A stretch of DNA of 64,000 nucleotides, from positions 1 through 64,000 of the forward strand of contig LNET01000098.1 in NCBI GenBank assembly GCA_001464055.1, read 5' to 3'. The position numbers were made by a program, and so were the translations under genes. The notes beneath the pieces were generated by a model. That model searched no databases, had not been told where the DNA came from, and was given only the letters and a program-made list of their open reading frames with translations. This DNA comes from Burkholderiales bacterium Ga0077543. GTDB taxonomy: Bacteria > Pseudomonadota > Gammaproteobacteria > Burkholderiales > Burkholderiaceae_C. Shown piece by piece: positions 1 to 64,000 of this stretch; the first letter of the stretch is position 1; every line of letters starts with the position of its first letter.

Positions 1-39
1 ACGCTTTTTCGCCCCGCTCTTGGTCTTCATCTTGGGCAT
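1..39 (-). CDS. rpmI: 50S ribosomal protein L35 (N-terminal fragment)
   Basis: The first 13 codons of ribosomal protein L35 read MPKMKTKSGAKKR, the hallmark basic N-terminus of this small large-subunit protein. The rest lies beyond the window edge. A Shine-Dalgarno sequence (GAAGGAG) precedes the ATG. It follows infC on the same strand, the usual order thrS-infC-rpmI-rplT, so it is expected to be co-transcribed with them. The 128-nt spacer in front of it is strongly structured and is described separately. Confidence 0.93.
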   Translation of the reverse strand, partial: MPKMKTKSGAKKR

Positions 40-167
40 GTGAATGCTCCTTCTTCGTTGGCTGCTGCAGGCGACGCCGGAGGTTCCGGTGTGCTTGTTG
101 GCCTGCAGTCGCTTCTTGTTCATCCCCGCAGCAAGCCGCAGGGATGGCACAACCTCAAAAACTGAAC
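40..167 (-). promoter_or_regulatory. Structured leader between infC and rpmI
   Basis: This spacer can fold into three helices on the transcribed (minus) strand. One is an 8-bp pairing of plus-strand CTGCAGGC (65-72) with GCCTGCAG (101-108). It encloses a 5-bp hairpin, CCGGA/TCCGG (77-89). The third is a CATCCC/GGGATG hairpin at 121-146. In gammaproteobacteria and Firmicutes, rpmI-rplT translation is autoregulated by L20 binding structured mRNA. A comparable role here is inferred from position and structure only. Confidence 0.4.
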
Positions 168-716
168 TTACTTTCGCTTGGGCGCCAGCACCATGATCAT
201 CTGACGGCCTTCCAGCTTGGGCATGTGCTCGACCACCGCCACGTCGGACAGTTCGTCGCGGATGCGTTCGAGCATGCGCATGCCGATGTCCTGGTGGGTG
301 ATCTCGCGGCCGCGATAGCGCAGCGTGACCTTGCCCTTGTCGCCGTCTTCGGCAATGAAGCGCCGCAGGTTGCGCATCTTGATCGCGTAGTCGCCGTCGT
401 CGGTGCCCGGACGGAACTTGACTTCCTTGATCTCGATGACCTTCTGCTTGCTCTTCGCCTCGGCGGCCTTCTTCTGTTCCTGGTATTTGAACTTGCCGTA
501 GTCCATCAACCTGCACACCGGGGGGTCTGCGGTGGCGGCGATCTCGACGAGATCGACATCCAGTTCCCCCGCCATGCGCAACGCTTCCATCGTGCTGACG
601 ATGCCCAGCGGCTCGTTTTCGATCCCGTTCAGGCGCACCTGCAGCGCCATGATTTCCCGGTTCAGCCGGTGCTTGCGTTCCGCATTCGGTACGCGGCGGT
701 CCATGAAAGTAGCGAT
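168..716 (-). CDS. infC: Translation initiation factor IF-3
   Basis: IF-3 binds the 30S subunit, prevents subunit joining and checks start-codon and initiator-tRNA fidelity. The N-terminal domain carries the HRLNREI motif and the C-terminal domain carries KEVKFRP and KLEGRQM signatures. I place the start at an ATC codon (716-714) rather than the in-frame ATG at 704. A GGAG sequence lies 8 nt before the ATC but 20 nt before the ATG, and the resulting N-terminus (M)ATFMDRR resembles homologues. A rare start codon is the known basis of infC autoregulation, because IF-3 discriminates against non-AUG starts. Length is then 182 aa, normal for the family. It lies 82 nt after thrS and is probably in the same transcript. 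Confidence 0.93.
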
Positions 717-798
717 AGTTCCAGCTCCTAGTGCAACCCGAAGGCACGACGGGCCACAGTCAAATCAAAAGCGCGCTCCTGGGAGACCCCGACGAAGT

Positions 799-2691
799 TC
801 AAATCTTCGAGGCGATGTCACTGCCGATCTTCGATTGGAAGTCTGCCAGCGGCATCGCACCGAGATCCTGGTTGCCCCGGGCGCGCACGGCGACGGTCCC
901 ATTGGCCTTCTCCGTGTCGCCAGCGACCAGGATGAACGGGACCTTCTGCATTGAATGCCCGCGGATTTTACGGTTGATTTTCTCGTTGCGCAAATCAAGG
1001 GACACCCTAACTCCTTGTTTCTGCAACGATTTCGCCACCATTTCTGCGTATTCGGCCTGCGCGTCGGTGATCGAGGCCACCACCACCTGCACCGGGGCCA
1101 GCCAGGCAGGCAGCGCGCCGGCGTGCTGCTCGACCAAGATCCCGATGAAGCGCTCCAGGCTGCCGACGATGGCCCGGTGCAGCATCACGGGGTGGCGACG
1201 GCTCGAATCCTCGGCCACGTAGACCGCGTCCAGGCGCTCAGCCATGGAGAAGTCGACCTGCATCGTGCCGCACTGCCACTGCCGGCCGATCGCATCCTTC
1301 AGCGTGTACTCGATCTTCGGGCCGTAGAAGGCGCCGTCGCCGGGGGCGATCTCGTAGTCGCAGCCGCTCTGCTTCAGGCTTTCGATCAGCGCGTTTTCGG
1401 CCTTGTCCCAGATCTCGTCGCTGCCGATGCGGGCTGCCGGGCGCGTCGCCACCTTGTAGATGATCTCGCTGAAGCCGAAGTCCTTGTAGACCCGCTGCAG
1501 CAGCGCCGTGTAGGCCAGGCATTCCGGCAGGATGTGGTCTTCGGTGCAGAAGATGTGGCCGTCGTCCTGCGTGAAGCCGCGCACGCGCATGATGCCGTGC
1601 AGCCCGCCCGTGGGTTCGTTGCGGTGGCAGTTGCCGAACTCGCCGTAGCGCAGCGGCAGGTCGCGGTAGCTCTTGATGCCCTGCTTGAAGATGCAGTTCA
1701 TCGGCTTGATGGCGTAGTCGCGCTTTTCCGATTCCGTCACGAACATCGCGTCGCGGTACTTGTCCCAGTGCCCCGTCTTTTCCCAGAGCGCCTTGTCCAG
1801 CACCTGCGGGCCTTTCACCTCCTGGTAACCGTTGTCGCGGTAGACATGGCGCATGTACTGCTCCACTTCCTGCCACACCGTCCAGCCCTTGGGATGCCAG
1901 AACACCATGCCGGGGCTGTGTTCGTCGATGTGGAACAGGTCGAGTTCGCGGCCCAGGCGGCGGTGGTCGCGCTTTTCGGCTTCTTCCAGCATCAGAAGGT
2001 ACTGCGCCAATGCTTCCTTGCTGGCCCAGGCCGTGCCGTAGATGCGCTGCAGCTGTTCGTTGGCCTGGTCGCCGCGCCAGTAGGCACCGGCCACCTTCAT
2101 CAGCTTGAAGTGCTTCAGCCGGCCCGTGCTGGGCACGTGAGGGCCGCGGCACAGGTCCTCGAAGTTGCCTTCGCGGTACAGGCTGACGTCCTGGCCTTCG
2201 GGAATGCTGCCGATGATCTCGGCCTTGTAGGCCTCGCCCATGGCCTTGAAGTGCGCCACGGCTTCGTCACGGGGCAGAACACGGCGAACCACGGGTTCGT
2301 TCCTGGCAGCCAGTTCACCCATGCGCTTTTCGATCGCCACCAGGTCTTCGGGCGTGAACGGACGCTTGTAGGCGAAGTCGTAATAGAACCCGTTCTCGAT
2401 GACCGGGCCGATCGTCACCTGGGCTTCCGGGAAAAGCTCTTTCACCGCGTAGGCCAGAAGGTGGGCCGTGCTGTGGCGGATGAGCTCCAGGGCCTCGGCG
2501 TCCTTGTCGGTGACGATCGCCAGATGCGCGTCGCTCTCGATGCGGTGGCTGGTGTCGACCAGCTGGCCATCGACCTTGCCGGCCAAGGCCGCCTTGGCCA
2601 GCCCGGCGCCGATGGAAGCCGCGACTTCGGCCACCGTGACGGGGCCTTCGAACTCTCGCCGGGAACCGTCCGGCAGCGTGATCTGGAGCAT
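799..2691 (-). CDS. thrS: Threonyl-tRNA synthetase
   Basis: This class II synthetase charges tRNA-Thr. The 630-aa product has an N-terminal TGS domain (about residues 1-62), an editing domain with the [10 protein letters not shown] motif that hydrolyses Ser-tRNA-Thr, the catalytic core ([14 protein letters not shown]-like [12 protein letters not shown], and a class II motif 3 near the end of the core), and a C-terminal anticodon-binding domain. I start at ATG 2691 (MLQITLPDG). A TTG farther upstream (2727) would begin inside the T-run of the attenuator, so I reject it. It heads the translation operon and is preceded by a leader ORF and terminator-like hairpin. Confidence 0.97.
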
Positions 2692-2725
2692 GGGAAACCT
2701 TTGCGTTGGAACCTGGGCAGACAAC

Positions 2726-2752
2726 AAAAAAGCGCGGGGGTCAGCCGCGCTT
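2726..2752 (-). terminator. Attenuator-like intrinsic terminator before thrS
   Basis: On the minus strand an 8-bp perfect stem AAGCGCGG/CCGCGCTT with a 7-nt loop ends in a run of six Ts, the form of a factor-independent terminator. It sits between a short leader ORF and the thrS start. Its 5' arm (GCGCGGCT, plus 2743-2750) can instead pair perfectly over 8 bp with AGCCGCGC located just after the leader ORF stop (plus 2782-2789). That would make an antiterminator that destroys the terminator. Confidence 0.75.
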
Positions 2753-2791
2753 GTGTTCAGGGAGACAGGGAACTGTCGAACGCGCGGCTGC

Positions 2792-2854
2792 TCAGGCCGA
2801 GATGAACGCCACGATGGGCGCCTCGGCGAAGAAGGTGGTAGTCCGCGGTGTCAT
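2792..2854 (-). CDS. Putative thrS operon leader peptide (Thr/Phe-rich)
   Basis: This 20-codon ORF begins MTPRTTTFF and ends in TGA. It has four Thr codons (positions 2, 5, 6, 7) and three Phe codons (8, 9, 17). A GAAAGG sequence lies 10 nt upstream of the ATG. The ORF is followed by mutually exclusive antiterminator and terminator helices before thrS. Codons 3-4 (CCG CGG) could also pair with the antiterminator arm. This is the architecture of ribosome-mediated attenuation: stalling at Thr or Phe codons would favour the antiterminator. I infer function from layout; no homologue was searched. Confidence 0.65.
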
Positions 2855-2897
2855 AACCGTGCTGCCTTTCTTGCCCTTGTTCGTTGCTGGAATGCGG

Positions 2898-2925
2898 AGT
2901 TTAGCCGCTGTCAGGGCAGCGGCAA
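2898..2925 (-). promoter_or_regulatory. Putative sigma70 promoter of the thrS operon
   Basis: On the minus strand a TTGCCG -35-like box (plus 2920-2925) and TAAACT -10-like box (plus 2898-2903) are 16 bp apart, about 45 nt upstream of the leader ORF. The -35 box overlaps the 3' end of the patatin gene. Each box matches the consensus at four positions. Confidence 0.45.
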
Positions 2926-4038
2926 GGCGAGCACAGGCTGGCCACCCGTGACGATCTCGGCGAACTCGTCGGCCAGCCGCTGACTTTCGGCCACGGCGAC
3001 GCGCCAGTCGCGCACGCGGCGGGCGTCGTCGTGACGGTAGGCCTTGAAGTCGTTGCGGTCGGGCAGCTTGGCGTTCGGCAGCCGGGCCACCCATTCTGGC
3101 GCGGGCGACAGCACGACCAGGTTGTCCAGCATCGGACTGGCACGGTGGCGGCGCTTGAAGCCCTTGTCCAGCCATCCGGGCACGATGTGGGGCTGGAAAT
3201 GCGGGTAGAGCACGAGGCCGGGCCCTCCGCCCCAGCCGGGCACCGGCAGATCGGCCATCTGCGCGTAGTTCAGATGAAGGTGGTAGTCGGTGATGCCGCC
3301 GTCCCAATAGGCACCACGTGGTCCGCCGGGGATGTCGTGCACGGCGTCCAGCCAGAACGGGATGGAACAGCTGGCCAGGATGGCTGGCGCCAGGTTGCCG
3401 GCCGTCAGTGTGGCGTGGTGGGTGCGGAAGTCGGACAAGGCAAAAGGCAGGGCCTCGCGGGGGTCGGCAAAGACGACGCGGTCGATGAAAGTGGCCAGGG
3501 CCCGGCGGTGGGCGGCGTTGGCCAGGTAGGCGCCCAGGTAACCCGCCGGCGTCCGCACCCTGCCCTGGCGCGCCAGCACGTGGCGGCCGCGGCTGGTGAA
3601 CACGTGCAAGCGGAAACGCGGATGCGACAGCACCTCGGCCGCGCGCCGGCCCAGGCGTTCCTCGATCTTCTGGCCGAAGGCGCGGCTGACGGTGCTGGCC
3701 GTGGGCATCTTGCCCGGCGCGTGTTCGTAGCGCTGGGTGATGTAGTCCTCGGCCAGCTGGGCCAGCGCGGCGTCGGGGTCGGCCAGGCAGGCCGCGGCCA
3801 TGCGCCAGGCGCCGATGGACGCCCCCAACAGGTGCACATGCTGCTGCGCCGTGCTGCCCGGGCCCTGCAGCCAGTGGCCGAAGATGAAGCGGTCCAGCGG
3901 GTTCAGCGTGATGCCCTTGGCACCGCCGGCCGCCGCAGGGATGGCGCGCACATCGCCTGCGCGCAGACCGTGGTCCTTCAACCAGGCCGCTGCGCGCGGC
4001 CCGGCGTGGATACGCAGCGTGGGCGCGGCCGGCCGCAT
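2911..4038 (-). CDS. Patatin-like phospholipase
   Basis: This is a predicted Ser-Asp dyad lipid acyl hydrolase of 375 aa. The nucleophile elbow GASIG places Ser74, the oxyanion-type glycine motif GGAKG lies near residues 38-42, and the DGG motif places Asp246. There is no signal peptide, so it probably acts in the cytoplasm or at the inner membrane. It starts 5 nt after the tex stop codon and is likely co-transcribed with it. Substrate unknown. Confidence 0.85.
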   Translation of the reverse strand: MRPAAPTLRIHAGPRAAAWLKDHGLRAGDVRAIPAAAGGAKGITLNPLDRFIFGHWLQGPGSTAQQHVHLLGASIGAWRMAAACLADPDAALAQLAEDYITQRYEHAPGKMPTASTVSRAFGQKIEERLGRRAAEVLSHPRFRLHVFTSRGRHVLARQGRVRTPAGYLGAYLANAAHRRALATFIDRVVFADPREALPFALSDFRTHHATLTAGNLAPAILASCSIPFWLDAVHDIPGGPRGAYWDGGITDYHLHLNYAQMADLPVPGWGGGPGLVLYPHFQPHIVPGWLDKGFKRRHRASPMLDNLVVLSPAPEWVARLPNAKLPDRNDFKAYRHDDARRVRDWRVAVAESQRLADEFAEIVTGGQPVLALPLP

Positions 4039-4043
4039 CGCCC

Positions 4044-6416
4044 TCAGCGCTTGCCCTGCAGCTTGGCGAAGGCCGCGGCCATGGCACCGCCTGCGGGTGC
4101 AGGCTCGGCGGCACGGCCGGGTCCGCGCCCGGGCTGGGGCCGTTCGCCGCGGGCGGCCGGGCGGAAGCTGTTGTCGGCCTTGTCGCGCGGGCTGGGCACG
4201 GGCGCGTCCAGCTTCATCGTCAGGCTCACGCGCTTGCGCGCCAGATCGACCTCCAGCACCCGCACCCTCACCACCTGGCCAGTACGCACCACTTCGCGCG
4301 CGTCGCTGACAAACTTGTTCGCCAGCTGGCTGACGTGCACCAGCCCGTCCTGGTGGACACCCAGGTCGACGAAGGCTCCGAACTGCGCGACGTTGCTGAC
4401 CGTGCCTTCCAGCACCATGCCGGGCTGCAGATCCTTCAGGTCCGTGACGGCGTCGTTCAGGCGCGCCACGACGAAGTCCGGGCGCGGGTCACGGCCGGGC
4501 TTTTCCAGTTCGGCCAGGATGTCCTTGACCGTGATGGCGCCGAAATGGCCGTCGGCGAAGGTTTCGGGCTTCAGCCCGCGCAACAGCGCCGTGTTGCCCA
4601 TCAATTCCTTCACCGGCTTCGCGGTGGCCCTGAGCATCTGCTCGACGACCGGGTAGGTCTCGGGGTGCACGCCCGTCAGGTCCAGTGGGTTGTCGCCATC
4701 ACGGATGCGAAGGAAACCGGCGGCCTGCTCGAAGGTCTTCGGGCCCAGGCCGGTGACGTCGAGCAGTTGCTTGCGGTTGCGGAACGCGCCGTTGGCGTCG
4801 CGCCAGCGCACGATGCTGGCAGCCACGGCCGGGCTCAGGCCCGACACCCGCGCCAGCAGCGGCGCAGACGCGGTGTTCAGGTCGACACCGACGCCGTTCA
4901 CGCAGTCCTCGACCACGGCTTCCAGGCTCTTGGCCAGGCCGGCCTGGTTGACGTCGTGCTGGTACTGGCCCACGCCGATGCTCTTCGGGTCGATCTTCAC
5001 CAGTTCGGCCAGCGGGTCCTGCAGTCGGCGTGCGATGCTCACCGCGCCGCGCAGGCTCACGTCCAGGTCGGGCAGTTCCTTGCTGGCGAATTCGCTGGCG
5101 CTGTAGACACTGGCCCCGGCCTCGCTGACGACCACCTTGTCGATGTGGACCTCGGGTGCGAGCTTCTTCACCCGCGCGATCAGGTCGGCGGCGAGCTTGT
5201 CGGTCTCGCGGCTGGCGGTGCCGTTGCCGATGGCGATCAGGTTCACGCCATGGCTGGCCACCAGCCGGCCCAGGGTGTGCAGGCTGCCTTCCCAGTCGTT
5301 GCGCGGCTCGTGCGGGTACACGGTGTGGGTGTCGAGCACGCGCCCGGTGTCGCTGACCACGGCCACTTTCACGCCGGTGCGGATGCCCGGGTCCAGGCCC
5401 ATCACCACGCGCTTGCCGGCCGGGGCGGCCAGCAGCAGGTCGCGCAGGTTGTCGGCGAAGACCTTGATGGCCACGGCCTCGGCCTCTTCGCGCAGTCGCG
5501 AGAACAGGTCGCGTTCCAGGCTCAGGCTGAGCTTGACCTTCCAGGTCCAGGCGATGGTCTTGCGGATCAGTTCGTCGGCCCTGCGGCCGGCGGGGCTCCA
5601 GCCCAGGTGGCGGGCGATGCGTCCCTCGGCCAGCGACACGGCGGGTGGCCGCTTCGTGTCCGTGGGCTTGGCCGGCGCAACTTCCTCGTCCAGCACCAGC
5701 TTGGCGTCCAGCCACTCCAGCGTGCGGCCACGGAAGACCGCAAGCGCGCGGTGGCTGGGCACGGCGCGGATGGGTTCGGCGTAGTCGAAGTAGTCGCGGA
5801 ACTTGGCGGCATCCGCCGACTGACCGTCTTTGCCTTCGACCAGCTTGCTCTGGAACAGCGCTTCGCCCCACAACCATTCGCGCAGCTTGCCCACGAGCGC
5901 GGCGTCTTCGGCCCAGCGTTCGGACAGCAGGTCGCGAACGCCGTCGAGCACGGCCGGGGCATCGGCAAAGCCGGCTTCGGCGTTGACGAAGCCCGCGGCT
6001 TCGGCCAGCGGGTCCAGGGTCGGGTCGGCGAACAGCAGGTCGGCCAACGGTTCGAGGCCGGCTTCGCGGGCGATCATGCCCTTGGTGCGGCGCCTGGGCT
6101 TGTACGGCAGGTAGATGTCTTCCAGTTCCTGCTTGGTCGGCGCGGCCTCGACGGCGGCCCGCAGTTCTGGCGTGAGCTTGCCCTGTTCCTCGATGCTCTT
6201 GAGCACCGCGGCACGCCGGTCTTCCAGTTCACGCAGGTAGCCCAGCCGGGATTCCAGTTCGCGCAGCTGGATGTCGTCCAGGCCGTCGGTGGCTTCCTTG
6301 CGGTAGCGGGCGATGAAGGGCACGGTGGCGCCGCCGTCGAGCAGCTCGACGGCAGTGGCCACCTGCTGCGGCCGAACCTTCAGTTCGGCGGCGATCTGCA
6401 GGACGATCTTGTTCAA
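4044..6416 (-). CDS. tex: Tex family RNA-binding transcription accessory protein
   Basis: Tex is a conserved nucleic-acid-binding protein linked to transcription and stress tolerance. The sequence shows the N-terminal helical Tex domain, a YqgF/RuvC-like fold (VVMGLDPGIRTGVKVAVV), helix-hairpin-helix segments (LLARVSGLSPAVAASIVRWR) and a C-terminal S1 domain (GMVLEGTVSNVAQFGAFVDL). The tail is low-complexity, rich in Arg, Pro and Ala. I start at TTG 6416 (MNKIVLQIAAEL), matching the family N-terminus, giving 790 aa against about 773 for E. coli YhgF. Longer starts at upstream TTG/ATG codons lack homology. No strong ribosome binding site is visible, so the exact start is uncertain. Confidence 0.93.
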   Translation of the reverse strand: MNKIVLQIAAELKVRPQQVATAVELLDGGATVPFIARYRKEATDGLDDIQLRELESRLGYLRELEDRRAAVLKSIEEQGKLTPELRAAVEAAPTKQELEDIYLPYKPRRRTKGMIAREAGLEPLADLLFADPTLDPLAEAAGFVNAEAGFADAPAVLDGVRDLLSERWAEDAALVGKLREWLWGEALFQSKLVEGKDGQSADAAKFRDYFDYAEPIRAVPSHRALAVFRGRTLEWLDAKLVLDEEVAPAKPTDTKRPPAVSLAEGRIARHLGWSPAGRRADELIRKTIAWTWKVKLSLSLERDLFSRLREEAEAVAIKVFADNLRDLLLAAPAGKRVVMGLDPGIRTGVKVAVVSDTGRVLDTHTVYPHEPRNDWEGSLHTLGRLVASHGVNLIAIGNGTASRETDKLAADLIARVKKLAPEVHIDKVVVSEAGASVYSASEFASKELPDLDVSLRGAVSIARRLQDPLAELVKIDPKSIGVGQYQHDVNQAGLAKSLEAVVEDCVNGVGVDLNTASAPLLARVSGLSPAVAASIVRWRDANGAFRNRKQLLDVTGLGPKTFEQAAGFLRIRDGDNPLDLTGVHPETYPVVEQMLRATAKPVKELMGNTALLRGLKPETFADGHFGAITVKDILAELEKPGRDPRPDFVVARLNDAVTDLKDLQPGMVLEGTVSNVAQFGAFVDLGVHQDGLVHVSQLANKFVSDAREVVRTGQVVRVRVLEVDLARKRVSLTMKLDAPVPSPRDKADNSFRPAARGERPQPGRGPGRAAEPAPAGGAMAAAFAKLQGKR

Positions 6417-6448
6417 GGCAGGAGAGTAGCGAAGCAAAACCTTCGAGT

Positions 6449-7690
6449 TTAGGCGCTGCGTTCGGCGGCCATCCAGGCCGCGGCCCCGGCGCCGGCCACT
6501 CGCCCAGTGGCAAAGCAGGCGGTGAGCAGATAGCCACCGGTGGGGGCTTCCCAGTCGAGCATCTCGCCTGCGCAGAACACGCCAGGCAAGGCGGTCGACA
6601 TCAGATGCTCGTCCAGACCTTCGAAGCGCACGCCGCCGGCGGTGCTGATGGCCTCGTCGATGGGCCTGGCGGCAGTCACCGTGATCGGCAGCGCCTTGAC
6701 CGCGGTGGCCAAGGCCAGCGGGTCGGACTGGGCCTGCTTGGGAACGATTTCCCACAGCAGCCCAGCCTTCACGCCGTCCAGCTTCAGCCGCGTCTTCAAG
6801 TGCGTGGACAGCGACCGCGGTCCGCGCGGGTGAGCGATCTCGCTGTGCACCCAGGCCAGCTCGCGCGCCGGCAACAAGTCGAGCGTGAAACTGGCGCTGC
6901 CGTCCCGGGCGATGGCTTCGCGCAGCAGGGACGATACGGCGTACACCAGACTGCCTTCGAGCCCCGTGGCCGTGACCACCGCCTCGCCGGCCTGCCGAAC
7001 CTCAGCCACCGTGACGGCCACGCCTTTCAGCGGCTGGCCGGCGTGGCGACTGCGAAAGTGTTCGCTCCAGCCGACGTCGAAACCACAGTTCGACGGCCGC
7101 AGCGCCGCCAGATCGACGCCGCGGGCCTGCAGCCAGGGCCACCACGCACCGTCCGAGCCCAGCCGCTGCCAGCTGGCACCGCCCAGCGCCAGCACGGTGG
7201 CCGCCGGCCGCAGCAGGCGTTCACCCTGCGGTGTGGCCAGCCGCAGCGCGCCGTCCTCGGTCCAACCCTGCCAGCGGTGGCGCATGTGGAACTGCACGCC
7301 TTGCGTGCGCAGCCGATGCAGCCAGGCGCGCAGCAGAGGCGCGGCCTTCAAGTCCTTGGGAAAGACACGCCCGGAGCTGCCGACGAAGGTTTCGACGCCC
7401 AGATCGGAGGCCCAGCGGCGGAGTGGTTCCGGGCCGAATTCGGTCAGCCAGCCGGCCAGTTGCGGGCTGCGCTCGAAAAAACGCTGGCTGAATGCCGGCA
7501 AGGGCTCGGCGTGCGTCAGGTTTAGACCGCCCTTGCCCGCCAGCAGGAACTTGCGGCCCACCGAGGGCATGCCGTCGAACACGTGGACCCCATGGCCGGC
7601 CGCGGCCAGGGTCTCGGCGGCCATCAGGCCGGACGGGCCGCCGCCGATGACAGCGGCAAAAGGGGGGCGAAAGTCGATGTCGGGATCCAT
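6449..7690 (-). CDS. FAD/NAD(P)-binding flavoprotein (HI0933/BaiN-like, TIGR03862 type)
   Basis: The 413-aa protein begins with a Rossmann dinucleotide motif (AAVIGGGPSGLMAAETLA). It has the family signature GRKFLLAGKGGLNLTH and a C-terminal FAD-binding segment (GVFCAGEMLDWEAPTGGYLL). These belong to the HI0933-like uncharacterised aminoacetone-oxidase-type flavoproteins; substrate and physiological role are not known. It lies 32 nt upstream of tex on the same strand. The ribosome binding site is weak, so the start is chosen from the MDPD... ATG before the Rossmann fold. Confidence 0.85.
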   Translation of the reverse strand: MDPDIDFRPPFAAVIGGGPSGLMAAETLAAAGHGVHVFDGMPSVGRKFLLAGKGGLNLTHAEPLPAFSQRFFERSPQLAGWLTEFGPEPLRRWASDLGVETFVGSSGRVFPKDLKAAPLLRAWLHRLRTQGVQFHMRHRWQGWTEDGALRLATPQGERLLRPAATVLALGGASWQRLGSDGAWWPWLQARGVDLAALRPSNCGFDVGWSEHFRSRHAGQPLKGVAVTVAEVRQAGEAVVTATGLEGSLVYAVSSLLREAIARDGSASFTLDLLPARELAWVHSEIAHPRGPRSLSTHLKTRLKLDGVKAGLLWEIVPKQAQSDPLALATAVKALPITVTAARPIDEAISTAGGVRFEGLDEHLMSTALPGVFCAGEMLDWEAPTGGYLLTACFATGRVAGAGAAAWMAAERSA

Positions 7691-7816
7691 GCGGCGACTG
7701 TAGGGCCGCGGCGGATGGCGTAAGTTCAGTCCCGGCGGCGCGACCCAGGCCGCATCCCCTGCCATGCAAGCCCGGTGCTGCAAAGCTGGTGTCACGACCC
7801 CTGCCGGAGCCACCCG

Positions 7817-8554
7817 ATGCACCCTTCTGCCTTTTTTCCGCCGGCTGTTGCCTGCGCGCTCGCAGTCTCTGCCAGCACCGCTCTGGCCCAGACCTGCCAG
7901 GCCACTGCCGCCGCCAAGCCGCCCGTGGTGGTCGAGCTGTACACCTCGGAGGGTTGCAGTTCCTGCCCGCCCGCCGACCGCTGGCTGTCGAGCTTGAAGG
8001 GTCGCAGCGACGTGCTGCCTCTGGCCTTCCACGTGGGCTACTGGGACTACCTGGGCTGGACCGACCGCTTCGCCCGACCCGAGTTCACCCAGCGCCAGTA
8101 CCAGTGGGCCAGGACACACCGCGCGGCCAACGTCTACACGCCGCAGACCATCGTCGACGGCCGCGACTGGCGCGGCTGGCCGAAGCTGCCGAGCGCCGAC
8201 GCGCCAGCACAGGCGGTGGCCCCGGTGACACTGCGGCTGACGCGCCAGGACGACCTGGTCACGGCCGATGTCGGCCCGGCGGCAGCAGGCACCCCAGCCT
8301 TGGCCGGCTACTGGGCCGTGCTGGAGAACGGCCACCGCAGCCAGGTTCGCGCAGGGGAGAACGCCGGTGAAACCTTGGCGCATGACCACGTCGTGCGACT
8401 GCTTCAACCCGTGGCCGGCTGGGCGCCCTTGGCGGGTCTGCGTTCGCAGCTGAAGGTCACGCGCGGAGAGGTGGCCACACCACGCCGCGTGGCCTTCGTC
8501 GTGGTGGACATGCAAAGCCAGCGCCCGGTGCAGGCGCTGGCCCTGGACTGCTGA
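7817..8554 (+). CDS. DUF1223 thioredoxin-like secreted protein
   Basis: This 245-aa protein has an N-terminal signal peptide (about residues 1-23, ending ALAQ). Its DUF1223 domain carries a thioredoxin-like CSSCPPAD motif after VVVELYTSEG and an HVGYWDYLGW segment. The family is periplasmic, and redox activity is presumed from the CxxC motif. The start at 7817 is supported by GGAG 7 nt upstream; an ATG 42 nt earlier has no ribosome binding site and would spoil the signal peptide. It converges with the next gene, with only 4 bp between stop codons. Confidence 0.85.
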   Translation: MHPSAFFPPAVACALAVSASTALAQTCQATAAAKPPVVVELYTSEGCSSCPPADRWLSSLKGRSDVLPLAFHVGYWDYLGWTDRFARPEFTQRQYQWARTHRAANVYTPQTIVDGRDWRGWPKLPSADAPAQAVAPVTLRLTRQDDLVTADVGPAAAGTPALAGYWAVLENGHRSQVRAGENAGETLAHDHVVRLLQPVAGWAPLAGLRSQLKVTRGEVATPRRVAFVVVDMQSQRPVQALALDC

Positions 8555-8558
8555 AAAA

Positions 8559-9200
8559 TCAGGCGCGGTCTTGGTTGGCGGCCTGGCGCCGGCGCAGCAT
8601 GACGCCGATCAGGCCCAAGCCGGCCAGCATCGTCAGCACGGTGGCGGGCTCCGGCACGACGGTGACGGGAATGGTGTTGGCATCGCCAATGCGGAAGCCG
8701 GTGAGATCGGGCACCCCGAAAAGCGCTGTCAGCGCGCCTGCCGCGGCAGACGTCAGCGACAGCGAGAACGGCGCAACCGCGACACCGCTGCTGCCCAGGT
8801 TGAACAGTGGCACCACGCCCAGGGCGGTGCTGCCCACGGCCGCGTTCCCGGACAGGGTGCCACCGACGGTGTCGATGACGAAGTTCGTCAGGTTGAGGGT
8901 GACGGCCGCGGTGCTGAGCGACAGCCCGCTGCCGGCATGTTCGATGCTGCCGGCAAAGCTGACCGTGTCGATCGAGCCGCCAGTCACTGGAAAGTACGCC
9001 AGCGGTGTGCCGGCCGAGCCTGGCGAAATGATCGCCGAGCCCAGACCGCCGACGCCCAGGCCCAGGCCGGTCAGCGCAGGCGCCGAGGTCAGCGTGACCG
9101 AGGTGACGCCGCCAATGATGGGCAGGCTTTGCGCGAGCGCTGGCGTGGCCAGCAGGGTGCAGGTGGTGGCGACCGCGGCCGCCAGATGAGACAGTTTCAT
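8559..9200 (-). CDS. PEP-CTERM sorting-domain protein
   Basis: The 213-aa protein has a Sec signal peptide (1-23, ending ALAQ), a Ser/Gly/Thr-rich body without Cys, and a C-terminal PEP-CTERM tripartite tag: VPEPAT near residues 184-189, a hydrophobic helix and an RRRQ basic end. Such proteins are processed by exosortase and associated with exopolysaccharide or the outer surface. No exosortase gene lies in the window, so one must be elsewhere. AGGAG 7 nt before the ATG supports the start. The body is not recognised. Confidence 0.88.
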   Translation of the reverse strand: MKLSHLAAAVATTCTLLATPALAQSLPIIGGVTSVTLTSAPALTGLGLGVGGLGSAIISPGSAGTPLAYFPVTGGSIDTVSFAGSIEHAGSGLSLSTAAVTLNLTNFVIDTVGGTLSGNAAVGSTALGVVPLFNLGSSGVAVAPFSLSLTSAAAGALTALFGVPDLTGFRIGDANTIPVTVVPEPATVLTMLAGLGLIGVMLRRRQAANQDRA

Positions 9201-9287
9201 CGGAGAGCTCCTGAACAGTGGGGTGGACGGAAGACTGGCTGGAACAGGCTGGTATTCGAACCCGCCCGTGGTCGGACTTAAACCAAC

Positions 9288-9325
9288 CAGTCTGCAAAGT
9301 TACCGTACAGTTCAGAAACAGACTG
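9288..9325. repeat. Inverted repeat upstream of PEP-CTERM gene
   Basis: CAGTCTG (9288-9294) and CAGACTG (9319-9325) form a 7-bp inverted repeat with a 24-bp spacer, about 90-125 bp upstream of the PEP-CTERM start. It could be a regulator site; no recognised consensus was identified. The rest of 9201-9393 holds no gene. Confidence 0.3.
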
Positions 9326-9393
9326 TTAAATCACAGTCGTCCTGGCCCACTCATCCGCGGGGGCGAACAAACCTCGGCGTCTGCGGTCGCCCG

Positions 9394-10314
9394 TTAACCC
9401 TGCCCGCGCAGCTTGGCGCGCAAGGCCTGGCCGATCTCGGGCTTCGCCGCGAACGGGTCGGTTGGATTGCGGCCCTGCACCACGTCTTCCAGCCGCACCT
9501 GCACGCTGGCCAGGGCCTTGGGGTGGCTGTAGATGTAGAAGCGGCCTGCGTCCATGGCGTCGAAGACGAACTGCGCCACCTCGGCGGCGCTGATCTTGCC
9601 GCTGGTCACGGCCTTGTCGCTCATGGCCTGGGCGATCAACTGGCTGCGAGTGGGCCGGAGGGCCGCGTCGGCGAACTCGGCGGGCCGGTTGCGTTCGCTC
9701 TGGTGGATGCCCGTGGGCACGAAGAACGGGCACAGCACATGCGCCTGCACCTGTTCACTGACCAGGGCCAGGTCCTGATACAGGGTTTCGCTCATTGCGA
9801 CCACGGCATGCTTGCTGACGTTGTAGACGCCCATGTTCGGCGCATTCAGCAGCCCGGCCATGCTGGCGGTGTTGACGATGTGGCCACGGTAGGCCGGGTC
9901 GGCCTCGGCTGCGGCCAGCATCAGTGGCGTGAAGACGCGAACGCCGTGGGCCACGCCCATCAAGTTGACGCCGATGACCCATTCCCAGTCCTTCAGCGTG
10001 TGTTCCCAGATCAGTCCGCCAGCGCCGACACCGGCGTTGTTGAAGACGAAGTGCGGCGCACCGAAACGTGCCATCGTGGCCGCGGCCAGGGCCTCGACCT
10101 CGGCGGCCCTGGCCACGTCGATGCGGAACGGCAGCACTGCCACGCCAAGTGCCCGGACATCGGCGGCAGCGGTTTCGAGCGCGTCGGCCTGCACGTCGGC
10201 CATGACGACATTCATGCCGCGCGCGGCGGCAAGGCGGCTGGCCTCCAGGCCGAAACCGGATGCTGCGCCGGTGATCACGGCCGTCTTGCCCTGCGCCAAG
10301 CTGTGATGGTTCAT
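9394..10314 (-). CDS. Short-chain dehydrogenase/reductase
   Basis: The 306-aa classical SDR has the cofactor motif TGAASGFG near residue 16, the NNAG motif and the catalytic YNVSK motif preceded by Ser (NTASMAG). It likely oxidises or reduces a hydroxyl or keto acyl substrate. It is the last gene of the acyl-CoA catabolic operon, 37 nt after the GNAT gene. GGAG lies upstream of the ATG. The C-terminus is longer than in minimal SDRs (about 250 aa). Confidence 0.88.
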   Translation of the reverse strand: MNHHSLAQGKTAVITGAASGFGLEASRLAAARGMNVVMADVQADALETAAADVRALGVAVLPFRIDVARAAEVEALAAATMARFGAPHFVFNNAGVGAGGLIWEHTLKDWEWVIGVNLMGVAHGVRVFTPLMLAAAEADPAYRGHIVNTASMAGLLNAPNMGVYNVSKHAVVAMSETLYQDLALVSEQVQAHVLCPFFVPTGIHQSERNRPAEFADAALRPTRSQLIAQAMSDKAVTSGKISAAEVAQFVFDAMDAGRFYIYSHPKALASVQVRLEDVVQGRNPTDPFAAKPEIGQALRAKLRGQG

Positions 10315-10351
10315 GAACTGAAGATCTCCTGAGTGTGGCCGCGCTGGCGGT

Positions 10352-10816
10352 TCACGCGGCCGGCCGCAGCATCTCGATGTGCGGAATGTTGTCTTCCATG
10401 TAGACATCGCCCACGGCTTCGAAGCCGAAGGCGCCGTAGAAATGGCGCAGATGGGCCTGCGCGCTGATGCGCAGCGCCTGGCCCGGCCAGGTGGCATCCA
10501 TGCGGCGCAGGCCTTCGCCCACCAGCACACGGCCCAGCCCGGTGCCACGCAGGGCGGCCGAAGTGAGGACGCGGCCGATTGAAGGCTCGACATACTTCAC
10601 ACCCGGGTCGACGCCGCGCAGGTAAGCCTGCAGCATGCCTGCGGTGTCGTGGCCCAGCAGGTGCCAGCAATGCCGGTCGACGCCATCGGGGTCGAGATAG
10701 GAGCAGGCCTGTTCGACGCTGAAGATGGCGCTGCGCAAGGCCAGCGCGTCGTAGAGCTGTTCGACGCTCAGGCTGCCGAAGCGCAGCCAGGTCCAGTGGA
10801 TGGCCGGGCCCGTCAT
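10352..10816 (-). CDS. ElaA-type GNAT N-acetyltransferase
   Basis: This 154-aa GNAT protein has the ElaA-like N-terminus (ALRSAIFSVEQACSYLDPDG) and the acetyl-CoA binding region IGRVLTSAALRGTGLGRVLV. The acceptor substrate is unknown. Its ATG overlaps the stop codon of the upstream reductase by one base (TGATG), indicating translational coupling. Confidence 0.85.
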   Translation of the reverse strand: MTGPAIHWTWLRFGSLSVEQLYDALALRSAIFSVEQACSYLDPDGVDRHCWHLLGHDTAGMLQAYLRGVDPGVKYVEPSIGRVLTSAALRGTGLGRVLVGEGLRRMDATWPGQALRISAQAHLRHFYGAFGFEAVGDVYMEDNIPHIEMLRPAA

Positions 10817-11829
10817 CAGGCCAGCTTCACCAGTTGCTTGCCGAAGTTGCGACCCTTCAGCAGGCCCAGGAAAGCCTCGGGCGCGGCGGCCAGGCCGTCG
10901 GCGACGCTCTCGCGGTACTTCAACTGGCCCGTGGCCACCATGGTGCCCAGTTCCTTGAGCGCCTGCGGCCACAGCGCCATGTGCTCGCTGACGATGAAGC
11001 CCTGCAGCTTCAGCCGCGACACCAGGATCAGCGACGGATTGGCCATGGGAATGGGCTCGCCGTTGTAGCCGGAGATCATGCCGCAGAAGGCAATGCGGCC
11101 GAAGGCGTTCATGCGCGCCATCACGACATCGAGGATGGCGCCGCCGACGTTCTCGAAGTAGCCGTCGACACCGTTCGGGGCGGCAGCCTTCAGCGCCAGC
11201 GACAGTTCCTTGCCGTGGCCGAGTGCCTTGTAGTCCAGGCAGGCGTCGAAGCCCAGCTCGCCGGCGACATAGGCGCACTTGTCCGGCCCGCCGGCAATGC
11301 CCACCACGCGGCAGCCGCGGGCCTTGGCCAACTGGCCCACGGCGCTGCCCACCGCGCCGCTGGCGGCGCTGACCACGACCGTCTCGCCTTCCTTGGCCGC
11401 GATGATCTGGGTCAGTCCGACCCAGGCCGTCACGCCGGGCATGCCGACTGCGCCCAGGTAGGCCGACAGCGGAATGTGCGTGGTGTCGACCTTGCGCAGC
11501 GCGCCAGGCTGGGCGGCGTCCACCACCGCGAACTGCTGCCAGCCGCCCATGCCCACCACCTTGTCGCCCGGCGCATAGCCCGGATGGCGGGATTCGACGA
11601 CCTCGCCCACCGTGCCGCCGATCATCACCGCGTCCAGCGGCTGCGGCTGGGCGTAGCTCTTGCCGTCGTTCATGCGGCCGCGCATGTAAGGGTCCAGGCT
11701 CAGGTAATGGTGGCGCACCAGCACCTGCTGGTCCTGCAGGGCGGGCAGTTCCGCGGTTTCCAGGCGGAAGTTGGCGGCAGAGGGTTCGCCGGCGGGGCGC
11801 GAGGCGAGCACGATGCGTTGGTTGTTCAT
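10816..11829 (-). CDS. NADP-dependent MDR-family oxidoreductase (CurA/PTGR-like)
   Basis: The 337-aa medium-chain reductase belongs to the zinc-free leukotriene B4 12-hydroxydehydrogenase/CurA group: the LSLDPYMRGRM motif occurs early, and the NADP-binding segment reads VVSAASGAVGSAVGQLAK. It is expected to reduce an enone double bond. The start at MNNQRIVLASRP is preceded by CAGGAA; an upstream in-frame start would add a nonhomologous 36 residues. It overlaps the thioesterase by 4 nt (ATGA) and the GNAT gene by 1 nt. Confidence 0.88.
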   Translation of the reverse strand: MNNQRIVLASRPAGEPSAANFRLETAELPALQDQQVLVRHHYLSLDPYMRGRMNDGKSYAQPQPLDAVMIGGTVGEVVESRHPGYAPGDKVVGMGGWQQFAVVDAAQPGALRKVDTTHIPLSAYLGAVGMPGVTAWVGLTQIIAAKEGETVVVSAASGAVGSAVGQLAKARGCRVVGIAGGPDKCAYVAGELGFDACLDYKALGHGKELSLALKAAAPNGVDGYFENVGGAILDVVMARMNAFGRIAFCGMISGYNGEPIPMANPSLILVSRLKLQGFIVSEHMALWPQALKELGTMVATGQLKYRESVADGLAAAPEAFLGLLKGRNFGKQLVKLA

Positions 11830-12299
11830 TCGGGTTCCTGTTGGTCGGGTTCGGGGGCGCGCCGCAGCGCCTTGGCCTGGTGGCTGCCGGTGGGCAGGCC
11901 ACGCAGGTACTTGAAGGTGCCGGTGGCGTGTGCGCACAGCTGCCCGGCTTCATTGAACACGCGGCCTTCGGTGAAGGCCATCGTGGTGGTCTTGTCCAGC
12001 AGCAGGCCTTCGGCCCGCAGCCTGCCTTCGGCGGGGCGCATGAAGCTGGTCTTCATCTCGATGGTGGCCACCCCTGGGCCACCCCCCGAGGCATGCTGGT
12101 GGATGCTGCGCGCAGCCATGGCCATGGCCACGTCCAGCATCGTCATCAGCACACCACCGTGGGCCACTTCCCAGCTGTTCAGGTGCCCCTCGCGCAGGTC
12201 GACACGCAGCTCGGCCTGCCCGCCTTCGAATCGCCAGAGCTCGAAGCCCAGCTCTTCGACGAATGGAATGCGCAACGGGAAATGCAGCTTGCTGGTCAT
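11826..12299 (-). CDS. PaaI-family hotdog thioesterase
   Basis: The 157-aa hotdog-fold protein has the family motif EVAHGGVLMTMLD (about residues 44-56). It probably hydrolyses an acyl-CoA produced or accumulated in the surrounding pathway. It lies 15 nt after an SDR gene and overlaps the reductase start by 4 nt, so it is embedded in the operon. The C-terminal tail past about residue 138 is charged and not part of the fold. Confidence 0.85.
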   Translation of the reverse strand: MTSKLHFPLRIPFVEELGFELWRFEGGQAELRVDLREGHLNSWEVAHGGVLMTMLDVAMAMAARSIHQHASGGGPGVATIEMKTSFMRPAEGRLRAEGLLLDKTTTMAFTEGRVFNEAGQLCAHATGTFKYLRGLPTGSHQAKALRRAPEPDQQEPE

Positions 12300-12314
12300 G
12301 AGGGCGATGTGGCT

Positions 12315-13103
12315 TCAGCCACCGTGAACCGAGCTGACGCCGCCATCGACGGCCAGGATCTGCCCGGTGATGTGCTTGCCCGCAGCGCTGGCGAACAGCA
12401 GCGCTGCGCCCTTCAGGTCGTCGTCGTCGCCGATGCGCTTCAGCGGTGCCGCCGCGGCCAGCTTTTCCACCCCGAAATGCTCGAGCACGCCCTTGGTCAT
12501 CTTGCTCGGGAAGAAGCCCGGCGCCAGGGCATTGACGGTGATGCCGTGCGGCCCCCATTCCGCCGCCAGCGTGCGTGTGAAATTGACCACCGCGCCCTTG
12601 CTGGTGCCATAGGCGATGAACTGCACGTCCATGCTGCCGCCCAGACCGGCGATGCTCGCCACGTTGATGATGCGGCCACGCTTGTTCGGGATCATGCTGG
12701 CCTTGCCGACCGCCTGCGCAAACAGGAACAGGCTGCGGATGTTCAGATTCATGACCTTGTCCCAGGCCGCCAGCGGGTAGTCCTCGGCCGGGGCGCCCCA
12801 GGTCGCACCTGCGTTGTTGACGAGGATGTCGATGTGGCCCAGCCGTTGCAGCGTCTCGTCGACCACCTTCTGGATCTGCGCCGGGTCGGCCGCGTCGGCG
12901 GCGATCCAGCGGGCGTCGATGCCGCGCTCGGAAAGGTGCGCCGCGGCTTCCTCGAGGTCGGCGGCCTTGCGCGAGGTCAGCATGATCTTCGCGCCGGCCT
13001 CGCCCAAGGCTTCGGCCATCTGCAGGCCCAGGCCGCGCGAGCCGCCCGTGACCAGGGCGACCTGACCGCTCAGGTCGAAGAGTTTGTGGATGGGGGTGCC
13101 CAT
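12315..13103 (-). CDS. SDR family oxidoreductase
   Basis: The 262-aa classical SDR has TGGSRGLG (residue ~19), NNAGATWG, a catalytic serine in NVASIAG and YGTSK with catalytic Tyr, and a C-terminal VDGG. It resembles gluconate-5-dehydrogenase/3-oxoacyl reductase type enzymes. The exact substrate is unknown, and an acyl-CoA-linked role is inferred from the operon. Confidence 0.88.
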   Translation of the reverse strand: MGTPIHKLFDLSGQVALVTGGSRGLGLQMAEALGEAGAKIMLTSRKAADLEEAAAHLSERGIDARWIAADAADPAQIQKVVDETLQRLGHIDILVNNAGATWGAPAEDYPLAAWDKVMNLNIRSLFLFAQAVGKASMIPNKRGRIINVASIAGLGGSMDVQFIAYGTSKGAVVNFTRTLAAEWGPHGITVNALAPGFFPSKMTKGVLEHFGVEKLAAAAPLKRIGDDDDLKGAALLFASAAGKHITGQILAVDGGVSSVHGG

Positions 13104-13134
13104 GGGGTGGTGTCTCCGTGTGGTGTGTGAAGCT

Positions 13135-13320
13135 TCAGTCGGGGCGGCGCGATCGCACGACGATCAACACGGCGCCCACGGCTGCGCCGAGGCCGCCGGC
13201 CAGCATCAGCGCCCAGCCGCTGGACGGGCTGTACGCATGAACGAATGCGCCCAGCGAAGCCACGAACAGGCCGGCGAAGATCAGCACCCAGCTCAGCTTC
13301 TCCAGTGTCGAATTGCGCAT
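13135..13320 (-). CDS. Small two-helix membrane protein (61 aa)
   Basis: The sequence shows two hydrophobic segments (about residues 8-28 and 34-56) joined by a short polar loop (HAYSPSSG), and ends in SRRPD. It starts 6 nt after the acyl-CoA dehydrogenase stop and is followed 31 nt later by an SDR, so it is very likely co-transcribed. I do not recognise a family. GC bias and codon use match the neighbours, so I consider it a real gene. Confidence 0.65.
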   Translation of the reverse strand: MRNSTLEKLSWVLIFAGLFVASLGAFVHAYSPSSGWALMLAGGLGAAVGAVLIVVRSRRPD

Positions 13321-13326
13321 GACACT

Positions 13327-15144
13327 TCAGAACCAGTCGGCGTGCATCTCGCGGCACACCGCTTCACGCCGCGCCACCACGCCCAGCCAGGCGTCGATCT
13401 TCGGCAGTTCGTAGGCGTAAAAGTAGCGCATCGAGGCCAGCTTGCCAGGCTTCAGCTTCTGCGCCGCTGGGGTCTCACCGCGTTCGCAGGCCAGCGCCAC
13501 GTCCAGCCACATCCAGGCCAGCACCACGTGGCCGAAGGCCTGCAGGTAGGGCGTGGCATTGGCCAGCGCTTCTTCGGGCACGCCCGTGGCCCAGGCCGAC
13601 TTGGTGGCGGCACCCAGCCGCTGCAGGGCACCCGCCAGGGCGTTGGCCGGCTCGGCCAGGCCGGCCACCTGCCCGGCCGACTGCGCCGTGGCGCTGATGC
13701 GCCCGGCCAGCAGCTTCAGGCCGGCGCCGCCGTCCATCACCACCTTGCGGCCCAGCAGGTCCAGCGCCTGGATGCCGTGCGTGCCCTCGTGGATCATGTT
13801 CAGGCGGTTGTCGCGCCAGTACTGCTCGACCGGGAAGTCGCGCGTGTAGCCATAGCCGCCCAGCACCTGGATGGCCAGCGAATTCGCCTCCAGGCACCAT
13901 TCGCTGGGCCAGCTCTTGGCAATCGGTGTCAGCACCTCGAGCAACAGCGCCGCCTCGCCGGCCTCGGCTGTTTCGCCCGTGTGCTGTTCGTCGACCAGGC
14001 GCGCGCAATACAGTTCCAGCGCCAGCGCGCCTTCGGCATAGGCCTTCTGCGCCAGCAGCATGCGCTTGACGTCGGCGTGTTCGATGATCGCCACAGGCGG
14101 CTGGGTCGGATCCTTGCCGGCGCCGGTGATGGGGCGGCCCTGGCTGCGCTGGCGCGCGTAGTCCAGCGAGGCTTCATACCCTGCCATGCCCAGCATCGTC
14201 GCGGCCATGCCCACGCCGATGCGCGCCTCGTTCATCATGTGGAACATGCAGCGCAGGCCCTCGCCAGCGCGCCCGACCAGGTAGCCCACGGCGCCAGCCC
14301 GGCCCAGCGGCCGGTGGCGGCCTTCGCCGAAGTTCAGCAAGGTGTTGGTGGTGCCGCGCCAGCCGCACTTGTGGTTCAACCCGGCCAGGACGACGTCGTT
14401 GCGCTCGCCCGTCAGGCGGCCTGCGGTGTCGACCAGCCATTTCGGCACGATGAACAGCGAGATGCCGCGGGTGCCCGGCACAGGCTTGCCGTCGGGGCCG
14501 GGAATCTTGGCCAGCACCAGGTGGATGATGTTCTCGGTGAGCTCGTGCTCGCCGGCCGAGATCCACATCTTGTTGCCCTGCAGCCTGAAGCGCGGGCCCA
14601 GCGGGTCGCTGGCGTCTTCGGGCAGGGCCCGCGTGGCAATGTCCGACAGGCTGGAACCGGCCTGGGGCTCGCTCAGGCACATGGTGCCCGCCCAGAGGCC
14701 GGCAAATTCGTTGGCCGCGAACACCTGCTGTTGCAGCGCACTGCCATGGGCCATCAGCAGATTGGCGTTGCCCGATGTCAGCATGGCTGCCGAAATGCTG
14801 ACACTGGCCCTGGCGAAGAACGCGTTCGCTGCCGCTTCCACCGTGTAGGGCAACTGCATCCCGCCAATGGCGTAGTCCTGGGCCGCGGCCAGCATGCCCG
14901 ATTCGGCGTAGGCCTTCCAGGCATCGTGCGTGGCCCGGGGCAGCACGACCCTCTCGCCATCGAAGCGCGGCTCCTCCGTGTCGACCAGGCGGTTGAAAGG
15001 TGCGTACTTGTCGCGGGCGATGCGTTCGCAGGTGTCGAGCACCGCCGCGAAGGTGTCGGCGGAGTGATCGGCGAATCGTTCGCGTGCGGTCAGCCGGCTG
15101 ACCTGAAGCCAGTCGTCGAGCAGGAAGTCGAGGGTGGCGCGCAT
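13327..15144 (-). CDS. Acyl-CoA dehydrogenase (DmdC-like, long form)
   Basis: The 605-aa FAD enzyme introduces the first double bond in beta-oxidation of an acyl-CoA. It has the LSEPQAGSSLSD motif, GNKMWISAGEHELTENI and the HEGTHGIQALDLLGRKV segment, whose Glu is the catalytic base in the DmdC/AcdA-like subgroup. A C-terminal extra helical domain explains the length above the usual 380 aa. I start at MRATLDFLL, which lies 4 nt after the thiolase stop. Substrate chain length or branching cannot be read from sequence. Confidence 0.92.
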   Translation of the reverse strand: MRATLDFLLDDWLQVSRLTARERFADHSADTFAAVLDTCERIARDKYAPFNRLVDTEEPRFDGERVVLPRATHDAWKAYAESGMLAAAQDYAIGGMQLPYTVEAAANAFFARASVSISAAMLTSGNANLLMAHGSALQQQVFAANEFAGLWAGTMCLSEPQAGSSLSDIATRALPEDASDPLGPRFRLQGNKMWISAGEHELTENIIHLVLAKIPGPDGKPVPGTRGISLFIVPKWLVDTAGRLTGERNDVVLAGLNHKCGWRGTTNTLLNFGEGRHRPLGRAGAVGYLVGRAGEGLRCMFHMMNEARIGVGMAATMLGMAGYEASLDYARQRSQGRPITGAGKDPTQPPVAIIEHADVKRMLLAQKAYAEGALALELYCARLVDEQHTGETAEAGEAALLLEVLTPIAKSWPSEWCLEANSLAIQVLGGYGYTRDFPVEQYWRDNRLNMIHEGTHGIQALDLLGRKVVMDGGAGLKLLAGRISATAQSAGQVAGLAEPANALAGALQRLGAATKSAWATGVPEEALANATPYLQAFGHVVLAWMWLDVALACERGETPAAQKLKPGKLASMRYFYAYELPKIDAWLGVVARREAVCREMHADWF

Positions 15145-15148
15145 CCGG

Positions 15149-16324
15149 TCACAGGACTTCGAACACCCCGGCTGCACCCATGCCTCCGCCGATGCACATC
15201 GTCACGCACACCCGCTTCGCACCACGGCGCCGGCCTTCTATGAGCGCATGGCCCGTCAGCCGCTGGCCGCTGACGCCGTAAGGATGACCCACCGCGATCG
15301 CGCCACCATTGACGTTCAGCCGGTCCATCGGGATGCCCAGGGTGTCGGCGCAGTACAGCACCTGCACGGCGAATGCCTCGTTCAGTTCCCACAGGTCGAT
15401 GTCGGCCACCGTCAGGCCCAGGCGCTTCAGCAGCTTGGGCACGGCAAACACCGGGCCGATGCCCATTTCGTCGGGCTCGCAGCCTGCCACGGCGAAACCC
15501 AGGAAGCGGCCCAGGGGCTTCAGGCCTTTCTTCTGCGCCAGGCCTTCGTGCATCAGCACGCAGGCGCCGGCGCCATCGCTGAACTGGCTGGCGTTGCCGG
15601 CACTGATGACGCCGCCCGGAATGGCCGTCCGGATGTTGCAGATGCCCTCATACGTGGTGCCCGGGCGGATGCCCTCGTCCTGGCTGATGGTGACTTCCTT
15701 GCTGCGCAAGCCCAGCACCGCGTCGGCGACACCGGCGGTCACCGTCATCGGCGCGATCTCGTCCTTGAACAGGCCGGCAGCCAGCGCCGCCGCGGCCTTC
15801 TGCTGGCTGCCGGCACCATAGTGGTCCATGCGTTCACGGCCGATGCCGTAGCGCTTGGCCACCTGCTCTGCGGTCTGCAGCATGTTCCAGTAGATCTCGG
15901 GCTTGTGTTCCTTCAGCCAGCTGTCGTGCAGCATGTGGGTGTTGGCTTCGTTCTGCACGCAGCTGATGCTTTCGACGCCACCGCCCACGTAGATGTCGCC
16001 CTCGCCGGCAATGATGCGCTGCGCGGCCAGTGCGATGGTCTGCAGGCCGCTGCTGCAAAAGCGGTTGACTGTCATGCCGCTGGTGGTGATGGGCAGGCCG
16101 GCGCGCAGGGCGATCTGCCGTGCGATGTTGCTGCCCGTGGCGCCTTCGGGCGTGGCACAGCCCATGATGACGTCGTCGACCTCACCGGGCTCGATGCCGG
16201 CGCGCTCCACGGCGGCCTTAACGGCATGCCCGCCCAGGGTCGCGCCATGGGTCATGTTGAAGGCGCCCTTCCAGCTCTTGGCCAGGGGCGTGCGGGCGGT
16301 GGAAACGATGACGGCTGCGGTCAT
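15149..16324 (-). CDS. Acetyl-CoA C-acyltransferase (thiolase)
   Basis: The 391-aa degradative thiolase has the nucleophilic Cys in [10 protein letters not shown] (about residue 90), the His motif [11 protein letters not shown] and the second Cys in [11 protein letters not shown]. It cleaves 3-ketoacyl-CoA in the last beta-oxidation step. AGGAG lies 7 nt before the ATG. It sits between the HD gene and the acyl-CoA dehydrogenase and functions with the FadJ-like enzyme of the same operon. Confidence 0.95.
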
Positions 16325-16350
16325 GGGGTGGCTCCTGCAATGGGCTGGTT

Positions 16351-16941
16351 TCAGGCCGCGGGCTTGAGCACCGACGCGGCCTTGTAGAGGCTGTTCTTCG
16401 GCTGCGCGAACACCCGGCGCAGCATCGGTTCGAATTCCTCGATGGGCAGGGTGGGCGCGGCCGCGTCGAAGGCGGCGTTGTCGTAGAGCGCGCAGAACTC
16501 TTCGGTGCGCGTGAAGTGCTCGTGGCCACGAAACTGATCGCGCAGGTTCCGGTCCAGGCCCACGTGGTGGAAGAAGTAGTAGCCCTGGAAGATGCCGTGG
16601 TGTTGCACCATCCAGTGGTTGGCTTCGCTGACGAAAGGCTTGAGGATCGCAGCCGCGATGTCGAAGTGGTTGTAGCTGCCCAGCGTGTCGCCGATGTCGT
16701 GCAACAGCGCGCAGACCACGTATTCCTCGTCCCGGCCGTCCTTCAGTGCGCGCGTGGCCGTCTGCAGGCTGTGCTGGTAGCGGTCGATGGGAAAGCCGCC
16801 ATGGTCGCCATCCAGCAGCTTCAGGTGCGCCAGCACCCGGTCGGGCAGGCTGCGCGCAGCAACCATGACCTCGGCCCCGATGGCACGCCAGTCGTCCTGG
16901 GTGCTGTCTTCCATGCGCTTGAAGCTGGCCCGGGCTTGCAT
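16351..16941 (-). CDS. HD-domain protein resembling mixed-valence diiron oxygenases
   Basis: The 196-aa protein has an ordered set of potential metal ligands: His57 (RYQHSLQTA), His81-Asp82 (LLHDIGD), His92 (NHFD), His114/115 (VQHHG) and Asp154 (ALYDNAAFD). This H..HD..H..H..D spacing resembles PhnZ and myo-inositol oxygenase rather than HD phosphohydrolases. It lies 11 nt after the fadJ-like gene and 26 nt before the thiolase, so it belongs to the beta-oxidation operon. AAGGA precedes the ATG. Oxygenase activity and substrate are inference; a phosphohydrolase is the alternative. Confidence 0.7.
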
Positions 16942-16952
16942 GCCGCTGTCCT

Positions 16953-19049
16953 TCAGGTAAAGGTCTTGCCAGAGGCTGCCAGCCGCACCAGCAGCGGCGC
17001 AGGCTGCCAGAACGACGCGTCGTCCAGCGGGTTGGCGGCAAATTTCTTCATCGTCTGCAGCACGTTGAAGAGACCTTGGTTGTCGGCGTAGCACATCGGG
17101 CCGCCGCGGTGCAGCGGGAAGCCGTAGCCGGTGAGGTAGACCATGTCGATGTCGCTGGCCTTGCCGGCAATGCCCTCTTCCAGGATCTTCGCGCCTTCGT
17201 TGACCAGCGAATAGACCAGACGGTGCACGATCTCCTCGTCGCTGATCCTGCGCGGGCTGACGCCGAGCGCTGCACGGTGGTCCTCGATCATCTTCACCAC
17301 CACCGGGCTGGGCAGGGCGTCGCGCTTGCCAGGCTGGTAGTCGTACCAGCCCGCACCGGTCTTCTGGCCATACCGGCCCATCTCGCACAGCAGGTCGGCG
17401 GTCTTGCTGTAGCGCATGTGCGGCTTCTCGACGTAACGCCGCTTGCGGATGGCCCAGCCGATGTCGTTGCCGGCCAGGTCGCCCATGCGGAACGGACCCA
17501 TCGCGAAACCGAACTTCTCGGCCGCCTTGTCCACTTGCGCAGGGGTGCAGCCTTCCTCCAGCAGGAAGCCTGCCTGGCGGCTGTACTGTTCGATCATGCG
17601 GTTGCCGATGAAGCCGTCGCAGACACCGCTGACCACCGCGGTCTTGCGGATCTTCTTGGCCACCGCCATCACCGTGGCCAGCACGTCCTTGGCGGTGGCC
17701 TTGCCGCGCACCACCTCCAGCAGCTTCATCACGTTGGCCGGGCTGAAGAAGTGCAGGCCCACCACGTCCTGCGGGCGCCTTGTGAAGCCGGCGATCTGGT
17801 CGAGGTCCAGCGTGCTGGTGTTGCTGGCCAGGATGGCGCCAGGCTTCATCACCTCGTCCAGCGTCTTGAACACGGCTTCCTTCACGCCCATCTCTTCGAA
17901 CACGGCTTCGATGACGAGGTCGGCATCGGCGATGTCGGCGTAGTTGAGCGTTGTCGACAGCAGGGCCAGGCGGGCGTCGAGCTTGTCCTGCTTGAGCTTG
18001 CCCTTCTTCACCTGGGCCTCGTAGTTCCTGAGGATCGTGGCCACGCCGCGGTCCAGTGCGTCCTGCTTCGTTTCAAGGATCGTCACCGGAATGCCGGCGT
18101 TCAGGAAGTTCATGCTGATGCCGCCACCCATGGTGCCGGCACCGATCACGGCGACTTTGGCGATCGCGCGTTGCGGCGTGTCTTCAGGCACATCGGCGAT
18201 CTTGCTGGCAGCGCGTTCGCCGAAGAACGCATGGCGCAGCGCCTTGCATTCAGGGGTCAGCATCAGCGCCATGAAGGTCTCGCGCTCGTAGGTCATGCCC
18301 TGGTCGAAGGACAGCTTCAGGGCCATTTCCACCGCGTCCACGCACTTGGCAGGGGCCGGGAAATTCTTCGCCATGGCCTTGACGGTGTTGCGGGCGAACT
18401 GGAAGTAGCCGTCGGGGTTCGGATGGCTCAGTTTCAGGTCGCGCACGCGCACCCGAGGCTCGTTCGCCTTGGCCACGCCCAGCGCACAGGCGGCGTCGAC
18501 CACGCCCTGTCCCGCGGGAACGATCAGGTCGAACAGCCGCTGGCCCGGCAGGCCGGCCAACAGCTCGCTCTTGACCGGGTCGCCGCCGACGATCATGTTG
18601 AGTGCGGTCTCCACGCCCAGCACCCGCGGCAGCCTCTGCGTGCCGCCGGCGCCAGGGATCAGGCCGATCTTGACCTCGGGCAGCGCCACATCCACCCCCG
18701 GGGCCGCCACGCGCCAGTGGCAGCCCAGAGCCAGTTCCAGCCCGCCGCCCATGCACAAGCCGTTGATCGCCGCCACCACCGGTTTCGGGCAATCTTCGAG
18801 CAGCCTGATCAGACTGAGCAGATTGGGTTCGGCAATCGCCTTGGGACTGCCGAACTCCTTGATGTCAGCGCCACCCGAAAACGCCCGGCCGCTGCCCGTG
18901 ATCACGATGGCCAGGACAGCCGCGTCGGCCACCGCCTGCTCGACGCCAGCAGCCACACCCGTGCGCGTGTCGTAACCCAAGCCGTTGACCGGAGGATTGT
19001 CCAGCGTGATCACGGCCACCTGGCCCCGCAACTCGTACTTGGCGCCCAT
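16953..19049 (-). CDS. fadJ: Enoyl-CoA hydratase / 3-hydroxyacyl-CoA dehydrogenase (FadJ/FadB-like)
   Basis: The 698-aa bifunctional enzyme hydrates enoyl-CoA and oxidises 3-hydroxyacyl-CoA. The N-terminal crotonase domain (1-190) has the oxyanion segment [10 protein letters not shown] and the catalytic region [15 protein letters not shown]. The dehydrogenase domain begins with [17 protein letters not shown] (about 295) and contains the catalytic HFFSP. Two C-terminal 3HCDH domains follow. It is the first gene of the acyl-CoA operon, with AGAGG as ribosome binding site and a palindromic operator 24 nt upstream. The symbol reflects family, not proven substrate. Confidence 0.93.
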
Positions 19050-19072
19050 GCGTACCTCTGCCTTCGAAATTA

Positions 19073-19091
19073 GAACGGTCGTTCGATTCTA
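19073..19091 (-). promoter_or_regulatory. Promoter -10 with palindromic operator of the fad-like operon
   Basis: GAACGGTCGTTC (19073-19084) is an inverted repeat GAACG/CGTTC with a 2-bp centre, placed 24 bp before the fadJ-like start. Next to it on the minus strand is TAGAAT (plus 19086-19091), a good -10 box, so the palindrome covers the predicted transcription start. This layout suits repression by a TetR-type acyl-CoA-responsive regulator. No regulator gene lies next to it and no clear -35 box is visible. Confidence 0.5.
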
Positions 19092-22000
19092 GGTCGCGCC
19101 CATGGCAGGGTTTTGTCCCGGTTGCGACAGGCGCAGGACGGTGGCAATCAGTTCGTCCACGTCGAGCGGCTTGGTCACGTAGTCCGAGAAACCGGCCGCG
19201 CGGGCTGCCTCGACGTCCGACTGCGTCGCGTCGGCACTCACCGCCACGACAGGAACCCCGGCGGTGGCCGGGTGGGCCTTGAGCCGGGCCAGCACGGCAT
19301 AGCCATCCAGGCCCGGCATGTGCAGGTCCAGCAGCACCAGATGCGGCGGCTCGCGCAATGCCTGGGCCAGCCCGTCCTCGGGCCGGCTGGCCGTGCGCAG
19401 GCGAACATCCGGCAACTGCAACAGGACGGCGTGGACGAGCTCGAGGTTCACCTCGTTGTCGTCGATGTAGAGAACCTCGCGTCGCTCCGTGGCGTTGCCG
19501 GCAGCGCCCCCCGGACCGGCGGAGCCCGGCGCAGCACTGGGCTGCACGGACGAACGGGCTGGAATCGGCGGTGCGTCGGGCACTGCCGGCAGGCTCAGAC
19601 AGAACACACTGCCTTCGCCGACACGGCTGTGTACGCCCAGGCGCCCCTGCATCGCCTCGACCAGGCGGCGGCTGAGCGCCAGGCCGATGCCCGTGCCTTC
19701 CACCCTGCCGCGTTCGGCCCCCAGCCGCTCGAAGGGCACGAAAAGGCGCTGCTGAGCCTCGTGCGAGATGCCTGAGCCGGTGTCGCGGACATCGATCCGC
19801 ACTTCGGCGCCTTCACGACAGAGCCGAACCTCGACTTCGCCCCCCGGTCGGTTGTACTTGATGGCGTTGGACAAGAGATTCAGCAACACCTGCCGCAGCC
19901 GGGTTCGGTCGGCGGTGACGACCGAGGGGTCGGGACTGCCGTCAGGCAACAGCGGGGTCAGCGTGGGCTGCAAGCTCACGCCATGGCGGATCGCCAACTC
20001 GCCCACCAAAGCCAGGCATTCGGCCGTGAGTTCGGTGGCCGAGACAGGCTGCAGGTCCACGGTCATCCTGCCAGCCTCGATGCTGCCGAGGTCCAGGACT
20101 TCATTGATCAGTTCCAGCAGGTGCTGCGCTCCACGCAGGATCTGCTGCGCGTAGCCCAGCTGGTGTGCAGGCAGCGGCGGGCGCTGATCGCGCATCAGCA
20201 GCTGCACGAAGCCCACCACGGCGTTCATGGGCGTGCGCAGCTCGTGTGACATGTGGGAGAGGAACTGGGACTTGGCCCGATTCGCGCGATCGGCCTCGTC
20301 GCGCGCCGCGGCCAGGGCCTGTTCGGCGCGCTTGCGCGCGGTGATGTCGACACTGAAGGTGTAGACAACACGCCGGCCGTCGGGGCCTGGCGGGCCGGCC
20401 ACATGGCGCACGGCCAGGTCCACCTGGCCACCCTGTCCGTCGGAGTAGCTGCGTTCGACCTCCAGCGCCCTTCCCTGGCGTACCTGTTCATGCTCGGCTT
20501 CGATCCGGCGCGCACGATCCGGGCCCAGGACCTCGGCCATGCCGAGCCCTGGGACTTCGTCGGCGCGGCGTCCGAGCATCGCTGCCAGGGAAGCGTCCAT
20601 GTAGGTGTAGCGCCCGTCGGCGTCGACGCTGGAGATGTGGCCGGGGAAAGCCTCCAGCAGGGCACGCAGCTCGCGCTCACCCTGGCGCAGCTGCTGCTCG
20701 GCCCGCTTCAGCTCGGAGATGTCGGCGCCGAAGGCGTAGAGCACGGGATCGCCGCTGCGCGGGTCGGTGCCCGCAGCCAGGGTCATCTGCACGGTGATGG
20801 GGCCGTCCGGTCCCAGGTACTCGCGCTCGATGCTCATCGATTGGCCGGCCAGCACCTGAGCCATCGCTGCCTCGAACTCGGCGGCACGCCTGCGGCCGAT
20901 GACTTCGCCGACATGCCGCCCGATCAGGTCTGCCGCTGACCGGCCCGCCAGCCGGGCCAGCGGCCCGTTGACGTAGGTGTAGCGAAGTTGGCGGTCGAAG
21001 CGGGAGATGAAACCGGGAAAGGCGTCGAGCAAGGCGCGCTGCTGGGCTTCACGGTCGTGCAGCATCGTCATGGCGTGCTGCTCTGCCGTGACATCCCGAA
21101 AGCTCCACACACGCAGTCGACGCCCCCCCACGTTGACGGGCTCGAAGCGGCGATAGATGACCCGGCCGTCCCTCAGCTTCACCAGCCCTTCATGCCGCCG
21201 GCCGTTGGCCACGATGGCCGCGGCCTGACGCTGCTCGACCTCGGGTTCGACGTAGAGCGCCGCCGAGGCCTGACGCAGGTCTGCGGCCCGCAGCTCGTGC
21301 GGGCGCCGGTCACGGATGCCCACCAGGTCCAGCAACTGCTGGTTGGCAAAGCGTACCGGTTCGACACGGTTGCCGGGCTCCGTGGCGTAGATGGCGTCGC
21401 CCGTGGCATCGAGCACGCCGCGCAAGGACTCGGCCGCGAGTTCGGCGGCGGCGCGGGCGCTCTCCTGATGGCTGATGTCGCGCGAGACAAGGATCACGCT
21501 GCCATCGCCCTCGTCGTCGTCGCGGTAAGGGAAGAACTGCGTCTGAAGCACGACGTCGCGTCCATCGGGCAGCCGCGTAGGCATCGTCACGAACCCGGGT
21601 GTGCCGTCACGCTGGCAGGCCTCGAAGGCCTGCCAGCGCGGCGGCGCCGACAAGACCTGCATCAGCTGGCGTGCGGGCTGGCCGATGGCCTCTTCGCGGG
21701 TGCGCCCCAAGGCCCGGCACCAGGCATCGTTGACGAGCCTGTAGCAGCCATCGGGTCCGATCATCGACACCATGTCGTCGACGGAGTTCGTCACGCGTTC
21801 GTAGGTGCGAAGCCCGCGCTCCAGCGACTTCAGCTCGGTGACATCGGTCCACAGCCCGATCGATCCGATGTGGCAACCCTCTTCGCTGACGATGGGCGTG
21901 GCCTGGTTCACGGCATGGCGCAGGCTCCCGTCCGGGCGCTCGATGCTCATTTCGTAGACACCTCGCTGTCCCAGGCGGCGCAGCGACAGTTCATGCGCCA

Positions 22001-22871
22001 GGCGCTCGCGGGCTGCGCCGCTGAACACCTCCAGCGCTCCCCGGCCGAGCAGCTCGTCGCGGCTGCGGCCCAGCAGTTCGCACATCGCCGGATTGACGTC
22101 GAGCGTGCGACCCTCGGCATCCACGAACCAGTAGCCCTGCGAGGTGCCGCGCAGCAACCGCTGCGTCAAGGCGTTCTGGCGGGCCAGCTCGCGACGGGCC
22201 GATTCGGCGTCTTCGGCATGGCGCTGCGCTTCGGCATAGCGCGCCCGGCTGGTAACGCTGGCGCGCAACTCGGCCTCGAACTGCCGCGCCGCGCGCTGCC
22301 CCGCCACCACCATCATCAGCACGAACACCGCTGCGCCGGCCGCCAGGCCCGGCATGGCCGTCCCGACAGCCCCCAGAAGGGCCGCTGCCAGAGCCAGGCC
22401 GGCCGGCAGGGCGAAGAGCGTGGCGGCACGCTGGTCGAACGCCCCAGTGACAAAAGCCCCGCCGACCATCGCCGTCCAGATGAACAGCACGCCGGCAGCC
22501 GCCTCGGGCTGGGGCAGCAACATCAGCACCGGCAGCAAGCCGGCCCAGGCCAGGCCGTGAATTCCGAAGGCAATTCGGTGCCAGCGCAAGGCCGCTTCGG
22601 CTGCGCCCTGCTCAGCCTCGCGATGCGGCCGGCTGTGCCGCAGTCCGGCTCTGACAGCCAGGGTGGCCAGCAGCGCGAGATACCAACCCGCCGCCAGCGC
22701 CGCCGATCCGCCCTGGGCGAGCAGGAACACCACCACCAACCCGGCCAGCGTGGTGGCCAGCACCGAAGACGAGGTGGCCTGCAGCAGCACGCGCAGGCGT
22801 TCCTGGGCCAGCGGCAGGCTGAGGTCGGCTTCGTCGGCCGGGGGCATCAGGGTGGTGGTGCTTCGGAGCAT
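19089..22871 (-). CDS. Multi-PAS hybrid histidine kinase with receiver domain
   Basis: This 1260-aa sensor kinase has about six N-terminal hydrophobic segments (36-190) and then a coiled linker. PAS-type domains follow at roughly 240-350, 360-470, 485-600, 610-725 and 735-850; the last two look like a tandem duplication (RALLDAFPG / RALLEAFPG). HisKA contains phospho-His876 (SHELRTPMN), and the ATPase domain has N-box SNAIKYN and G boxes DTGSGI and GTGIGL. The C-terminal receiver has phospho-Asp1182 (LLDLHMPGLDG). The signal is unknown. It lies 112 nt after the second kinase gene. No strong ribosome binding site is visible, so the start could be moved. Confidence 0.9.
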   Translation of the reverse strand: MLRSTTTLMPPADEADLSLPLAQERLRVLLQATSSSVLATTLAGLVVVFLLAQGGSAALAAGWYLALLATLAVRAGLRHSRPHREAEQGAAEAALRWHRIAFGIHGLAWAGLLPVLMLLPQPEAAAGVLFIWTAMVGGAFVTGAFDQRAATLFALPAGLALAAALLGAVGTAMPGLAAGAAVFVLMMVVAGQRAARQFEAELRASVTSRARYAEAQRHAEDAESARRELARQNALTQRLLRGTSQGYWFVDAEGRTLDVNPAMCELLGRSRDELLGRGALEVFSGAARERLAHELSLRRLGQRGVYEMSIERPDGSLRHAVNQATPIVSEEGCHIGSIGLWTDVTELKSLERGLRTYERVTNSVDDMVSMIGPDGCYRLVNDAWCRALGRTREEAIGQPARQLMQVLSAPPRWQAFEACQRDGTPGFVTMPTRLPDGRDVVLQTQFFPYRDDDEGDGSVILVSRDISHQESARAAAELAAESLRGVLDATGDAIYATEPGNRVEPVRFANQQLLDLVGIRDRRPHELRAADLRQASAALYVEPEVEQRQAAAIVANGRRHEGLVKLRDGRVIYRRFEPVNVGGRRLRVWSFRDVTAEQHAMTMLHDREAQQRALLDAFPGFISRFDRQLRYTYVNGPLARLAGRSAADLIGRHVGEVIGRRRAAEFEAAMAQVLAGQSMSIEREYLGPDGPITVQMTLAAGTDPRSGDPVLYAFGADISELKRAEQQLRQGERELRALLEAFPGHISSVDADGRYTYMDASLAAMLGRRADEVPGLGMAEVLGPDRARRIEAEHEQVRQGRALEVERSYSDGQGGQVDLAVRHVAGPPGPDGRRVVYTFSVDITARKRAEQALAAARDEADRANRAKSQFLSHMSHELRTPMNAVVGFVQLLMRDQRPPLPAHQLGYAQQILRGAQHLLELINEVLDLGSIEAGRMTVDLQPVSATELTAECLALVGELAIRHGVSLQPTLTPLLPDGSPDPSVVTADRTRLRQVLLNLLSNAIKYNRPGGEVEVRLCREGAEVRIDVRDTGSGISHEAQQRLFVPFERLGAERGRVEGTGIGLALSRRLVEAMQGRLGVHSRVGEGSVFCLSLPAVPDAPPIPARSSVQPSAAPGSAGPGGAAGNATERREVLYIDDNEVNLELVHAVLLQLPDVRLRTASRPEDGLAQALREPPHLVLLDLHMPGLDGYAVLARLKAHPATAGVPVVAVSADATQSDVEAARAAGFSDYVTKPLDVDELIATVLRLSQPGQNPAMGAT

Positions 22872-22983
22872 GCTGTGGGTCTTGTCAAGGACCGGCAGGC
22901 GGGCGCGACCAGGCCGTGCAGCCGCGCCGCGCCTGTGCACGTGCTGTTGCGCGGGCGCGTCCAGGTGCTTGCAGGCCGGTCAT

Positions 22984-25900
22984 TCAAGCGTCCTGTGCGG
23001 CATCGGCCGCGGACAACAGGCGCAGCGCGCTGTCGTAGTCGAAAGCCTGCACGGCGGCGCGCAGCGCCGCTGCAGTCAGCCCCATGGCAACGAGCTCGTC
23101 GTCGCTGGCGGTCTGCAGCCAACGCAGCGCAGCCATGTCGCGCCGCTGCAGGTGTTCGCGCAGGACCAGGCGCCGCTGCCGCGCCGCTGGGTCCGTGGCC
23201 GGGCCAGGGCCACCGGCAGCAGACACCGCAGGTCCGGGTGATGTCGCCAGACGCAACTCGATCTGGCCGATCAAGGACTGCAGTTCACCCGCCAGTTCAC
23301 CGGCAAGGGCTCGGGCCCCGCCGTCGATGGGGCCCGGATGCCGTGCCAAGGCCTGCGCCAGGGCCTGCACGCGCAAGGCCCCGATCGAGCCCGAAGCAGA
23401 CTTCAAGGAATGTGCAAGCTCGCGCAGCGTCCCCAGGTCGCCAGCCTGCACAGCCTGGCGCAGGCGTTCGCCGTCGGGCCGGTGAAAACCGGCAAAGCTG
23501 CGCAGCAGCCGGCCGTACGCTGCGCCGTCGCCCCGAACCGAGCGCAGACCACATTCGATATCGAGCCCGGAAACGCTGGCCAGCGGCTGCAAGGCCTCGG
23601 CCGATACGTTCCCGGGCCCGCCCACAGGCGTGGCGGGCGCGTTGGGAGCGGCGCGCGGCGCCGGCGCCGGCGCCACCGGCGCGGGCATCGGCTGGGGTTC
23701 GGCGCGAAGGCGCTCGGCCAGGTCGTCCAACAGGACCGGTTTGTCCAGCAAGCCCACGAAGCCCGCCCGCAGCGCGTCGGCCAGCGGCGGCGCGGCCGTG
23801 GGTGGCAGTGCCAGCAGCCAGCGCGGCGCGGGTTCCAGGCCTTGCGCATGGGCGTCGGACGGCATCGACAGACCGGCGGTGGCCTGGCGCGCACCGACCA
23901 GCACCCAGTCCACGGGCTCACCGCGCTGGGCTGCGGCCCGGAGCATGCGCAGGGCCGCCACCGCATCGTCGGCAGTGTCGGTGACAAACCCCAGCGCGCG
24001 CAGCGCTTCGGCCTGTGCGGCGCGGGCCTCGGGCAGCGCGTCCACGACCAGGGCGTGGCCCGCGCCCGACGCCACGGCGGACAGCCCCAACCCGGGCTCG
24101 GCGGCCTCCGCCGGCCCCGGCACGGAAGCCTCGTCCGCCGGCAGCGGACAGCGCAAGGTGAAACCGAACCGGCTGCCCTTTCCAGGCTGACTCTGCGCAA
24201 CCAGCCCAGCGCCCATCAAGGCCAGCAGGCGCTGACAGATCACCAGCCCCAACCCGGCGCCACCAAAGGCGCGACTGTCGCCGACGTCGCCTTGCTCGAA
24301 AGGCTCGAACAAGCGATCGACCAGTTCGGCTGGCATGCCGATGCCGCTGTCGCTGACCTCGAACCGCAGGTCTGCCGTGCCCGGCAGCGCACCCGCCATC
24401 CGGGTGATGCGCAGCGTGACATGGCCCGCCGGGGTGAACTTCAGCGCGTTGTCGAGCAGATGGCCCAGCACCTGTCGCAGTCGCAGGCCGTCGACCAGCA
24501 CCTGCGCGGGCACCTCGGCGTCGACCCAGAGCACCAGCTCGGCTTCGCTGCGCAGGCGCGCCGGCGCCAGACCCTGCAGCACGGCCGCCAGCATCGGACG
24601 CAGCGCATTCAGGGCCGGCACCAGCGCCAGCTGCCCGGCCTCGAGCCGGGTGAAGTCGAGGATGTCCTCGAGCAGGCCATGCAGTTGTCGGGCCGCGCTG
24701 TCGAGGGCGGCAACGCGCGCGGCCGCCGGGCCGTCGAGCTCCTGGCGCAGCAGGTGCGCCATGCCCAGCACGGTGTTCATCGGCGTGCGCAGTTCGTGGC
24801 CGATGCGCGCCAGGAACTCGTTCTTTGCCCGCGTGGCGGCCTGCGACCGGTCGCGTTCGAGCACCAGTTCGGCGGTGCGCCGCCGCACCAGGTCCTCGAG
24901 ACTGCGGCGGTGGGACTCGAGTTCGGCTTCGATCGCCACGCGATCGGACACGTCGCGCAGCATGGCCGTGAACTGCATCGCGTCGCCCAGGCGGCTGCGC
25001 GAAATGCCGACCTCCAGGTGCAGCGTGTGGCCGTCGCGATGGCGCCCCAGGACCAGCCGCCCGGCCTTCATGCGTCGCGCCGTGCCTTCGAGCTCGTTGC
25101 CGAACTCGCGCACATGCTGCGCATGCTCGGCCGCCACGCCCAGGGGCAGCAGCGGGGTCAGCGGTTGGCCCAGCATCTCTTCGGCGCTGTAGCCGAACAA
25201 ACGCTCGGCCGCCTGGTTGAACTGGTCGACCCGGCCTTCAGCGTCGAGCGTGACGATCGCGTCCGGTGCCGATTCCGCCAGGGCACGGAAGCCCTGCTCG
25301 CTCTCGCGCAGGCGCTGCAGCGTGCGCTGCAGGTCTGAACCGGCCCGCAGCAATGCGCGCCCGAGGCTGTCGAGTTCGAGAACGCGGCTGGGCGGCAGCG
25401 CAGCCTCCTGCCCTTCGCCCAGCCGTCTGGCGGCTTCGCGCAGGCGCGCCAGCGGTCGCAGCAGCCATTGGTCCAGGCCCAGCAGCAGCAGCAAGCCGCC
25501 CAGAAGCAGTACCAGCCCCTCGGCCGTCTGCGCCTGCATGATCTGCCGTTGCCGGCGCTGCACCTCGCGCGCGACGTCGACTTGAAGCCACAGCGCACCG
25601 CGGGACGTGCGGCGCAGTTCGCCCGGTGCTGCCGGCCAAGGCAGCGGTCGCATCACGCGCAACAGGCCGGCCTGGCGATCTTCGAACATCAGCAGCGGGT
25701 CGCCGGTGTCGCTCCGTGGGGCGACGGCGTGAAGGGCGCCATGGGCCTCCGCCAGCAGCCGCCCCCGGTCGGCCGCTCGCGTGGAAACGACGATCCGGCC
25801 CTGAGGGTCGGTCACCAGGGCCAGCTCGACGCCGTCCTGCAACACGGCATGGACCAGCACTTCGTTCACGACCGAGGGGTCCACCGTCACCAGGCGCTCA

Positions 25901-26085
25901 GCCACCACCGAGATGCGAGCGGCTTCGGAGGCGGCCGTGGCGAGGGCACGGTGCCAGGCCTCGGAGCTGGCCTGCTGCCGCGCCTGCAGCACGAATGCCG
26001 CGGCGAGCGACAGCGCCACCAGCGCCGCCCACACCGCGACCAGGCGCCGCAGCGGCCACCGGCCGGGCGCGGCAGTCGGAGCCAT
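22984..26085 (-). CDS. Hybrid histidine kinase with degenerate receiver and HPt domain
   Basis: The 1033-aa protein has a TM helix (15-35), a periplasmic domain (36-185), TM2 (189-205), a HAMP-like linker, PAS (265-385), HisKA with His430 (GHELRTPMN) and an ATPase domain (DNALKF, SDSGIGM, GGAGLGL). A receiver-like domain (676-795) follows, in which the phospho-acceptor position is Gly731 (WVLVGARQ) and only the Lys782 of DKP is kept. After a Pro/Ala linker comes HPt with His892 (AHSLKSASGS). The receiver is thus probably not phosphorylated. The ATG overlaps the upstream lipoprotein stop by 1 nt (TGATG). Confidence 0.9.
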   Translation of the reverse strand: MAPTAAPGRWPLRRLVAVWAALVALSLAAAFVLQARQQASSEAWHRALATAASEAARISVVAERLVTVDPSVVNEVLVHAVLQDGVELALVTDPQGRIVVSTRAADRGRLLAEAHGALHAVAPRSDTGDPLLMFEDRQAGLLRVMRPLPWPAAPGELRRTSRGALWLQVDVAREVQRRQRQIMQAQTAEGLVLLLGGLLLLLGLDQWLLRPLARLREAARRLGEGQEAALPPSRVLELDSLGRALLRAGSDLQRTLQRLRESEQGFRALAESAPDAIVTLDAEGRVDQFNQAAERLFGYSAEEMLGQPLTPLLPLGVAAEHAQHVREFGNELEGTARRMKAGRLVLGRHRDGHTLHLEVGISRSRLGDAMQFTAMLRDVSDRVAIEAELESHRRSLEDLVRRRTAELVLERDRSQAATRAKNEFLARIGHELRTPMNTVLGMAHLLRQELDGPAAARVAALDSAARQLHGLLEDILDFTRLEAGQLALVPALNALRPMLAAVLQGLAPARLRSEAELVLWVDAEVPAQVLVDGLRLRQVLGHLLDNALKFTPAGHVTLRITRMAGALPGTADLRFEVSDSGIGMPAELVDRLFEPFEQGDVGDSRAFGGAGLGLVICQRLLALMGAGLVAQSQPGKGSRFGFTLRCPLPADEASVPGPAEAAEPGLGLSAVASGAGHALVVDALPEARAAQAEALRALGFVTDTADDAVAALRMLRAAAQRGEPVDWVLVGARQATAGLSMPSDAHAQGLEPAPRWLLALPPTAAPPLADALRAGFVGLLDKPVLLDDLAERLRAEPQPMPAPVAPAPAPRAAPNAPATPVGGPGNVSAEALQPLASVSGLDIECGLRSVRGDGAAYGRLLRSFAGFHRPDGERLRQAVQAGDLGTLRELAHSLKSASGSIGALRVQALAQALARHPGPIDGGARALAGELAGELQSLIGQIELRLATSPGPAVSAAGGPGPATDPAARQRRLVLREHLQRRDMAALRWLQTASDDELVAMGLTAAALRAAVQAFDYDSALRLLSAADAAQDA

Positions 26086-27062
26086 CAGCCGCACGCGACG
26101 AATCGGTCGTCGCTCAAGCCCGAAGGATCGAATACGCCCTGGACGAGGCCTGCGCGCAGCATCACCGCATGCAGGCGCTCGGCCGATGCCCGCAGCCCGT
26201 CCTGCTGGCCCAGCCAGCGCCGGTTGCCAGAACGATCCGGCAGTTCCAGGCCCTGGAATGCGGCAGGCACGGCCTGGGGCGAGAGGCCCAGGCGTGGCGC
26301 GAGTTGCGTCAGGAACTGCTGCGGCTGGGTGATGAAAGCTTCGCGCAGCGACAGGTGGGCGTCCACCGCAGCCGCCACCGCTTCGCGATGGACACCCAGC
26401 AGGCCACTGCGAACCGCCAGCACGTCGAGCACCAGGCCTGGCTGCTCCAGGCTGCTGAACAGCTTGTGGGCCCCGGCCGCCAGCAGGCGCTGCCGCGCCG
26501 GGTCGTACGTGACGACAGCGTCCACCTGGCCTGCGAGGAAGGCTCGCTCGTGCTCGTCGGCCGCCAGCGCAACCACCTCGACGTCGCCTGGCCGCAATCC
26601 GGCGCTGCGCAGTGCGGCGTCGAGCATCACCGCGCCCACGGCCGACTGCTCCACGCCAATGCGCTGGCCGCGCAGGCCGCTCAGGTCGCGCATGACCGGC
26701 CGAGCGAGCAGCGCGTCGGCCCCCATCGACACATCGAACACCAGCACGGCCGTCAAGGACACGCCGCGCGACCTGGCCACCAGCACCTCGTCGAGGGTGA
26801 GGCAGGCGGCCTCGATCGCCCCCGAGGCCAGCGCGCGCAAGCTCGCCGAGGCCGATGGCATTTCGATCAGCCGCACCTGGCGGGCGTCCAGGCGCCCAAG
26901 CTCCCGGGCCAGAAACAACAGCTCGTAGCCCGGGAACACCTGGGCGCCGACGCGCAGTGGCTCGGCCTCGGTCCGGCAGCCGGGCAGCAGCGCAGCGGCG
27001 CAACCGGCGGCGACGAGGCGCCCCAGACGCCGTCGGCGATCGCGATCGACCAAGGGGCTCAC
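26085..27062 (-). CDS. NMT1/THI5-like solute-binding lipoprotein
   Basis: The 325-aa protein has a basic start, a hydrophobic segment and a lipobox LLPGC, so it is likely a lipoprotein. It is followed by a periplasmic type II binding-protein fold (PLRVGAQVFPGYELLFLARELG, GVEQSAVGAVMLDAAL). Nitrate/thiamine-precursor/sulfonate binding proteins look similar, but no ABC permease or ATPase gene for this class accompanies it. The start GTG overlaps the HD-GYP stop by 4 nt (GTGA) and its stop overlaps the hybrid kinase start. This suggests it acts as a ligand sensor for the kinase, not in transport. Ligand unknown. Confidence 0.8.
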   Translation of the reverse strand: MSPLVDRDRRRRLGRLVAAGCAAALLPGCRTEAEPLRVGAQVFPGYELLFLARELGRLDARQVRLIEMPSASASLRALASGAIEAACLTLDEVLVARSRGVSLTAVLVFDVSMGADALLARPVMRDLSGLRGQRIGVEQSAVGAVMLDAALRSAGLRPGDVEVVALAADEHERAFLAGQVDAVVTYDPARQRLLAAGAHKLFSSLEQPGLVLDVLAVRSGLLGVHREAVAAAVDAHLSLREAFITQPQQFLTQLAPRLGLSPQAVPAAFQGLELPDRSGNRRWLGQQDGLRASAERLHAVMLRAGLVQGVFDPSGLSDDRFVACG

Positions 27063-28270
27063 GAGCGCACGGGCTCGTCGGGGTCGGCCAGCCGCCTTGC
27101 GATCGAGACGAACTCGTCCCAGCAGACGAACAGGGCGTCGACCATGTCGGGGTCGAAGTGCTGGCCGCGCCCTTCGCGGATGATGCGCTCGACCTCGGAC
27201 AGGGGCATCGGCGCCTTGTAGACGCGTCGGCTGATCAGGGCGTCGAAGACGTCGGCCAGAGCCATCAGGCGCGCGGCCACCGGAATGGCGTCGCCGGCCA
27301 AACCAAAGGGGTAGCCGCTGCCATTCCACTTTTCGTGGTGGCCGATGGCGATCTCGCGGGCCACCAGCAGGAAGTCCAGCGGCCCGGCACCGGGCTCCAG
27401 GTGGCCGGCGTCGAGCGCTTCATTCAGTTCCTGCGTGTGGTCGACGGCAACTTCGCGGATGGCCCGGTCGATGGCTTCGCCGCCAATGGCGGCATGGGTC
27501 TTCATGACCTCGAACTCCTCGGGTGTCAGTCGCCCGGGCTTCAGGAGGATTTCGTCGCGGATGCCGATCTTGCCGATGTCGTGCAGGGGCGCGGCGTTGA
27601 CGATCAAGGCGAGCCTGCGCGGCAGCAGCTGCGCGGCAAAGCGCTCATGCCTCTGCAGGTATTCGCCCAGCACCTGGATGTACAGCTGCGTGCGGCGGAT
27701 GTGGTGGCCCGTCTCGTTGTCGCGGGCCTCGCCCAGCGAAGCCAGCGCCCTGACCGACACCTGCTGGACGAGTTCGATGTAGCGCGTGCGCCGCGCCACC
27801 TCGGCCTCGAGGCTGGCATTGCGCGCAGCCAGCACGTCGCGGCTGCGCTTGAGTTCCAGGTGGGTGGCCACGCGCGCCAGCAGCACGACCGGATTGATGG
27901 GCTTGACGACGTAGTCCACCGCCCCCAGCCGCAAGCCGAGTTCCTCGTCCTCGAACGACTCCTTGGCGGTGACGAAGATGACGGGGATGTGCGACGTGGC
28001 AGGGTCCTGGCGCAGCCGCCGGATCACCTCGTAGCCGTCGATGCCGGGCATCATCACGTCCAGCAGCACCAGACCCGGCTGCGGCTGCGAAGCCGCCAGC
28101 GCCAGCGCCTGTTCCCCGGAGCGGGCAAAGCGCACTGCATGGTTCGGTTCCAGCAGCTCGCCCAGGACGAGCAGGTTGGACGGGTCGTCGTCGACGACCA
28201 GCACGTGTTCGCGGGGCACAGCGGCGGCCGCCCAGTGGGCAGTTCCAGCGTCAGGGAGCTCGCTCATCAT
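27059..28270 (-). CDS. Response regulator with HD-GYP c-di-GMP phosphodiesterase domain
   Basis: The 403-aa protein has an N-terminal receiver (HVLVVDDDPSN, phospho-Asp in LLDVMMPGIDGYE, conserved KP), a coiled linker, and an HD-GYP domain with intact LHDIGKIGIRD and HHEKWNGSGYP motifs. The intact motifs predict active hydrolysis of c-di-GMP, switched by phosphorylation. It is the first gene of the signalling cluster, 51 nt downstream of livF. Two adjacent ATGs (28270, 28267) are possible starts. The partner kinases are probably the hybrid kinases encoded downstream. Confidence 0.92.
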   Translation of the reverse strand: MMSELPDAGTAHWAAAAVPREHVLVVDDDPSNLLVLGELLEPNHAVRFARSGEQALALAASQPQPGLVLLDVMMPGIDGYEVIRRLRQDPATSHIPVIFVTAKESFEDEELGLRLGAVDYVVKPINPVVLLARVATHLELKRSRDVLAARNASLEAEVARRTRYIELVQQVSVRALASLGEARDNETGHHIRRTQLYIQVLGEYLQRHERFAAQLLPRRLALIVNAAPLHDIGKIGIRDEILLKPGRLTPEEFEVMKTHAAIGGEAIDRAIREVAVDHTQELNEALDAGHLEPGAGPLDFLLVAREIAIGHHEKWNGSGYPFGLAGDAIPVAARLMALADVFDALISRRVYKAPMPLSEVERIIREGRGQHFDPDMVDALFVCWDEFVSIARRLADPDEPVRS

Positions 28271-28321
28271 GGACCTATCGGCATGGTGCACCGGGTCTTG
28301 AGGGTAACCCACCGTGGCCGG

Positions 28322-29017
28322 CTAGACCTCCAGCCACTCCTTGCGGATGTAGCTGTTCGCGCGCAGTTCGGCCGGCGTGCCGTCGAACACGATCTGGCCG
28401 TGGCCCATGACCAGGCAGCGGTCGGCCACTTCCAGCGCGATGGTGAGCTTCTGCTCGACCAGCAGCACGCTGATGCTGCGCCGGCGCAACTCGCGCAGGT
28501 ACTCGGCCACCAGTTCCACGATCTTCGGCGCCAGGCCTTCGGTGGGCTCGTCGATCATGATGAGTTCGGGGTCGCCCATCAGGGTGCGGCAGAGCGTCAG
28601 CATCTGCTGTTCGCCGCCACTGAGCACACCGGCCTCGGTGAACTGGCGCTCTTTCAGACGCGGGAACAGCTTGTACATGTCGTCGAAGCCCCAGCGGCTG
28701 GTCTTCATCCCGCTCTTCTGGCCCAGCATCAGGTTCTGGTGCACGGTCAGCGTGGGGAAGATGTCGCGGTTTTCCGGCACGTAGCCGATGCCGGCGTGGG
28801 CAATCTCGAAAGCCTTGCTGCCCAGCAGCTCACGTGCTTTCCAGTGCACGGAGCCAGTGCAGTCGACCAGACCCATGATCGCCTTCACCGTGGTGCTGCG
28901 GCCAGAACCGTTGCGCCCCAGCAGCGCCACGATCTCGCCGGCCCGCACCTCGAAGTTCACGCCATGCAGCACATGGCTCTTGCCGTAGTAGGCGTGCAGG
29001 TTCTGAAGCTTCAGCAT
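28322..29017 (-). CDS. livF: Branched-chain amino acid-type ABC transporter ATPase LivF (Walker A variant)
   Basis: The 231-aa ATPase has LSGGEQQMLTLCR (signature) and LIMIDEPTEGL (Walker B), typical LivF features. Its Walker A reads GRNGSGRST, with Arg (codon CGC) in place of the invariant Lys that contacts ATP phosphates. The paired LivG has a standard Walker A, so the transporter would have one canonical and one altered site. It is the last gene of the liv operon, 12 nt after livG. Substrate is probably a branched-chain amino acid or similar compound. Confidence 0.93.
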   Translation of the reverse strand: MLKLQNLHAYYGKSHVLHGVNFEVRAGEIVALLGRNGSGRSTTVKAIMGLVDCTGSVHWKARELLGSKAFEIAHAGIGYVPENRDIFPTLTVHQNLMLGQKSGMKTSRWGFDDMYKLFPRLKERQFTEAGVLSGGEQQMLTLCRTLMGDPELIMIDEPTEGLAPKIVELVAEYLRELRRRSISVLLVEQKLTIALEVADRCLVMGHGQIVFDGTPAELRANSYIRKEWLEV

Positions 29018-29029
29018 CGTGGGCCCCCT

Positions 29030-29815
29030 TCAGTGGCCGGCCTGGGCCGCCTGCGCGTCGGCCAGGGTCGAACCCAGGTAGGCTTCCTGCACACGGGCAT
29101 TGGCGCGAATCTGGTCGGGGGTGTCGAAGGCGATGACCTCGCCATACACCAGCACCGCGATCTTGTCGGCCAGGCCGAAGACCACGCCCATGTCGTGCTC
29201 CACCGTCAGCAGCGTCTTGCCCACGGTGACCTCGCGGATCAGGTTGACGAAGCGGGCGGTTTCGCTCTTGCTCATGCCGGCGGTGGGTTCGTCGAGCAGC
29301 ACCACGCTGGCGCCGCCGGCGATGGTGATGCCGATCTCGAGCGCGCGCTGCTCGGCATAGGTCAGGTTCATCGCGAGGACGTCGCGCCGCTTGTGCAGCT
29401 TGATCATGTTCAGCACTTGCTCGGCGCGGTCGTTGGCGTCGCGGGCGTCGGCCAGGAAGCGCCAGAAGGCGTACCTGTAGCCCATGCTCCACAGCACGGC
29501 GCAGCGCAGGTTCTCGAACACCGACAGGCGCATGAACAGATTGCTGACCTGGAAGCTGCGCGCCAGCCCGGCACGGTTGATTTCGTAGGGCTTCATGCCG
29601 TCGATCTTGCGGCCGTTGAGCAGGATGTCGCCGCTAGTGCTGCCGAAGCGGCCGCTGATGAGGTTGAACAAGGTGCTCTTGCCTGCGCCGTTCGGGCCGA
29701 TGATGGCCACGCGCTCGCCGGGCTTCACGGCCAGGCTGGCTCCGCGGATGATCTCGGTGCGACCGAAGCTCTTGCGCACGTCTCGCAGTTCGATGGCGTA
29801 TTCGCTGCTCGTCAT
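29030..29815 (-). CDS. livG: Branched-chain amino acid-type ABC transporter ATPase LivG
   Basis: The 261-aa ATPase has Walker A GPNGAGKST, a LivG-type LNGRKIDGMKPYEINRAGLARSFQ segment split around the Q-loop, and Walker B VVLLDEPTAGMS. The signature motif reads LTYAEQRALEIG instead of LSGGQ, as is usual in this subgroup. I start at MTSSEYAIEL, which overlaps the livM stop by 4 nt (ATGA). Confidence 0.94.
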   Translation of the reverse strand: MTSSEYAIELRDVRKSFGRTEIIRGASLAVKPGERVAIIGPNGAGKSTLFNLISGRFGSTSGDILLNGRKIDGMKPYEINRAGLARSFQVSNLFMRLSVFENLRCAVLWSMGYRYAFWRFLADARDANDRAEQVLNMIKLHKRRDVLAMNLTYAEQRALEIGITIAGGASVVLLDEPTAGMSKSETARFVNLIREVTVGKTLLTVEHDMGVVFGLADKIAVLVYGEVIAFDTPDQIRANARVQEAYLGSTLADAQAAQAGH

Positions 29816-31119
29816 GCCAGGGCCTCGCGGCGCTTGATCTCTTTTTCGATTTCTTCCTGCACCGTGCCCCACTGCACGACAAAGTGCCGGCGCACCAGTT
29901 CAAAAAGTGCCGCGCTGACCACCAGCACGAAGGCCGCGCCGAACCAGCTGTCCAGGTCCTTGGCATCCAGGTGCGCGCCCATGAAGGTCAGCTTGGGACC
30001 CAGCGCCTCGTTCAGCTGCAGGTGGTAAACCATCTCGATCATTGCCCCGGCGCCAGCCAGCATGCCGAAGGCCGTGCCGGCCAGGGCCAGATAGCTGCCC
30101 CACAGCTGTCGCAACTTGCCGAACGAGGCCACGCGCAGATTCATCATGATGAGGCTGCTGACGCCGCCGGGGGCAAACATCACCATGAAGGTGAAGATCA
30201 CGCCCAGGTACAGCAGCCAGGCCTGCGTCAGCTCGCTCAGCAGCACCAGCGCCAGCACCATCAGCACCGCGCCGATGATCGGGCCGAAGAAGAAGACCGC
30301 GCCGCCCAGGAAGGTGAACAGCAGGAAGGCGCCGCTGCGCGCAGCATTCACGACCTCGGCCGTGACGATCTCGAAGTTCAGCGCTGCCAGGCCGCCCGAG
30401 ATGCCCATGAAGAAGCCGCTCGCGATGAAAGCCGTGTAGCGCACGATCTGGGTGTTGTAGCCGACGAACTCCACGCGCTCGGGGTTGTCGCGCACGGCAT
30501 TGAGCATGCGGCCCAGGGGCGTGCGCGTGAACGCGTACATCGCGGCGGTGCAGACGAAGGTGTAGATGGCGATCAGGTAGTACAGCTGGATCTGCGGCCC
30601 GTAGGTGATGCCCATGAAGGGCTCGCCGGCCACGCGGTTGCCACTGATGCCGCCCTCGCCACCGAAGAAGCCGGGGAACATCAGCGACATCGCCCAGACC
30701 AGTTCGCCCACGCCCAGGGTGATCATCGCGAAAGGCGTGCCGGCCTTCTTCGTGGTGACATAGCCCAGCAGCACCGCCACGGCCATGCCGGCCAGGCCAC
30801 CCACCAGCGGAATCAGGCTGACGGGCAGCGGCAGCGAGCCGGCACTGACCATGTTCAGGGTGTGGATGGCGAAGAACGAACCCAGCCCTGAGTAGACCGC
30901 GTGCCCGAAGCTGAGCATGCCGCCCTGCCCCAGCAGCATGTTGAAGGCCAGACAGGCGATGATGCCGATGCCGATCTGCGACAGCATGGTCAGCGACAGG
31001 CTGCTGGTCCAGAGCAGCGGCGCCACGGCGAAAATCAAGGCGTAGCCGCCCCAGATGAACCAGCGGCCGACGTTGTAGGGCTTGAAGCGGTAGCGCGCTG
31101 AAGAAGGGTGGGCAGCCAT
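29812..31119 (-). CDS. livM: Branched-chain amino acid-type ABC transporter permease LivM
   Basis: This 435-aa inner-membrane permease has multiple hydrophobic helices and the LivM EAA-like segment GMLNAVRDNPERVEFVGYN. The C-terminus is longer than average, with two additional hydrophobic stretches and a charged tail (EEIEKEIKRRE). I start at MAAHPSSARYRF, whose ATG overlaps the livH stop by 1 nt. It pairs with LivH. Confidence 0.92.
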   Translation of the reverse strand: MAAHPSSARYRFKPYNVGRWFIWGGYALIFAVAPLLWTSSLSLTMLSQIGIGIIACLAFNMLLGQGGMLSFGHAVYSGLGSFFAIHTLNMVSAGSLPLPVSLIPLVGGLAGMAVAVLLGYVTTKKAGTPFAMITLGVGELVWAMSLMFPGFFGGEGGISGNRVAGEPFMGITYGPQIQLYYLIAIYTFVCTAAMYAFTRTPLGRMLNAVRDNPERVEFVGYNTQIVRYTAFIASGFFMGISGGLAALNFEIVTAEVVNAARSGAFLLFTFLGGAVFFFGPIIGAVLMVLALVLLSELTQAWLLYLGVIFTFMVMFAPGGVSSLIMMNLRVASFGKLRQLWGSYLALAGTAFGMLAGAGAMIEMVYHLQLNEALGPKLTFMGAHLDAKDLDSWFGAAFVLVVSAALFELVRRHFVVQWGTVQEEIEKEIKRREALA

Positions 31120-32144
31120 CAGCCCTCCCGCGTGCCGAACAGGCCCTTGGGCCTGAAGATCAGGATCAGCACCAGCAGCAGGTAGGGAATGATGGCCGCG
31201 ACCTGACTGATCTTCACGCTCCACAAGGCATAGCCGAAAGACTCGGGCGTGACCTGCATGCCCACCCAGCCCAGGAAATCGCTGAAGCTGCGGTCACTGC
31301 CCACGGCGAAGCTCTCGATCACCCCCAAGGCCACCGAAGCGACGAAGGCCCCGGCCAGCGAACCCATGCCGCCGATCACGATCACGGCAAACACCACCGC
31401 ACCGACGGCCAGCGCCATCGATGGTTCGGTGACCCGCAACGCACCGCCGATGACGCCGGCCAGCGCAGCCAGGGCCGTGCCACCGCCGAACACCAGCATC
31501 AGCACCCGGGGCACGTTGTGGCCCAGCGCCTCGACGGCGTCGGGATGTGTCAGCGCAGCCTGGATGACCAGGCCGATGCGGGTGCGCGTCAGCAGCAGCC
31601 ACACCGCCAGGAGCATCAGCACCGCCACCGCCATGCCGAAGGCGCGGAAGGCCGGGAACTGGGTGCACAGCGCGCCGGCAACCGTCCTGCAGACCTCGGG
31701 CGGGGAACCCCAGCTCAGGCCGAGCGAGGTGGGCAGCTCGACGATGGTGAACAGCGGTCCGCGCAACGACTCGGGCGGCTGGAAGTTCAGCGCCTGCCGG
31801 CCCCAGACCAGTTGCACCAGTTCGAGGATGATGTAGCTCAGGCCGAAAGTGATCAGCAGTTCGGGCACATGGCCGAACTTGTGCACGCGGCGCAGTGCAA
31901 ATCGCTCGAACAGCGCGCCCATGATGCCGACGATGGGTGGCGCCAGCGCCAGGCCGACCCAGAAGCCGAAGGCCTGCGTGATGGTGTAGGCCACATAGGC
32001 CCCCACCATGTAGAAGCTGGCATGGGCGAAGTTCAGCACGCCCATCATGCTGAAGATCAGCGTCAGGCCGCTGGCCAGCATGAACAGCAGCAGGCCGACC
32101 GACAGGCCATTCAGCAGCGAGATCAGGAAAAAGGATGCATCCAT
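31119..32144 (-). CDS. livH: Branched-chain amino acid-type ABC transporter permease LivH
   Basis: The 341-aa permease is highly hydrophobic and has LivH signatures (NGLSVGLLLFMLASGLTLIF, GVLNFAHASFYMVGAY). It forms the membrane channel with LivM. It lies 120 nt downstream of the binding-protein gene, with a strong hairpin in that spacer. It is somewhat longer than typical LivH (about 300 aa) because of an insertion around residues 130-165. Confidence 0.92.
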   Translation of the reverse strand: MDASFFLISLLNGLSVGLLLFMLASGLTLIFSMMGVLNFAHASFYMVGAYVAYTITQAFGFWVGLALAPPIVGIMGALFERFALRRVHKFGHVPELLITFGLSYIILELVQLVWGRQALNFQPPESLRGPLFTIVELPTSLGLSWGSPPEVCRTVAGALCTQFPAFRAFGMAVAVLMLLAVWLLLTRTRIGLVIQAALTHPDAVEALGHNVPRVLMLVFGGGTALAALAGVIGGALRVTEPSMALAVGAVVFAVIVIGGMGSLAGAFVASVALGVIESFAVGSDRSFSDFLGWVGMQVTPESFGYALWSVKISQVAAIIPYLLLVLILIFRPKGLFGTREG

Positions 32145-32218
32145 GCGCGGTGCGTGATGTGCCGCAAAGAAAGGCGCGATGCGGGTCGCACGACACCGCG
32201 CCCGTCATCGCGCCCGAG

Positions 32219-32247
32219 GCCGCTCCCGACGGGGTGTCGGGTGCGGC
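32219..32247 (-). repeat. Strong intercistronic hairpin between binding-protein gene and livH
   Basis: GCCGC-T-CCCGAC, a 5-nt loop, GTCGGG-T-GCGGC forms an 11-bp stem with one T-T mismatch. There is no T-run, so it is probably not a complete intrinsic terminator. Such hairpins after the binding-protein gene of ABC operons can protect the upstream mRNA 3' end or cause partial termination, raising binding-protein level over permease; that role is inferred. Confidence 0.55.
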
Positions 32248-32264
32248 AGGTCAAGGCTACAGCT

Positions 32265-33515
32265 TCAGGAAGGCCGTTTCATCTGGCACGACGTGGGGGT
32301 GCTGGCCACGTAAGCCGGTATCGCACGCACTTCCTGGAAATTGAAACCCGTGTTCTCGACACTGTAAGGCGCCTTCGGCGTGGCCTTGGCCCATTCGCTG
32401 ATGTACATGTTCTGCTGCAGCTGGTGGTCGGCCCTGCGCATTTCCACATCACCGCTGAAGCCCTTGAACTTCAGCCCGCTCATGGCCTGGGCCACCTTGA
32501 CCGCGTCGGTGGTCTTGGCAGCGGCCATGGCCGTGCTCAGCATGGCCATCGTGTTGAAGGTCTGGTAGGTGTACCAGTCGTCGTTGAACCTCGCCTTGAA
32601 GGCGTTCTGCAGATCGACCAGGCCAGGCAGGGAGTTGTGGCCGATGCCCACCACCCGGACCTTGCCACCCACGCCTGCGGCCATGGCCGTGGGCACACCG
32701 CTGGTGACGGCATAGTAGGTGTAGAAGTTGGCGTTCAGCCCGGCGTCCTTGGCCGCCTTGATCAGCAGGGTCAGGTCCTGGCCCCAGTTGCCGGTCACGA
32801 CGCTGTCGGCACCGCTGGCCTTGATCTTGGCCACGAAGGGGGCGAAGTCCTTCACCTGGCCAAACGGGTGGAGATCGTCGCCGACGATCTTCACGTCGGG
32901 CCGCTTGCGCGCGATGGTGTCCTTGAAGTAGCGCGAGACCTGCTGGCCGTGGGCGTAGTTCTGATTGATCAGGTAGACCTGCTTCACGTCGGCCTGGTCC
33001 TTCATGTAGCTCGTCAGGGCCTCCATCTTCATGGAGGTGTCGGCGTCCATGCGGAAGTGCCAGAACGAGCATTTGCTGTTGGTCAGATCGGGGTCGACGG
33101 CCGCGTAGTTGATATAGACGACCTCCTTGCCGGGGTTGCGCTCGTTGTGCTTGCTGACAGCGTCGCTGATGGCCGCGGCCGCGCCCGAGCCGTTGCCCTG
33201 CACGACGAATCGGATGCCCTGGTCGATGGCCGCCTTCAGCACGGTCAGGCTTTCCTGCGGCGAAGCCTTGTTGTCGAAGGACACCATCTCGAACTTCACG
33301 CCGGCCGGGTTCTTCTTGCTGAACTGCTCGGCCGTGAACTGCCAGCTCTTCAGCTGGTTCTGCCCGACGTTGGCAAACGGACCGGACAGGGGGTCGATGA
33401 AGGCGATCTTCACGGTCTGGCCAGCCTGTGCGAAGACCGCACCGGAAGCCAATGCCAGGGCTGCTGCAGCCAGCGCGGTGCGGGCGTTCAGGGCCCGGCG
33501 GGTGATGGGGGTCAT
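32265..33515 (-). CDS. Periplasmic branched-chain amino acid-type binding protein
   Basis: The 416-aa protein has a signal peptide (about 1-29, ending VFAQ) and a type I periplasmic-binding fold (VKIAFIDPLSGPFANVGQNQ; later HGQQVSRYFKDTI). It delivers a ligand to LivHM/GF encoded downstream. GGAG lies 7 nt before the ATG. The ligand may be an amino acid, amide or aromatic compound; this family is diverse. It heads the operon and diverges from msrB. Confidence 0.92.
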   Translation of the reverse strand: MTPITRRALNARTALAAAALALASGAVFAQAGQTVKIAFIDPLSGPFANVGQNQLKSWQFTAEQFSKKNPAGVKFEMVSFDNKASPQESLTVLKAAIDQGIRFVVQGNGSGAAAAISDAVSKHNERNPGKEVVYINYAAVDPDLTNSKCSFWHFRMDADTSMKMEALTSYMKDQADVKQVYLINQNYAHGQQVSRYFKDTIARKRPDVKIVGDDLHPFGQVKDFAPFVAKIKASGADSVVTGNWGQDLTLLIKAAKDAGLNANFYTYYAVTSGVPTAMAAGVGGKVRVVGIGHNSLPGLVDLQNAFKARFNDDWYTYQTFNTMAMLSTAMAAAKTTDAVKVAQAMSGLKFKGFSGDVEMRRADHQLQQNMYISEWAKATPKAPYSVENTGFNFQEVRAIPAYVASTPTSCQMKRPS

Positions 33516-33673
33516 GTTGTGTCTCCAGGAGAATTTGCGGACCGCGCGAAGGTAGCGGATGTGGGTGACCCTGTTGCTCAGGGACTTCCCCGAAGCCCTG
33601 TCGCACTCGAGACAGCGCCTGAGACGACAATCGCCCCACTGGACTCAGCGCCTACTGGAATTCCCTCGGCACC

Positions 33674-34111
33674 ATGAAGCAGCCCCAACCCCACCCCCAC
33701 GACGACCCGCGTTATCCGGTGCGCAAGACCGACGCCGAATGGCGCGCGTCCCTGGACCCGATGCAGTACCAGGTGGCCCGGCATGCCGCGACCGAACGTG
33801 CCTTCACCGGCCAGTACTGGGACCACTTCGACAACGGAAGATACCTGTGCGTGGGCTGCGGCACGCCGCTGTTCGAGTCGACCACCAAGTTCGACGCCGG
33901 CTGCGGCTGGCCCAGCTACTGGGCGCCGGTCAACAGCGAAGTCGTCGAGCGGGTACGCGACGAGACCCACGGCATGGTGCGCATCGAAGTGCGCTGCAAC
34001 CGCTGCGGCACGCATCTGGGCCACGTCTTCGAAGACGGCCCGGAGCCCACCGGCGAACGTTTCTGCATCAACTCGGCAGCGATCGCCTTTCAGCCGGAGA
34101 AGCCTGAATGA
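33674..34111 (+). CDS. msrB: Peptide-methionine (R)-S-oxide reductase
   Basis: The 145-aa enzyme repairs methionine-R-sulfoxide in oxidised proteins. Zinc ligands are Cys59, Cys62, Cys108 and Cys111 (CVGC, CNRC), and the catalytic Cys131 lies in GERFCINS. Conserved [11 protein letters not shown] is present. There is no signal peptide, so it is cytoplasmic. It overlaps the following bolA-like gene by 4 nt (ATGA). Confidence 0.95.
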
Positions 34112-34386
34112 GCTTGGCGCAGGAATCGGTTTCCAGCCGCATCGAAACCCTGCTGCGCGCGGCCCTGAGCCCCAGCAGCCTGGAGGTGCAGGACGACGGC
34201 CACCTGCATGCCGGCCACGCTGGCGCGCGGGAAGGCGGGCACTACACCGTTCGCCTGCGCAGCGTCCGCTTCACCGGGCTGTCACGCGTGGCCAGACACC
34301 GCCTTGTGTATGATTCCCTCGGGAATTTGCAAGCACTGGGTATCCACGCGCTGGCGCTTGACACCCGGACCCCGGACGAGCCCTGA
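34108..34386 (+). CDS. BolA family protein
   Basis: This 92-aa BolA-like protein has the family core [27 protein letters not shown], split by several residues, and the ending [10 protein letters not shown]. BolA proteins cooperate with monothiol glutaredoxins in iron-sulfur cluster handling or regulation. Translational coupling with msrB fits an oxidative stress context. There is no Cys in the sequence; His residues would serve as cluster ligands. Confidence 0.88.
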
Positions 34387-34482
34387 CGCGCTGCCACCAC
34401 CACCCCGACTGAACCATTTCCACCCACCGGCGCTCTGAAGCCGGGTTGCCCGGTCCGGGCGCCATCGAAAGTGCACCTCTTC

Positions 34483-35271
34483 ATGAAATCCAGAACTCTT
34501 GTCGTGCTCGCCATGGCCGTGTTGCCACTGCTGGCGGCCGCCCAGAACGTGGCCACCGTCAATGGCAAGGCCATCCCGAAGTCCCGCGTCGACCTGCTGC
34601 TGCAGCAGGCGCAGCGCGCCGGCCAGCAGGTCACGCCGGAAATGCAGGGCCAAGCCCGCGATCAGGTGGTCATCCGCGAGATCTTCGCCCAGGAAGCCGA
34701 GCGCCGTGGCATTGCTGCCAGTGCAGACTTCCGTGCGCAGATGGAACTGGCACGCCAAAGCATCCTGATCCGCGAGTTGTTCGAAGACTGGCGCAAGAAG
34801 AACCCCGTCACCGATGCCGAGGCGCAGATCGAGTACGACAAGTTCAAGGCCCAGTCGGTGGGCACCGAGTACCGGGCCCGCCATATCCTGGTCGAGAAGG
34901 AAGAACAAGCCAAGCTGCTGCTGACGCAACTGAAGGCTGGCGCGAAATTCGAAGACCTGGCCAAGGCCAATTCGAAGGACCCGGGTTCGGGAGCAAATGG
35001 CGGTGACCTGGACTTCGCCAAGCCGGAGAGCTACGTGCCCGAGTTCGGCAGCGCGCTGGTCAAGCTGAAGAAGGGCGAAACGACCGAGGTGCCAGTGAAG
35101 ACCCAGTTCGGTTATCACATCATCCGCCTGGAAGACACCCGCGAAGCCAGCTTCCCGCCTTTTGCCGACGTCAAGGATCAGATCAAGCAGCGGATCGAAC
35201 AGGTTCGCCTGCAGGGCTACCAGGACGAACTGCGCACGAAGGCCAAGACCGACTACAAGTTCACCCAGTGA
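34483..35271 (+). CDS. PpiC-type parvulin peptidyl-prolyl isomerase
   Basis: The 262-aa protein has a signal peptide (MKSRTLVVLAMAVLPLLAAAQ, 21 residues), an N-terminal SurA-like helical chaperone region and a parvulin domain (RARHILVEKEEQAKLLL, DPGSGANGGDLDF, FGYHIIRLED). It likely assists folding of outer membrane or periplasmic proteins. I prefer the ATG at 34483 to a GTG four codons upstream because it gives a cleaner signal peptide; neither has a strong ribosome binding site. Confidence 0.92.
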   Translation: MKSRTLVVLAMAVLPLLAAAQNVATVNGKAIPKSRVDLLLQQAQRAGQQVTPEMQGQARDQVVIREIFAQEAERRGIAASADFRAQMELARQSILIRELFEDWRKKNPVTDAEAQIEYDKFKAQSVGTEYRARHILVEKEEQAKLLLTQLKAGAKFEDLAKANSKDPGSGANGGDLDFAKPESYVPEFGSALVKLKKGETTEVPVKTQFGYHIIRLEDTREASFPPFADVKDQIKQRIEQVRLQGYQDELRTKAKTDYKFTQ

Positions 35272-35274
35272 GTC

Positions 35275-35301
35275 CAGGGCAGGCGCCTTGCGCCTGCCCT
35301 G
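35275..35301. terminator. Perfect 12-bp hairpin between convergent genes
   Basis: CAGGGCAGGCGC/GCGCCTGCCCTG with a CTT loop lies just after the ppiC stop and before the quinone reductase stop on the other strand. There is no T-run on either side, so it could be a bidirectional weak terminator or 3'-end protecting hairpin. Confidence 0.5.
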
Positions 35302-35318
35302 CAACCCGGGCCAGCCGT

Positions 35319-36302
35319 TCAGATCTCCAAGATGGTCGAGCCGGTTGTCTTGCGCGCTTCCAGGTCGCGATGCGCTTGCGCCGCCTGCGCCAGAGGGTAA
35401 CGCTGGTCGATGCGGATCTTCACTGCGCCGCTGCCTACCACATCGAACAGGTCGTCGGCCATCTCTTGCGTGGCTTCACGCGTGGCGATGTGGGTGAACA
35501 GCGTCTGCCGGGTCAGGTAGAGCGAGCCCTTCGGGCCCAGCGCCCCTGGCGCGAACGGCGGCACCGGCCCCGAGGCATTGCCGAAGCTGGCCATCAGCCC
35601 GAACGGGCGCAGGCATTCCAGGCTGCGGTCGAAGGTGTCCTTGCCCACCGAGTCGTAGACCACCTTCACGCCGCGGCCGCCGGTGATGCGCTTGACCTCG
35701 GCCACGAAATCCTGGCTGCTGTAGTCGATGGCGTGGGCGGCACCATGGTCGAGGGCCAGCTTGCATTTGGCCGCGTTGCCGGCCGTTCCGATCAGTTGCA
35801 GCCCGAGCGCGCGCGCCCATTGGCAGGCAATCAGGCCCACGCCGCCGGCGGCAGCATGGAAGAGCACATGGTCACCAGCCTGGAGCCCCTGGACAGGCAG
35901 GGTGCGCTTCAGCAGGTACTGCGCCGTCAGCCCCTTCAGCATCATGCCGGCGGCGGTGTCGAAGTCGATGGCGTCGGGCAGCCGCACCACATTGCGGGCC
36001 GGCATCACCCGAACCTGGCTGTAACTGCCGGGCGGGTTGCTCGCATACGCCACCCGGTCGCCCACGGCCAGGTGCGTCACGTCGGCGCCAATGGCTTCGA
36101 CGATGCCGGCACCTTCCATGCCCAGCGTCAGCGGCAGCGGATTGGCGTACATGCCGGTGCGCTGGTAGACGTCGATGTAGTTCAAGCCGCTGGCATGGTG
36201 CCGGATGCGCACTTCGCCGAGACCGGGTTCGCCCACCAGCACCTCGGTCAGCTGCATCTGTTCGGGACCCCCGAATGCGTGGATCTGGATGGCAAGTGGC
36301 AT
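35319..36302 (-). CDS. NADPH:quinone oxidoreductase (QOR family)
   Basis: The 327-aa zinc-free MDR protein has HHASGLNYIDVYQRTGMY, GMEGAGIVEAIG and the NADPH-binding segment VLFHAAAGGVGLIACQWA. It catalyses NADPH-dependent reduction of quinones or related carbonyls. AGGAG precedes the ATG. It is transcribed divergently from the DUF2007 gene. Confidence 0.92.
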   Translation of the reverse strand: MPLAIQIHAFGGPEQMQLTEVLVGEPGLGEVRIRHHASGLNYIDVYQRTGMYANPLPLTLGMEGAGIVEAIGADVTHLAVGDRVAYASNPPGSYSQVRVMPARNVVRLPDAIDFDTAAGMMLKGLTAQYLLKRTLPVQGLQAGDHVLFHAAAGGVGLIACQWARALGLQLIGTAGNAAKCKLALDHGAAHAIDYSSQDFVAEVKRITGGRGVKVVYDSVGKDTFDRSLECLRPFGLMASFGNASGPVPPFAPGALGPKGSLYLTRQTLFTHIATREATQEMADDLFDVVGSGAVKIRIDQRYPLAQAAQAHRDLEARKTTGSTILEI

Positions 36303-36392
36303 GTCGAGGTCTCCTGGTTGACGGTTTTGCGCAAGCCTAGTCGAAGTCGGCCCTCTGCGCATGGCACCATCGGCGATGCACGTGACGACACC

Positions 36393-36707
36393 ATGAAGAA
36401 GCTGCTTGCCGCTCCCAACCTGGCCCTGGCCACGCTCTGGGCCGACCAACTGAGCGGCGCAGGCATCGCCACGAGCGTGCAGCGCGCCTACGCCAGCGGC
36501 ATCGCAGGGCAGATTCCACCCGACCAGGCGCTGCCCGAGGTCTGGGTCGAAGACGCTGACGACCGCGAACGGGCATTGGCCCTGCTCGCCGAGTGGCGCA
36601 ACCTGCCCCACCGCGTCTGGGCCTGTGGCCAGTGTCACGAGATCGTCGAAGGCCCGTTCGAGCAATGCTGGAACTGCGGCGCGGCCATGCCGCCGCTGGC
36701 CCGCTGA
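36393..36707 (+). CDS. DUF2007-type protein with C-terminal zinc-ribbon-like motif
   Basis: The 104-aa protein begins with a DUF2007/signal-transducing-PII-like segment (MKKLLAAPNLALATLWADQL) and ends with a four-cysteine motif CGQC...CWNCG that could bind zinc. Function unknown. It is followed 28 nt later by an EamA transporter gene. Confidence 0.8.
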   Translation: MKKLLAAPNLALATLWADQLSGAGIATSVQRAYASGIAGQIPPDQALPEVWVEDADDRERALALLAEWRNLPHRVWACGQCHEIVEGPFEQCWNCGAAMPPLAR

Positions 36708-36735
36708 ACCTCTGGTCCGCACAGAGGCAACGCCC

Positions 36736-37683
36736 TTGACCCTGACGCCGCGTGTTGCGCTGCTGCTGACGATTCCGCCACTGATGTGGGCCGGCAACGC
36801 CGTGGTGGGGCGCCTGATGGTGGGCCACGTTCCCCCGCTGACCCTGAACTTCCTGCGCTGGGTGCTCACCGGGCTGCTGCTGCTGGCCCTGGCATCGCAC
36901 AGCCTGCGCCCCTGGCCGGCGACCTGGCGGCAGGTGCTGGCCCGCTGGCCCTACTTGCTGGCCACGGGTCTGCTGGGGGTGGGATTCTTCAATTCGCTGC
37001 AGTACGCGGCACTGGTGACATCGACACCCATCAACCTGACCCTGGTGGGTGCAAGCCTGCCGGTGTGGATGCTGGCCGTGGGCGCGCTGGTTTTCGGCGA
37101 ACGCCCGAGCCCGCGCCAGTTGCTAGGCGCGGCACTGGGGCTGGTGGGCGTGCTGCTGGTCATCGGAAGGGGCAGCTGGACCAGCCTGGTGCAGGTGGAG
37201 TTCGTCATCGGTGACCTGCTGATGCTGCTGGCGATCATCGGCTGGGCTTTCTACAGCTGGCTGCTGGTGCGGCCGCCGGCGTCGATGCGCGGCGAAGCAC
37301 GGCCGCGGTGGGACTGGGCCGGGATCCTGCTGATCCAGACCGCGCTCGGTCTGCTTGCGGCGTCGGTCTTCGCTGCGGCCGAGCAGGCCCTGGACGCACC
37401 ACCCATCCGCTGGAGCCCTGGCGTGGTCGCCGGTCTGCTTTACGTCAGCGTGGGCGCGTCGATCGTCGCTTATCGCTGCTGGGGCCTGGGCGTGGCCGCT
37501 GGCGGGCCCGCCCTGGCCGGTTTCTTCAACAATCTGACGCCGCTGTTCGCTGCCTTGCTGTCGGCGCTGGTGCTGGGTGAGCGGCCGCAGCTCTATCACG
37601 GCCTGGCCTTCGTGCTGATCGTCGGCGGCATTGCGGTGTCGACACCGCGCGCCAGACCTGACGCTCAGAACGTGCCTGGGTAG
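36736..37683 (+). CDS. EamA/DMT family transporter
   Basis: This 315-aa integral membrane protein has about ten hydrophobic helices in two EamA repeats. A TTG start at 36736 with AGAGG 8 nt upstream gives the usual N-terminus just before TM1 (VALLLTIPPLMWAGNAVVGR). It probably exports metabolites or amino acids. Its 3' end overlaps the convergent SDR gene by 19 nt. Confidence 0.9.
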   Translation: MTLTPRVALLLTIPPLMWAGNAVVGRLMVGHVPPLTLNFLRWVLTGLLLLALASHSLRPWPATWRQVLARWPYLLATGLLGVGFFNSLQYAALVTSTPINLTLVGASLPVWMLAVGALVFGERPSPRQLLGAALGLVGVLLVIGRGSWTSLVQVEFVIGDLLMLLAIIGWAFYSWLLVRPPASMRGEARPRWDWAGILLIQTALGLLAASVFAAAEQALDAPPIRWSPGVVAGLLYVSVGASIVAYRCWGLGVAAGGPALAGFFNNLTPLFAALLSALVLGERPQLYHGLAFVLIVGGIAVSTPRARPDAQNVPG

Positions 37684-38453
37684 GCCCCGCCATCCATCAG
37701 CAGGTTCTGGCCGGTGATGTAGCCGGCGTGAACGCTGCACAGGAAGGCGCAATAGGCGCCGAATTCCTGCGCCGTACCGAAGCGTGCGCTGGGGTTGGCC
37801 TGGCGGCGCAGGGCCAGGATGTCGTCGATGCTCTTTCCGGCCTTGGCTGCCGCACCCGCGGCGGTGGCGCGAAGCCGGTCGGTGTCGAACGGGCCGGGCA
37901 GCAGGTTGTTGATGGTGACGTTCGCAGCGGCCACGCGCTGCTGTCGCGCCACGCCTGCCACGAAGCCGGTCAGGCCCGAACGCGCGCCATTGCTCAGGCC
38001 CAGGATGTCGATCGGCGCCTTCACCGCGGCCGAGGTGATGTTGACGATGCGGCCGAAGCCGCGCGCCGTCATCGGGTCGATCACGGCCTGGATCAGGGCG
38101 ATCGGCGTCAGCATGTTGGCGTCCAGCGCCCTCACCCAGGTGTCGCGGTCCCATTCGCGGAAGTCGCCTGGCGGGGGCCCGCCGGCGTTGTTCACCAGGA
38201 TGTCCACCTGCGGGCAGGCGGCCAGCGCCGCAGCACGGCCTTCGGCGGTGGTGATGTCGCCAGCCACGGCCCGCACCTCGACCGCCGGGTTCAAGGCCCG
38301 CAGTTCGGCAGCCGTGGCCTCGAGCGCCTGCTGGCCGCGCGCGGTGATGACCACGTGGACCCCTTCGCCGACCAGCGCTTCGGCGCAGCCCCGGCCCAGC
38401 CCTTTGCTGGCCGCACACACCAGGGCCCAACGACCCGCAATGCCCAGTTCCAT
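37665..38453 (-). CDS. SDR family oxidoreductase
   Basis: The 262-aa protein belongs to the atypical 3-oxoacyl-reductase-like SDRs. The cofactor motif is CAASKGLGRG instead of TGxxxGIG, and NNAGGPPPG follows. The usual catalytic YxxxK is replaced by an SNGARSG segment (LGLSNGARSGLTG), as in the BKR-like SDR subgroup, so catalytic chemistry may differ. AAAGGA precedes the ATG. It is monocistronic, between EamA and the MFS gene. Confidence 0.85.
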   Translation of the reverse strand: MELGIAGRWALVCAASKGLGRGCAEALVGEGVHVVITARGQQALEATAAELRALNPAVEVRAVAGDITTAEGRAAALAACPQVDILVNNAGGPPPGDFREWDRDTWVRALDANMLTPIALIQAVIDPMTARGFGRIVNITSAAVKAPIDILGLSNGARSGLTGFVAGVARQQRVAAANVTINNLLPGPFDTDRLRATAAGAAAKAGKSIDDILALRRQANPSARFGTAQEFGAYCAFLCSVHAGYITGQNLLMDGGAYPGTF

Positions 38454-38539
38454 CTGTGTAGTTTCCTTTGATTGGTCGTGCAGATTGTGCAAGACGCACC
38501 GGCTGCCTGCCGCGCCCCCGAGCCGCCGCGCCGCCTGCG

Positions 38540-40153
38540 CTAGAGCTGGGGTGGCAGCGTGCTGTCGGACATCCCAGCCGGAGCATCGCCCACGTAGCGT
38601 CGTAGAACCGGAGGCTCGTCGCCCTGGTGAAAGGCCATGCGCTGCGCGCGCAGTTCGGCGTCGAAGGCCGTGAATCTCTCGAGCCGGCGCCGATGCTCGA
38701 CCCAGGTCTCGTCGACGGAGTACTCGATGTAGCGGCCGGGCACGGAGACGTCACGGAACAGCCCCCATGAGAGGGCGCCCTGACGCAGCCGAGCCTGCCG
38801 CGTGCGCTGCATCACGGCGCTGAAGTCTTCGGCGCGGGCAGGGTCGATCTGATACTCGATCGTCACCATCACCGGGCCGGCGTCGTCGGCGATGGCGAAG
38901 GCCGGCTCGGCGGCGGCACGCGGTGCGGCCGGGGTGAAGTCGTGGTCCTCGCCACCTTCCACCGTGACCCGGCGCGTGGCCAGCAACACCAGACCGCCGA
39001 AGGCCGCAGCGGCCAGCACCGCACCGCGCACGTCCAGCCAGTCGGCCACCTGCCCCCACACCAGGCTTCCGGCGGCAGCCCCTCCCATCAGGGCCATCTG
39101 ATAAAGCGACATGCCGCGCGCACGCACCCAGTCGGGCATGGCCATCTGGGCGGCCACCGCCAGCGAATTCGCCACCGAGATCCAGGCCATGCCCAGCACC
39201 ACCATCAGCGGCAGCGCCAGCCAGAACTCGGGCACCGCCACGATCAGGCAGGAGCCCAGCGCATGCACCGCGGTACCGGTGCGCACGAAGGCGTCACGGT
39301 CGTATTTCTCGCGCCACTTTGGAAAGCACAAGGCCGCGTAGATGGCGCCAACGCCCACGCAGGACAACATGATCGTGAAGGTGCCCGCTCCGCCGCCATG
39401 CAGGCCTGCCGCCACCAGCGGCAGCAGGGCCATCAGGGCCGTGGATTGCAGGAAGAACAGGAACACGCGCAACAGCACCACCTTCAGGCGCGGCGACTGC
39501 CGGGCGAAGCTCAGGCCCACGCGCATGGCGCCGACGAAGCGCTCGCCGGGCAGCGTGCTGGCGCGTGGCTCGCTCCTCCAGCGCAGCACCAGCACGAAAG
39601 CGACGCCCGCGAGGACCGCGTTCAGCACGAAGACCGCCGCTGGATTGACAGTCGTGATCAGCACTCCCGCAAGCACCGGACCCACCACCCGCGACAGGTT
39701 CATCGCGATGCCGTTCAGTGCCAGCGCCTGCGGCATCTGCGACTTCGGTACGACCTGCGGCACGATGGCCGAGAACACTGGCCAGCGCAGCGCCAGGCCG
39801 ATGCCGTTGCTGAAGGTCAGCAGCAGCAGCAGTGGCGCCGTCAAGGCACCGGCCAGCGACAAGCCGGCCAGCAGCAGTGCATTCACCGCCACCCACAGTT
39901 GCGTGGCGGCGAAGTAGCGGCGGCGGTCGACGATGTCGGCCATCGCGCCGCTGGGCAGGCCCAGCAGGAAAACCGGCAGCGTCGACGCGGTCTGAACCAG
40001 GGCCACCATCACCGGACTGGTGGTCAGCGTCGTCATCAGCCAGGCGGCTGCGACGTCGTTCATCCACATGGTCATGTTGGCCGCCAGCCAGGCAAGCCAA
40101 AGGCCCCGGAAAACGGGGCCCTGGAGCGGAGCGAGAGCCGGAGAAAGACTCAA
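38540..40153 (-). CDS. MFS exporter with C-terminal ABM-like domain
   Basis: The 537-aa protein is an MFS_3 (enterobactin-exporter-like) transporter with about 12 hydrophobic helices (1-410). A soluble C-terminal domain follows (about 425-525: PVMVTIEYQIDPARAEDFSAVMQ, GRYIEYSVDETWVEH), resembling antibiotic biosynthesis monooxygenase domains. It begins with TTG overlapping the tctA stop by 4 nt (TTGA), so it is coupled to the tct genes. Substrate unknown. Confidence 0.87.
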   Translation of the reverse strand: MSLSPALAPLQGPVFRGLWLAWLAANMTMWMNDVAAAWLMTTLTTSPVMVALVQTASTLPVFLLGLPSGAMADIVDRRRYFAATQLWVAVNALLLAGLSLAGALTAPLLLLLTFSNGIGLALRWPVFSAIVPQVVPKSQMPQALALNGIAMNLSRVVGPVLAGVLITTVNPAAVFVLNAVLAGVAFVLVLRWRSEPRASTLPGERFVGAMRVGLSFARQSPRLKVVLLRVFLFFLQSTALMALLPLVAAGLHGGGAGTFTIMLSCVGVGAIYAALCFPKWREKYDRDAFVRTGTAVHALGSCLIVAVPEFWLALPLMVVLGMAWISVANSLAVAAQMAMPDWVRARGMSLYQMALMGGAAAGSLVWGQVADWLDVRGAVLAAAAFGGLVLLATRRVTVEGGEDHDFTPAAPRAAAEPAFAIADDAGPVMVTIEYQIDPARAEDFSAVMQRTRQARLRQGALSWGLFRDVSVPGRYIEYSVDETWVEHRRRLERFTAFDAELRAQRMAFHQGDEPPVLRRYVGDAPAGMSDSTLPPQL

Positions 40154-41664
40154 TCTGCGTCTTGGAAGGCTTCCTGGCGCTTGTTGCGGATGGCCGGCAA
40201 CATCACCACCACGATCATCAGCAGCGCGGCAAGCAGCAGCGCACCCGACAGGGGACGGGTGACGAACGCGGTCCAGTCACCGCGCGACAGCAGCAAGGCG
40301 CGGCGCAGGTTCTCTTCCATCATGGGCCCCAGGATGAAGCCCAGCAGCAGCGGTGCAGGTTCGCAGCCCAGCTTGTAGAAGATGTAGCCGACGACCGCGA
40401 AGGCCGCGCCCATGAACACATCCCAGTTGTTGTTGTTCAGCGTGTACAGACCAATGCAGCAGAAGGTCATGATCGCCGGGAACAGGAAGCGGTAGGGCAC
40501 CGTCAACAGCCGGATCCAGACGCCAATGAGTGGCAGGTTCAGGATGATCAGCATCGCGTTGCCCACCCACATGCTGGCGATCAGGCCCCAGAACAGGTCG
40601 GGGTTGCTGGTCATCACCTGCGGGCCGGGCTGGATGCCCTTGATCGTCATCGCGCCCACCATCAGGGCCATCACGGCGTTCGGCGGGATGCCGAGCGTCA
40701 GCATCGGGATGAAGCTGGTCTGTGCACCGGCGTTGTTGGCCGCCTCGGGGCCGGCCACGCCACGAATGTTGCCCTGGCCGAAGGGCACTTCGCCGGGCTT
40801 CATCTTCGTCTTCTTCTCGAGCGTATAGGCCGCGAACGAAGCCAGCAGTGCACCACCACCCGGCAGGATGCCCAGCATGGAGCCGAGCGTGGTGCCGCGC
40901 AGCACCGCCGGCCAGGCCATCATGAAGTCGTTCTTCGTCGGCCACAGCCCCTTCACGTCCTTCGTGAAGACCTCGCGCTTCTCGGCCGGCTGCCCGAGGT
41001 TGGCGATGATCTCGCCGAAGCCGAAGATACCCATCGCGATGGTGACGAAGCCGATGCCGTCGGTCAGTTCGGGAATGTCGAAGCTGTAACGCGGCACACC
41101 GGAGATCACGTCGGTGTTGATCTGACCCAGCAGCAGGCCGAGAACGATCATCGCGATGGCCTTGACCAGTGAACCCGAAGCCAGCACCACGGCGCCGATC
41201 AGGCCCAGCACCATCAGGCTGAAGTATTCGGCCGGACCGAACTTGAAGGCGACTTCGGTCAACGGCGGGGCGAAGGCGGCGATGATGATGGTGCCCACGC
41301 AGCCTGCAAAGAAGCTGCCCAGGCCGGCCGCTGCCAGCGCCGCGCCGGCGCGGCCCTTGCGCGCCATCTGGTAGCCGTCGATGGCCGTGACCACCGAACT
41401 CGACTCGCCAGGCACGTTGATGAGGATGGCCGTGGTCGATCCACCGTATTGCGCGCCGTAGTAGATGCCGGCCAGCATGATCAGCGCCGGGGTGGCGTCC
41501 AGCGCGTAGATGCTGGGCAGCAGCATCGCGATGGTGGCCACCGGCCCCAGGCCGGGCAGAACGCCGATCAGTGTTCCGAGCAGCGCGCCGCCGAAGGCAT
41601 AGGCCAGGTTCTGCAGCGTGAAGGCAACGCCGAAACCCAGGGCCAGGTTGTTGAGCAGTTCCAT
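40150..41664 (-). CDS. tctA: Tripartite tricarboxylate transporter large permease TctA
   Basis: The 504-aa membrane protein has the TctA signature GVLPGLGPVATIAMLLP, YGAQYGGSTTAILINVPGE and GILPGGGALLASFAAY. It forms the secondary-transport channel for carboxylates with TctB and a periplasmic TctC. It lies 10 nt after tctB. The TctC binding protein is not in the window, so it is elsewhere or shared. Confidence 0.95.
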   Translation of the reverse strand: MELLNNLALGFGVAFTLQNLAYAFGGALLGTLIGVLPGLGPVATIAMLLPSIYALDATPALIMLAGIYYGAQYGGSTTAILINVPGESSSVVTAIDGYQMARKGRAGAALAAAGLGSFFAGCVGTIIIAAFAPPLTEVAFKFGPAEYFSLMVLGLIGAVVLASGSLVKAIAMIVLGLLLGQINTDVISGVPRYSFDIPELTDGIGFVTIAMGIFGFGEIIANLGQPAEKREVFTKDVKGLWPTKNDFMMAWPAVLRGTTLGSMLGILPGGGALLASFAAYTLEKKTKMKPGEVPFGQGNIRGVAGPEAANNAGAQTSFIPMLTLGIPPNAVMALMVGAMTIKGIQPGPQVMTSNPDLFWGLIASMWVGNAMLIILNLPLIGVWIRLLTVPYRFLFPAIMTFCCIGLYTLNNNNWDVFMGAAFAVVGYIFYKLGCEPAPLLLGFILGPMMEENLRRALLLSRGDWTAFVTRPLSGALLLAALLMIVVVMLPAIRNKRQEAFQDAD

Positions 41665-41674
41665 GCGTTCGCCC

Positions 41675-42133
41675 TCAGCGGAAGTTCGGGTAGAGGGGAA
41701 TGGTCAGGTTCAGTCCGTAGATGAACACGACCCAGGAGATCAGCATCAGGATCGCAGCGTTCAGCAGCGCCTCCTTCCAGCGGAATTCGTCACCCGCGAG
41801 AGCAGAGACGATGACCAGCAGCGGCAGCGAGATGAACAGGCCCAGACGCGGCAACAGCAGGCCGAAACCGGCCACCGACAGTACGACGAGCAGCAAAGGC
41901 CGCCAGGCAATGTGGCCGACGCGGTCACCACCCTCCACTTCGAAAGTCATGGCCTTGAACAGCACCATGGCGCCCAGCAGCGCCAGCAGCACACCCAGGC
42001 CGAAAGGGAAATAGGCCGGACCGGGCCGGGCCGAGGAACCGAAGTTGTATTCGAGCGCACCGACGGCGAAGCCGGCTCCGACACCGATGAACATCAACCC
42101 GGACCAGAAGTCCTTTTCGCTCTTGATCTGCAC
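41675..42133 (-). CDS. tctB: Tripartite tricarboxylate transporter small subunit TctB
   Basis: This 152-aa protein has about four hydrophobic helices and the TctB pattern SARPGPAYFPFGLG. I choose a GTG start at 42133 ((M)QIKSEKDFWSG) because AGGAG lies 7 nt upstream; an ATG 30 nt earlier would place that site inside the gene. It is the first gene of tctBA and the coupled MFS gene. Confidence 0.9.
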   Translation of the reverse strand: MQIKSEKDFWSGLMFIGVGAGFAVGALEYNFGSSARPGPAYFPFGLGVLLALLGAMVLFKAMTFEVEGGDRVGHIAWRPLLLVVLSVAGFGLLLPRLGLFISLPLLVIVSALAGDEFRWKEALLNAAILMLISWVVFIYGLNLTIPLYPNFR

Positions 42134-42254
42134 CCGCGCTCTCCTCGCATTGGCTGCCAGCATGGTGCCTGGCCTTGCGGGCGGATTCTAGGGACGCGGT
42201 CAGGAGGGCTCGCTGTGGTTTCCACGTAAGACTGGCGACAGCCGGCCCAGGGGA

Positions 42255-44099
42255 TCAAAGACCGGGCGTGGACCGCAGCACTTCCTCGATCGTGGTCTGG
42301 CCCTCGGCCACGCGCATTGCGCCGGCCAGGCGCAGCGGGCGCATGCCGTCCTGGATGGCCTGGCGGCGCAGCGCCGCTGCATCCAGGTTCGGGTGGACCG
42401 AGGTGCGCGCCGCGTCGCTGAGCGTCACCAGCTCGTACAGGCCCACCCGGCCACGAAAGCCGGTGTGGCGGCATTCCAGGCAGCCCACGGGCTTGTAGGG
42501 CCGCACCCCCCCGGACAGGCGCCAGGGCTTGGCCATGTCGTGCAGGGCTTCCAGCACCGGCCCCTCGTCGGGCTGCTTGCAGGCCACGCACAAGGTGCGC
42601 ACCAGGCGTTGCGCCAGCACGCCGACCACGGTCGCGCCGATGAGGTAGGGCGGCACGCCCAGGTCGGCCAGCCGCGTGACCGCGCCCACCGCGTCGTTGG
42701 TGTGCAGGGTGCTGAAGACCAGGTGGCCGGTCAGCGCGGCCTGGATTGCCATTTCGGCGGTGGCCAGGTCGCGGATCTCGCCGACCATGATGATGTCGGG
42801 GTCCTGCCGCATCAGCGCGCGCAGGCCTTCGGCAAAACCCATGTCCAGCGCCTGCTGCACCTGCGTCTGGTTGAAGGCCGGCTCGATCATCTCGATCGGA
42901 TCTTCGATGGTGCAGACGTTGACCTCTTCGGTGGCCAGGCTCTTCAGCGTGGCATACAGCGTCGTCGTCTTGCCGCTGCCGGTGGGACCGGTGACGAGGA
43001 TGATGCCGTGCGGCCTGGCGATGAGCTCGGCCCAGGCCTTGGACTCATGGGCACCGAAGCCCAGCGCCTGCACGCCCTTGACGGCATTGTCGGGGTCGAA
43101 GATGCGCATCACCATCTTCTCGCCGAAAGCAGTGGGCAGGGTCGACAGGCGCATCTCGACTTCACCCCCGGATTCCGGGGGTTCGCCAGCGGCAGCCGGG
43201 CGCCGCGTCTTGATGCGGCCGTCGAGCGGACGGCGCTTTTCGACCACGTCCATGCGGCCCAGAAGCTTGATGCGCGCCGTCATCGCGCTCATCACCGACA
43301 TCGGCACCTGGTAGACGGTATGCAGCACACCGTCGATGCGAAAGCGGATGGCGCCCATGTCGCGGCGCGGCTCGAGGTGGATGTCGCTGGCGCGCTGGTC
43401 GAAGGCGTACTGCCACAGCCAGTCGACGACTTGCACCACGCCCTGGTCGTTGGCGTCGAGCTGCTTGTTGGTGCGGCCGAGTTCGACCAGCTGCTCGAAG
43501 CTGCTGGCCGACGAGTTCTCGCCATTCTTCGCCGCGGCGCGCACGCTCTTGGCCAGGGCGTAGAACTCGGTGGTGTAGCGGCGCACCTCGTCGGGGTGGG
43601 CCACGTTCAGGCGCACGCGGCGGCGGGTGTGGGCCTCGATCTCGGGCACCCAGGCGGTGTCGAAAGGCTCGGCGGTGGCGATCACCACCTCGGTGGCCGT
43701 GACCTGCACCGGCAGCGCGCGCCGGGTCTCGGCGTATTGCACGCTCATCACGTCGGCCACCCGGCCCACGTCAGCCCGCAGCGGGTCGATGCGCAGGTAA
43801 GGCAGGCCGGCGCGCACCGCCAGCCACTCGGTCAAGGCCTGCGTATCCAGCGGGCGCTGCGTGCCCTGGCGCAGCAGCCCGGCACCGCCAAGCCGCACCA
43901 GGGCATGCAGGCTGCTGCTGCCAGCACCGAAGCGCCGCGCGACACGCTCGACATCGTCGACGCTGATCCAGCCGTCGGCGCGCAGCCAGTCCAGCAGCTG
44001 GCGCCAGTCGAGCCGGCCCACCGGCTGCTGGCGGCGCAGCGGACGTGCCGGCGGCGCTGCCGGGGGCTCGGGCGGGGCGATGGGTTGGCCTGTCTTCAT
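42255..44099 (-). CDS. GspE/PilB family secretion or pilus ATPase
   Basis: The 614-aa protein has a GspE/PilB N-terminal domain (about 60-210) and a hexameric ATPase core: Walker A GPTGSGKTTTLY, Asp box TIEDPIE, Walker B region MRQDPDIIMVGEIRD, and His box TLHTNDA. A zinc-binding tetracysteine (CVAC...CLEC) follows. It powers type II secretion or a type IV pilus-like machine. No other gsp or pil genes are nearby, so the system cannot be assigned. Its ATG overlaps the upstream gene by 4 nt. Confidence 0.92.
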   Translation of the reverse strand: MKTGQPIAPPEPPAAPPARPLRRQQPVGRLDWRQLLDWLRADGWISVDDVERVARRFGAGSSSLHALVRLGGAGLLRQGTQRPLDTQALTEWLAVRAGLPYLRIDPLRADVGRVADVMSVQYAETRRALPVQVTATEVVIATAEPFDTAWVPEIEAHTRRRVRLNVAHPDEVRRYTTEFYALAKSVRAAAKNGENSSASSFEQLVELGRTNKQLDANDQGVVQVVDWLWQYAFDQRASDIHLEPRRDMGAIRFRIDGVLHTVYQVPMSVMSAMTARIKLLGRMDVVEKRRPLDGRIKTRRPAAAGEPPESGGEVEMRLSTLPTAFGEKMVMRIFDPDNAVKGVQALGFGAHESKAWAELIARPHGIILVTGPTGSGKTTTLYATLKSLATEEVNVCTIEDPIEMIEPAFNQTQVQQALDMGFAEGLRALMRQDPDIIMVGEIRDLATAEMAIQAALTGHLVFSTLHTNDAVGAVTRLADLGVPPYLIGATVVGVLAQRLVRTLCVACKQPDEGPVLEALHDMAKPWRLSGGVRPYKPVGCLECRHTGFRGRVGLYELVTLSDAARTSVHPNLDAAALRRQAIQDGMRPLRLAGAMRVAEGQTTIEEVLRSTPGL

Positions 44100-44887
44100 G
44101 CCGGTATCAGGAATTCGACCGGCACCGCCGGTTGGTAAGGCCGCACCATGCGCAGCCACTTGCGCGCCGGCAGGCCGAGCGCGCCGAAGCGCTGTTCGAT
44201 CACGGCGGCACGCGCGCTCAGTTCGTCGCGACCCGGCAACACCACGCCACGCCCGGCCACCACCACGGTATTGCCTTCGCGCGTGGGGCGCAGGCTCCAG
44301 ACCTGGTCGCCGCCGAAGGCCGCGGCGATGCGTTCGACGCTGGCCGCGAAGCTGGCATTGCGACCGAAAAGGTTCACGCTCATCAAGCCACCCTGGGCCA
44401 GCACGGCGTGGCAGGCGGCATAGAAGTCCGCGCTGTCGAGGACTGGCGCGGCGGCCTCGTGGTCGTACAGGTCGACATGCAACAAATGCACGCTGCCATG
44501 CTCGGCCTGGGCCAGCCAGTCGGCGGCGTCGCCACGCACGACTTCGGCCATGGGCGGCAGGTGGAACCACTGCAGACCGACGTCGATGACAGCCGGATTG
44601 ATTTCCACCACCGTGGTGGCCATGCCCAGCTGCTGGCAGGTGAAGCGGGTGATGGCGCCTGCACCCAGGCCGAGCTGCACCGCCTGGCCCTGGCCCAGGG
44701 CCGGACTGGGCAGCCAAAGCAGGCTGGCCAGCATGCGCTGGATGTAGTCGAGCTCGAGCTTGTGCGGCTGGCGGATGCGCATCGCCCCCTGCACCCAGAC
44801 CGAACCGAGGTGCAGATAGCGCACACCCTCGAATTCCGAAACGGTGACCGGCGGCAGGTCTTGGGGAACACGCGGGGCGGTTTTCAC
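44096..44887 (-). CDS. Spermidine-synthase-like methyltransferase-fold protein
   Basis: The 263-aa protein has a spermidine-synthase-like fold: GQAVQLGLGAGAITRFTCQQL and TTVVEINPAVIDVG bind the nucleoside, and VHLLHVDLYDHEA matches the active-site region. Key polyamine-binding acidic residues are not obvious, so it may not be a true SpeE. It overlaps the secretion ATPase gene by 4 nt (ATGA). Confidence 0.8.
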   Translation of the reverse strand: MKTAPRVPQDLPPVTVSEFEGVRYLHLGSVWVQGAMRIRQPHKLELDYIQRMLASLLWLPSPALGQGQAVQLGLGAGAITRFTCQQLGMATTVVEINPAVIDVGLQWFHLPPMAEVVRGDAADWLAQAEHGSVHLLHVDLYDHEAAAPVLDSADFYAACHAVLAQGGLMSVNLFGRNASFAASVERIAAAFGGDQVWSLRPTREGNTVVVAGRGVVLPGRDELSARAAVIEQRFGALGLPARKWLRMVRPYQPAVPVEFLIPA

Positions 44888-44950
44888 GACCGCGACGATA
44901 AACCCCCTGCAGATTGCCCGAAGCGCGGAACAGCGGGTGGCCCTGCTGCC

Positions 44951-45484
44951 TTAAGCGACGCCGAAACCGTCCAGCACGCTGCGCCAGGCTTGCAGCTTGC
45001 GGGCGAACGACCAGCTGGCATTGGCCGGGCTGGTGGACGGCAGGCGATGCACCTCCCAGCCCTGGGCCTCGACCTGGCGGCGCGCACGGGCCGACTCGCT
45101 GCCGTTGTGGGCAACACCTCGGAGGTCGGGCGCCAGCAGGCGCAGCGACACCAGGTCGTTCGGTCGGGCGTCCTGGATGGCCTGGTCGAGGCTGCCGACC
45201 CGCTTGCAACTGGCATAGATGTCCCACAGGCCCAAGCCATGGTCCAGCAGCACCTGCAGCCGCCGGGCGTAGGGCAGCGCCACCAGGTCGCAGCCCCAGA
45301 CCGCGCCCAGGATCGGCCAGAAATGGTTGCGCGGATGGGCGTAATACTGCCCGGCCCGAAGCGAGGCCACGCCAGGAAAACTGCCCAGCACCAGCAGGCG
45401 GGTTTCAGTCGAGACCACGGCGGGCAGCCCCTGCAGCCTGGCGGCATGGGAAGGCGGGTCCTTCTGACGCGAAATGGGGTTCAT
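44951..45484 (-). CDS. DNA-deoxyinosine (hypoxanthine) glycosylase, UDG superfamily
   Basis: The 177-aa protein has the family pattern LLVLGSFPGVASLRAGQYYAHPRNHFWP (in two parts) and the ending LPSTSPAN. This matches the hypoxanthine-DNA glycosylase (HDG) branch of uracil-DNA glycosylases, which removes deaminated adenine. The usual catalytic Asn region is YAHPRNHFW. It is divergent from the subtilase gene. Confidence 0.85.
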   Translation of the reverse strand: MNPISRQKDPPSHAARLQGLPAVVSTETRLLVLGSFPGVASLRAGQYYAHPRNHFWPILGAVWGCDLVALPYARRLQVLLDHGLGLWDIYASCKRVGSLDQAIQDARPNDLVSLRLLAPDLRGVAHNGSESARARRQVEAQGWEVHRLPSTSPANASWSFARKLQAWRSVLDGFGVA

Positions 45485-45662
45485 GGATGAGATTTGCTTA
45501 CATTGTTCCCCGGAGAAATCCTGGGCCCTCGGAAGGGTGTCTGCGGGGCAAGTGTCCTTCCGATGGCGGTACAAGCGGTGGCGGCGGATGCATAACATGC
45601 CCGGTGCCAGCGCGCCGGCATGTTCCGGCCATGACCAGCCCGCCAATTCCAGGGAGAAGACC
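45485..45662. other. Divergent intergenic region
   Basis: This 178-bp spacer separates the divergent glycosylase and subtilase genes and must hold both promoters. GGGAG precedes the subtilase ATG. I see no clear sigma70 pair or operator palindrome; CATAAC (about 45592-45597) is only a weak -10 candidate for the plus strand. Confidence 0.3.
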
Positions 45663-48600
45663 ATGCGGACAACACTGAGCAGCCTGTTCCTGGCCGTGGC
45701 CGTCGCGGCCTGCGGCGGCGGAGGCGGCGGTGGCGACAACCCGACGGCGGGGCCGACCCCGACGCCGGCCCCGGCACCGACGCCCGTGCCAGCACCAGCG
45801 CCAACCCCGGCGCCGGTACCAGCCCCGACGCCGGCACCTGCGCCAGCGCCAGCGCCTGTGCCTGCTCCTGCTCCTGCTCCTGCTCCTGCACCTGTGCCTG
45901 CTCCTGCACCAGCACCAGCACCGGCACCATCACCAGCGCCAGCGCCCGTCCCGGCGCCTGCACCCGCACCGACACCCGTGCCGGCCCCGGCGCCCGTGCC
46001 CGTCCCTCCTCCGGCACCCGTACCCGCACCGGCGCCCACGCCGTCCAGCTTCAACCTGTCCGGAACACTGCTGGTTGCACCCACCTCGCGCGTCGACTCC
46101 GATGCCAACGACACCAGCCAGATCAGCCAGGGCACCTATCGCGTCAACGACACGGTGGCGACGGCGCAGCCGCTTCAGGCGCCCTTCCTGCTGACCGGTA
46201 CGGTCAACGAGATCTTCACCGGGCCGCGCGGCAACAACTACGGCGTCGGCGACGAAGACGACTACTTTGCCGTCGACCTGGTCGCCGGCCAGGTCGTCGA
46301 ACTCGAATTCGCCAGCGACCCGGCCCAGGCCGATGTCGACCTCTACGTTCTGTCCAGCACCGGGGCCGCATTGGGCAGCTCCATCGGCGTGTCGACCCGT
46401 TTCGAGTGCGTCCGCATCACCACCAGCGGGCGCTACATCATCAACGTCTACGCCTACGACAACGCATCCATCTACAACCTGCGTATCGGCGCCCCGGGCA
46501 GCGCCGGCAACTGCGCCAACAGCGCCCTGCCGCTGGCCACCACGTCGGGGCACCTGCTGGCCAGGGCCAGGCCCCTGCCCCCTTCCGAACTGGCCAAGGC
46601 CACGCGCATGCTGCAAGCGGCCGGCATCGCGCAGGCCCGGCTGCTGGCCCAGGGCAGCCCGGGCGGCGCCGAAGCCGCCTTGCCACACTGGCTGGCACTG
46701 CCGGCCAGTTCCGAGAGCCGCGCCCTGGCGCTGGCGCGGCTGGCAGGCAAGAGCGGCGAGGAAACCCGGGCACGGCGCCTCTCGGCGCTGCGCGCCCAGC
46801 CGGTGCAGACCGCCGACGACCTGGCGCTGGAGAACACCCTGGCCCAGATGAAGCTGGCCAAGGCGCTGCAGCAGACCGGTGCCTTCGAATACGTGCAGCT
46901 CGACCGGCTGGCCACCACCCAGACCCTGGTCGGCGAGTTCCCGCCCAACGACCGGTCCTACAACCTGCAGCGCTGGCACTACGAGCAGATCAACCTGCCA
47001 GCCGCGATGAGCCGCATCACGCAACTGCCCAGCCAGCCAGCCCAGCGCCCGGTGGTGGCCGTCATCGACGACGGCGTCATGCTCGACCACCCCGACCTGC
47101 AGCCGCAGCTGTTTTCCAGTGGCCGGGCGTTCATCAGCAACACCGTGGCCGGCGACGGCAACACCGCGTCGGGCGACAACACGGCCGTGGCCGCTGACGA
47201 GCCGGTGTTCCACGGCACACATGTCGCAGCCACCGTGGCAGCCGCCACTTTCGACGGCATCGGCGTGGCCGGCACCGCACCGATGGCGCAGGTCCTGCCA
47301 TTGCGGGTGTTCCGCCCCAGCAGTGGCGGTGCCCGCCAGGTCGACATCATCAACGCGATGCTGTACGCGGCGCGGCTCTCGAACAACTCGGGCACCCTCC
47401 CGGCTCGCCGCGCCGACGTCATCAACCTCAGCCTGGGCGGCGATTTCCCTTGCGACGCAGCCTACGCTGACGCCATCAACCGGGTGCGTGCAGCCGGCGT
47501 CGTGGTCGTGGCGGCGGCCGGAAACTCCGGGCGCAACGACCTGGGCCAGCGCGTCGCGGTGGGCGCGCCGGCCAATTGCAGCGGGGTCGTCGCCGTGTCG
47601 GCGCTGGACGCGCAAAAGCGCCTGACGCGCTACAGCAACAGCGGCAGCGCGCTCACGGTGGCAGCACCCGGAGGCGACCTGCGGCAAAGCAGCACCGGCT
47701 CGGGCGCGCCCGACGGCGTGTTCAGCGCGCTGGGGGCCTTCGACGCCAGCGGCCGGCGCCTGCCAAGCTCAGGCCCCTACCAGGGCACTTCGATGGCGGC
47801 GCCCCACGTGGCCGGCGTCATCGCCCTGATGCGCTACGTCAACCCGGCCATTGGCGTGGCCCAGGTCGACAGCCTGTTCGCCAGCGGCGCGCTGACCGAC
47901 GACCTGGGCAACCCGGGCCGGGACCTCGATACCGGCTTCGGGCTCATCAACGCCGGCAAGGCCGTCACGGCCGCGCTGGGCGCGGCGGGAACTCCGCCGC
48001 CACCGGCACCGGCCGGCCGCGTGCTGGCTTCACCATCCAGCATCGACTTCGGCAGCTTCCAGACCACCGCCACTCTCGAACTGGCGCTCAGTGCCGCCGG
48101 CACCGAGACGGTGACGTCGATCACCAGCGACAACAGCCGCGTATCGGTCACGCCCACCGCAGTGAACCCCAGCACGCGTCTGGGCACCTACACCATCACC
48201 GTCAACCGGGTCGGACTGGCTGCGGGTGCCATCTTCCCCAGGCTCACCGTCAACGTCGCACCGGCACGCAGCTTCACCGTGCAGCTCAGCGTCACGCAGC
48301 CCGTGGCCGGCGGCAGCGCGGCTGCAGGCGGCGACCTGGGGCCGCTGTACGTGCTGCTCATCAACCCGGCCGACGATCGGGTCGTTCGCAGCATCCTGGC
48401 CACGCGCGGCAGCAACGGCTACTCCTGGAACGCCGCGGGCTGGACCTTGCCGCAGGTGCAGATCATCGCTGGCGGCGACCTGGACAACGACACCGTCATT
48501 TGCCAGCGCGGCGAGGCATGCGGCGCTTTCCCGGTGCTTCCACCCGGCCGCGACCTGACGGTCATCACCCTGAACGGCAACCGCAACGACCTCGCCATCG

Positions 48601-48728
48601 AGGTGGCCCCGCTGTCCGGCATCTCGCCGCAGAGTCTGGACACGACGGGCCCGTCGCGCCAGCGCGGGGCGGTCGACGGCGCGCCCCTGGCCGCGCCAGG
48701 CACCACGCGCCCGGCGGGCCAGCGATGA
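45663..48728 (+). CDS. S8 subtilisin-like serine protease lipoprotein with Pro/Ala linker
   Basis: This 1021-aa protein begins with a lipoprotein-type signal (lipobox VAAC, Cys17) and a Gly-rich stretch. A long Pro/Ala/Val/Thr linker (about 30-128) follows, then a PPC-like beta domain (about 185-285: DEDDYFAVDLVAGQVVELEF). The subtilase domain has Asp469 (AVIDDGV), His517 (HGTHVAATV) and Ser710 (GTSMAAPHVAG). C-terminal beta-rich domains end near 990. PPC domains are normally C-terminal to the protease, so this order is unusual. It probably sits at the outer surface. GGGAG precedes the ATG. It is coupled to the next gene by ATGA. Confidence 0.9.
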   Translation: MRTTLSSLFLAVAVAACGGGGGGGDNPTAGPTPTPAPAPTPVPAPAPTPAPVPAPTPAPAPAPAPVPAPAPAPAPAPVPAPAPAPAPAPSPAPAPVPAPAPAPTPVPAPAPVPVPPPAPVPAPAPTPSSFNLSGTLLVAPTSRVDSDANDTSQISQGTYRVNDTVATAQPLQAPFLLTGTVNEIFTGPRGNNYGVGDEDDYFAVDLVAGQVVELEFASDPAQADVDLYVLSSTGAALGSSIGVSTRFECVRITTSGRYIINVYAYDNASIYNLRIGAPGSAGNCANSALPLATTSGHLLARARPLPPSELAKATRMLQAAGIAQARLLAQGSPGGAEAALPHWLALPASSESRALALARLAGKSGEETRARRLSALRAQPVQTADDLALENTLAQMKLAKALQQTGAFEYVQLDRLATTQTLVGEFPPNDRSYNLQRWHYEQINLPAAMSRITQLPSQPAQRPVVAVIDDGVMLDHPDLQPQLFSSGRAFISNTVAGDGNTASGDNTAVAADEPVFHGTHVAATVAAATFDGIGVAGTAPMAQVLPLRVFRPSSGGARQVDIINAMLYAARLSNNSGTLPARRADVINLSLGGDFPCDAAYADAINRVRAAGVVVVAAAGNSGRNDLGQRVAVGAPANCSGVVAVSALDAQKRLTRYSNSGSALTVAAPGGDLRQSSTGSGAPDGVFSALGAFDASGRRLPSSGPYQGTSMAAPHVAGVIALMRYVNPAIGVAQVDSLFASGALTDDLGNPGRDLDTGFGLINAGKAVTAALGAAGTPPPPAPAGRVLASPSSIDFGSFQTTATLELALSAAGTETVTSITSDNSRVSVTPTAVNPSTRLGTYTITVNRVGLAAGAIFPRLTVNVAPARSFTVQLSVTQPVAGGSAAAGGDLGPLYVLLINPADDRVVRSILATRGSNGYSWNAAGWTLPQVQIIAGGDLDNDTVICQRGEACGAFPVLPPGRDLTVITLNGNRNDLAIEVAPLSGISPQSLDTTGPSRQRGAVDGAPLAAPGTTRPAGQR
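45751..46047 (+). repeat. Pro/Ala-rich low-complexity repeat within protease gene
   Basis: About 300 bp of imperfect repeats of CCGGCACCT-like units encode alternating X-Pro (APAPVPAPTP type). The variable codon use shows amino-acid-level selection for a stiff extended linker, perhaps spanning the cell envelope. Such tracts are prone to slippage length variation. Confidence 0.8.
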
Positions 48729-49255
48729 GCGCGCACTGCAGCTTCAGGCTTGCCTTGCGGCCCGGCGCCCTGACAAAAGCCCTGGCCACCACAGTGATAC
48801 TGGCCCTGGCAGCACCAGCCGCACTGGGCCAGCCGCGCGTGCTGGCCCAGCGCAGCCAGACCCTGTGCCAGTGGCCACAGCAGACGCCCGAAGGGGCTGC
48901 ACAGACCGTGCTGCTGGACAGTGCTGCCGCCTGGCAGCGCCATGTCACGGCCAGGGGCAGCACGCCAGCCATCGGCCGAACGCCGCAGTGGGCACGCGAA
49001 CAGGTCCTGCTGCACGTGCTGCCGGAACAGCCGACGATGGGCGTGCGCGTTTCGGCCCTGCGTGTGCAGAACGGCCCGGTGCTGGTGCTGCAGGTCAGCC
49101 GGCCCGGGCCCGAGCAGATGGCCCCGACGGCCCTGTCACGGCCCTGCGTCTGGGTGCTGGTGTCACGCTCGGCCACGCGCCCCTGGCAGGTGCGCGTGCA
49201 GGACAGCGCCACCGGCCCCATGCAGACCCACCTGCCCGTGCGGCTCGACCGGTAG
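48725..49255 (+). CDS. Secreted protein coupled to the subtilase (unknown function)
   Basis: The 176-aa protein has an N-terminal signal peptide (about 1-35, ending AALGQ) and no recognised domain. Two Cys (LCQW and RPCVW) could form a disulfide. The 4-nt ATGA overlap with the subtilase suggests a functional link, for example as an inhibitor, chaperone or processing partner; this is inference. Confidence 0.65.
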   Translation: MSAHCSFRLALRPGALTKALATTVILALAAPAALGQPRVLAQRSQTLCQWPQQTPEGAAQTVLLDSAAAWQRHVTARGSTPAIGRTPQWAREQVLLHVLPEQPTMGVRVSALRVQNGPVLVLQVSRPGPEQMAPTALSRPCVWVLVSRSATRPWQVRVQDSATGPMQTHLPVRLDR

Positions 49256-49282
49256 CCTTCAAGGCGTCTCGGGCCGGGCTTT

Positions 49283-50101
49283 TCAGCCCAGCGCGGCGAG
49301 CCTCGGCAATGCGGCCAGCGCGTTGCGGCTGGTCAGCGCCGCCAGATCCTGCAGCGGCATGCCGCGCAAGGCCGCCAGCGTGGCCGCGATACGGGGCAAC
49401 TCGGCCGGTTCGTTGCGCGCGTGGCCAGGTGCGCCCGCCGCACGTTCGGCCACGGTTCGGTACAGCCAGCGCGGCGGGATGTCGGGCGCGTCGGTCTCGA
49501 GCACCAGGGCCTCGTCGGGCAAGGTGCCGGCCAGTTGCCGGATCTGCAGCGCACGCTCGAAGGTCATCGCCCCCCCGAAACCGAGCTTGAAGCCCATTGC
49601 CACGAACTGCGCGGCCTGCTGCTGGCTGCCGTTGAACGCATGGACGATGCCCCCGGCCACCGGAAACCGGCGCAGGCCCTTGAGCAGGGTGTCTGCCGAC
49701 CGGCGCACGTGCAGCAACACGGGCAGGTCGAAGCGCCGCGCCATCTTCAGCTGGGCCAGGTAATGGTGCTCCTGCCGCTGCCTGTCCACGCCGGGCACGA
49801 AGTGATCGATGCCGATTTCTCCGACAGCCACCAGTCTGGGGTCGGCCAGGCCGTCGAGCAGCGACTGCTCCACCGCCTGCAGGTCACCTTCGACGGCGCG
49901 CCCGGTATACAAGGGATGGATGCCGAGGGCATAGGCCGCGTCGAAACTGCGGGCCTGGGCCTGCACCGTGGCCAGGTTGCTGCGTTCCACGGCAGGCAGC
50001 ACGAGCCGGCCCACGCCGGCTGCACGCGCCCGGGTCACGACAGCAGCCCGGTCGGGGTCGAACTCGGGCGCATCCAGGTGGCAATGGGTGTCTATCCACA
50101 T
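49283..50101 (-). CDS. tatD: TatD family metal-dependent hydrolase
   Basis: The 272-aa amidohydrolase-fold protein has the metal motif IDTHCHLD at the start, GEIGIDHFVPG, HVRRSADT and LETDAPDIPP. TatD-family enzymes act as metal-dependent DNases. The start MWIDTHCHLD at 50101 is the family N-terminus. It converges with the secreted protein gene. It belongs to the TatD/YcfH/YjjV group; the exact paralogue is uncertain. Confidence 0.88.
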   Translation of the reverse strand: MWIDTHCHLDAPEFDPDRAAVVTRARAAGVGRLVLPAVERSNLATVQAQARSFDAAYALGIHPLYTGRAVEGDLQAVEQSLLDGLADPRLVAVGEIGIDHFVPGVDRQRQEHHYLAQLKMARRFDLPVLLHVRRSADTLLKGLRRFPVAGGIVHAFNGSQQQAAQFVAMGFKLGFGGAMTFERALQIRQLAGTLPDEALVLETDAPDIPPRWLYRTVAERAAGAPGHARNEPAELPRIAATLAALRGMPLQDLAALTSRNALAALPRLAALG

Positions 50102-50242
50102 CGGCCCGATCATCGCCCAGCACGGCGTTGCGGGCACGGGTCCAGGGTGGTTGCTGCGACCTCGCGCATGCGCCGCACTGTGCAACGTGATACTGTCTTC
50201 TTGCGATGGATTCCTGGACGGGGCCACCCCCGGTTTTGCCGC

Positions 50243-51223
50243 ATGATGAAGAAGGCACCGCTCATCAGCCGATCACCGCGCCTGGCCAAGGCGGCCACAG
50301 CAGCCGCTGCCGCGGCTTCAGCCGGATCGCCAGAATCTGCCAGCGTGGCGAGCGCAACGCCGCAGCCGGTCGCTGGCAGCACGCCAGGGGCCACCGGCTC
50401 CAACCCGCCAAGGCGCCAGGCGCTTGCCTGGGCTCTGGCCGGTGGATTGATGGCGGTGGCCGCCATGCTCGGGCTGCAACAGTGGCAGCCGGGCCCGCGC
50501 GTCATCACGCAGGACGACATCGACACCGCGGTACGGGAATCGCTCGAGAAAGAACCCCTGCCGTCGGCCGCGGCGAAGGCCTACCAGGCCATCATCCCCT
50601 CGGTGGTGCGCGTCACCGGCTTCATGCGCGAAGGTGATACCGGCGAAGAAGACAGCGACAGCGGCAGCAGCCCCGACCGCAACGAAGGCCGCAGCGTCGG
50701 TACGGGCGTTGTCATCGTCGACAACGGCACGATCCTGACCAACCTGCACGTGGTTCTGGGTGCCAAGCGACTGCAGGTGCGCTTTTCCAACGGCATGGTC
50801 AGCGACGCGCAAATCGTCGGCGCCCAGCCGGAGAACGATCTCGCGGTCTTGCGCGCCAGCAAGGTACCTGACGACCTGCAGGCCGCGACGATGCGCTCCA
50901 CTTCCGACCTGCTGCCAGGCGACCATGTCATCGCGGTGGGCAACCCCTTCGGCATCGGGCCTTCGGTCAGCTACGGCGTGGTGTCGGGGCTCAAGCGCGA
51001 ATTCCGGTCACCTGAAGGCGAGAAGACGCTGACCAACCTGATCCAGTTCGACGCCGCGGCCAACCCGGGAAATTCCGGCGGCCCGCTGGTGACGATGGAC
51101 GGCGCCGTGGTCGGCGTCGTCACCGCCATCCTGAACCCATCGGACCAGCGAACCTTCATCGGCATCGGTTTTGCTGTGCCCATCGAAAACGCCGCGGCGG
51201 CCGCAGGCATGCCACCGTTCTAG
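50243..51223 (+). CDS. Membrane-anchored trypsin-like (HtrA/DegS-type) protease without PDZ
   Basis: The 326-aa protein has a disordered basic and Ala-rich N-terminus, one TM helix (about 60-80), and a chymotrypsin-fold domain with His169 (TNLHVV), Asp199 (ENDLAVL) and Ser278 (PGNSGGPL). It ends right after the domain, so it lacks the PDZ domain of DegP/DegS. It is followed 31 nt later by moxR and probably co-transcribed, suggesting an envelope quality-control role. Confidence 0.87.
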   Translation: MMKKAPLISRSPRLAKAATAAAAAASAGSPESASVASATPQPVAGSTPGATGSNPPRRQALAWALAGGLMAVAAMLGLQQWQPGPRVITQDDIDTAVRESLEKEPLPSAAAKAYQAIIPSVVRVTGFMREGDTGEEDSDSGSSPDRNEGRSVGTGVVIVDNGTILTNLHVVLGAKRLQVRFSNGMVSDAQIVGAQPENDLAVLRASKVPDDLQAATMRSTSDLLPGDHVIAVGNPFGIGPSVSYGVVSGLKREFRSPEGEKTLTNLIQFDAAANPGNSGGPLVTMDGAVVGVVTAILNPSDQRTFIGIGFAVPIENAAAAAGMPPF

Positions 51224-51254
51224 CCCTCATCACAGACATCCAGGCAGGAAAACC

Positions 51255-52265
51255 ATGATCAACAACGACGCCGAATCGACCGCCACGCTGATGGAGCGTG
51301 TACTCTACGAAGTCAAGCGGGTCGTCGTCGGGCAGGACCGCTTCCTGGAGCGTGTGCTCGTGGCAATGCTGGCCCAGGGCCACCTGCTGGTCGAAGGCGT
51401 GCCCGGCCTGGCCAAGACGCTCACCGTGAAGACCCTGGCCCGCACCACGCGGGGCAGCTTCAAGCGCATCCAGTTCACGCCCGACCTGGTGCCGGCCGAC
51501 CTGGTGGGAACCCGCATCTACAACCAGAAGACCGGGGAATTCGGCACCAGCCTCGGTCCGGTGTTCGCCAATCTGGTGCTCGCCGACGAAATCAACCGCG
51601 CGCCGGCCAAAGTCCAGAGCGCGCTGCTCGAAGTGATGCAGGAACGCCAGGTCACCATCGCCGGCGAAACCCACAAGGTGCCGGAACCTTTCGTCGTGAT
51701 GGCCACGCAGAACCCGATCGAGACCGAAGGCACCTACCCGCTGCCCGAAGCCCAGGTCGACCGTTTCATGATGAAAGTGCTGGTCGACTACCCCACCGAA
51801 GAAGAAGAATTCGTCATCGCCGAACGAGTCACCGGCCCGGCAGTCGAGGTGAATGCCGTCGCCGACACCTATTCGCTGGCAGCCTTGCAGCGCGAATGCC
51901 GCGCCGTCTTCGTCGACCCGGCACTGATGCAATACGCCGTGAAGCTGGTCGGCGCCACCCGCCGGCCCGAAAAATACGGCATGACCGACACCGCCAAGTA
52001 CATCACCTACGGCGCCAGCCCGCGCGCCACCATCGGCCTGATCGAAGGCGCGCGCGCCATGGCCATGCTGCGCGGCCGCAAGTACGTGCTGCCGGAAGAC
52101 ATGGCCGACCTCGTGCCCGACGTGTTGCGCCACCGCATCTGCCTGAGCTACGAAGCCCTGGCCGAGAACATCAGCGCCGAAGACGTCGTGGCCCGTGTGC
52201 TGAAGGCCGTGCCCATGCCCGACAAGCCCCTGGCCCACCCGAAGGACGGTCCGACCCATGGCTGA
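51255..52265 (+). CDS. MoxR-type AAA+ ATPase
   Basis: The 336-aa MoxR ATPase has the family Walker A GVPGLAKT, Walker B ANLVLADEINR and sensor ATQNPIE. These chaperone-like ATPases work with VWA-domain proteins to insert cofactors or remodel complexes. AGGAAA precedes the ATG. It overlaps the DUF58 gene by 8 nt. Confidence 0.94.
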   Translation: MINNDAESTATLMERVLYEVKRVVVGQDRFLERVLVAMLAQGHLLVEGVPGLAKTLTVKTLARTTRGSFKRIQFTPDLVPADLVGTRIYNQKTGEFGTSLGPVFANLVLADEINRAPAKVQSALLEVMQERQVTIAGETHKVPEPFVVMATQNPIETEGTYPLPEAQVDRFMMKVLVDYPTEEEEFVIAERVTGPAVEVNAVADTYSLAALQRECRAVFVDPALMQYAVKLVGATRRPEKYGMTDTAKYITYGASPRATIGLIEGARAMAMLRGRKYVLPEDMADLVPDVLRHRICLSYEALAENISAEDVVARVLKAVPMPDKPLAHPKDGPTHG

Positions 52266-53289
52266 GGCCCTTGCTGGCCCGCCGCCCCGTACGGGCGGCG
52301 GCACCCCGGTGCCGGTGCCCGAGCAGCTGCTTCGGCGCCTGGAATGGACGGTCATACGCCGTCTGGACGGCCTGCTTCAGGGCGACTACCGTACCCTGTT
52401 CCGCGGCCATGGCGTGGACTTGGCCGACCTGCGCGAATACCAGCATCACGACGACGTTCGACACATCGACTGGAACGTCACCGCGCGCCTGCAGCAGCCC
52501 TATGTCCGACAGTTCATCGAAGACCGCGACCTCACCGCCTGGTTCCTGCTGGACCTGTCCGGCAGCGTCGACTTCGGCAGCGGCGACGTCACCAAGCTGA
52601 ACGTGTCCACCGGCTTCGTGGCCACGCTGGCACGGGTCATCACCCGCCACGGTAACCGCGTGGGCGCGATGCTGTTCGGCCAGCAGGTCGACGCCGTGCT
52701 CAAGCCAGGTGCCAGCCGCAACCATGTGCTGAACCTGCTGCGCCGCATGCATCAGCCGCGCCCTGTAGCCAAGGCCGGCAGGACCGGGCCCGAGGGCACC
52801 CGCCTGGCCGACCTGCTGACCCTGGCCGAAGGCACCATGAAGCGTCGCGGCCTGGTCTTCATCGTCAGCGACTTCATCAGCGCTCCGGGCTGGCAGAAGC
52901 CGCTGGCGCGGCTGGCGCAGCGGCACGAGGTCGTGGCGGTGCGCCTGCTCGACCCCCTGGAAATGGCCCTGCCCGACGTCGGCCTGGTGACCATCGAAGA
53001 CGCCGAAACCGGCGAACAGCTGTTCATCGACGCGGCCGACCCGGCTTTTCGTGAACGCTATGCGGCCGTGGCTGAACAGCAAGAGGCCCAGCTGATCGAC
53101 GAGCTGTCGGCCAGCGGCGCCGACATCCTGGAACTCGCCACCGACGACGACCTGCTCGACGCCTTGCTGCGCTACGCAGACCTGCGCCGGCAGCGCGCAC
53201 GCGCGCGCAGCGGCCGCCGTTTCCCTGCGCACCTGCAGCGTGCGCGCCCACCCATCGGCACCCCCGCGCTCCTGGAGGCTGCACCATGA
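52258..53289 (+). CDS. DUF58 domain protein
   Basis: The 343-aa cytoplasmic DUF58 protein has the family core DLREYQHHDDVRHIDWNVTAR and a VWA-like WFLLDLSGSVDFG. DUF58 proteins are encoded with MoxR and VWA proteins in envelope stress or aerotolerance clusters. It overlaps moxR by 8 nt and the VWA gene by 4 nt (ATGA). Confidence 0.92.
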   Translation: MAEALAGPPPRTGGGTPVPVPEQLLRRLEWTVIRRLDGLLQGDYRTLFRGHGVDLADLREYQHHDDVRHIDWNVTARLQQPYVRQFIEDRDLTAWFLLDLSGSVDFGSGDVTKLNVSTGFVATLARVITRHGNRVGAMLFGQQVDAVLKPGASRNHVLNLLRRMHQPRPVAKAGRTGPEGTRLADLLTLAEGTMKRRGLVFIVSDFISAPGWQKPLARLAQRHEVVAVRLLDPLEMALPDVGLVTIEDAETGEQLFIDAADPAFRERYAAVAEQQEAQLIDELSASGADILELATDDDLLDALLRYADLRRQRARARSGRRFPAHLQRARPPIGTPALLEAAP

Positions 53290-54317
53290 AATTCATCTGG
53301 CCCTCGATGCTCTGGCTGCTGCTGGCCTTGCCACTGCTGGTAATCGCCTACCGCTGGATCCTGAAGCGCAAGCGCCGCACCACGGTGCGCCTGGCCAGCA
53401 TCAACGTGGCGAAGATGGCGCTGGGCTCGGGCCCGAGCTGGCGCCGCCACGTGCCGCCGCTGCTGCTTCTTCTGGCCCTGGCCGCCCTGCTGCTGTCGGT
53501 GGCCAGGCCCACGGCCACCATCACGCTGCCCTTGTCGGAGCGCACCATCATCCTGGCAATGGACGTTTCAGGCAGCATGCGTGCCGAGGACGTCAAGCCG
53601 AACCGGCTGGTGGCTTCCCAGGTGGCGGCCAGGGCCTTCGTGGAGAACCTGCCGCGCGAAGTGAAGGTGGGCGTCGTTTCGTTTGCCGGCACGGCCGCCG
53701 TGGTGCAGGCCCCCACCACCAGCCGCGAAGACGTGCTGGCCGCGATCGACCGCTTCCAGCTGCAGCGCGGCACCGCCACTGGCAGCGGCATTATCCTCAG
53801 CCTGGCCACGCTGTTCCCCGACCACGGCATCGAGATCCAGAACATCACCGGCCAGCGCAACTTCCCGGACAAGGAAATCGGCAAGAAGGACGACAAGGCC
53901 TTCACGCCCGTGCCTGCCGGCAGCTACAACTCTGCCGCAGTCATCATGCTCACCGACGGCCAGCGCACCACCGGCCCCGACCCGCTGGACGCTGCGAAGA
54001 TGGCTGCCGAACGCGGCATCCGCGTCTACACCGTCGGTATCGGCACCACCAGCGGCGAGATCATCGGCTTCGAAGGCTGGAGCATGCGCGTCAAGCTCGA
54101 CGAGGAAACGCTGAAGAACGTCTCGGTGCTGACGCAGGGCGAGTACTTCTACGCGGGCACGGCCGAAGACCTGAAGAAGGTCTACGAATCACTGTCCTCG
54201 CGCATGGTGGTCGAACGCAAGGAAACGGAAATTACCGCCGTGTTTGCAGCGCTCGGTGCGCTGCTGGCCGCGCTGGCGGCGGGTCTGTCGCTGTGGTGGT
54301 TCGGGCGCGTGGCCTGA
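53286..54317 (+). CDS. VWA domain membrane protein (BatA-like)
   Basis: The 343-aa protein has two N-terminal TM helices (about 5-22 and 55-73), a von Willebrand A domain with MIDAS motif DVSGS (about 93-97) and TDGQRTTGPD, and a C-terminal TM helix (about 315-335). It resembles BatA of the aerotolerance operon and probably partners MoxR at the inner membrane. No batB-E genes follow. Confidence 0.92.
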   Translation: MKFIWPSMLWLLLALPLLVIAYRWILKRKRRTTVRLASINVAKMALGSGPSWRRHVPPLLLLLALAALLLSVARPTATITLPLSERTIILAMDVSGSMRAEDVKPNRLVASQVAARAFVENLPREVKVGVVSFAGTAAVVQAPTTSREDVLAAIDRFQLQRGTATGSGIILSLATLFPDHGIEIQNITGQRNFPDKEIGKKDDKAFTPVPAGSYNSAAVIMLTDGQRTTGPDPLDAAKMAAERGIRVYTVGIGTTSGEIIGFEGWSMRVKLDEETLKNVSVLTQGEYFYAGTAEDLKKVYESLSSRMVVERKETEITAVFAALGALLAALAAGLSLWWFGRVA

Positions 54318-54402
54318 GGCGCGGTCCCTCGGCTTGGGGCTTGACTTCGCGTTCTCGTCTCGCGGAGCATCCGGCGCGTCAGTAACTCACCCCGGAATCT
54401 CC

Positions 54403-54777
54403 ATGCCAGACTACCTGCGAGTCGACGAGACGATCACCCCGTCCCCTGTGCAAGGCTCAGCCGGCTTGCGAATGCTCTTGGAGATCTTGCGCCGGCGACA
54501 CCCGACTGGCGCAGACTGTCTGCTCATCGGCCAGTCTGCCAGCCTGGGGCAGGCATCCGGCAAGGCCCGCAACGGTGCCAGCGTCGCACTGGCGGGTTTG
54601 CCGGTGTCTCTCTTGAATGCCCTGCAGGTTCCCAATTCACCCGACCTGCAGTTGCTCGGCGGAGCAGTTCGCAAGGGCGGGCCGGTCAACGTGTTGATGG
54701 CCGATGGCAGCGTGAGAGGGATCATGGACAGACCCACCCTCTCCAGCCTCAACTACGAAGAGATCAAGTGGGCGTGA
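54403..54777 (+). CDS. Hypothetical protein with NVLMADGSVR motif
   Basis: This 124-aa ORF is unrecognised overall. Near the C-terminus it contains GGPVNVLMADGSVRGI, like the end of prepilin-processing-associated H-X9-DG domains, but without the His. It has no signal peptide or TM segment. The local GC content and codon bias look lower than the neighbours, suggesting recent arrival or a decaying gene. It starts 85 nt after the VWA gene with only a weak GGA before the ATG. Confidence 0.5.
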   Translation: MPDYLRVDETITPSPVQGSAGLRMLLEILRRRHPTGADCLLIGQSASLGQASGKARNGASVALAGLPVSLLNALQVPNSPDLQLLGGAVRKGGPVNVLMADGSVRGIMDRPTLSSLNYEEIKWA

Positions 54778-54847
54778 TGGCAGAGCCGGTTCGCTCCTTC
54801 GCCACTCTCGCTGCAGCGACAGGGCAGGCGCTGGCAGGCTGACAATC

Positions 54848-54857
54848 CCCCCCCCCC
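54848..54857. repeat. Poly-C tract (10 nt)
   Basis: Ten consecutive Cs lie in the 203-bp spacer between the orphan gene and the convergent sugar dehydrogenase. Homopolymers of this length are slippage-prone. It is not inside a gene or a clear promoter. Confidence 0.6.
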
Positions 54858-54980
54858 GCAGCGACACCACCAGCCTGGCCCCGGCGGGGTCGACGGGTCG
54901 AGAAGCGGCCGGCTGCCTTCACCGAAGCTCAGCGTGGTCCAGGCCTCACGGGCTGTTTGCGAAGCCCAGCGGCGGCTGCG

Positions 54981-56132
54981 TCACGGTCGCTCCAGCCTGA
55001 GCACCTGTCCGTTGTCGCCGTCGCTCACGATGTAAAGCCAGCCATCAGGCCCCTGGCGCACGTCGCGGATGCGCAAACCCAGGTCGGCCAGCAAACGCTC
55101 TTCAGCCTTGACGCTGGCGCCATCCAGCGTCAGCCGCACCAGCGCCTGACCGCGCAAGGTGCCCATGAAGACGCTGCCCTGCCAGCCCGGGTAGCGGTCG
55201 CTGGTCAGGAACACCAGGCCGCTGGGCGCCACCGAGGTGGGCACCCAGTGCCGCAGCGGTTGCTCGAAGCCGGCCTTGGGCCCGGGTTCGCCGATGGTCG
55301 TGCCCAGGCCGTAGTTGCGGCCGTAGGTCACGATCGGCCAGCCGTAGTTGCGGCCGGCCTGCACGCGGTTGATCTCGTCGCCACCCTGCGGGCCATGTTC
55401 CACGGCCCAGAGTTCGCCCGTCTGCGGATGCAGCGCCGCGCCCTGGATGTTGCGGTGGCCCAGGCTGAAGACCTCCGGTGCGGTGCCGCTGCGTCCGGCA
55501 AAGGGGTTGTCGGCCAGCGGCTGGCCTTCGGCATTGATGCGGATGACCTTGCCGATGTGGTTGGCCGGGTTCTGGGCTTCGTCCTTGCCGCTGAAGCGAT
55601 CGCCCAGGCCCACCAGCAGCGCGCCGCTGCGGTCGAAGACGATGCGGCTGCCGCAGTGGTTGCGGCTGCTGATTTTCGGTTTCTGGCTGAAGATGGTGCG
55701 CACGTCTTCCAGCCGCGCCGTCAGGCCGTCGCCGACCAGCCGGGCGCTGGCCACGGCGGTGCTGTTGCCACGTTCGCCCCCGGTGCCGGGTTCGGCGAAG
55801 GTGAAGAAGATGCGCTGGTTCTGGGCGAATTTCGGGTCGACGACCACGTCGAGCAGACCACATTGGCCGCCGGCAGCCACCGCCGGCAAGCCGGCCAGGG
55901 GCTCGGACAACTGCCCGGCGGGCAAGGCCAGCCGCATGCGGCCGGGCTTTTCCGTCACCAGCATGCGCCCGTCGGGCAGGAAGGCCAGGGCCCAGGGGTT
56001 GTCCAGTCCTTTGAGGACCGTCACCGGCTTGAGGGCTGCGCCCTGGGCGAAAGCGGGCTGGGTGGAGGACAGGGCCGCCAGCAGCAGCAGGCCGGCCAGC
56101 GGAGTACGAAAGGAGTTCAGCGTCATCGTCAT
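54981..56132 (-). CDS. PQQ-dependent soluble aldose sugar dehydrogenase (YliI/Asd-like)
   Basis: The 383-aa protein has a signal peptide (about 1-30, ending AFAQ) and a six-bladed glucose/sorbosone dehydrogenase propeller. The pattern GLDNPWALAFLPDGRMLVTEK is typical, as are GSRIVFDRSGALLVGLGDRF and EHGPQGGDEINR. It oxidises aldoses in the periplasm with PQQ. The ribosome binding site is weak; the ATG at 56132 gives the complete signal peptide. Confidence 0.9.
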   Translation of the reverse strand: MTMTLNSFRTPLAGLLLLAALSSTQPAFAQGAALKPVTVLKGLDNPWALAFLPDGRMLVTEKPGRMRLALPAGQLSEPLAGLPAVAAGGQCGLLDVVVDPKFAQNQRIFFTFAEPGTGGERGNSTAVASARLVGDGLTARLEDVRTIFSQKPKISSRNHCGSRIVFDRSGALLVGLGDRFSGKDEAQNPANHIGKVIRINAEGQPLADNPFAGRSGTAPEVFSLGHRNIQGAALHPQTGELWAVEHGPQGGDEINRVQAGRNYGWPIVTYGRNYGLGTTIGEPGPKAGFEQPLRHWVPTSVAPSGLVFLTSDRYPGWQGSVFMGTLRGQALVRLTLDGASVKAEERLLADLGLRIRDVRQGPDGWLYIVSDGDNGQVLRLERP

Positions 56133-56172
56133 GGCTCGAATGTTGACACCCCGGAGTCTGCCCGCATGCGCA

Positions 56173-57903
56173 TCAGGGTTGCGCGTCGGGCGCTGCCTCG
56201 ATGAACATCTGCACGCGCTGCCTGCCGTTCCATTCGTCCAGGCCCAGTCGGTAGGCCAGGCGCAACCGGTCGGGCAAGGGCCGGTCATGGCTGAACCAGA
56301 TCGCGTCACGTTCCTGCCCGGCATGGCGCAGCTTCAGCTTCATGTGCTTTTCCCCCACCAGCCGCTGCTGCAGCACCTGCACCTCGTCGCAGAAGACCGG
56401 GGCCTCGAAGCCCTGACCCCAGACCTGGGCATCGAGCAGGGCCACGGTCTCGGCGTTGAACCATTCCAGCGCCAGCGGACCGTCGGTGCGCAGCGTGCGC
56501 TGCAGCGTGGCGGCGTCCAGCCATTCGGCGGCCACGGCCTGCAGCGCAGCGTCGAAGGCCGGCACCCCGCCGTCCTGCAAGGTGCAGCCAGCAGCCATGG
56601 CATGCCCGCCGAAGCGCAGCAGCAGGTCAGGGTGGCGCTTGGCCACCAGGTCCAGCGCGTCGCGCAGATGGAAGCCCGGGATGGACCGACCCGAGCCCTT
56701 CAGCTGTCCGTTGGCGCCGCGTGCAAACACGAAGGTCGGCCGGTGCGCGCGGTCCTTCACGCGCCCGGCGACGATGCCCACCACGCCTTCGTGGAAGCCG
56801 TCGTCGAACAGCACCACGGCCGGGGGTACGCTGGCCGGGTCGGCACCATGCCACCAGCGCGCCAGCAGCGCCTCGGCCTGTTCGCGCATGCCGGACTCCA
56901 CGTCGCGGCGTTCGCGGTTGATGGCGTCGAGCTGCGCGGCCAGTTCGCTGGCGCGGGCCGGGTCGTCGGTGAGCAGGCATTCGATGCCCAGCGTCATGTC
57001 GGCCAGCCGGCCGGCGGCGTTGATGCGCGGCCCCAGCGCAAAGCCGAAGTCGAAGCCGGCGGCGCGCGCAGGGTCGCGCCCGGCCGCGCGGAACAGCGCC
57101 GCCACGCCAGCCTGCATGCGGCCGCTGCGGATGCGCTTCAGGCCCTGGGCCACCAGCCGGCGGTTGTTGGCGTCGAGCTTCACCACGTCGGCCACCGTAC
57201 CCAGCGCCACCAGGTCCAGCAGCGCGTCCAGGCGCGGCTGGCTGGCGGCGTCGAACGCGCCGCGCGCACGCAGTTCTGCGCGCGTGGCCAGCAGCACGTA
57301 GAACATCACGCCGACACCGGCGATGGCCTTGCTGGGAAAGCTGCACTCCGGCTGGTTCGGGTTGACGATGACGTCGGCCTCGGGCAAGGCCAGGTCGGCC
57401 GCGGGCAGGTGGTGGTCGGTGACCAGCACCGCCAGCCCCAGACGGCGTGCATGGGCCACGCCGGCGTGGCTGGCAATGCCGTTGTCCACGGTCACCAGCA
57501 GGCCCGGGCGGGCGCCGGATTGCAGCGCCAGGTCGACGATGGCCGGTGTCAGGCCATAGCCGTGCACGGCGCGGTCGGGCACGACATAGCGCAACGTGGC
57601 AGGCCGGGCGCCCAGCAGGGCCAGGCCACGCAGCGCCACGGCGCAGGCGGTGGCGCCATCGCAGTCGTAATCGGCCACCACGCAGATGGACTGCCCAGCC
57701 GCGATGGCGTCGGCCAGCAGGCGACCGGCGGCGCTGGCGCCGTGCATCGCGTCGGGCGGCAGCAGCCGGGCCAGGGTGTCGTCCAGTTCGTCGGCGCTGC
57801 GCACGCCACGGGCGGCCAGCAGTTGGGCCAGCAAAGGGTGCACGCCGGCCTGTTCGAGCGTGTAGCGCACACGCGGCGGCACCTCGCGCGTCTGCAGGAT
57901 CAC
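56173..57903 (-). CDS. recJ: Single-stranded-DNA-specific exonuclease RecJ
   Basis: The 576-aa 5'-3' exonuclease acts in recombination and mismatch repair. It has DHH phosphoesterase motifs (VVADYDCDGATA, LVTDHHLP), the DHHA1 domain with GRSIPGFHLRDAL and FGGHAMAAG, and a C-terminal OB-fold. A GTG start at 57903 has GGAG 5 nt upstream and overlaps the upstream stop by 4 nt (GTGA), giving a length near E. coli RecJ (577). Confidence 0.95.
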   Translation of the reverse strand: MILQTREVPPRVRYTLEQAGVHPLLAQLLAARGVRSADELDDTLARLLPPDAMHGASAAGRLLADAIAAGQSICVVADYDCDGATACAVALRGLALLGARPATLRYVVPDRAVHGYGLTPAIVDLALQSGARPGLLVTVDNGIASHAGVAHARRLGLAVLVTDHHLPAADLALPEADVIVNPNQPECSFPSKAIAGVGVMFYVLLATRAELRARGAFDAASQPRLDALLDLVALGTVADVVKLDANNRRLVAQGLKRIRSGRMQAGVAALFRAAGRDPARAAGFDFGFALGPRINAAGRLADMTLGIECLLTDDPARASELAAQLDAINRERRDVESGMREQAEALLARWWHGADPASVPPAVVLFDDGFHEGVVGIVAGRVKDRAHRPTFVFARGANGQLKGSGRSIPGFHLRDALDLVAKRHPDLLLRFGGHAMAAGCTLQDGGVPAFDAALQAVAAEWLDAATLQRTLRTDGPLALEWFNAETVALLDAQVWGQGFEAPVFCDEVQVLQQRLVGEKHMKLKLRHAGQERDAIWFSHDRPLPDRLRLAYRLGLDEWNGRQRVQMFIEAAPDAQP

Positions 57904-58826
57904 AAGGTCTCCAGGAAGCTGGCAGCGGCCGGCTGCGAGCGCAGTCGCTGCATCAGCCCGGACAGCCAGCCCGCCGCCGCGGGCTGGAAGCGCGCCGCAC
58001 TGCGGTCGCCGCACAGCGTGAGGCTGGCACCGCTGCCCGGGGCAGCGTCGGCCAGCGCGGCCAGCGGTCCTTCGTCCAGGGTTTCCCAGGCTCGGGCCCA
58101 GCCCGCCCAGTCGCCCAGCAGGGCGGCGGAGCGCAAGCGGTCGTCCACCACGGGTGGCGTACCGGTGACAAGCTGGGCCGGGCCACAGCCGCTGAGCCAG
58201 AAGGAATTCACGGCCAGCAGGCCACGGCTGTCGCGCGCGTCGTTCAGCGGGTGACCGTACAGCACCATCTGCACCTCGCTTTGCAGGCGGCGGATGGTGC
58301 GCAGGCCGGGGTCGTGTCCCAGCCAGCGGTCGACGTTGCGGCCGATCACCCGGTCCAGCGCCGCGCAGGGCAGTTCGGCGAGGCTCTCGTGTGCCGCGTA
58401 CCAACGCAGCGCCGCGCCCCAGGCCAGGAGCCAGCCCTGGGACGTGAACAGCTCCTGCACGGCGTCGAACAGTGCCTTCGACGTGGTGGCATCCAGCATC
58501 AGCCCGGCGGGGTCGATCAGGCTCACCTGGTCGGTGCCCAGGTGCCAATGGGCGGGGGTGAGCAGGCCCCAGGCCAGGTCACCGCAGTCGATGCCGTCGG
58601 CCGCCGCTGCCTGCGCAGCCCAGGGCAGGCGTCCGTCGCCGCCCTGCCAGCCCAGGGCCCTCGCCAGGGCTCGCTCGTGGGGTGGCGACAGGCTGAGTTC
58701 GTCGGCTTCGTCGCGGTCCACCTCGGCCCAGCGCAAGAGCAGGCGCTGCAGGTTCGGCAGCTTCAGCCCCGACAGGTCCGCCCAGGGCGCAGCGCGTGGA
58801 GCGGCAAAGGGAATCAAGAGCTGCAT
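57900..58826 (-). CDS. Conserved protein coupled to recJ (unknown function)
   Basis: The 308-aa protein resembles COG4255-type uncharacterised proteins of betaproteobacteria, sometimes annotated as phosphoglycerate-mutase-like; I see no catalytic motif to support that. The N-terminus reads MQLLIPFAAP and an early segment is rich in Leu and acidic residues. An ATG 9 nt earlier (58835) is possible. Its stop overlaps the recJ GTG start, so it is translated upstream of and with recJ. Confidence 0.7.
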   Translation of the reverse strand: MQLLIPFAAPRAAPWADLSGLKLPNLQRLLLRWAEVDRDEADELSLSPPHERALARALGWQGGDGRLPWAAQAAAADGIDCGDLAWGLLTPAHWHLGTDQVSLIDPAGLMLDATTSKALFDAVQELFTSQGWLLAWGAALRWYAAHESLAELPCAALDRVIGRNVDRWLGHDPGLRTIRRLQSEVQMVLYGHPLNDARDSRGLLAVNSFWLSGCGPAQLVTGTPPVVDDRLRSAALLGDWAGWARAWETLDEGPLAALADAAPGSGASLTLCGDRSAARFQPAAAGWLSGLMQRLRSQPAAASFLETL

Positions 58827-58845
58827 CGACCGCATTATCCCGGCT

Positions 58846-58868
58846 GGACGACCCGGGCCGGGCCGTCC
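58846..58868. repeat. Near-perfect GC palindrome in the divergent lolC promoter region
   Basis: GGACG-A-CCCGG-G-CCGGG-C-CGTCC is a 23-bp palindrome with one mismatch, between the divergent conserved gene and lolC, 17 bp before the lolC ATG. It could be an operator or an mRNA hairpin limiting lolC translation. lolC has no clear Shine-Dalgarno sequence. Confidence 0.4.
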
Positions 58869-58885
58869 GGTAGCATCCGCCGCCT

Positions 58886-60131
58886 ATGAACATGCCCTAC
58901 GAGTGGCACATCGGCTGGCGCTACACGCGCGCTGGCCGCGCCGGCCGGCGCAACGGATTCATCAGCTTCATCAGCCTCGTGTCGGTGCTCGGCATCTCGC
59001 TGGGCGTGGCGGCGCTGATCATCGTGCTGAGCGTGATGAACGGCTTCCAGAAAGAGGTGCGCGACCGCATGCTCAGCGTGATCGCGCATGTCGAGATCTT
59101 CGATGCCGCGCGCGGCGCCCTGCCCGACTGGCAGGCCACCGCGGCTGCGGCCCGCGCCAACCCGGAGGTTCGTGGCGCGGCGCCCTTCATCGCAGCCCAG
59201 GCCCTGATCGGCCGTGGCGACGACCTGCGCGGTGCCGTCGTGCGCGGCATCGACCCCGTGGCCGAGGCCAGCGTCACCGACCTGGCGCGCACCCAGCAGG
59301 CGCTGCTGGCGCCGCTGAAGGCCGGTGAATGGAACATCGTGCTGGGCATCGAACTGGCCCGCCTGCTGGGCGCGCGAGTCGGCGACAAGGTGGCCATCGT
59401 CGCGCCCGGCGGGCAGGTCACGCCGGCCGGTGTCACGCCGCGCATCAAGCAGTTCACCCTGGTCGGCGTGTTCGAGGCCGGGCACTACGAATACGACAGC
59501 GCGCTGGCGCTGATCCACATCGGCGACGCCGCGCGCTTCTTCCAGGTGGAAGGCCCCACCGGCGTGCAGCTGCGGCTGAACGACGTGCAGGCCGCGCGCC
59601 GCGTCGGGGGCGAACTGCAGCAAAGCATGGGCCTGGCCGTCGACGTGCGCGACTGGACGCGCACCAACCGCAACTGGTTCGACGCGGTGCAGATCGAGAA
59701 GCGGCTGATGTTCATCATCCTGACGCTCATCGTCGCGGTGGCGGCCTTCAACCTGGTCAGCACCCTGGTGATGACGGTCACCGACAAGCGCGCCGACATC
59801 GCCATCCTGCGCACCCTGGGCGCCAGCCCGCGCTCGATCATGGGCATCTTCATCGTGCAGGGGGCCACGGCGGGCATCATCGGCACCTGCGTGGGGGTGG
59901 CGCTGGGCCTGCTGGTGGCCTTCAACGTCGACGTCATCGTGCCGGCCATCGAACGGCTGCTGGGCGTGGCCTTCCTGCCCGGCAGCATCTACGTCATCAG
60001 CCGCATGCCCAGCGAGCCTTTGGCCAGCGACATCGTGCCGATCGCGGTGATTTCGCTCGTGCTCAGCCTGCTGGCCACGCTGTACCCGAGCTGGCGCGCC
60101 AGCCGCACCAACCCGGCGGAGGCGCTGCGCT

Positions 60132-60139
<8 letters not shown>
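58886..60139 (+). CDS. lolC: Lipoprotein-releasing ABC transporter permease LolC/E
   Basis: The 417-aa inner-membrane permease has TM1 (about 25-50), a large periplasmic domain and three C-terminal TM helices. Signatures are [18 protein letters not shown] and [20 protein letters not shown]. With LolD it extracts outer-membrane-directed lipoproteins from the inner membrane. Only one permease gene is present, so it is probably the single LolF-like/LolC-E hybrid form. It overlaps lolD by 8 nt. Confidence 0.94.
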
Positions 60140-60794
<655 letters not shown>

Positions 60795-60812
60795 CCGCGA
60801 AGCTGCCGCACC

Positions 60813-61679
60813 GTGCCCATCAGCCACCTGATCAACGCCGACCTGCACAGTCACAGCAACGTCAGCGACGGCACGCTCACGCCCGAAGACCTGGCAGCGC
60901 GCGCCAGAGCCCAGGGCGTGGAGCTCTGGGCCCTGACCGACCACGACGAGATCAGCGGCCAGCAACGCGCCTGCGACACCGCGCTGGCGCTGGGGCTGGA
61001 TTACCTGACCGGCACCGAGATCTCGGTCAGCTTCGCCGGCGAGACCGTGCACATCGTCGGCCTGGGCTTCGACGCCGAAGATGCCGCGCTGGGGGCCGGG
61101 CTGGCGGCCACCCGCGGTGGCCGCCTGGCACGCGCCCACGCCATGGCCGACAGCCTGGCCCAGGCCGGCGTGGGCGGGGCTTTCGAAGGGGCGCTGCGCT
61201 ACGTGGGCAATCCAGACCTGATCTCCCGCACCCATTTCGCCCGCTTCCTGGTCGAGACGGGTGTGTGCAGCGACACCCACGAGGTCTTCCGCCGCTTCCT
61301 CACCGAAGGCAAGCCCGGCTACGTGCCGCACCAGTGGGCGCGGCTGGGTGACGCAGTGCGCTGGATCACCCAGGCCGGCGGCATCGCCGTCATCGCCCAC
61401 CCGGCGCGATACCGGTTCGGGCCCAGCGCGGAATACGCGCTGTTCAGCGAATTTGCCACCCACGGCGGCCAGGGCGTCGAAGTGATGACGGGCAGCCACA
61501 GCGAAGCCGAACGCCTGCGCTACGCCGAAACGGCCCTGGAATTCGGCCTGCTTGCCAGCCGCGGCAGCGACTTCCACTCCCCCACCGAGAGCCGCACCGA
61601 CCTGGGCGCGCTGCCCGACCTGCCCGGCCGCTTGCAGCCGGTGTGGGAAGCGCTGGAACACCGCATCCTGCGGCCATGA
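60813..61679 (+). CDS. rnaM: PHP-domain nuclease, RNase AM (YciV/RnaM) family
   Basis: The 288-aa protein has PHP metal motifs NADLHSHSNVSDG, ALTDHDEISG, VIAHPARYRF and a C-terminal GSDFH. E. coli RNase AM trims the 5' ends of 23S rRNA and also removes 3' phosphates. The start is GTG at 60813, 18 nt after lolD. It overlaps the EamA gene by 4 nt (ATGA). Confidence 0.9.
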   Translation: MPISHLINADLHSHSNVSDGTLTPEDLAARARAQGVELWALTDHDEISGQQRACDTALALGLDYLTGTEISVSFAGETVHIVGLGFDAEDAALGAGLAATRGGRLARAHAMADSLAQAGVGGAFEGALRYVGNPDLISRTHFARFLVETGVCSDTHEVFRRFLTEGKPGYVPHQWARLGDAVRWITQAGGIAVIAHPARYRFGPSAEYALFSEFATHGGQGVEVMTGSHSEAERLRYAETALEFGLLASRGSDFHSPTESRTDLGALPDLPGRLQPVWEALEHRILRP

Positions 61680-62626
61680 GTTCCGCACCGGGCCTGCCCG
61701 CGCAGCGGCCCGGCCTGGGCGTGCTGCTGATCGTCCTGACCGCGCTGTGCTTCGCGACCATGGACAACCTGATCCGCAAGCTGGGCCCGGTGGTGCCCGT
61801 GCTGCTGATCCTGACAGCTCGCTATGCCTTTCAGGCGGTGAGCATGGGCCTGTGGCTGGCCTTCAGCCGCCAGCACCGACTGCGCAGCGCCCACCCCCGC
61901 TTTCAGCTGCTGCGCGGCAGCCTGCTGCTGGCCACCAGCGCGATGAGCTTCTGGGGCGTGCAGTTCATGCCGGTGCCGGAATTCACCGCCATCAACATGC
62001 TCACGCCGGTGCTGGTGACGCTGCTGGCCGCGTGGCTGCTGAAGGAAAGCGTCACGCCGCTGCGCTGGGTGCTGGTGGCGGGCGGTTTCCTGGGTGCGCT
62101 GGTGGTCATGCGCCCCGGCAGCGGCCTGTTCGGCTGGGCCGTGTTGTTCCCGCTGCTGGGTGCCTGCACTTATGCGTCGTTCCAGGTGCTGACCAGCCGG
62201 CTCGCAGCGCTGGAAAACCCGTTCACCACGCACTTCTGGACCGGGGCCGTGGGCACGGCCATCCTGCTGCCGGTGGTGGCGTTCAGTGGCATCGACGTCC
62301 CGGGCGTGCTGGCAGCCGCCGCGCCATCGACCCTGGCCCTGGTGCTGGCCATCGGCTTCCTGGGCACGGCCGGCCACCTGCTGCTGATCCTGGCACTGGG
62401 CATGGCGCCGGCGGCCAGCCTGATGCCCTTCATGTATGCCCAGATCGCCGCGGCGGCCTTGCTGGGCTGGCTGATGTTCGGCCAGCTGCCCGACTTCTGG
62501 GCCTGGGTGGGGATGGCCATCGTCAGCGTGTGCGGCGCCGCCAGCGTCTGGCTGAACCTGCGCGGGGCTTCAGCGCAGGCGCGCCGCGCGGACGCGCCCG
62601 TCGCCGCAGACACCATGGCGGACTGA
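61676..62626 (+). CDS. EamA/DMT family transporter
   Basis: The 316-aa membrane protein has about ten hydrophobic helices in two EamA repeats (LLIVLTALCFATMDNLIRK; PEFTAINMLTPVLVTLLAAWLLKE). It has a short alanine-rich C-terminal tail. Substrate unknown. It overlaps the RNase AM stop by 4 nt, making it part of the lolCD-rnaM transcript. Confidence 0.9.
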   Translation: MSSAPGLPAQRPGLGVLLIVLTALCFATMDNLIRKLGPVVPVLLILTARYAFQAVSMGLWLAFSRQHRLRSAHPRFQLLRGSLLLATSAMSFWGVQFMPVPEFTAINMLTPVLVTLLAAWLLKESVTPLRWVLVAGGFLGALVVMRPGSGLFGWAVLFPLLGACTYASFQVLTSRLAALENPFTTHFWTGAVGTAILLPVVAFSGIDVPGVLAAAAPSTLALVLAIGFLGTAGHLLLILALGMAPAASLMPFMYAQIAAAALLGWLMFGQLPDFWAWVGMAIVSVCGAASVWLNLRGASAQARRADAPVAADTMAD

Positions 62627-62953
62627 GCGCGCGAAACTTCGCCCGTGTAAACCCGAAGTCGGCTATAGTCGCCGGCTTGGCTGCTCACGCATGCCATTCG
62701 TTCATCCCCTTCGACCTTCGTCACTTGCCGCACAGACAGCTGCGCCAAGTTGCATTTTTCGGGTCGGCGGCGATGCCGTCGCCAGATCCGGATACCGAAC
62801 CAAGCCAGCGCCCTGTACACGGCGGCGCCGGGCTTCACCCGTATTGATGCGACTTCACCAGACGGTGCACCCCATGGACAAACACGCATGGGGCGCGCCG
62901 CGGGTGGGCTCTTGCGCCTTGCAAGGCCCGCCTGTGCCTTTGAAAGTTAGACG
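62627..62953 (+). promoter_or_regulatory. Long structured leader of the DEAD-box helicase gene
   Basis: This 327-bp region holds no convincing gene. TATAGT (62664-62669) is a possible -10 box without a clear -35. Downstream are strong helices: CCCCATG/CATGGGG (62870-62893), and a stem GGTGGGC-T-CTTGC/GCAAG-GCCCGCC with one bulge and a GCCTT loop (62903-62932). The latter ends 21 nt before the ATG and has only a short T-stretch. DEAD-box helicase mRNAs often have long regulatory leaders linked to cold adaptation; this is inferred here. Confidence 0.5.
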
Positions 62954-64000
62954 ATGAGTTTCGATACCCTGAACCTGCACGAGACCCTGACGCGTGCCGT
63001 GGCCGATGCCGGCTACACCCAAGCCACCGACGTGCAGCAGCAAGCCATTCCCGCTGCCATGGAAGGCCGTGACCTGATGGTCAGCAGCAACACCGGCAGC
63101 GGCAAGACCGCCAGCTTCGTGCTGCCCGCACTGATGAAGGTGTTGGCCGCGCGCGAAGCATGGGCCGAGGCCAACAAGCTGGCCGACAAGAACCTGGGCC
63201 CGCGCCCGAACCGCCCCGCCAACCCCGGGCCGCGCGTGCTGGTGCTGACACCCACCCGTGAACTGGCCCTGCAGGTGGCCAAGGCCGCTGCCGACTACGG
63301 CCGCCACATCAGCAACCTGCGTGTGGCCACCATCGTGGGTGGTGTGCCTTATGGCGCGCAACTGAAGGCCCTGCGCGGCCCGCTGGACATCCTGATCGCC
63401 ACCCCCGGCCGCCTGATCGACCACATGGAAAGCGGCCGCGCCAACCTGGGCAGCGTCGACGTGCTGGTGCTCGACGAAGCCGACCGCATGCTCGACATGG
63501 GCTTCATCGACCCCATCCACCACATTGCTGCGGCCACCCCGCCCACGCGCCAGACCGTGATGTACAGCGCCACCTTCGGCGGCCATGTCGGCCGTCTGGC
63601 CCAGGAGCTGCTGAACAACCCGCTGCGCATCGAGATCAGCTCGCAAACCGCGGCCCATGCCGACATCGAGCAACGCCTGCATTGGGCCGACGACTTCGAG
63701 CACAAGAACGCCCTGCTCGACAGCATCCTCACGTCCAAGGACATGGAGCAGGCCGTCGTCTTCACCAGCACCCAGCGCGACGCCGATTGGCTGGCCGACC
63801 GCCTGGCCGACCTGGGCCACCATGTTGCCAGCCTGCACGGTGGCCACCCGCAAGGCCGCCGCACCCGCGTGCTGCAGGGTCTGCGCAACAAGCAGCTGAA
63901 GATCCTGGTCGCCACCGACGTGGCAGCGCGCGGCATCGACGTGCCGAGCATCAGCCACGTCATCAACTTCGGCCTGCCGATGAAGGAAGAAGACTACGTG
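62954..64000 (+). CDS. rhlE: RhlE-type DEAD-box RNA helicase (C-terminally truncated by window)
   Basis: The first 349 codons are open to the window edge. Helicase motifs are complete in order: Q motif (TDVQQQAIPAA), motif I SNTGSGKT, PTRELA, GG, TPGRL, DEAD (LVLDEADRMLDMGF), SAT (MYSATF), VVFTST, and ARGIDV of motif V. It unwinds RNA in ribosome assembly or decay. RhlE is the closest match; other DEAD-box members (DbpA, SrmB) are possible. The ribosome binding site is weak (GAAAG). Confidence 0.93.
   Translation, partial: MSFDTLNLHETLTRAVADAGYTQATDVQQQAIPAAMEGRDLMVSSNTGSGKTASFVLPALMKVLAAREAWAEANKLADKNLGPRPNRPANPGPRVLVLTPTRELALQVAKAAADYGRHISNLRVATIVGGVPYGAQLKALRGPLDILIATPGRLIDHMESGRANLGSVDVLVLDEADRMLDMGFIDPIHHIAAATPPTRQTVMYSATFGGHVGRLAQELLNNPLRIEISSQTAAHADIEQRLHWADDFEHKNALLDSILTSKDMEQAVVFTSTQRDADWLADRLADLGHHVASLHGGHPQGRRTRVLQGLRNKQLKILVATDVAARGIDVPSISHVINFGLPMKEEDYV

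Follow-up and report, generated by a model that had tools for sequence, protein, structure and literature searches.

Does the short open reading frame (ORF) ahead of thrS in this Burkholderiales genome sense amino acid supply, and does it answer to one amino acid or to two? For the stretch of DNA analysed here (the window, 64 kb from Burkholderiales bacterium Ga0077543), a preliminary description had proposed a combined Thr-Phe leader peptide with an attenuator ahead of thrS. From the analysis of the locus and its relatives we consider a classical leader-peptide transcription attenuator of the thrS operon, governed by the supply of Thr-tRNA, to be the probable arrangement, with a probability of roughly 0.85. 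The Thr leader with its mutually exclusive helices is retained from the earlier proposal, the sensing of Phe is not; we read the leader as a sensor of Thr and not of two amino acids.

Parts of the leader region and the genes behind it

The features of the locus are collected in Table 1. The leader ORF starts 163 nt ahead of thrS on the minus strand. The antiterminator arm AGCCGCGC and the segment GCGCGGCT (2750-2743) are exact reverse complements over 8 bp, with a computed core duplex energy of -15.8 kcal/mol. GCGCGGCT also forms the 5' side of the terminator hairpin, which is composed of AAGCGCGG-CTGACCC-CCGCGCTT and was also picked up by a consensus terminator scan. Within the window, pairing between leader codons 2-6 and the antiterminator arm is possible with a computed energy of -11.2 kcal/mol. 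The structural claims of the preliminary description, namely a 20-codon ORF beginning MTPRTTTFF, a terminator ending in a T-run, an antiterminator arm competing over 8 bp for the 5' arm of that terminator and early leader codons able to pair with the antiterminator arm, are all confirmed by these readings.

Table 1. Features of the thrS leader region and adjoining genes in the window.
Feature	Position	Strand	Remarks
Probable sigma-70-like promoter, TTGCCG - 16 nt - TAAACT	2898..2925	minus	read in the sequence
Shine-Dalgarno-like AAAGG	2865..2869	minus	10 nt ahead of leader ATG
Conserved block GGTTATGACACCGCG(A/G)AC followed by T (T only 83% conserved)	2840..2858	minus	surrounds the start codon; contains helix arm 1
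Leader peptide ORF, stop codon included	2792..2854	minus	ATG 2854 to TGA 2792, 20 codons, read from the sequence
Antiterminator arm (element 2), AGCCGCGC	2789-2782	minus	2 nt past leader stop codon; exact complement of 2743-2750
Intrinsic terminator hairpin (elements 3 and 4)	2752-2730	minus	T-run 2731-2726; consensus scan and folding
thrS, threonine--tRNA ligase (regulated gene)	799..2691	minus	ATG 2691; TIGR00418 equivalog, E 3e-207, above cut-off
infC	168..716	minus	downstream of thrS, same direction; TIGR00168, E 1e-71 for the ORF from 704

The promoter-like pair of hexamers sits at the end of an upstream ORF of the same direction, and a stricter consensus scan picked up no promoter at 2898-2925. 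Among 48 genomes of the family sample described below, 22 have their best -10-like hexamer beginning 45-54 nt ahead of the leader ATG; the mean score is 11.2 compared to 10.4 in shuffles (sd 1.28). Support for a sigma-70-like promoter in front of the leader, as judged from these hexamers, is modest. The Shine-Dalgarno columns -15, -14 and -12 are 92-96% conserved in the same sample, columns -13 and -11 75-77%.

The start of infC is probably a rare ATC (716-714) behind GGAG, four codons before the alternative ATG 704 (minus strand, 702-727). An identical ATC start is present in a sister contig (locus L211). The E. coli infC start codon is AUU.

Window base 1 is also the first base of its contig; this edge lies past infC and, by the gene order of the sister contig, would fall in rpmI. 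The sister contig, L211 (G000:C78, 1-6996), belongs to the same assembly and carries a partial thrS, 86% identical to that of the window, followed by infC, rpmI, rplT, pheS, pheT and ihfA; each gene from infC to ihfA scores above the cut-off of its NCBIfam model. The suggestion that pheST lies farther downstream is thus right for this contig. Since it holds the only pheS found in the assembly, the sister contig may come from a related strain, and the bin would then perhaps contain two strains. A terminator-like hairpin lies between rplT and pheS (L211, about 3020-3049) without a Phe leader peptide, and hairpins of this type recur among the printed pheS upstream regions. Separate control of pheST by another signal is possible.

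Conservation of the leader and its Thr codons

The preliminary description had suggested looking for the leader ORF in relatives. In the window's own family, 60 genomes were searched, 59 matched and 58 gave sequence upstream of thrS. An MTPRT-type leader was found in 49 of these 58 regions, a sample drawn by thrS and not by the leader, and nine regions carry none. The family leaders lie 119-191 nt before thrS, and one of them reads MAPRT. Leaders were called by the rule M-(T/R/A)-P-(R/L/P)-T, and conservation of residues 2-5 among the 49 therefore arises partly by construction. Two further regions, G438 and G445, were removed from 51 flagged ones because their flagged ORFs lie more than 500 nt away and look unrelated. 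By eye, G445 seems to carry a diverged leader of another type.

An exact-motif scan, and hence a sample chosen by motif, gave at least 119 contig stretches. Among the stretches listed, 115 of 119 have thrS 60-400 nt behind the motif and in the same orientation; the remaining four have no detectable thrS, and these stretches end 43-347 nt past the motif. The proteins behind four of the retained MTPRT leaders are a side observation: the ThrRS of L044, L064, L075 and L111 are mutually alike (83-96%), those of L075 and L111 (about 220 residues) reach only 57-62% against most of the family's other members, and that of L064 is 65-71% like most of them over its length. From these comparisons, the four look like enzymes with a diverged N-terminal part.

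Across the order, a DNA search with 361 bases around the leader matched in 38 of 150 genomes. Most of these matches are to the start of thrS, whereas six genomes (G133, G007, G093, G058, G141 and G056) have a match that covers the leader start. A pattern scan with at most one mismatch found 43 of 399 genomes; L061 and L062 lack a nearby thrS, so that not every hit is a leader. By thrS, 98 of 100 order genomes matched, and 96 upstream regions from 95 genomes (one gave two) were compared. Leaders of the MTP(R/L)T or MRPPT type occur in 14 of the 96, the window counted in. A looser rule adds 19 regions, some of them clearly by chance, and 13 of the 19 hold an in-frame CGA-ACN (Arg-Thr). Diverged leaders with such an Arg-Thr core are found in some other families, for example MFKRTTTTRISR, MSFRTTTTGTLNQG and MAVRTTTTHP. 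Outside the order, a Thr-rich leader was not found at 29 thrS loci, the best 29 of 52 other genomes with a match (56 genomes of the class were searched), save for one reading of a tRNA-Val gene. A tRNA gene stands upstream of thrS in 68 of the 96 order regions (tRNA-Val(GAC) in those listed) compared to one of the 58 family regions.

The Thr codons had been proposed to suit thrS, and this is supported by their retention. Codons 6 and 7 of the 49 family leaders are mostly Thr with synonymous codons mixed; codon 6, which lies outside the part fixed by the rule, reads ACG in 15, ACC in 10, ACA in 8 and ACT in 2 of them, while Thr at codon 5 belongs to the search rule. Residues 2-10 include two to six Thr codons per leader, and a single one in one leader. 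Thr triplets are also the commonest run in short ORFs before thrS, both in the family (23 of 58, followed by Ala with 5) and in the order (14 of 96, followed by Arg with 7). When three in five were counted instead, Val led in the order (43), followed by Arg (26) and Thr (25); in our reading the leading Val count stems from tRNA-Val genes read as ORFs.

Co-variation of the helices and folding models

For the helices, motif-based and thrS-based loci were pooled to 211 distinct leader-thrS regions. A terminator hairpin lies downstream of the leader in 209 of these (200 of the MTPRT class, nine of another class). The best duplex of the spacer with the terminator 5' arm and loop (2:3) has its median start at +2 and its median end at +18 with respect to the stop codon; in 186 of the 209 regions it overlaps the zone between that codon and +12. 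Because some best duplex can always be found, two null tests were run. Compared to shuffled spacers the duplex is stronger in the 200 MTPRT-class leaders (mean z -1.53). In a swap test on 121 thinned sequences, element 2 pairs with its own terminator arm at a mean of -14.5 kcal/mol and with swapped arms at -13.4 kcal/mol; own partners are better by about 1.2 kcal/mol, and none of 10,000 permutations was as good. A control region, the 60 nt upstream of the leader, had no partner effect (9,620 of 10,000 as good). By this comparison, the antiterminator arm and the terminator of the same genome co-vary. For the pairing of leader codons with the antiterminator arm the signal is weak, both in the swap test (codons 2-7, 219 of 10,000) and against shuffled sequences (1:2 helix, mean z -0.69).

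The folding models gave a less uniform picture. To represent a ribosome we assumed a mask of 12 nt, counted from the first A-site base. In the window, the predicted probability of the terminator (P_term) is 0.001-0.009 with Thr5, Thr6 or Thr7 in the A site, 0.034 with Phe8 and 0.938 with Phe9. It amounts to 0.884-0.940 at codons 10-11, stays under 0.01 at codons 12-18, and reaches 0.206 at codon 19 and 0.995 at codon 20 and the stop codon. The modelled switch of the window would thus be strong but not simple: unlike in the textbook case, termination is predicted at codons 9-11 and none at codons 12-18. For the ribosome-free RNA of the window P_term is 0.0 and readthrough is predicted, the class mean being 0.93.

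At equilibrium with a ribosome stalled on Thr, the mean probability of the terminator is 0.86-0.88 among 200 relatives, and it falls under 0.5 in 10-14% of them. The corresponding means are 0.94 with shuffled spacers, 0.93 with no ribosome and 0.97 with a ribosome at the stop codon. With the terminator persisting in most stalled relatives, antitermination would have to be kinetic, and since equilibrium folding gave no antitermination in most relatives, folding before completion of the terminator and the swapping of partners were used. Sequestration of the terminator 5' arm before its 3' arm is made was 0.87 for stalled ribosomes, 0.72 at the stop codon, 0.83 with no ribosome and 0.75 for the shuffled null; the modelled contrast is modest. 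These folding results speak against antitermination, and it is co-variation, position and co-transcriptional timing, not equilibrium, that carry the case for it.

The sequence of events that we propose, with its timing, ribosome positions and response to threonine, is our reading of these parts. RNA polymerase would transcribe the leader with a ribosome following behind. When charged Thr-tRNA is ample, the ribosome would pass the Thr codons, reach the stop codon and cover element 2; the terminator (3:4) could then form, and transcription would stop before thrS. When Thr-tRNA is scarce, the ribosome would stall at Thr codons 5-7 and cover arm 1, leaving element 2 free to pair with the terminator 5' arm (2:3), and the polymerase would continue into thrS, infC and beyond. 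Most likely, the switch raises ThrRS when threonine is short.

The start-codon block, competing explanations and known systems

One feature is not predicted by pairing. The 18-mer GGTTATGACACCGCGAAC, counted with no peptide rule, is exact in 42 of the 58 family regions, carries one or two substitutions in seven and more than four in nine. In the family leaders, columns -4 to +13 are 92-100% conserved; this includes the third positions of codons as well as the four bases ahead of the ATG, whose conservation is imposed by no search rule. Element 2 and the terminator loop vary while this block stays near invariant, so that pairing with a changing partner does not account for it. A small hairpin around the start codon, GGT-TATGAC-ACC, was considered by eye as the reason for the block and dropped, as position -5 varies. 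It is conceivable, at a rather low probability, that the leader has two layers, in which attenuation by Thr codons is joined by GGTTATGACACCGCGAAC as a separate signal, either for a trans-acting partner, with ThrRS, a ribosomal protein or a small RNA as candidates, or as a special context for initiation or stalling. In such a context the block would tune the loading of ribosomes on the leader or their pausing in it.

The same conservation at the RNA level, synonymous sites included, would be expected of a protein binding site. The ORF might then merely keep ribosomes on the RNA, with thrS being controlled by ThrRS binding to its own leader in the manner of the E. coli operator. We consider this unlikely: the switch lies ahead of the thrS start and is built from a terminator and from an antiterminator overlapping the stop codon of the leader, and the identity of Thr is kept while the synonymous codons at position 6 change.

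Lower still stands the idea that one leader answers to either Thr or Phe on behalf of an operon that includes pheST. It draws on the TTC TTC directly after the Thr codons in the window leader, on pheST behind rplT in the sister contig and on the readthrough that persists in the model with Phe8 in the A site. However, Phe-Phe occurs among the first 12 residues in only ten of the 200 MTPRT-class leaders, and three of the 49 family leaders sampled by thrS have it at any position; in the model the terminator returns once Phe9 occupies the A site; and the window contig ends after infC, with the only pheS found lying on the other contig. A recurrent Phe leader at pheS was not found either: a Phe-rich short ORF occurs in one of 58 distinct pheS upstream regions, read from two in-frame starts, and is taken as chance. 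From the lack of Phe conservation and of a recurrent Phe leader at pheST, we reject dual sensing. In the TTTFF codons, for which a test of conservation had been proposed, the Thr part is kept and the Phe part is not, and the proposed role of the adjacent Phe codons is abandoned.

An equally small chance is given to a general sensor of slow translation, responding for example to ribosome-targeting antibiotics, with Thr as a stalling context rather than the signal. Any stall at codons 2 to 8 leads to readthrough in the window model, and a precedent is described for E. coli topAI, where a short upstream ORF senses several classes of antibiotics (PMC12121999). Against it, many genera from several families have Thr codons as the repeated ones and thrS as the gene behind them. 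A chance ORF between the upstream gene and a simple terminator, as terminator-like hairpins seen by eye before thrS in some leaderless genomes might suggest, is refuted by conservation (49 of 58 family regions) together with co-variation, and on these comparisons the leader-terminator arrangement is far beyond chance.

The proposed attenuation by Thr-tRNA through a leader peptide can be placed among known systems. Thr_leader and T-box are among the cis-regulatory families of Rfam. With Rfam release 15, no family matched at gathering score within the 64 kb window; the best match around the leader site was THF-II (E 0.52), far below the gathering score, and a T-box or known riboswitch was rejected on this result. 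Curated NCBIfam leader-peptide models gave no family at E up to 1 for the 20-residue peptide, a weak test at this length. Attenuation of amino acid and aminoacyl-tRNA operons was reportedly the subject of Lopatovskaya, Seliverstov and Lyubetsky in 2010, who may already list the leader; our literature search found no leader-peptide attenuator of thrS in Burkholderiales.

In the main text of a survey of premature terminators, E. coli is the only organism for which ThrRS is mentioned (PMC2965389). For C. metallidurans, an RpoD promoter is given for the thrS-labelled locus Rmet_R0015 (PMC9045368), which we read as probably being a tRNA gene ahead of thrS. A thrL-thrS attenuator has been proposed in Streptomyces lividans. 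As described there, a Thr-containing leader peptide, MKRVRPFLETTPGFVPAR, likewise precedes thrS, but the organism is an actinobacterium, and the transcript is leaderless, with two Thr and no clear terminator (PMC8079986). By eye, that leader has no likeness to MTPRT beyond Thr.

The kind of mechanism is already known. Leader-peptide attenuation is old, and thrS in Burkholderiales would be an added, well-preserved case. The findings point to a widespread thrS switch in Burkholderiales that is recognisable by sequence and perhaps also governs IF3, L35, L20 and PheRS behind thrS. No family of Rfam release 15 picks up the window switch, and a simple motif now suffices to annotate the leader.

Classical amino-acid leader-peptide attenuators of Proteobacteria comprise the thrL, hisL, trpL, pheL and pheST types. 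The window leader is like them in its short ORF with cognate codons, its 2:3 antiterminator, its 3:4 terminator and the predicted masking of element 2 by a ribosome at the stop codon. In contrast, it serves an aminoacyl-tRNA synthetase operon instead of a biosynthetic one, and leaders of its type combine few Thr codons with an unusually invariant start-codon block. In E. coli, ThrRS represses translation of thrS at an operator. There the gene is the same and the downstream gene order is like that of the sister contig, but control is by translational repression, whereas the parts found here are those of transcription attenuation. The T-box of Firmicutes thrS leaders also controls thrS by tRNA charging via a terminator, but it binds uncharged tRNA directly, and the window has no such match at gathering score. 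The switch contrasts with the E. coli operator, which acts on translation, as well as with the Firmicutes T-box, and thrS is therefore well suited for asking how one gene gains different sensors of tRNA charge.
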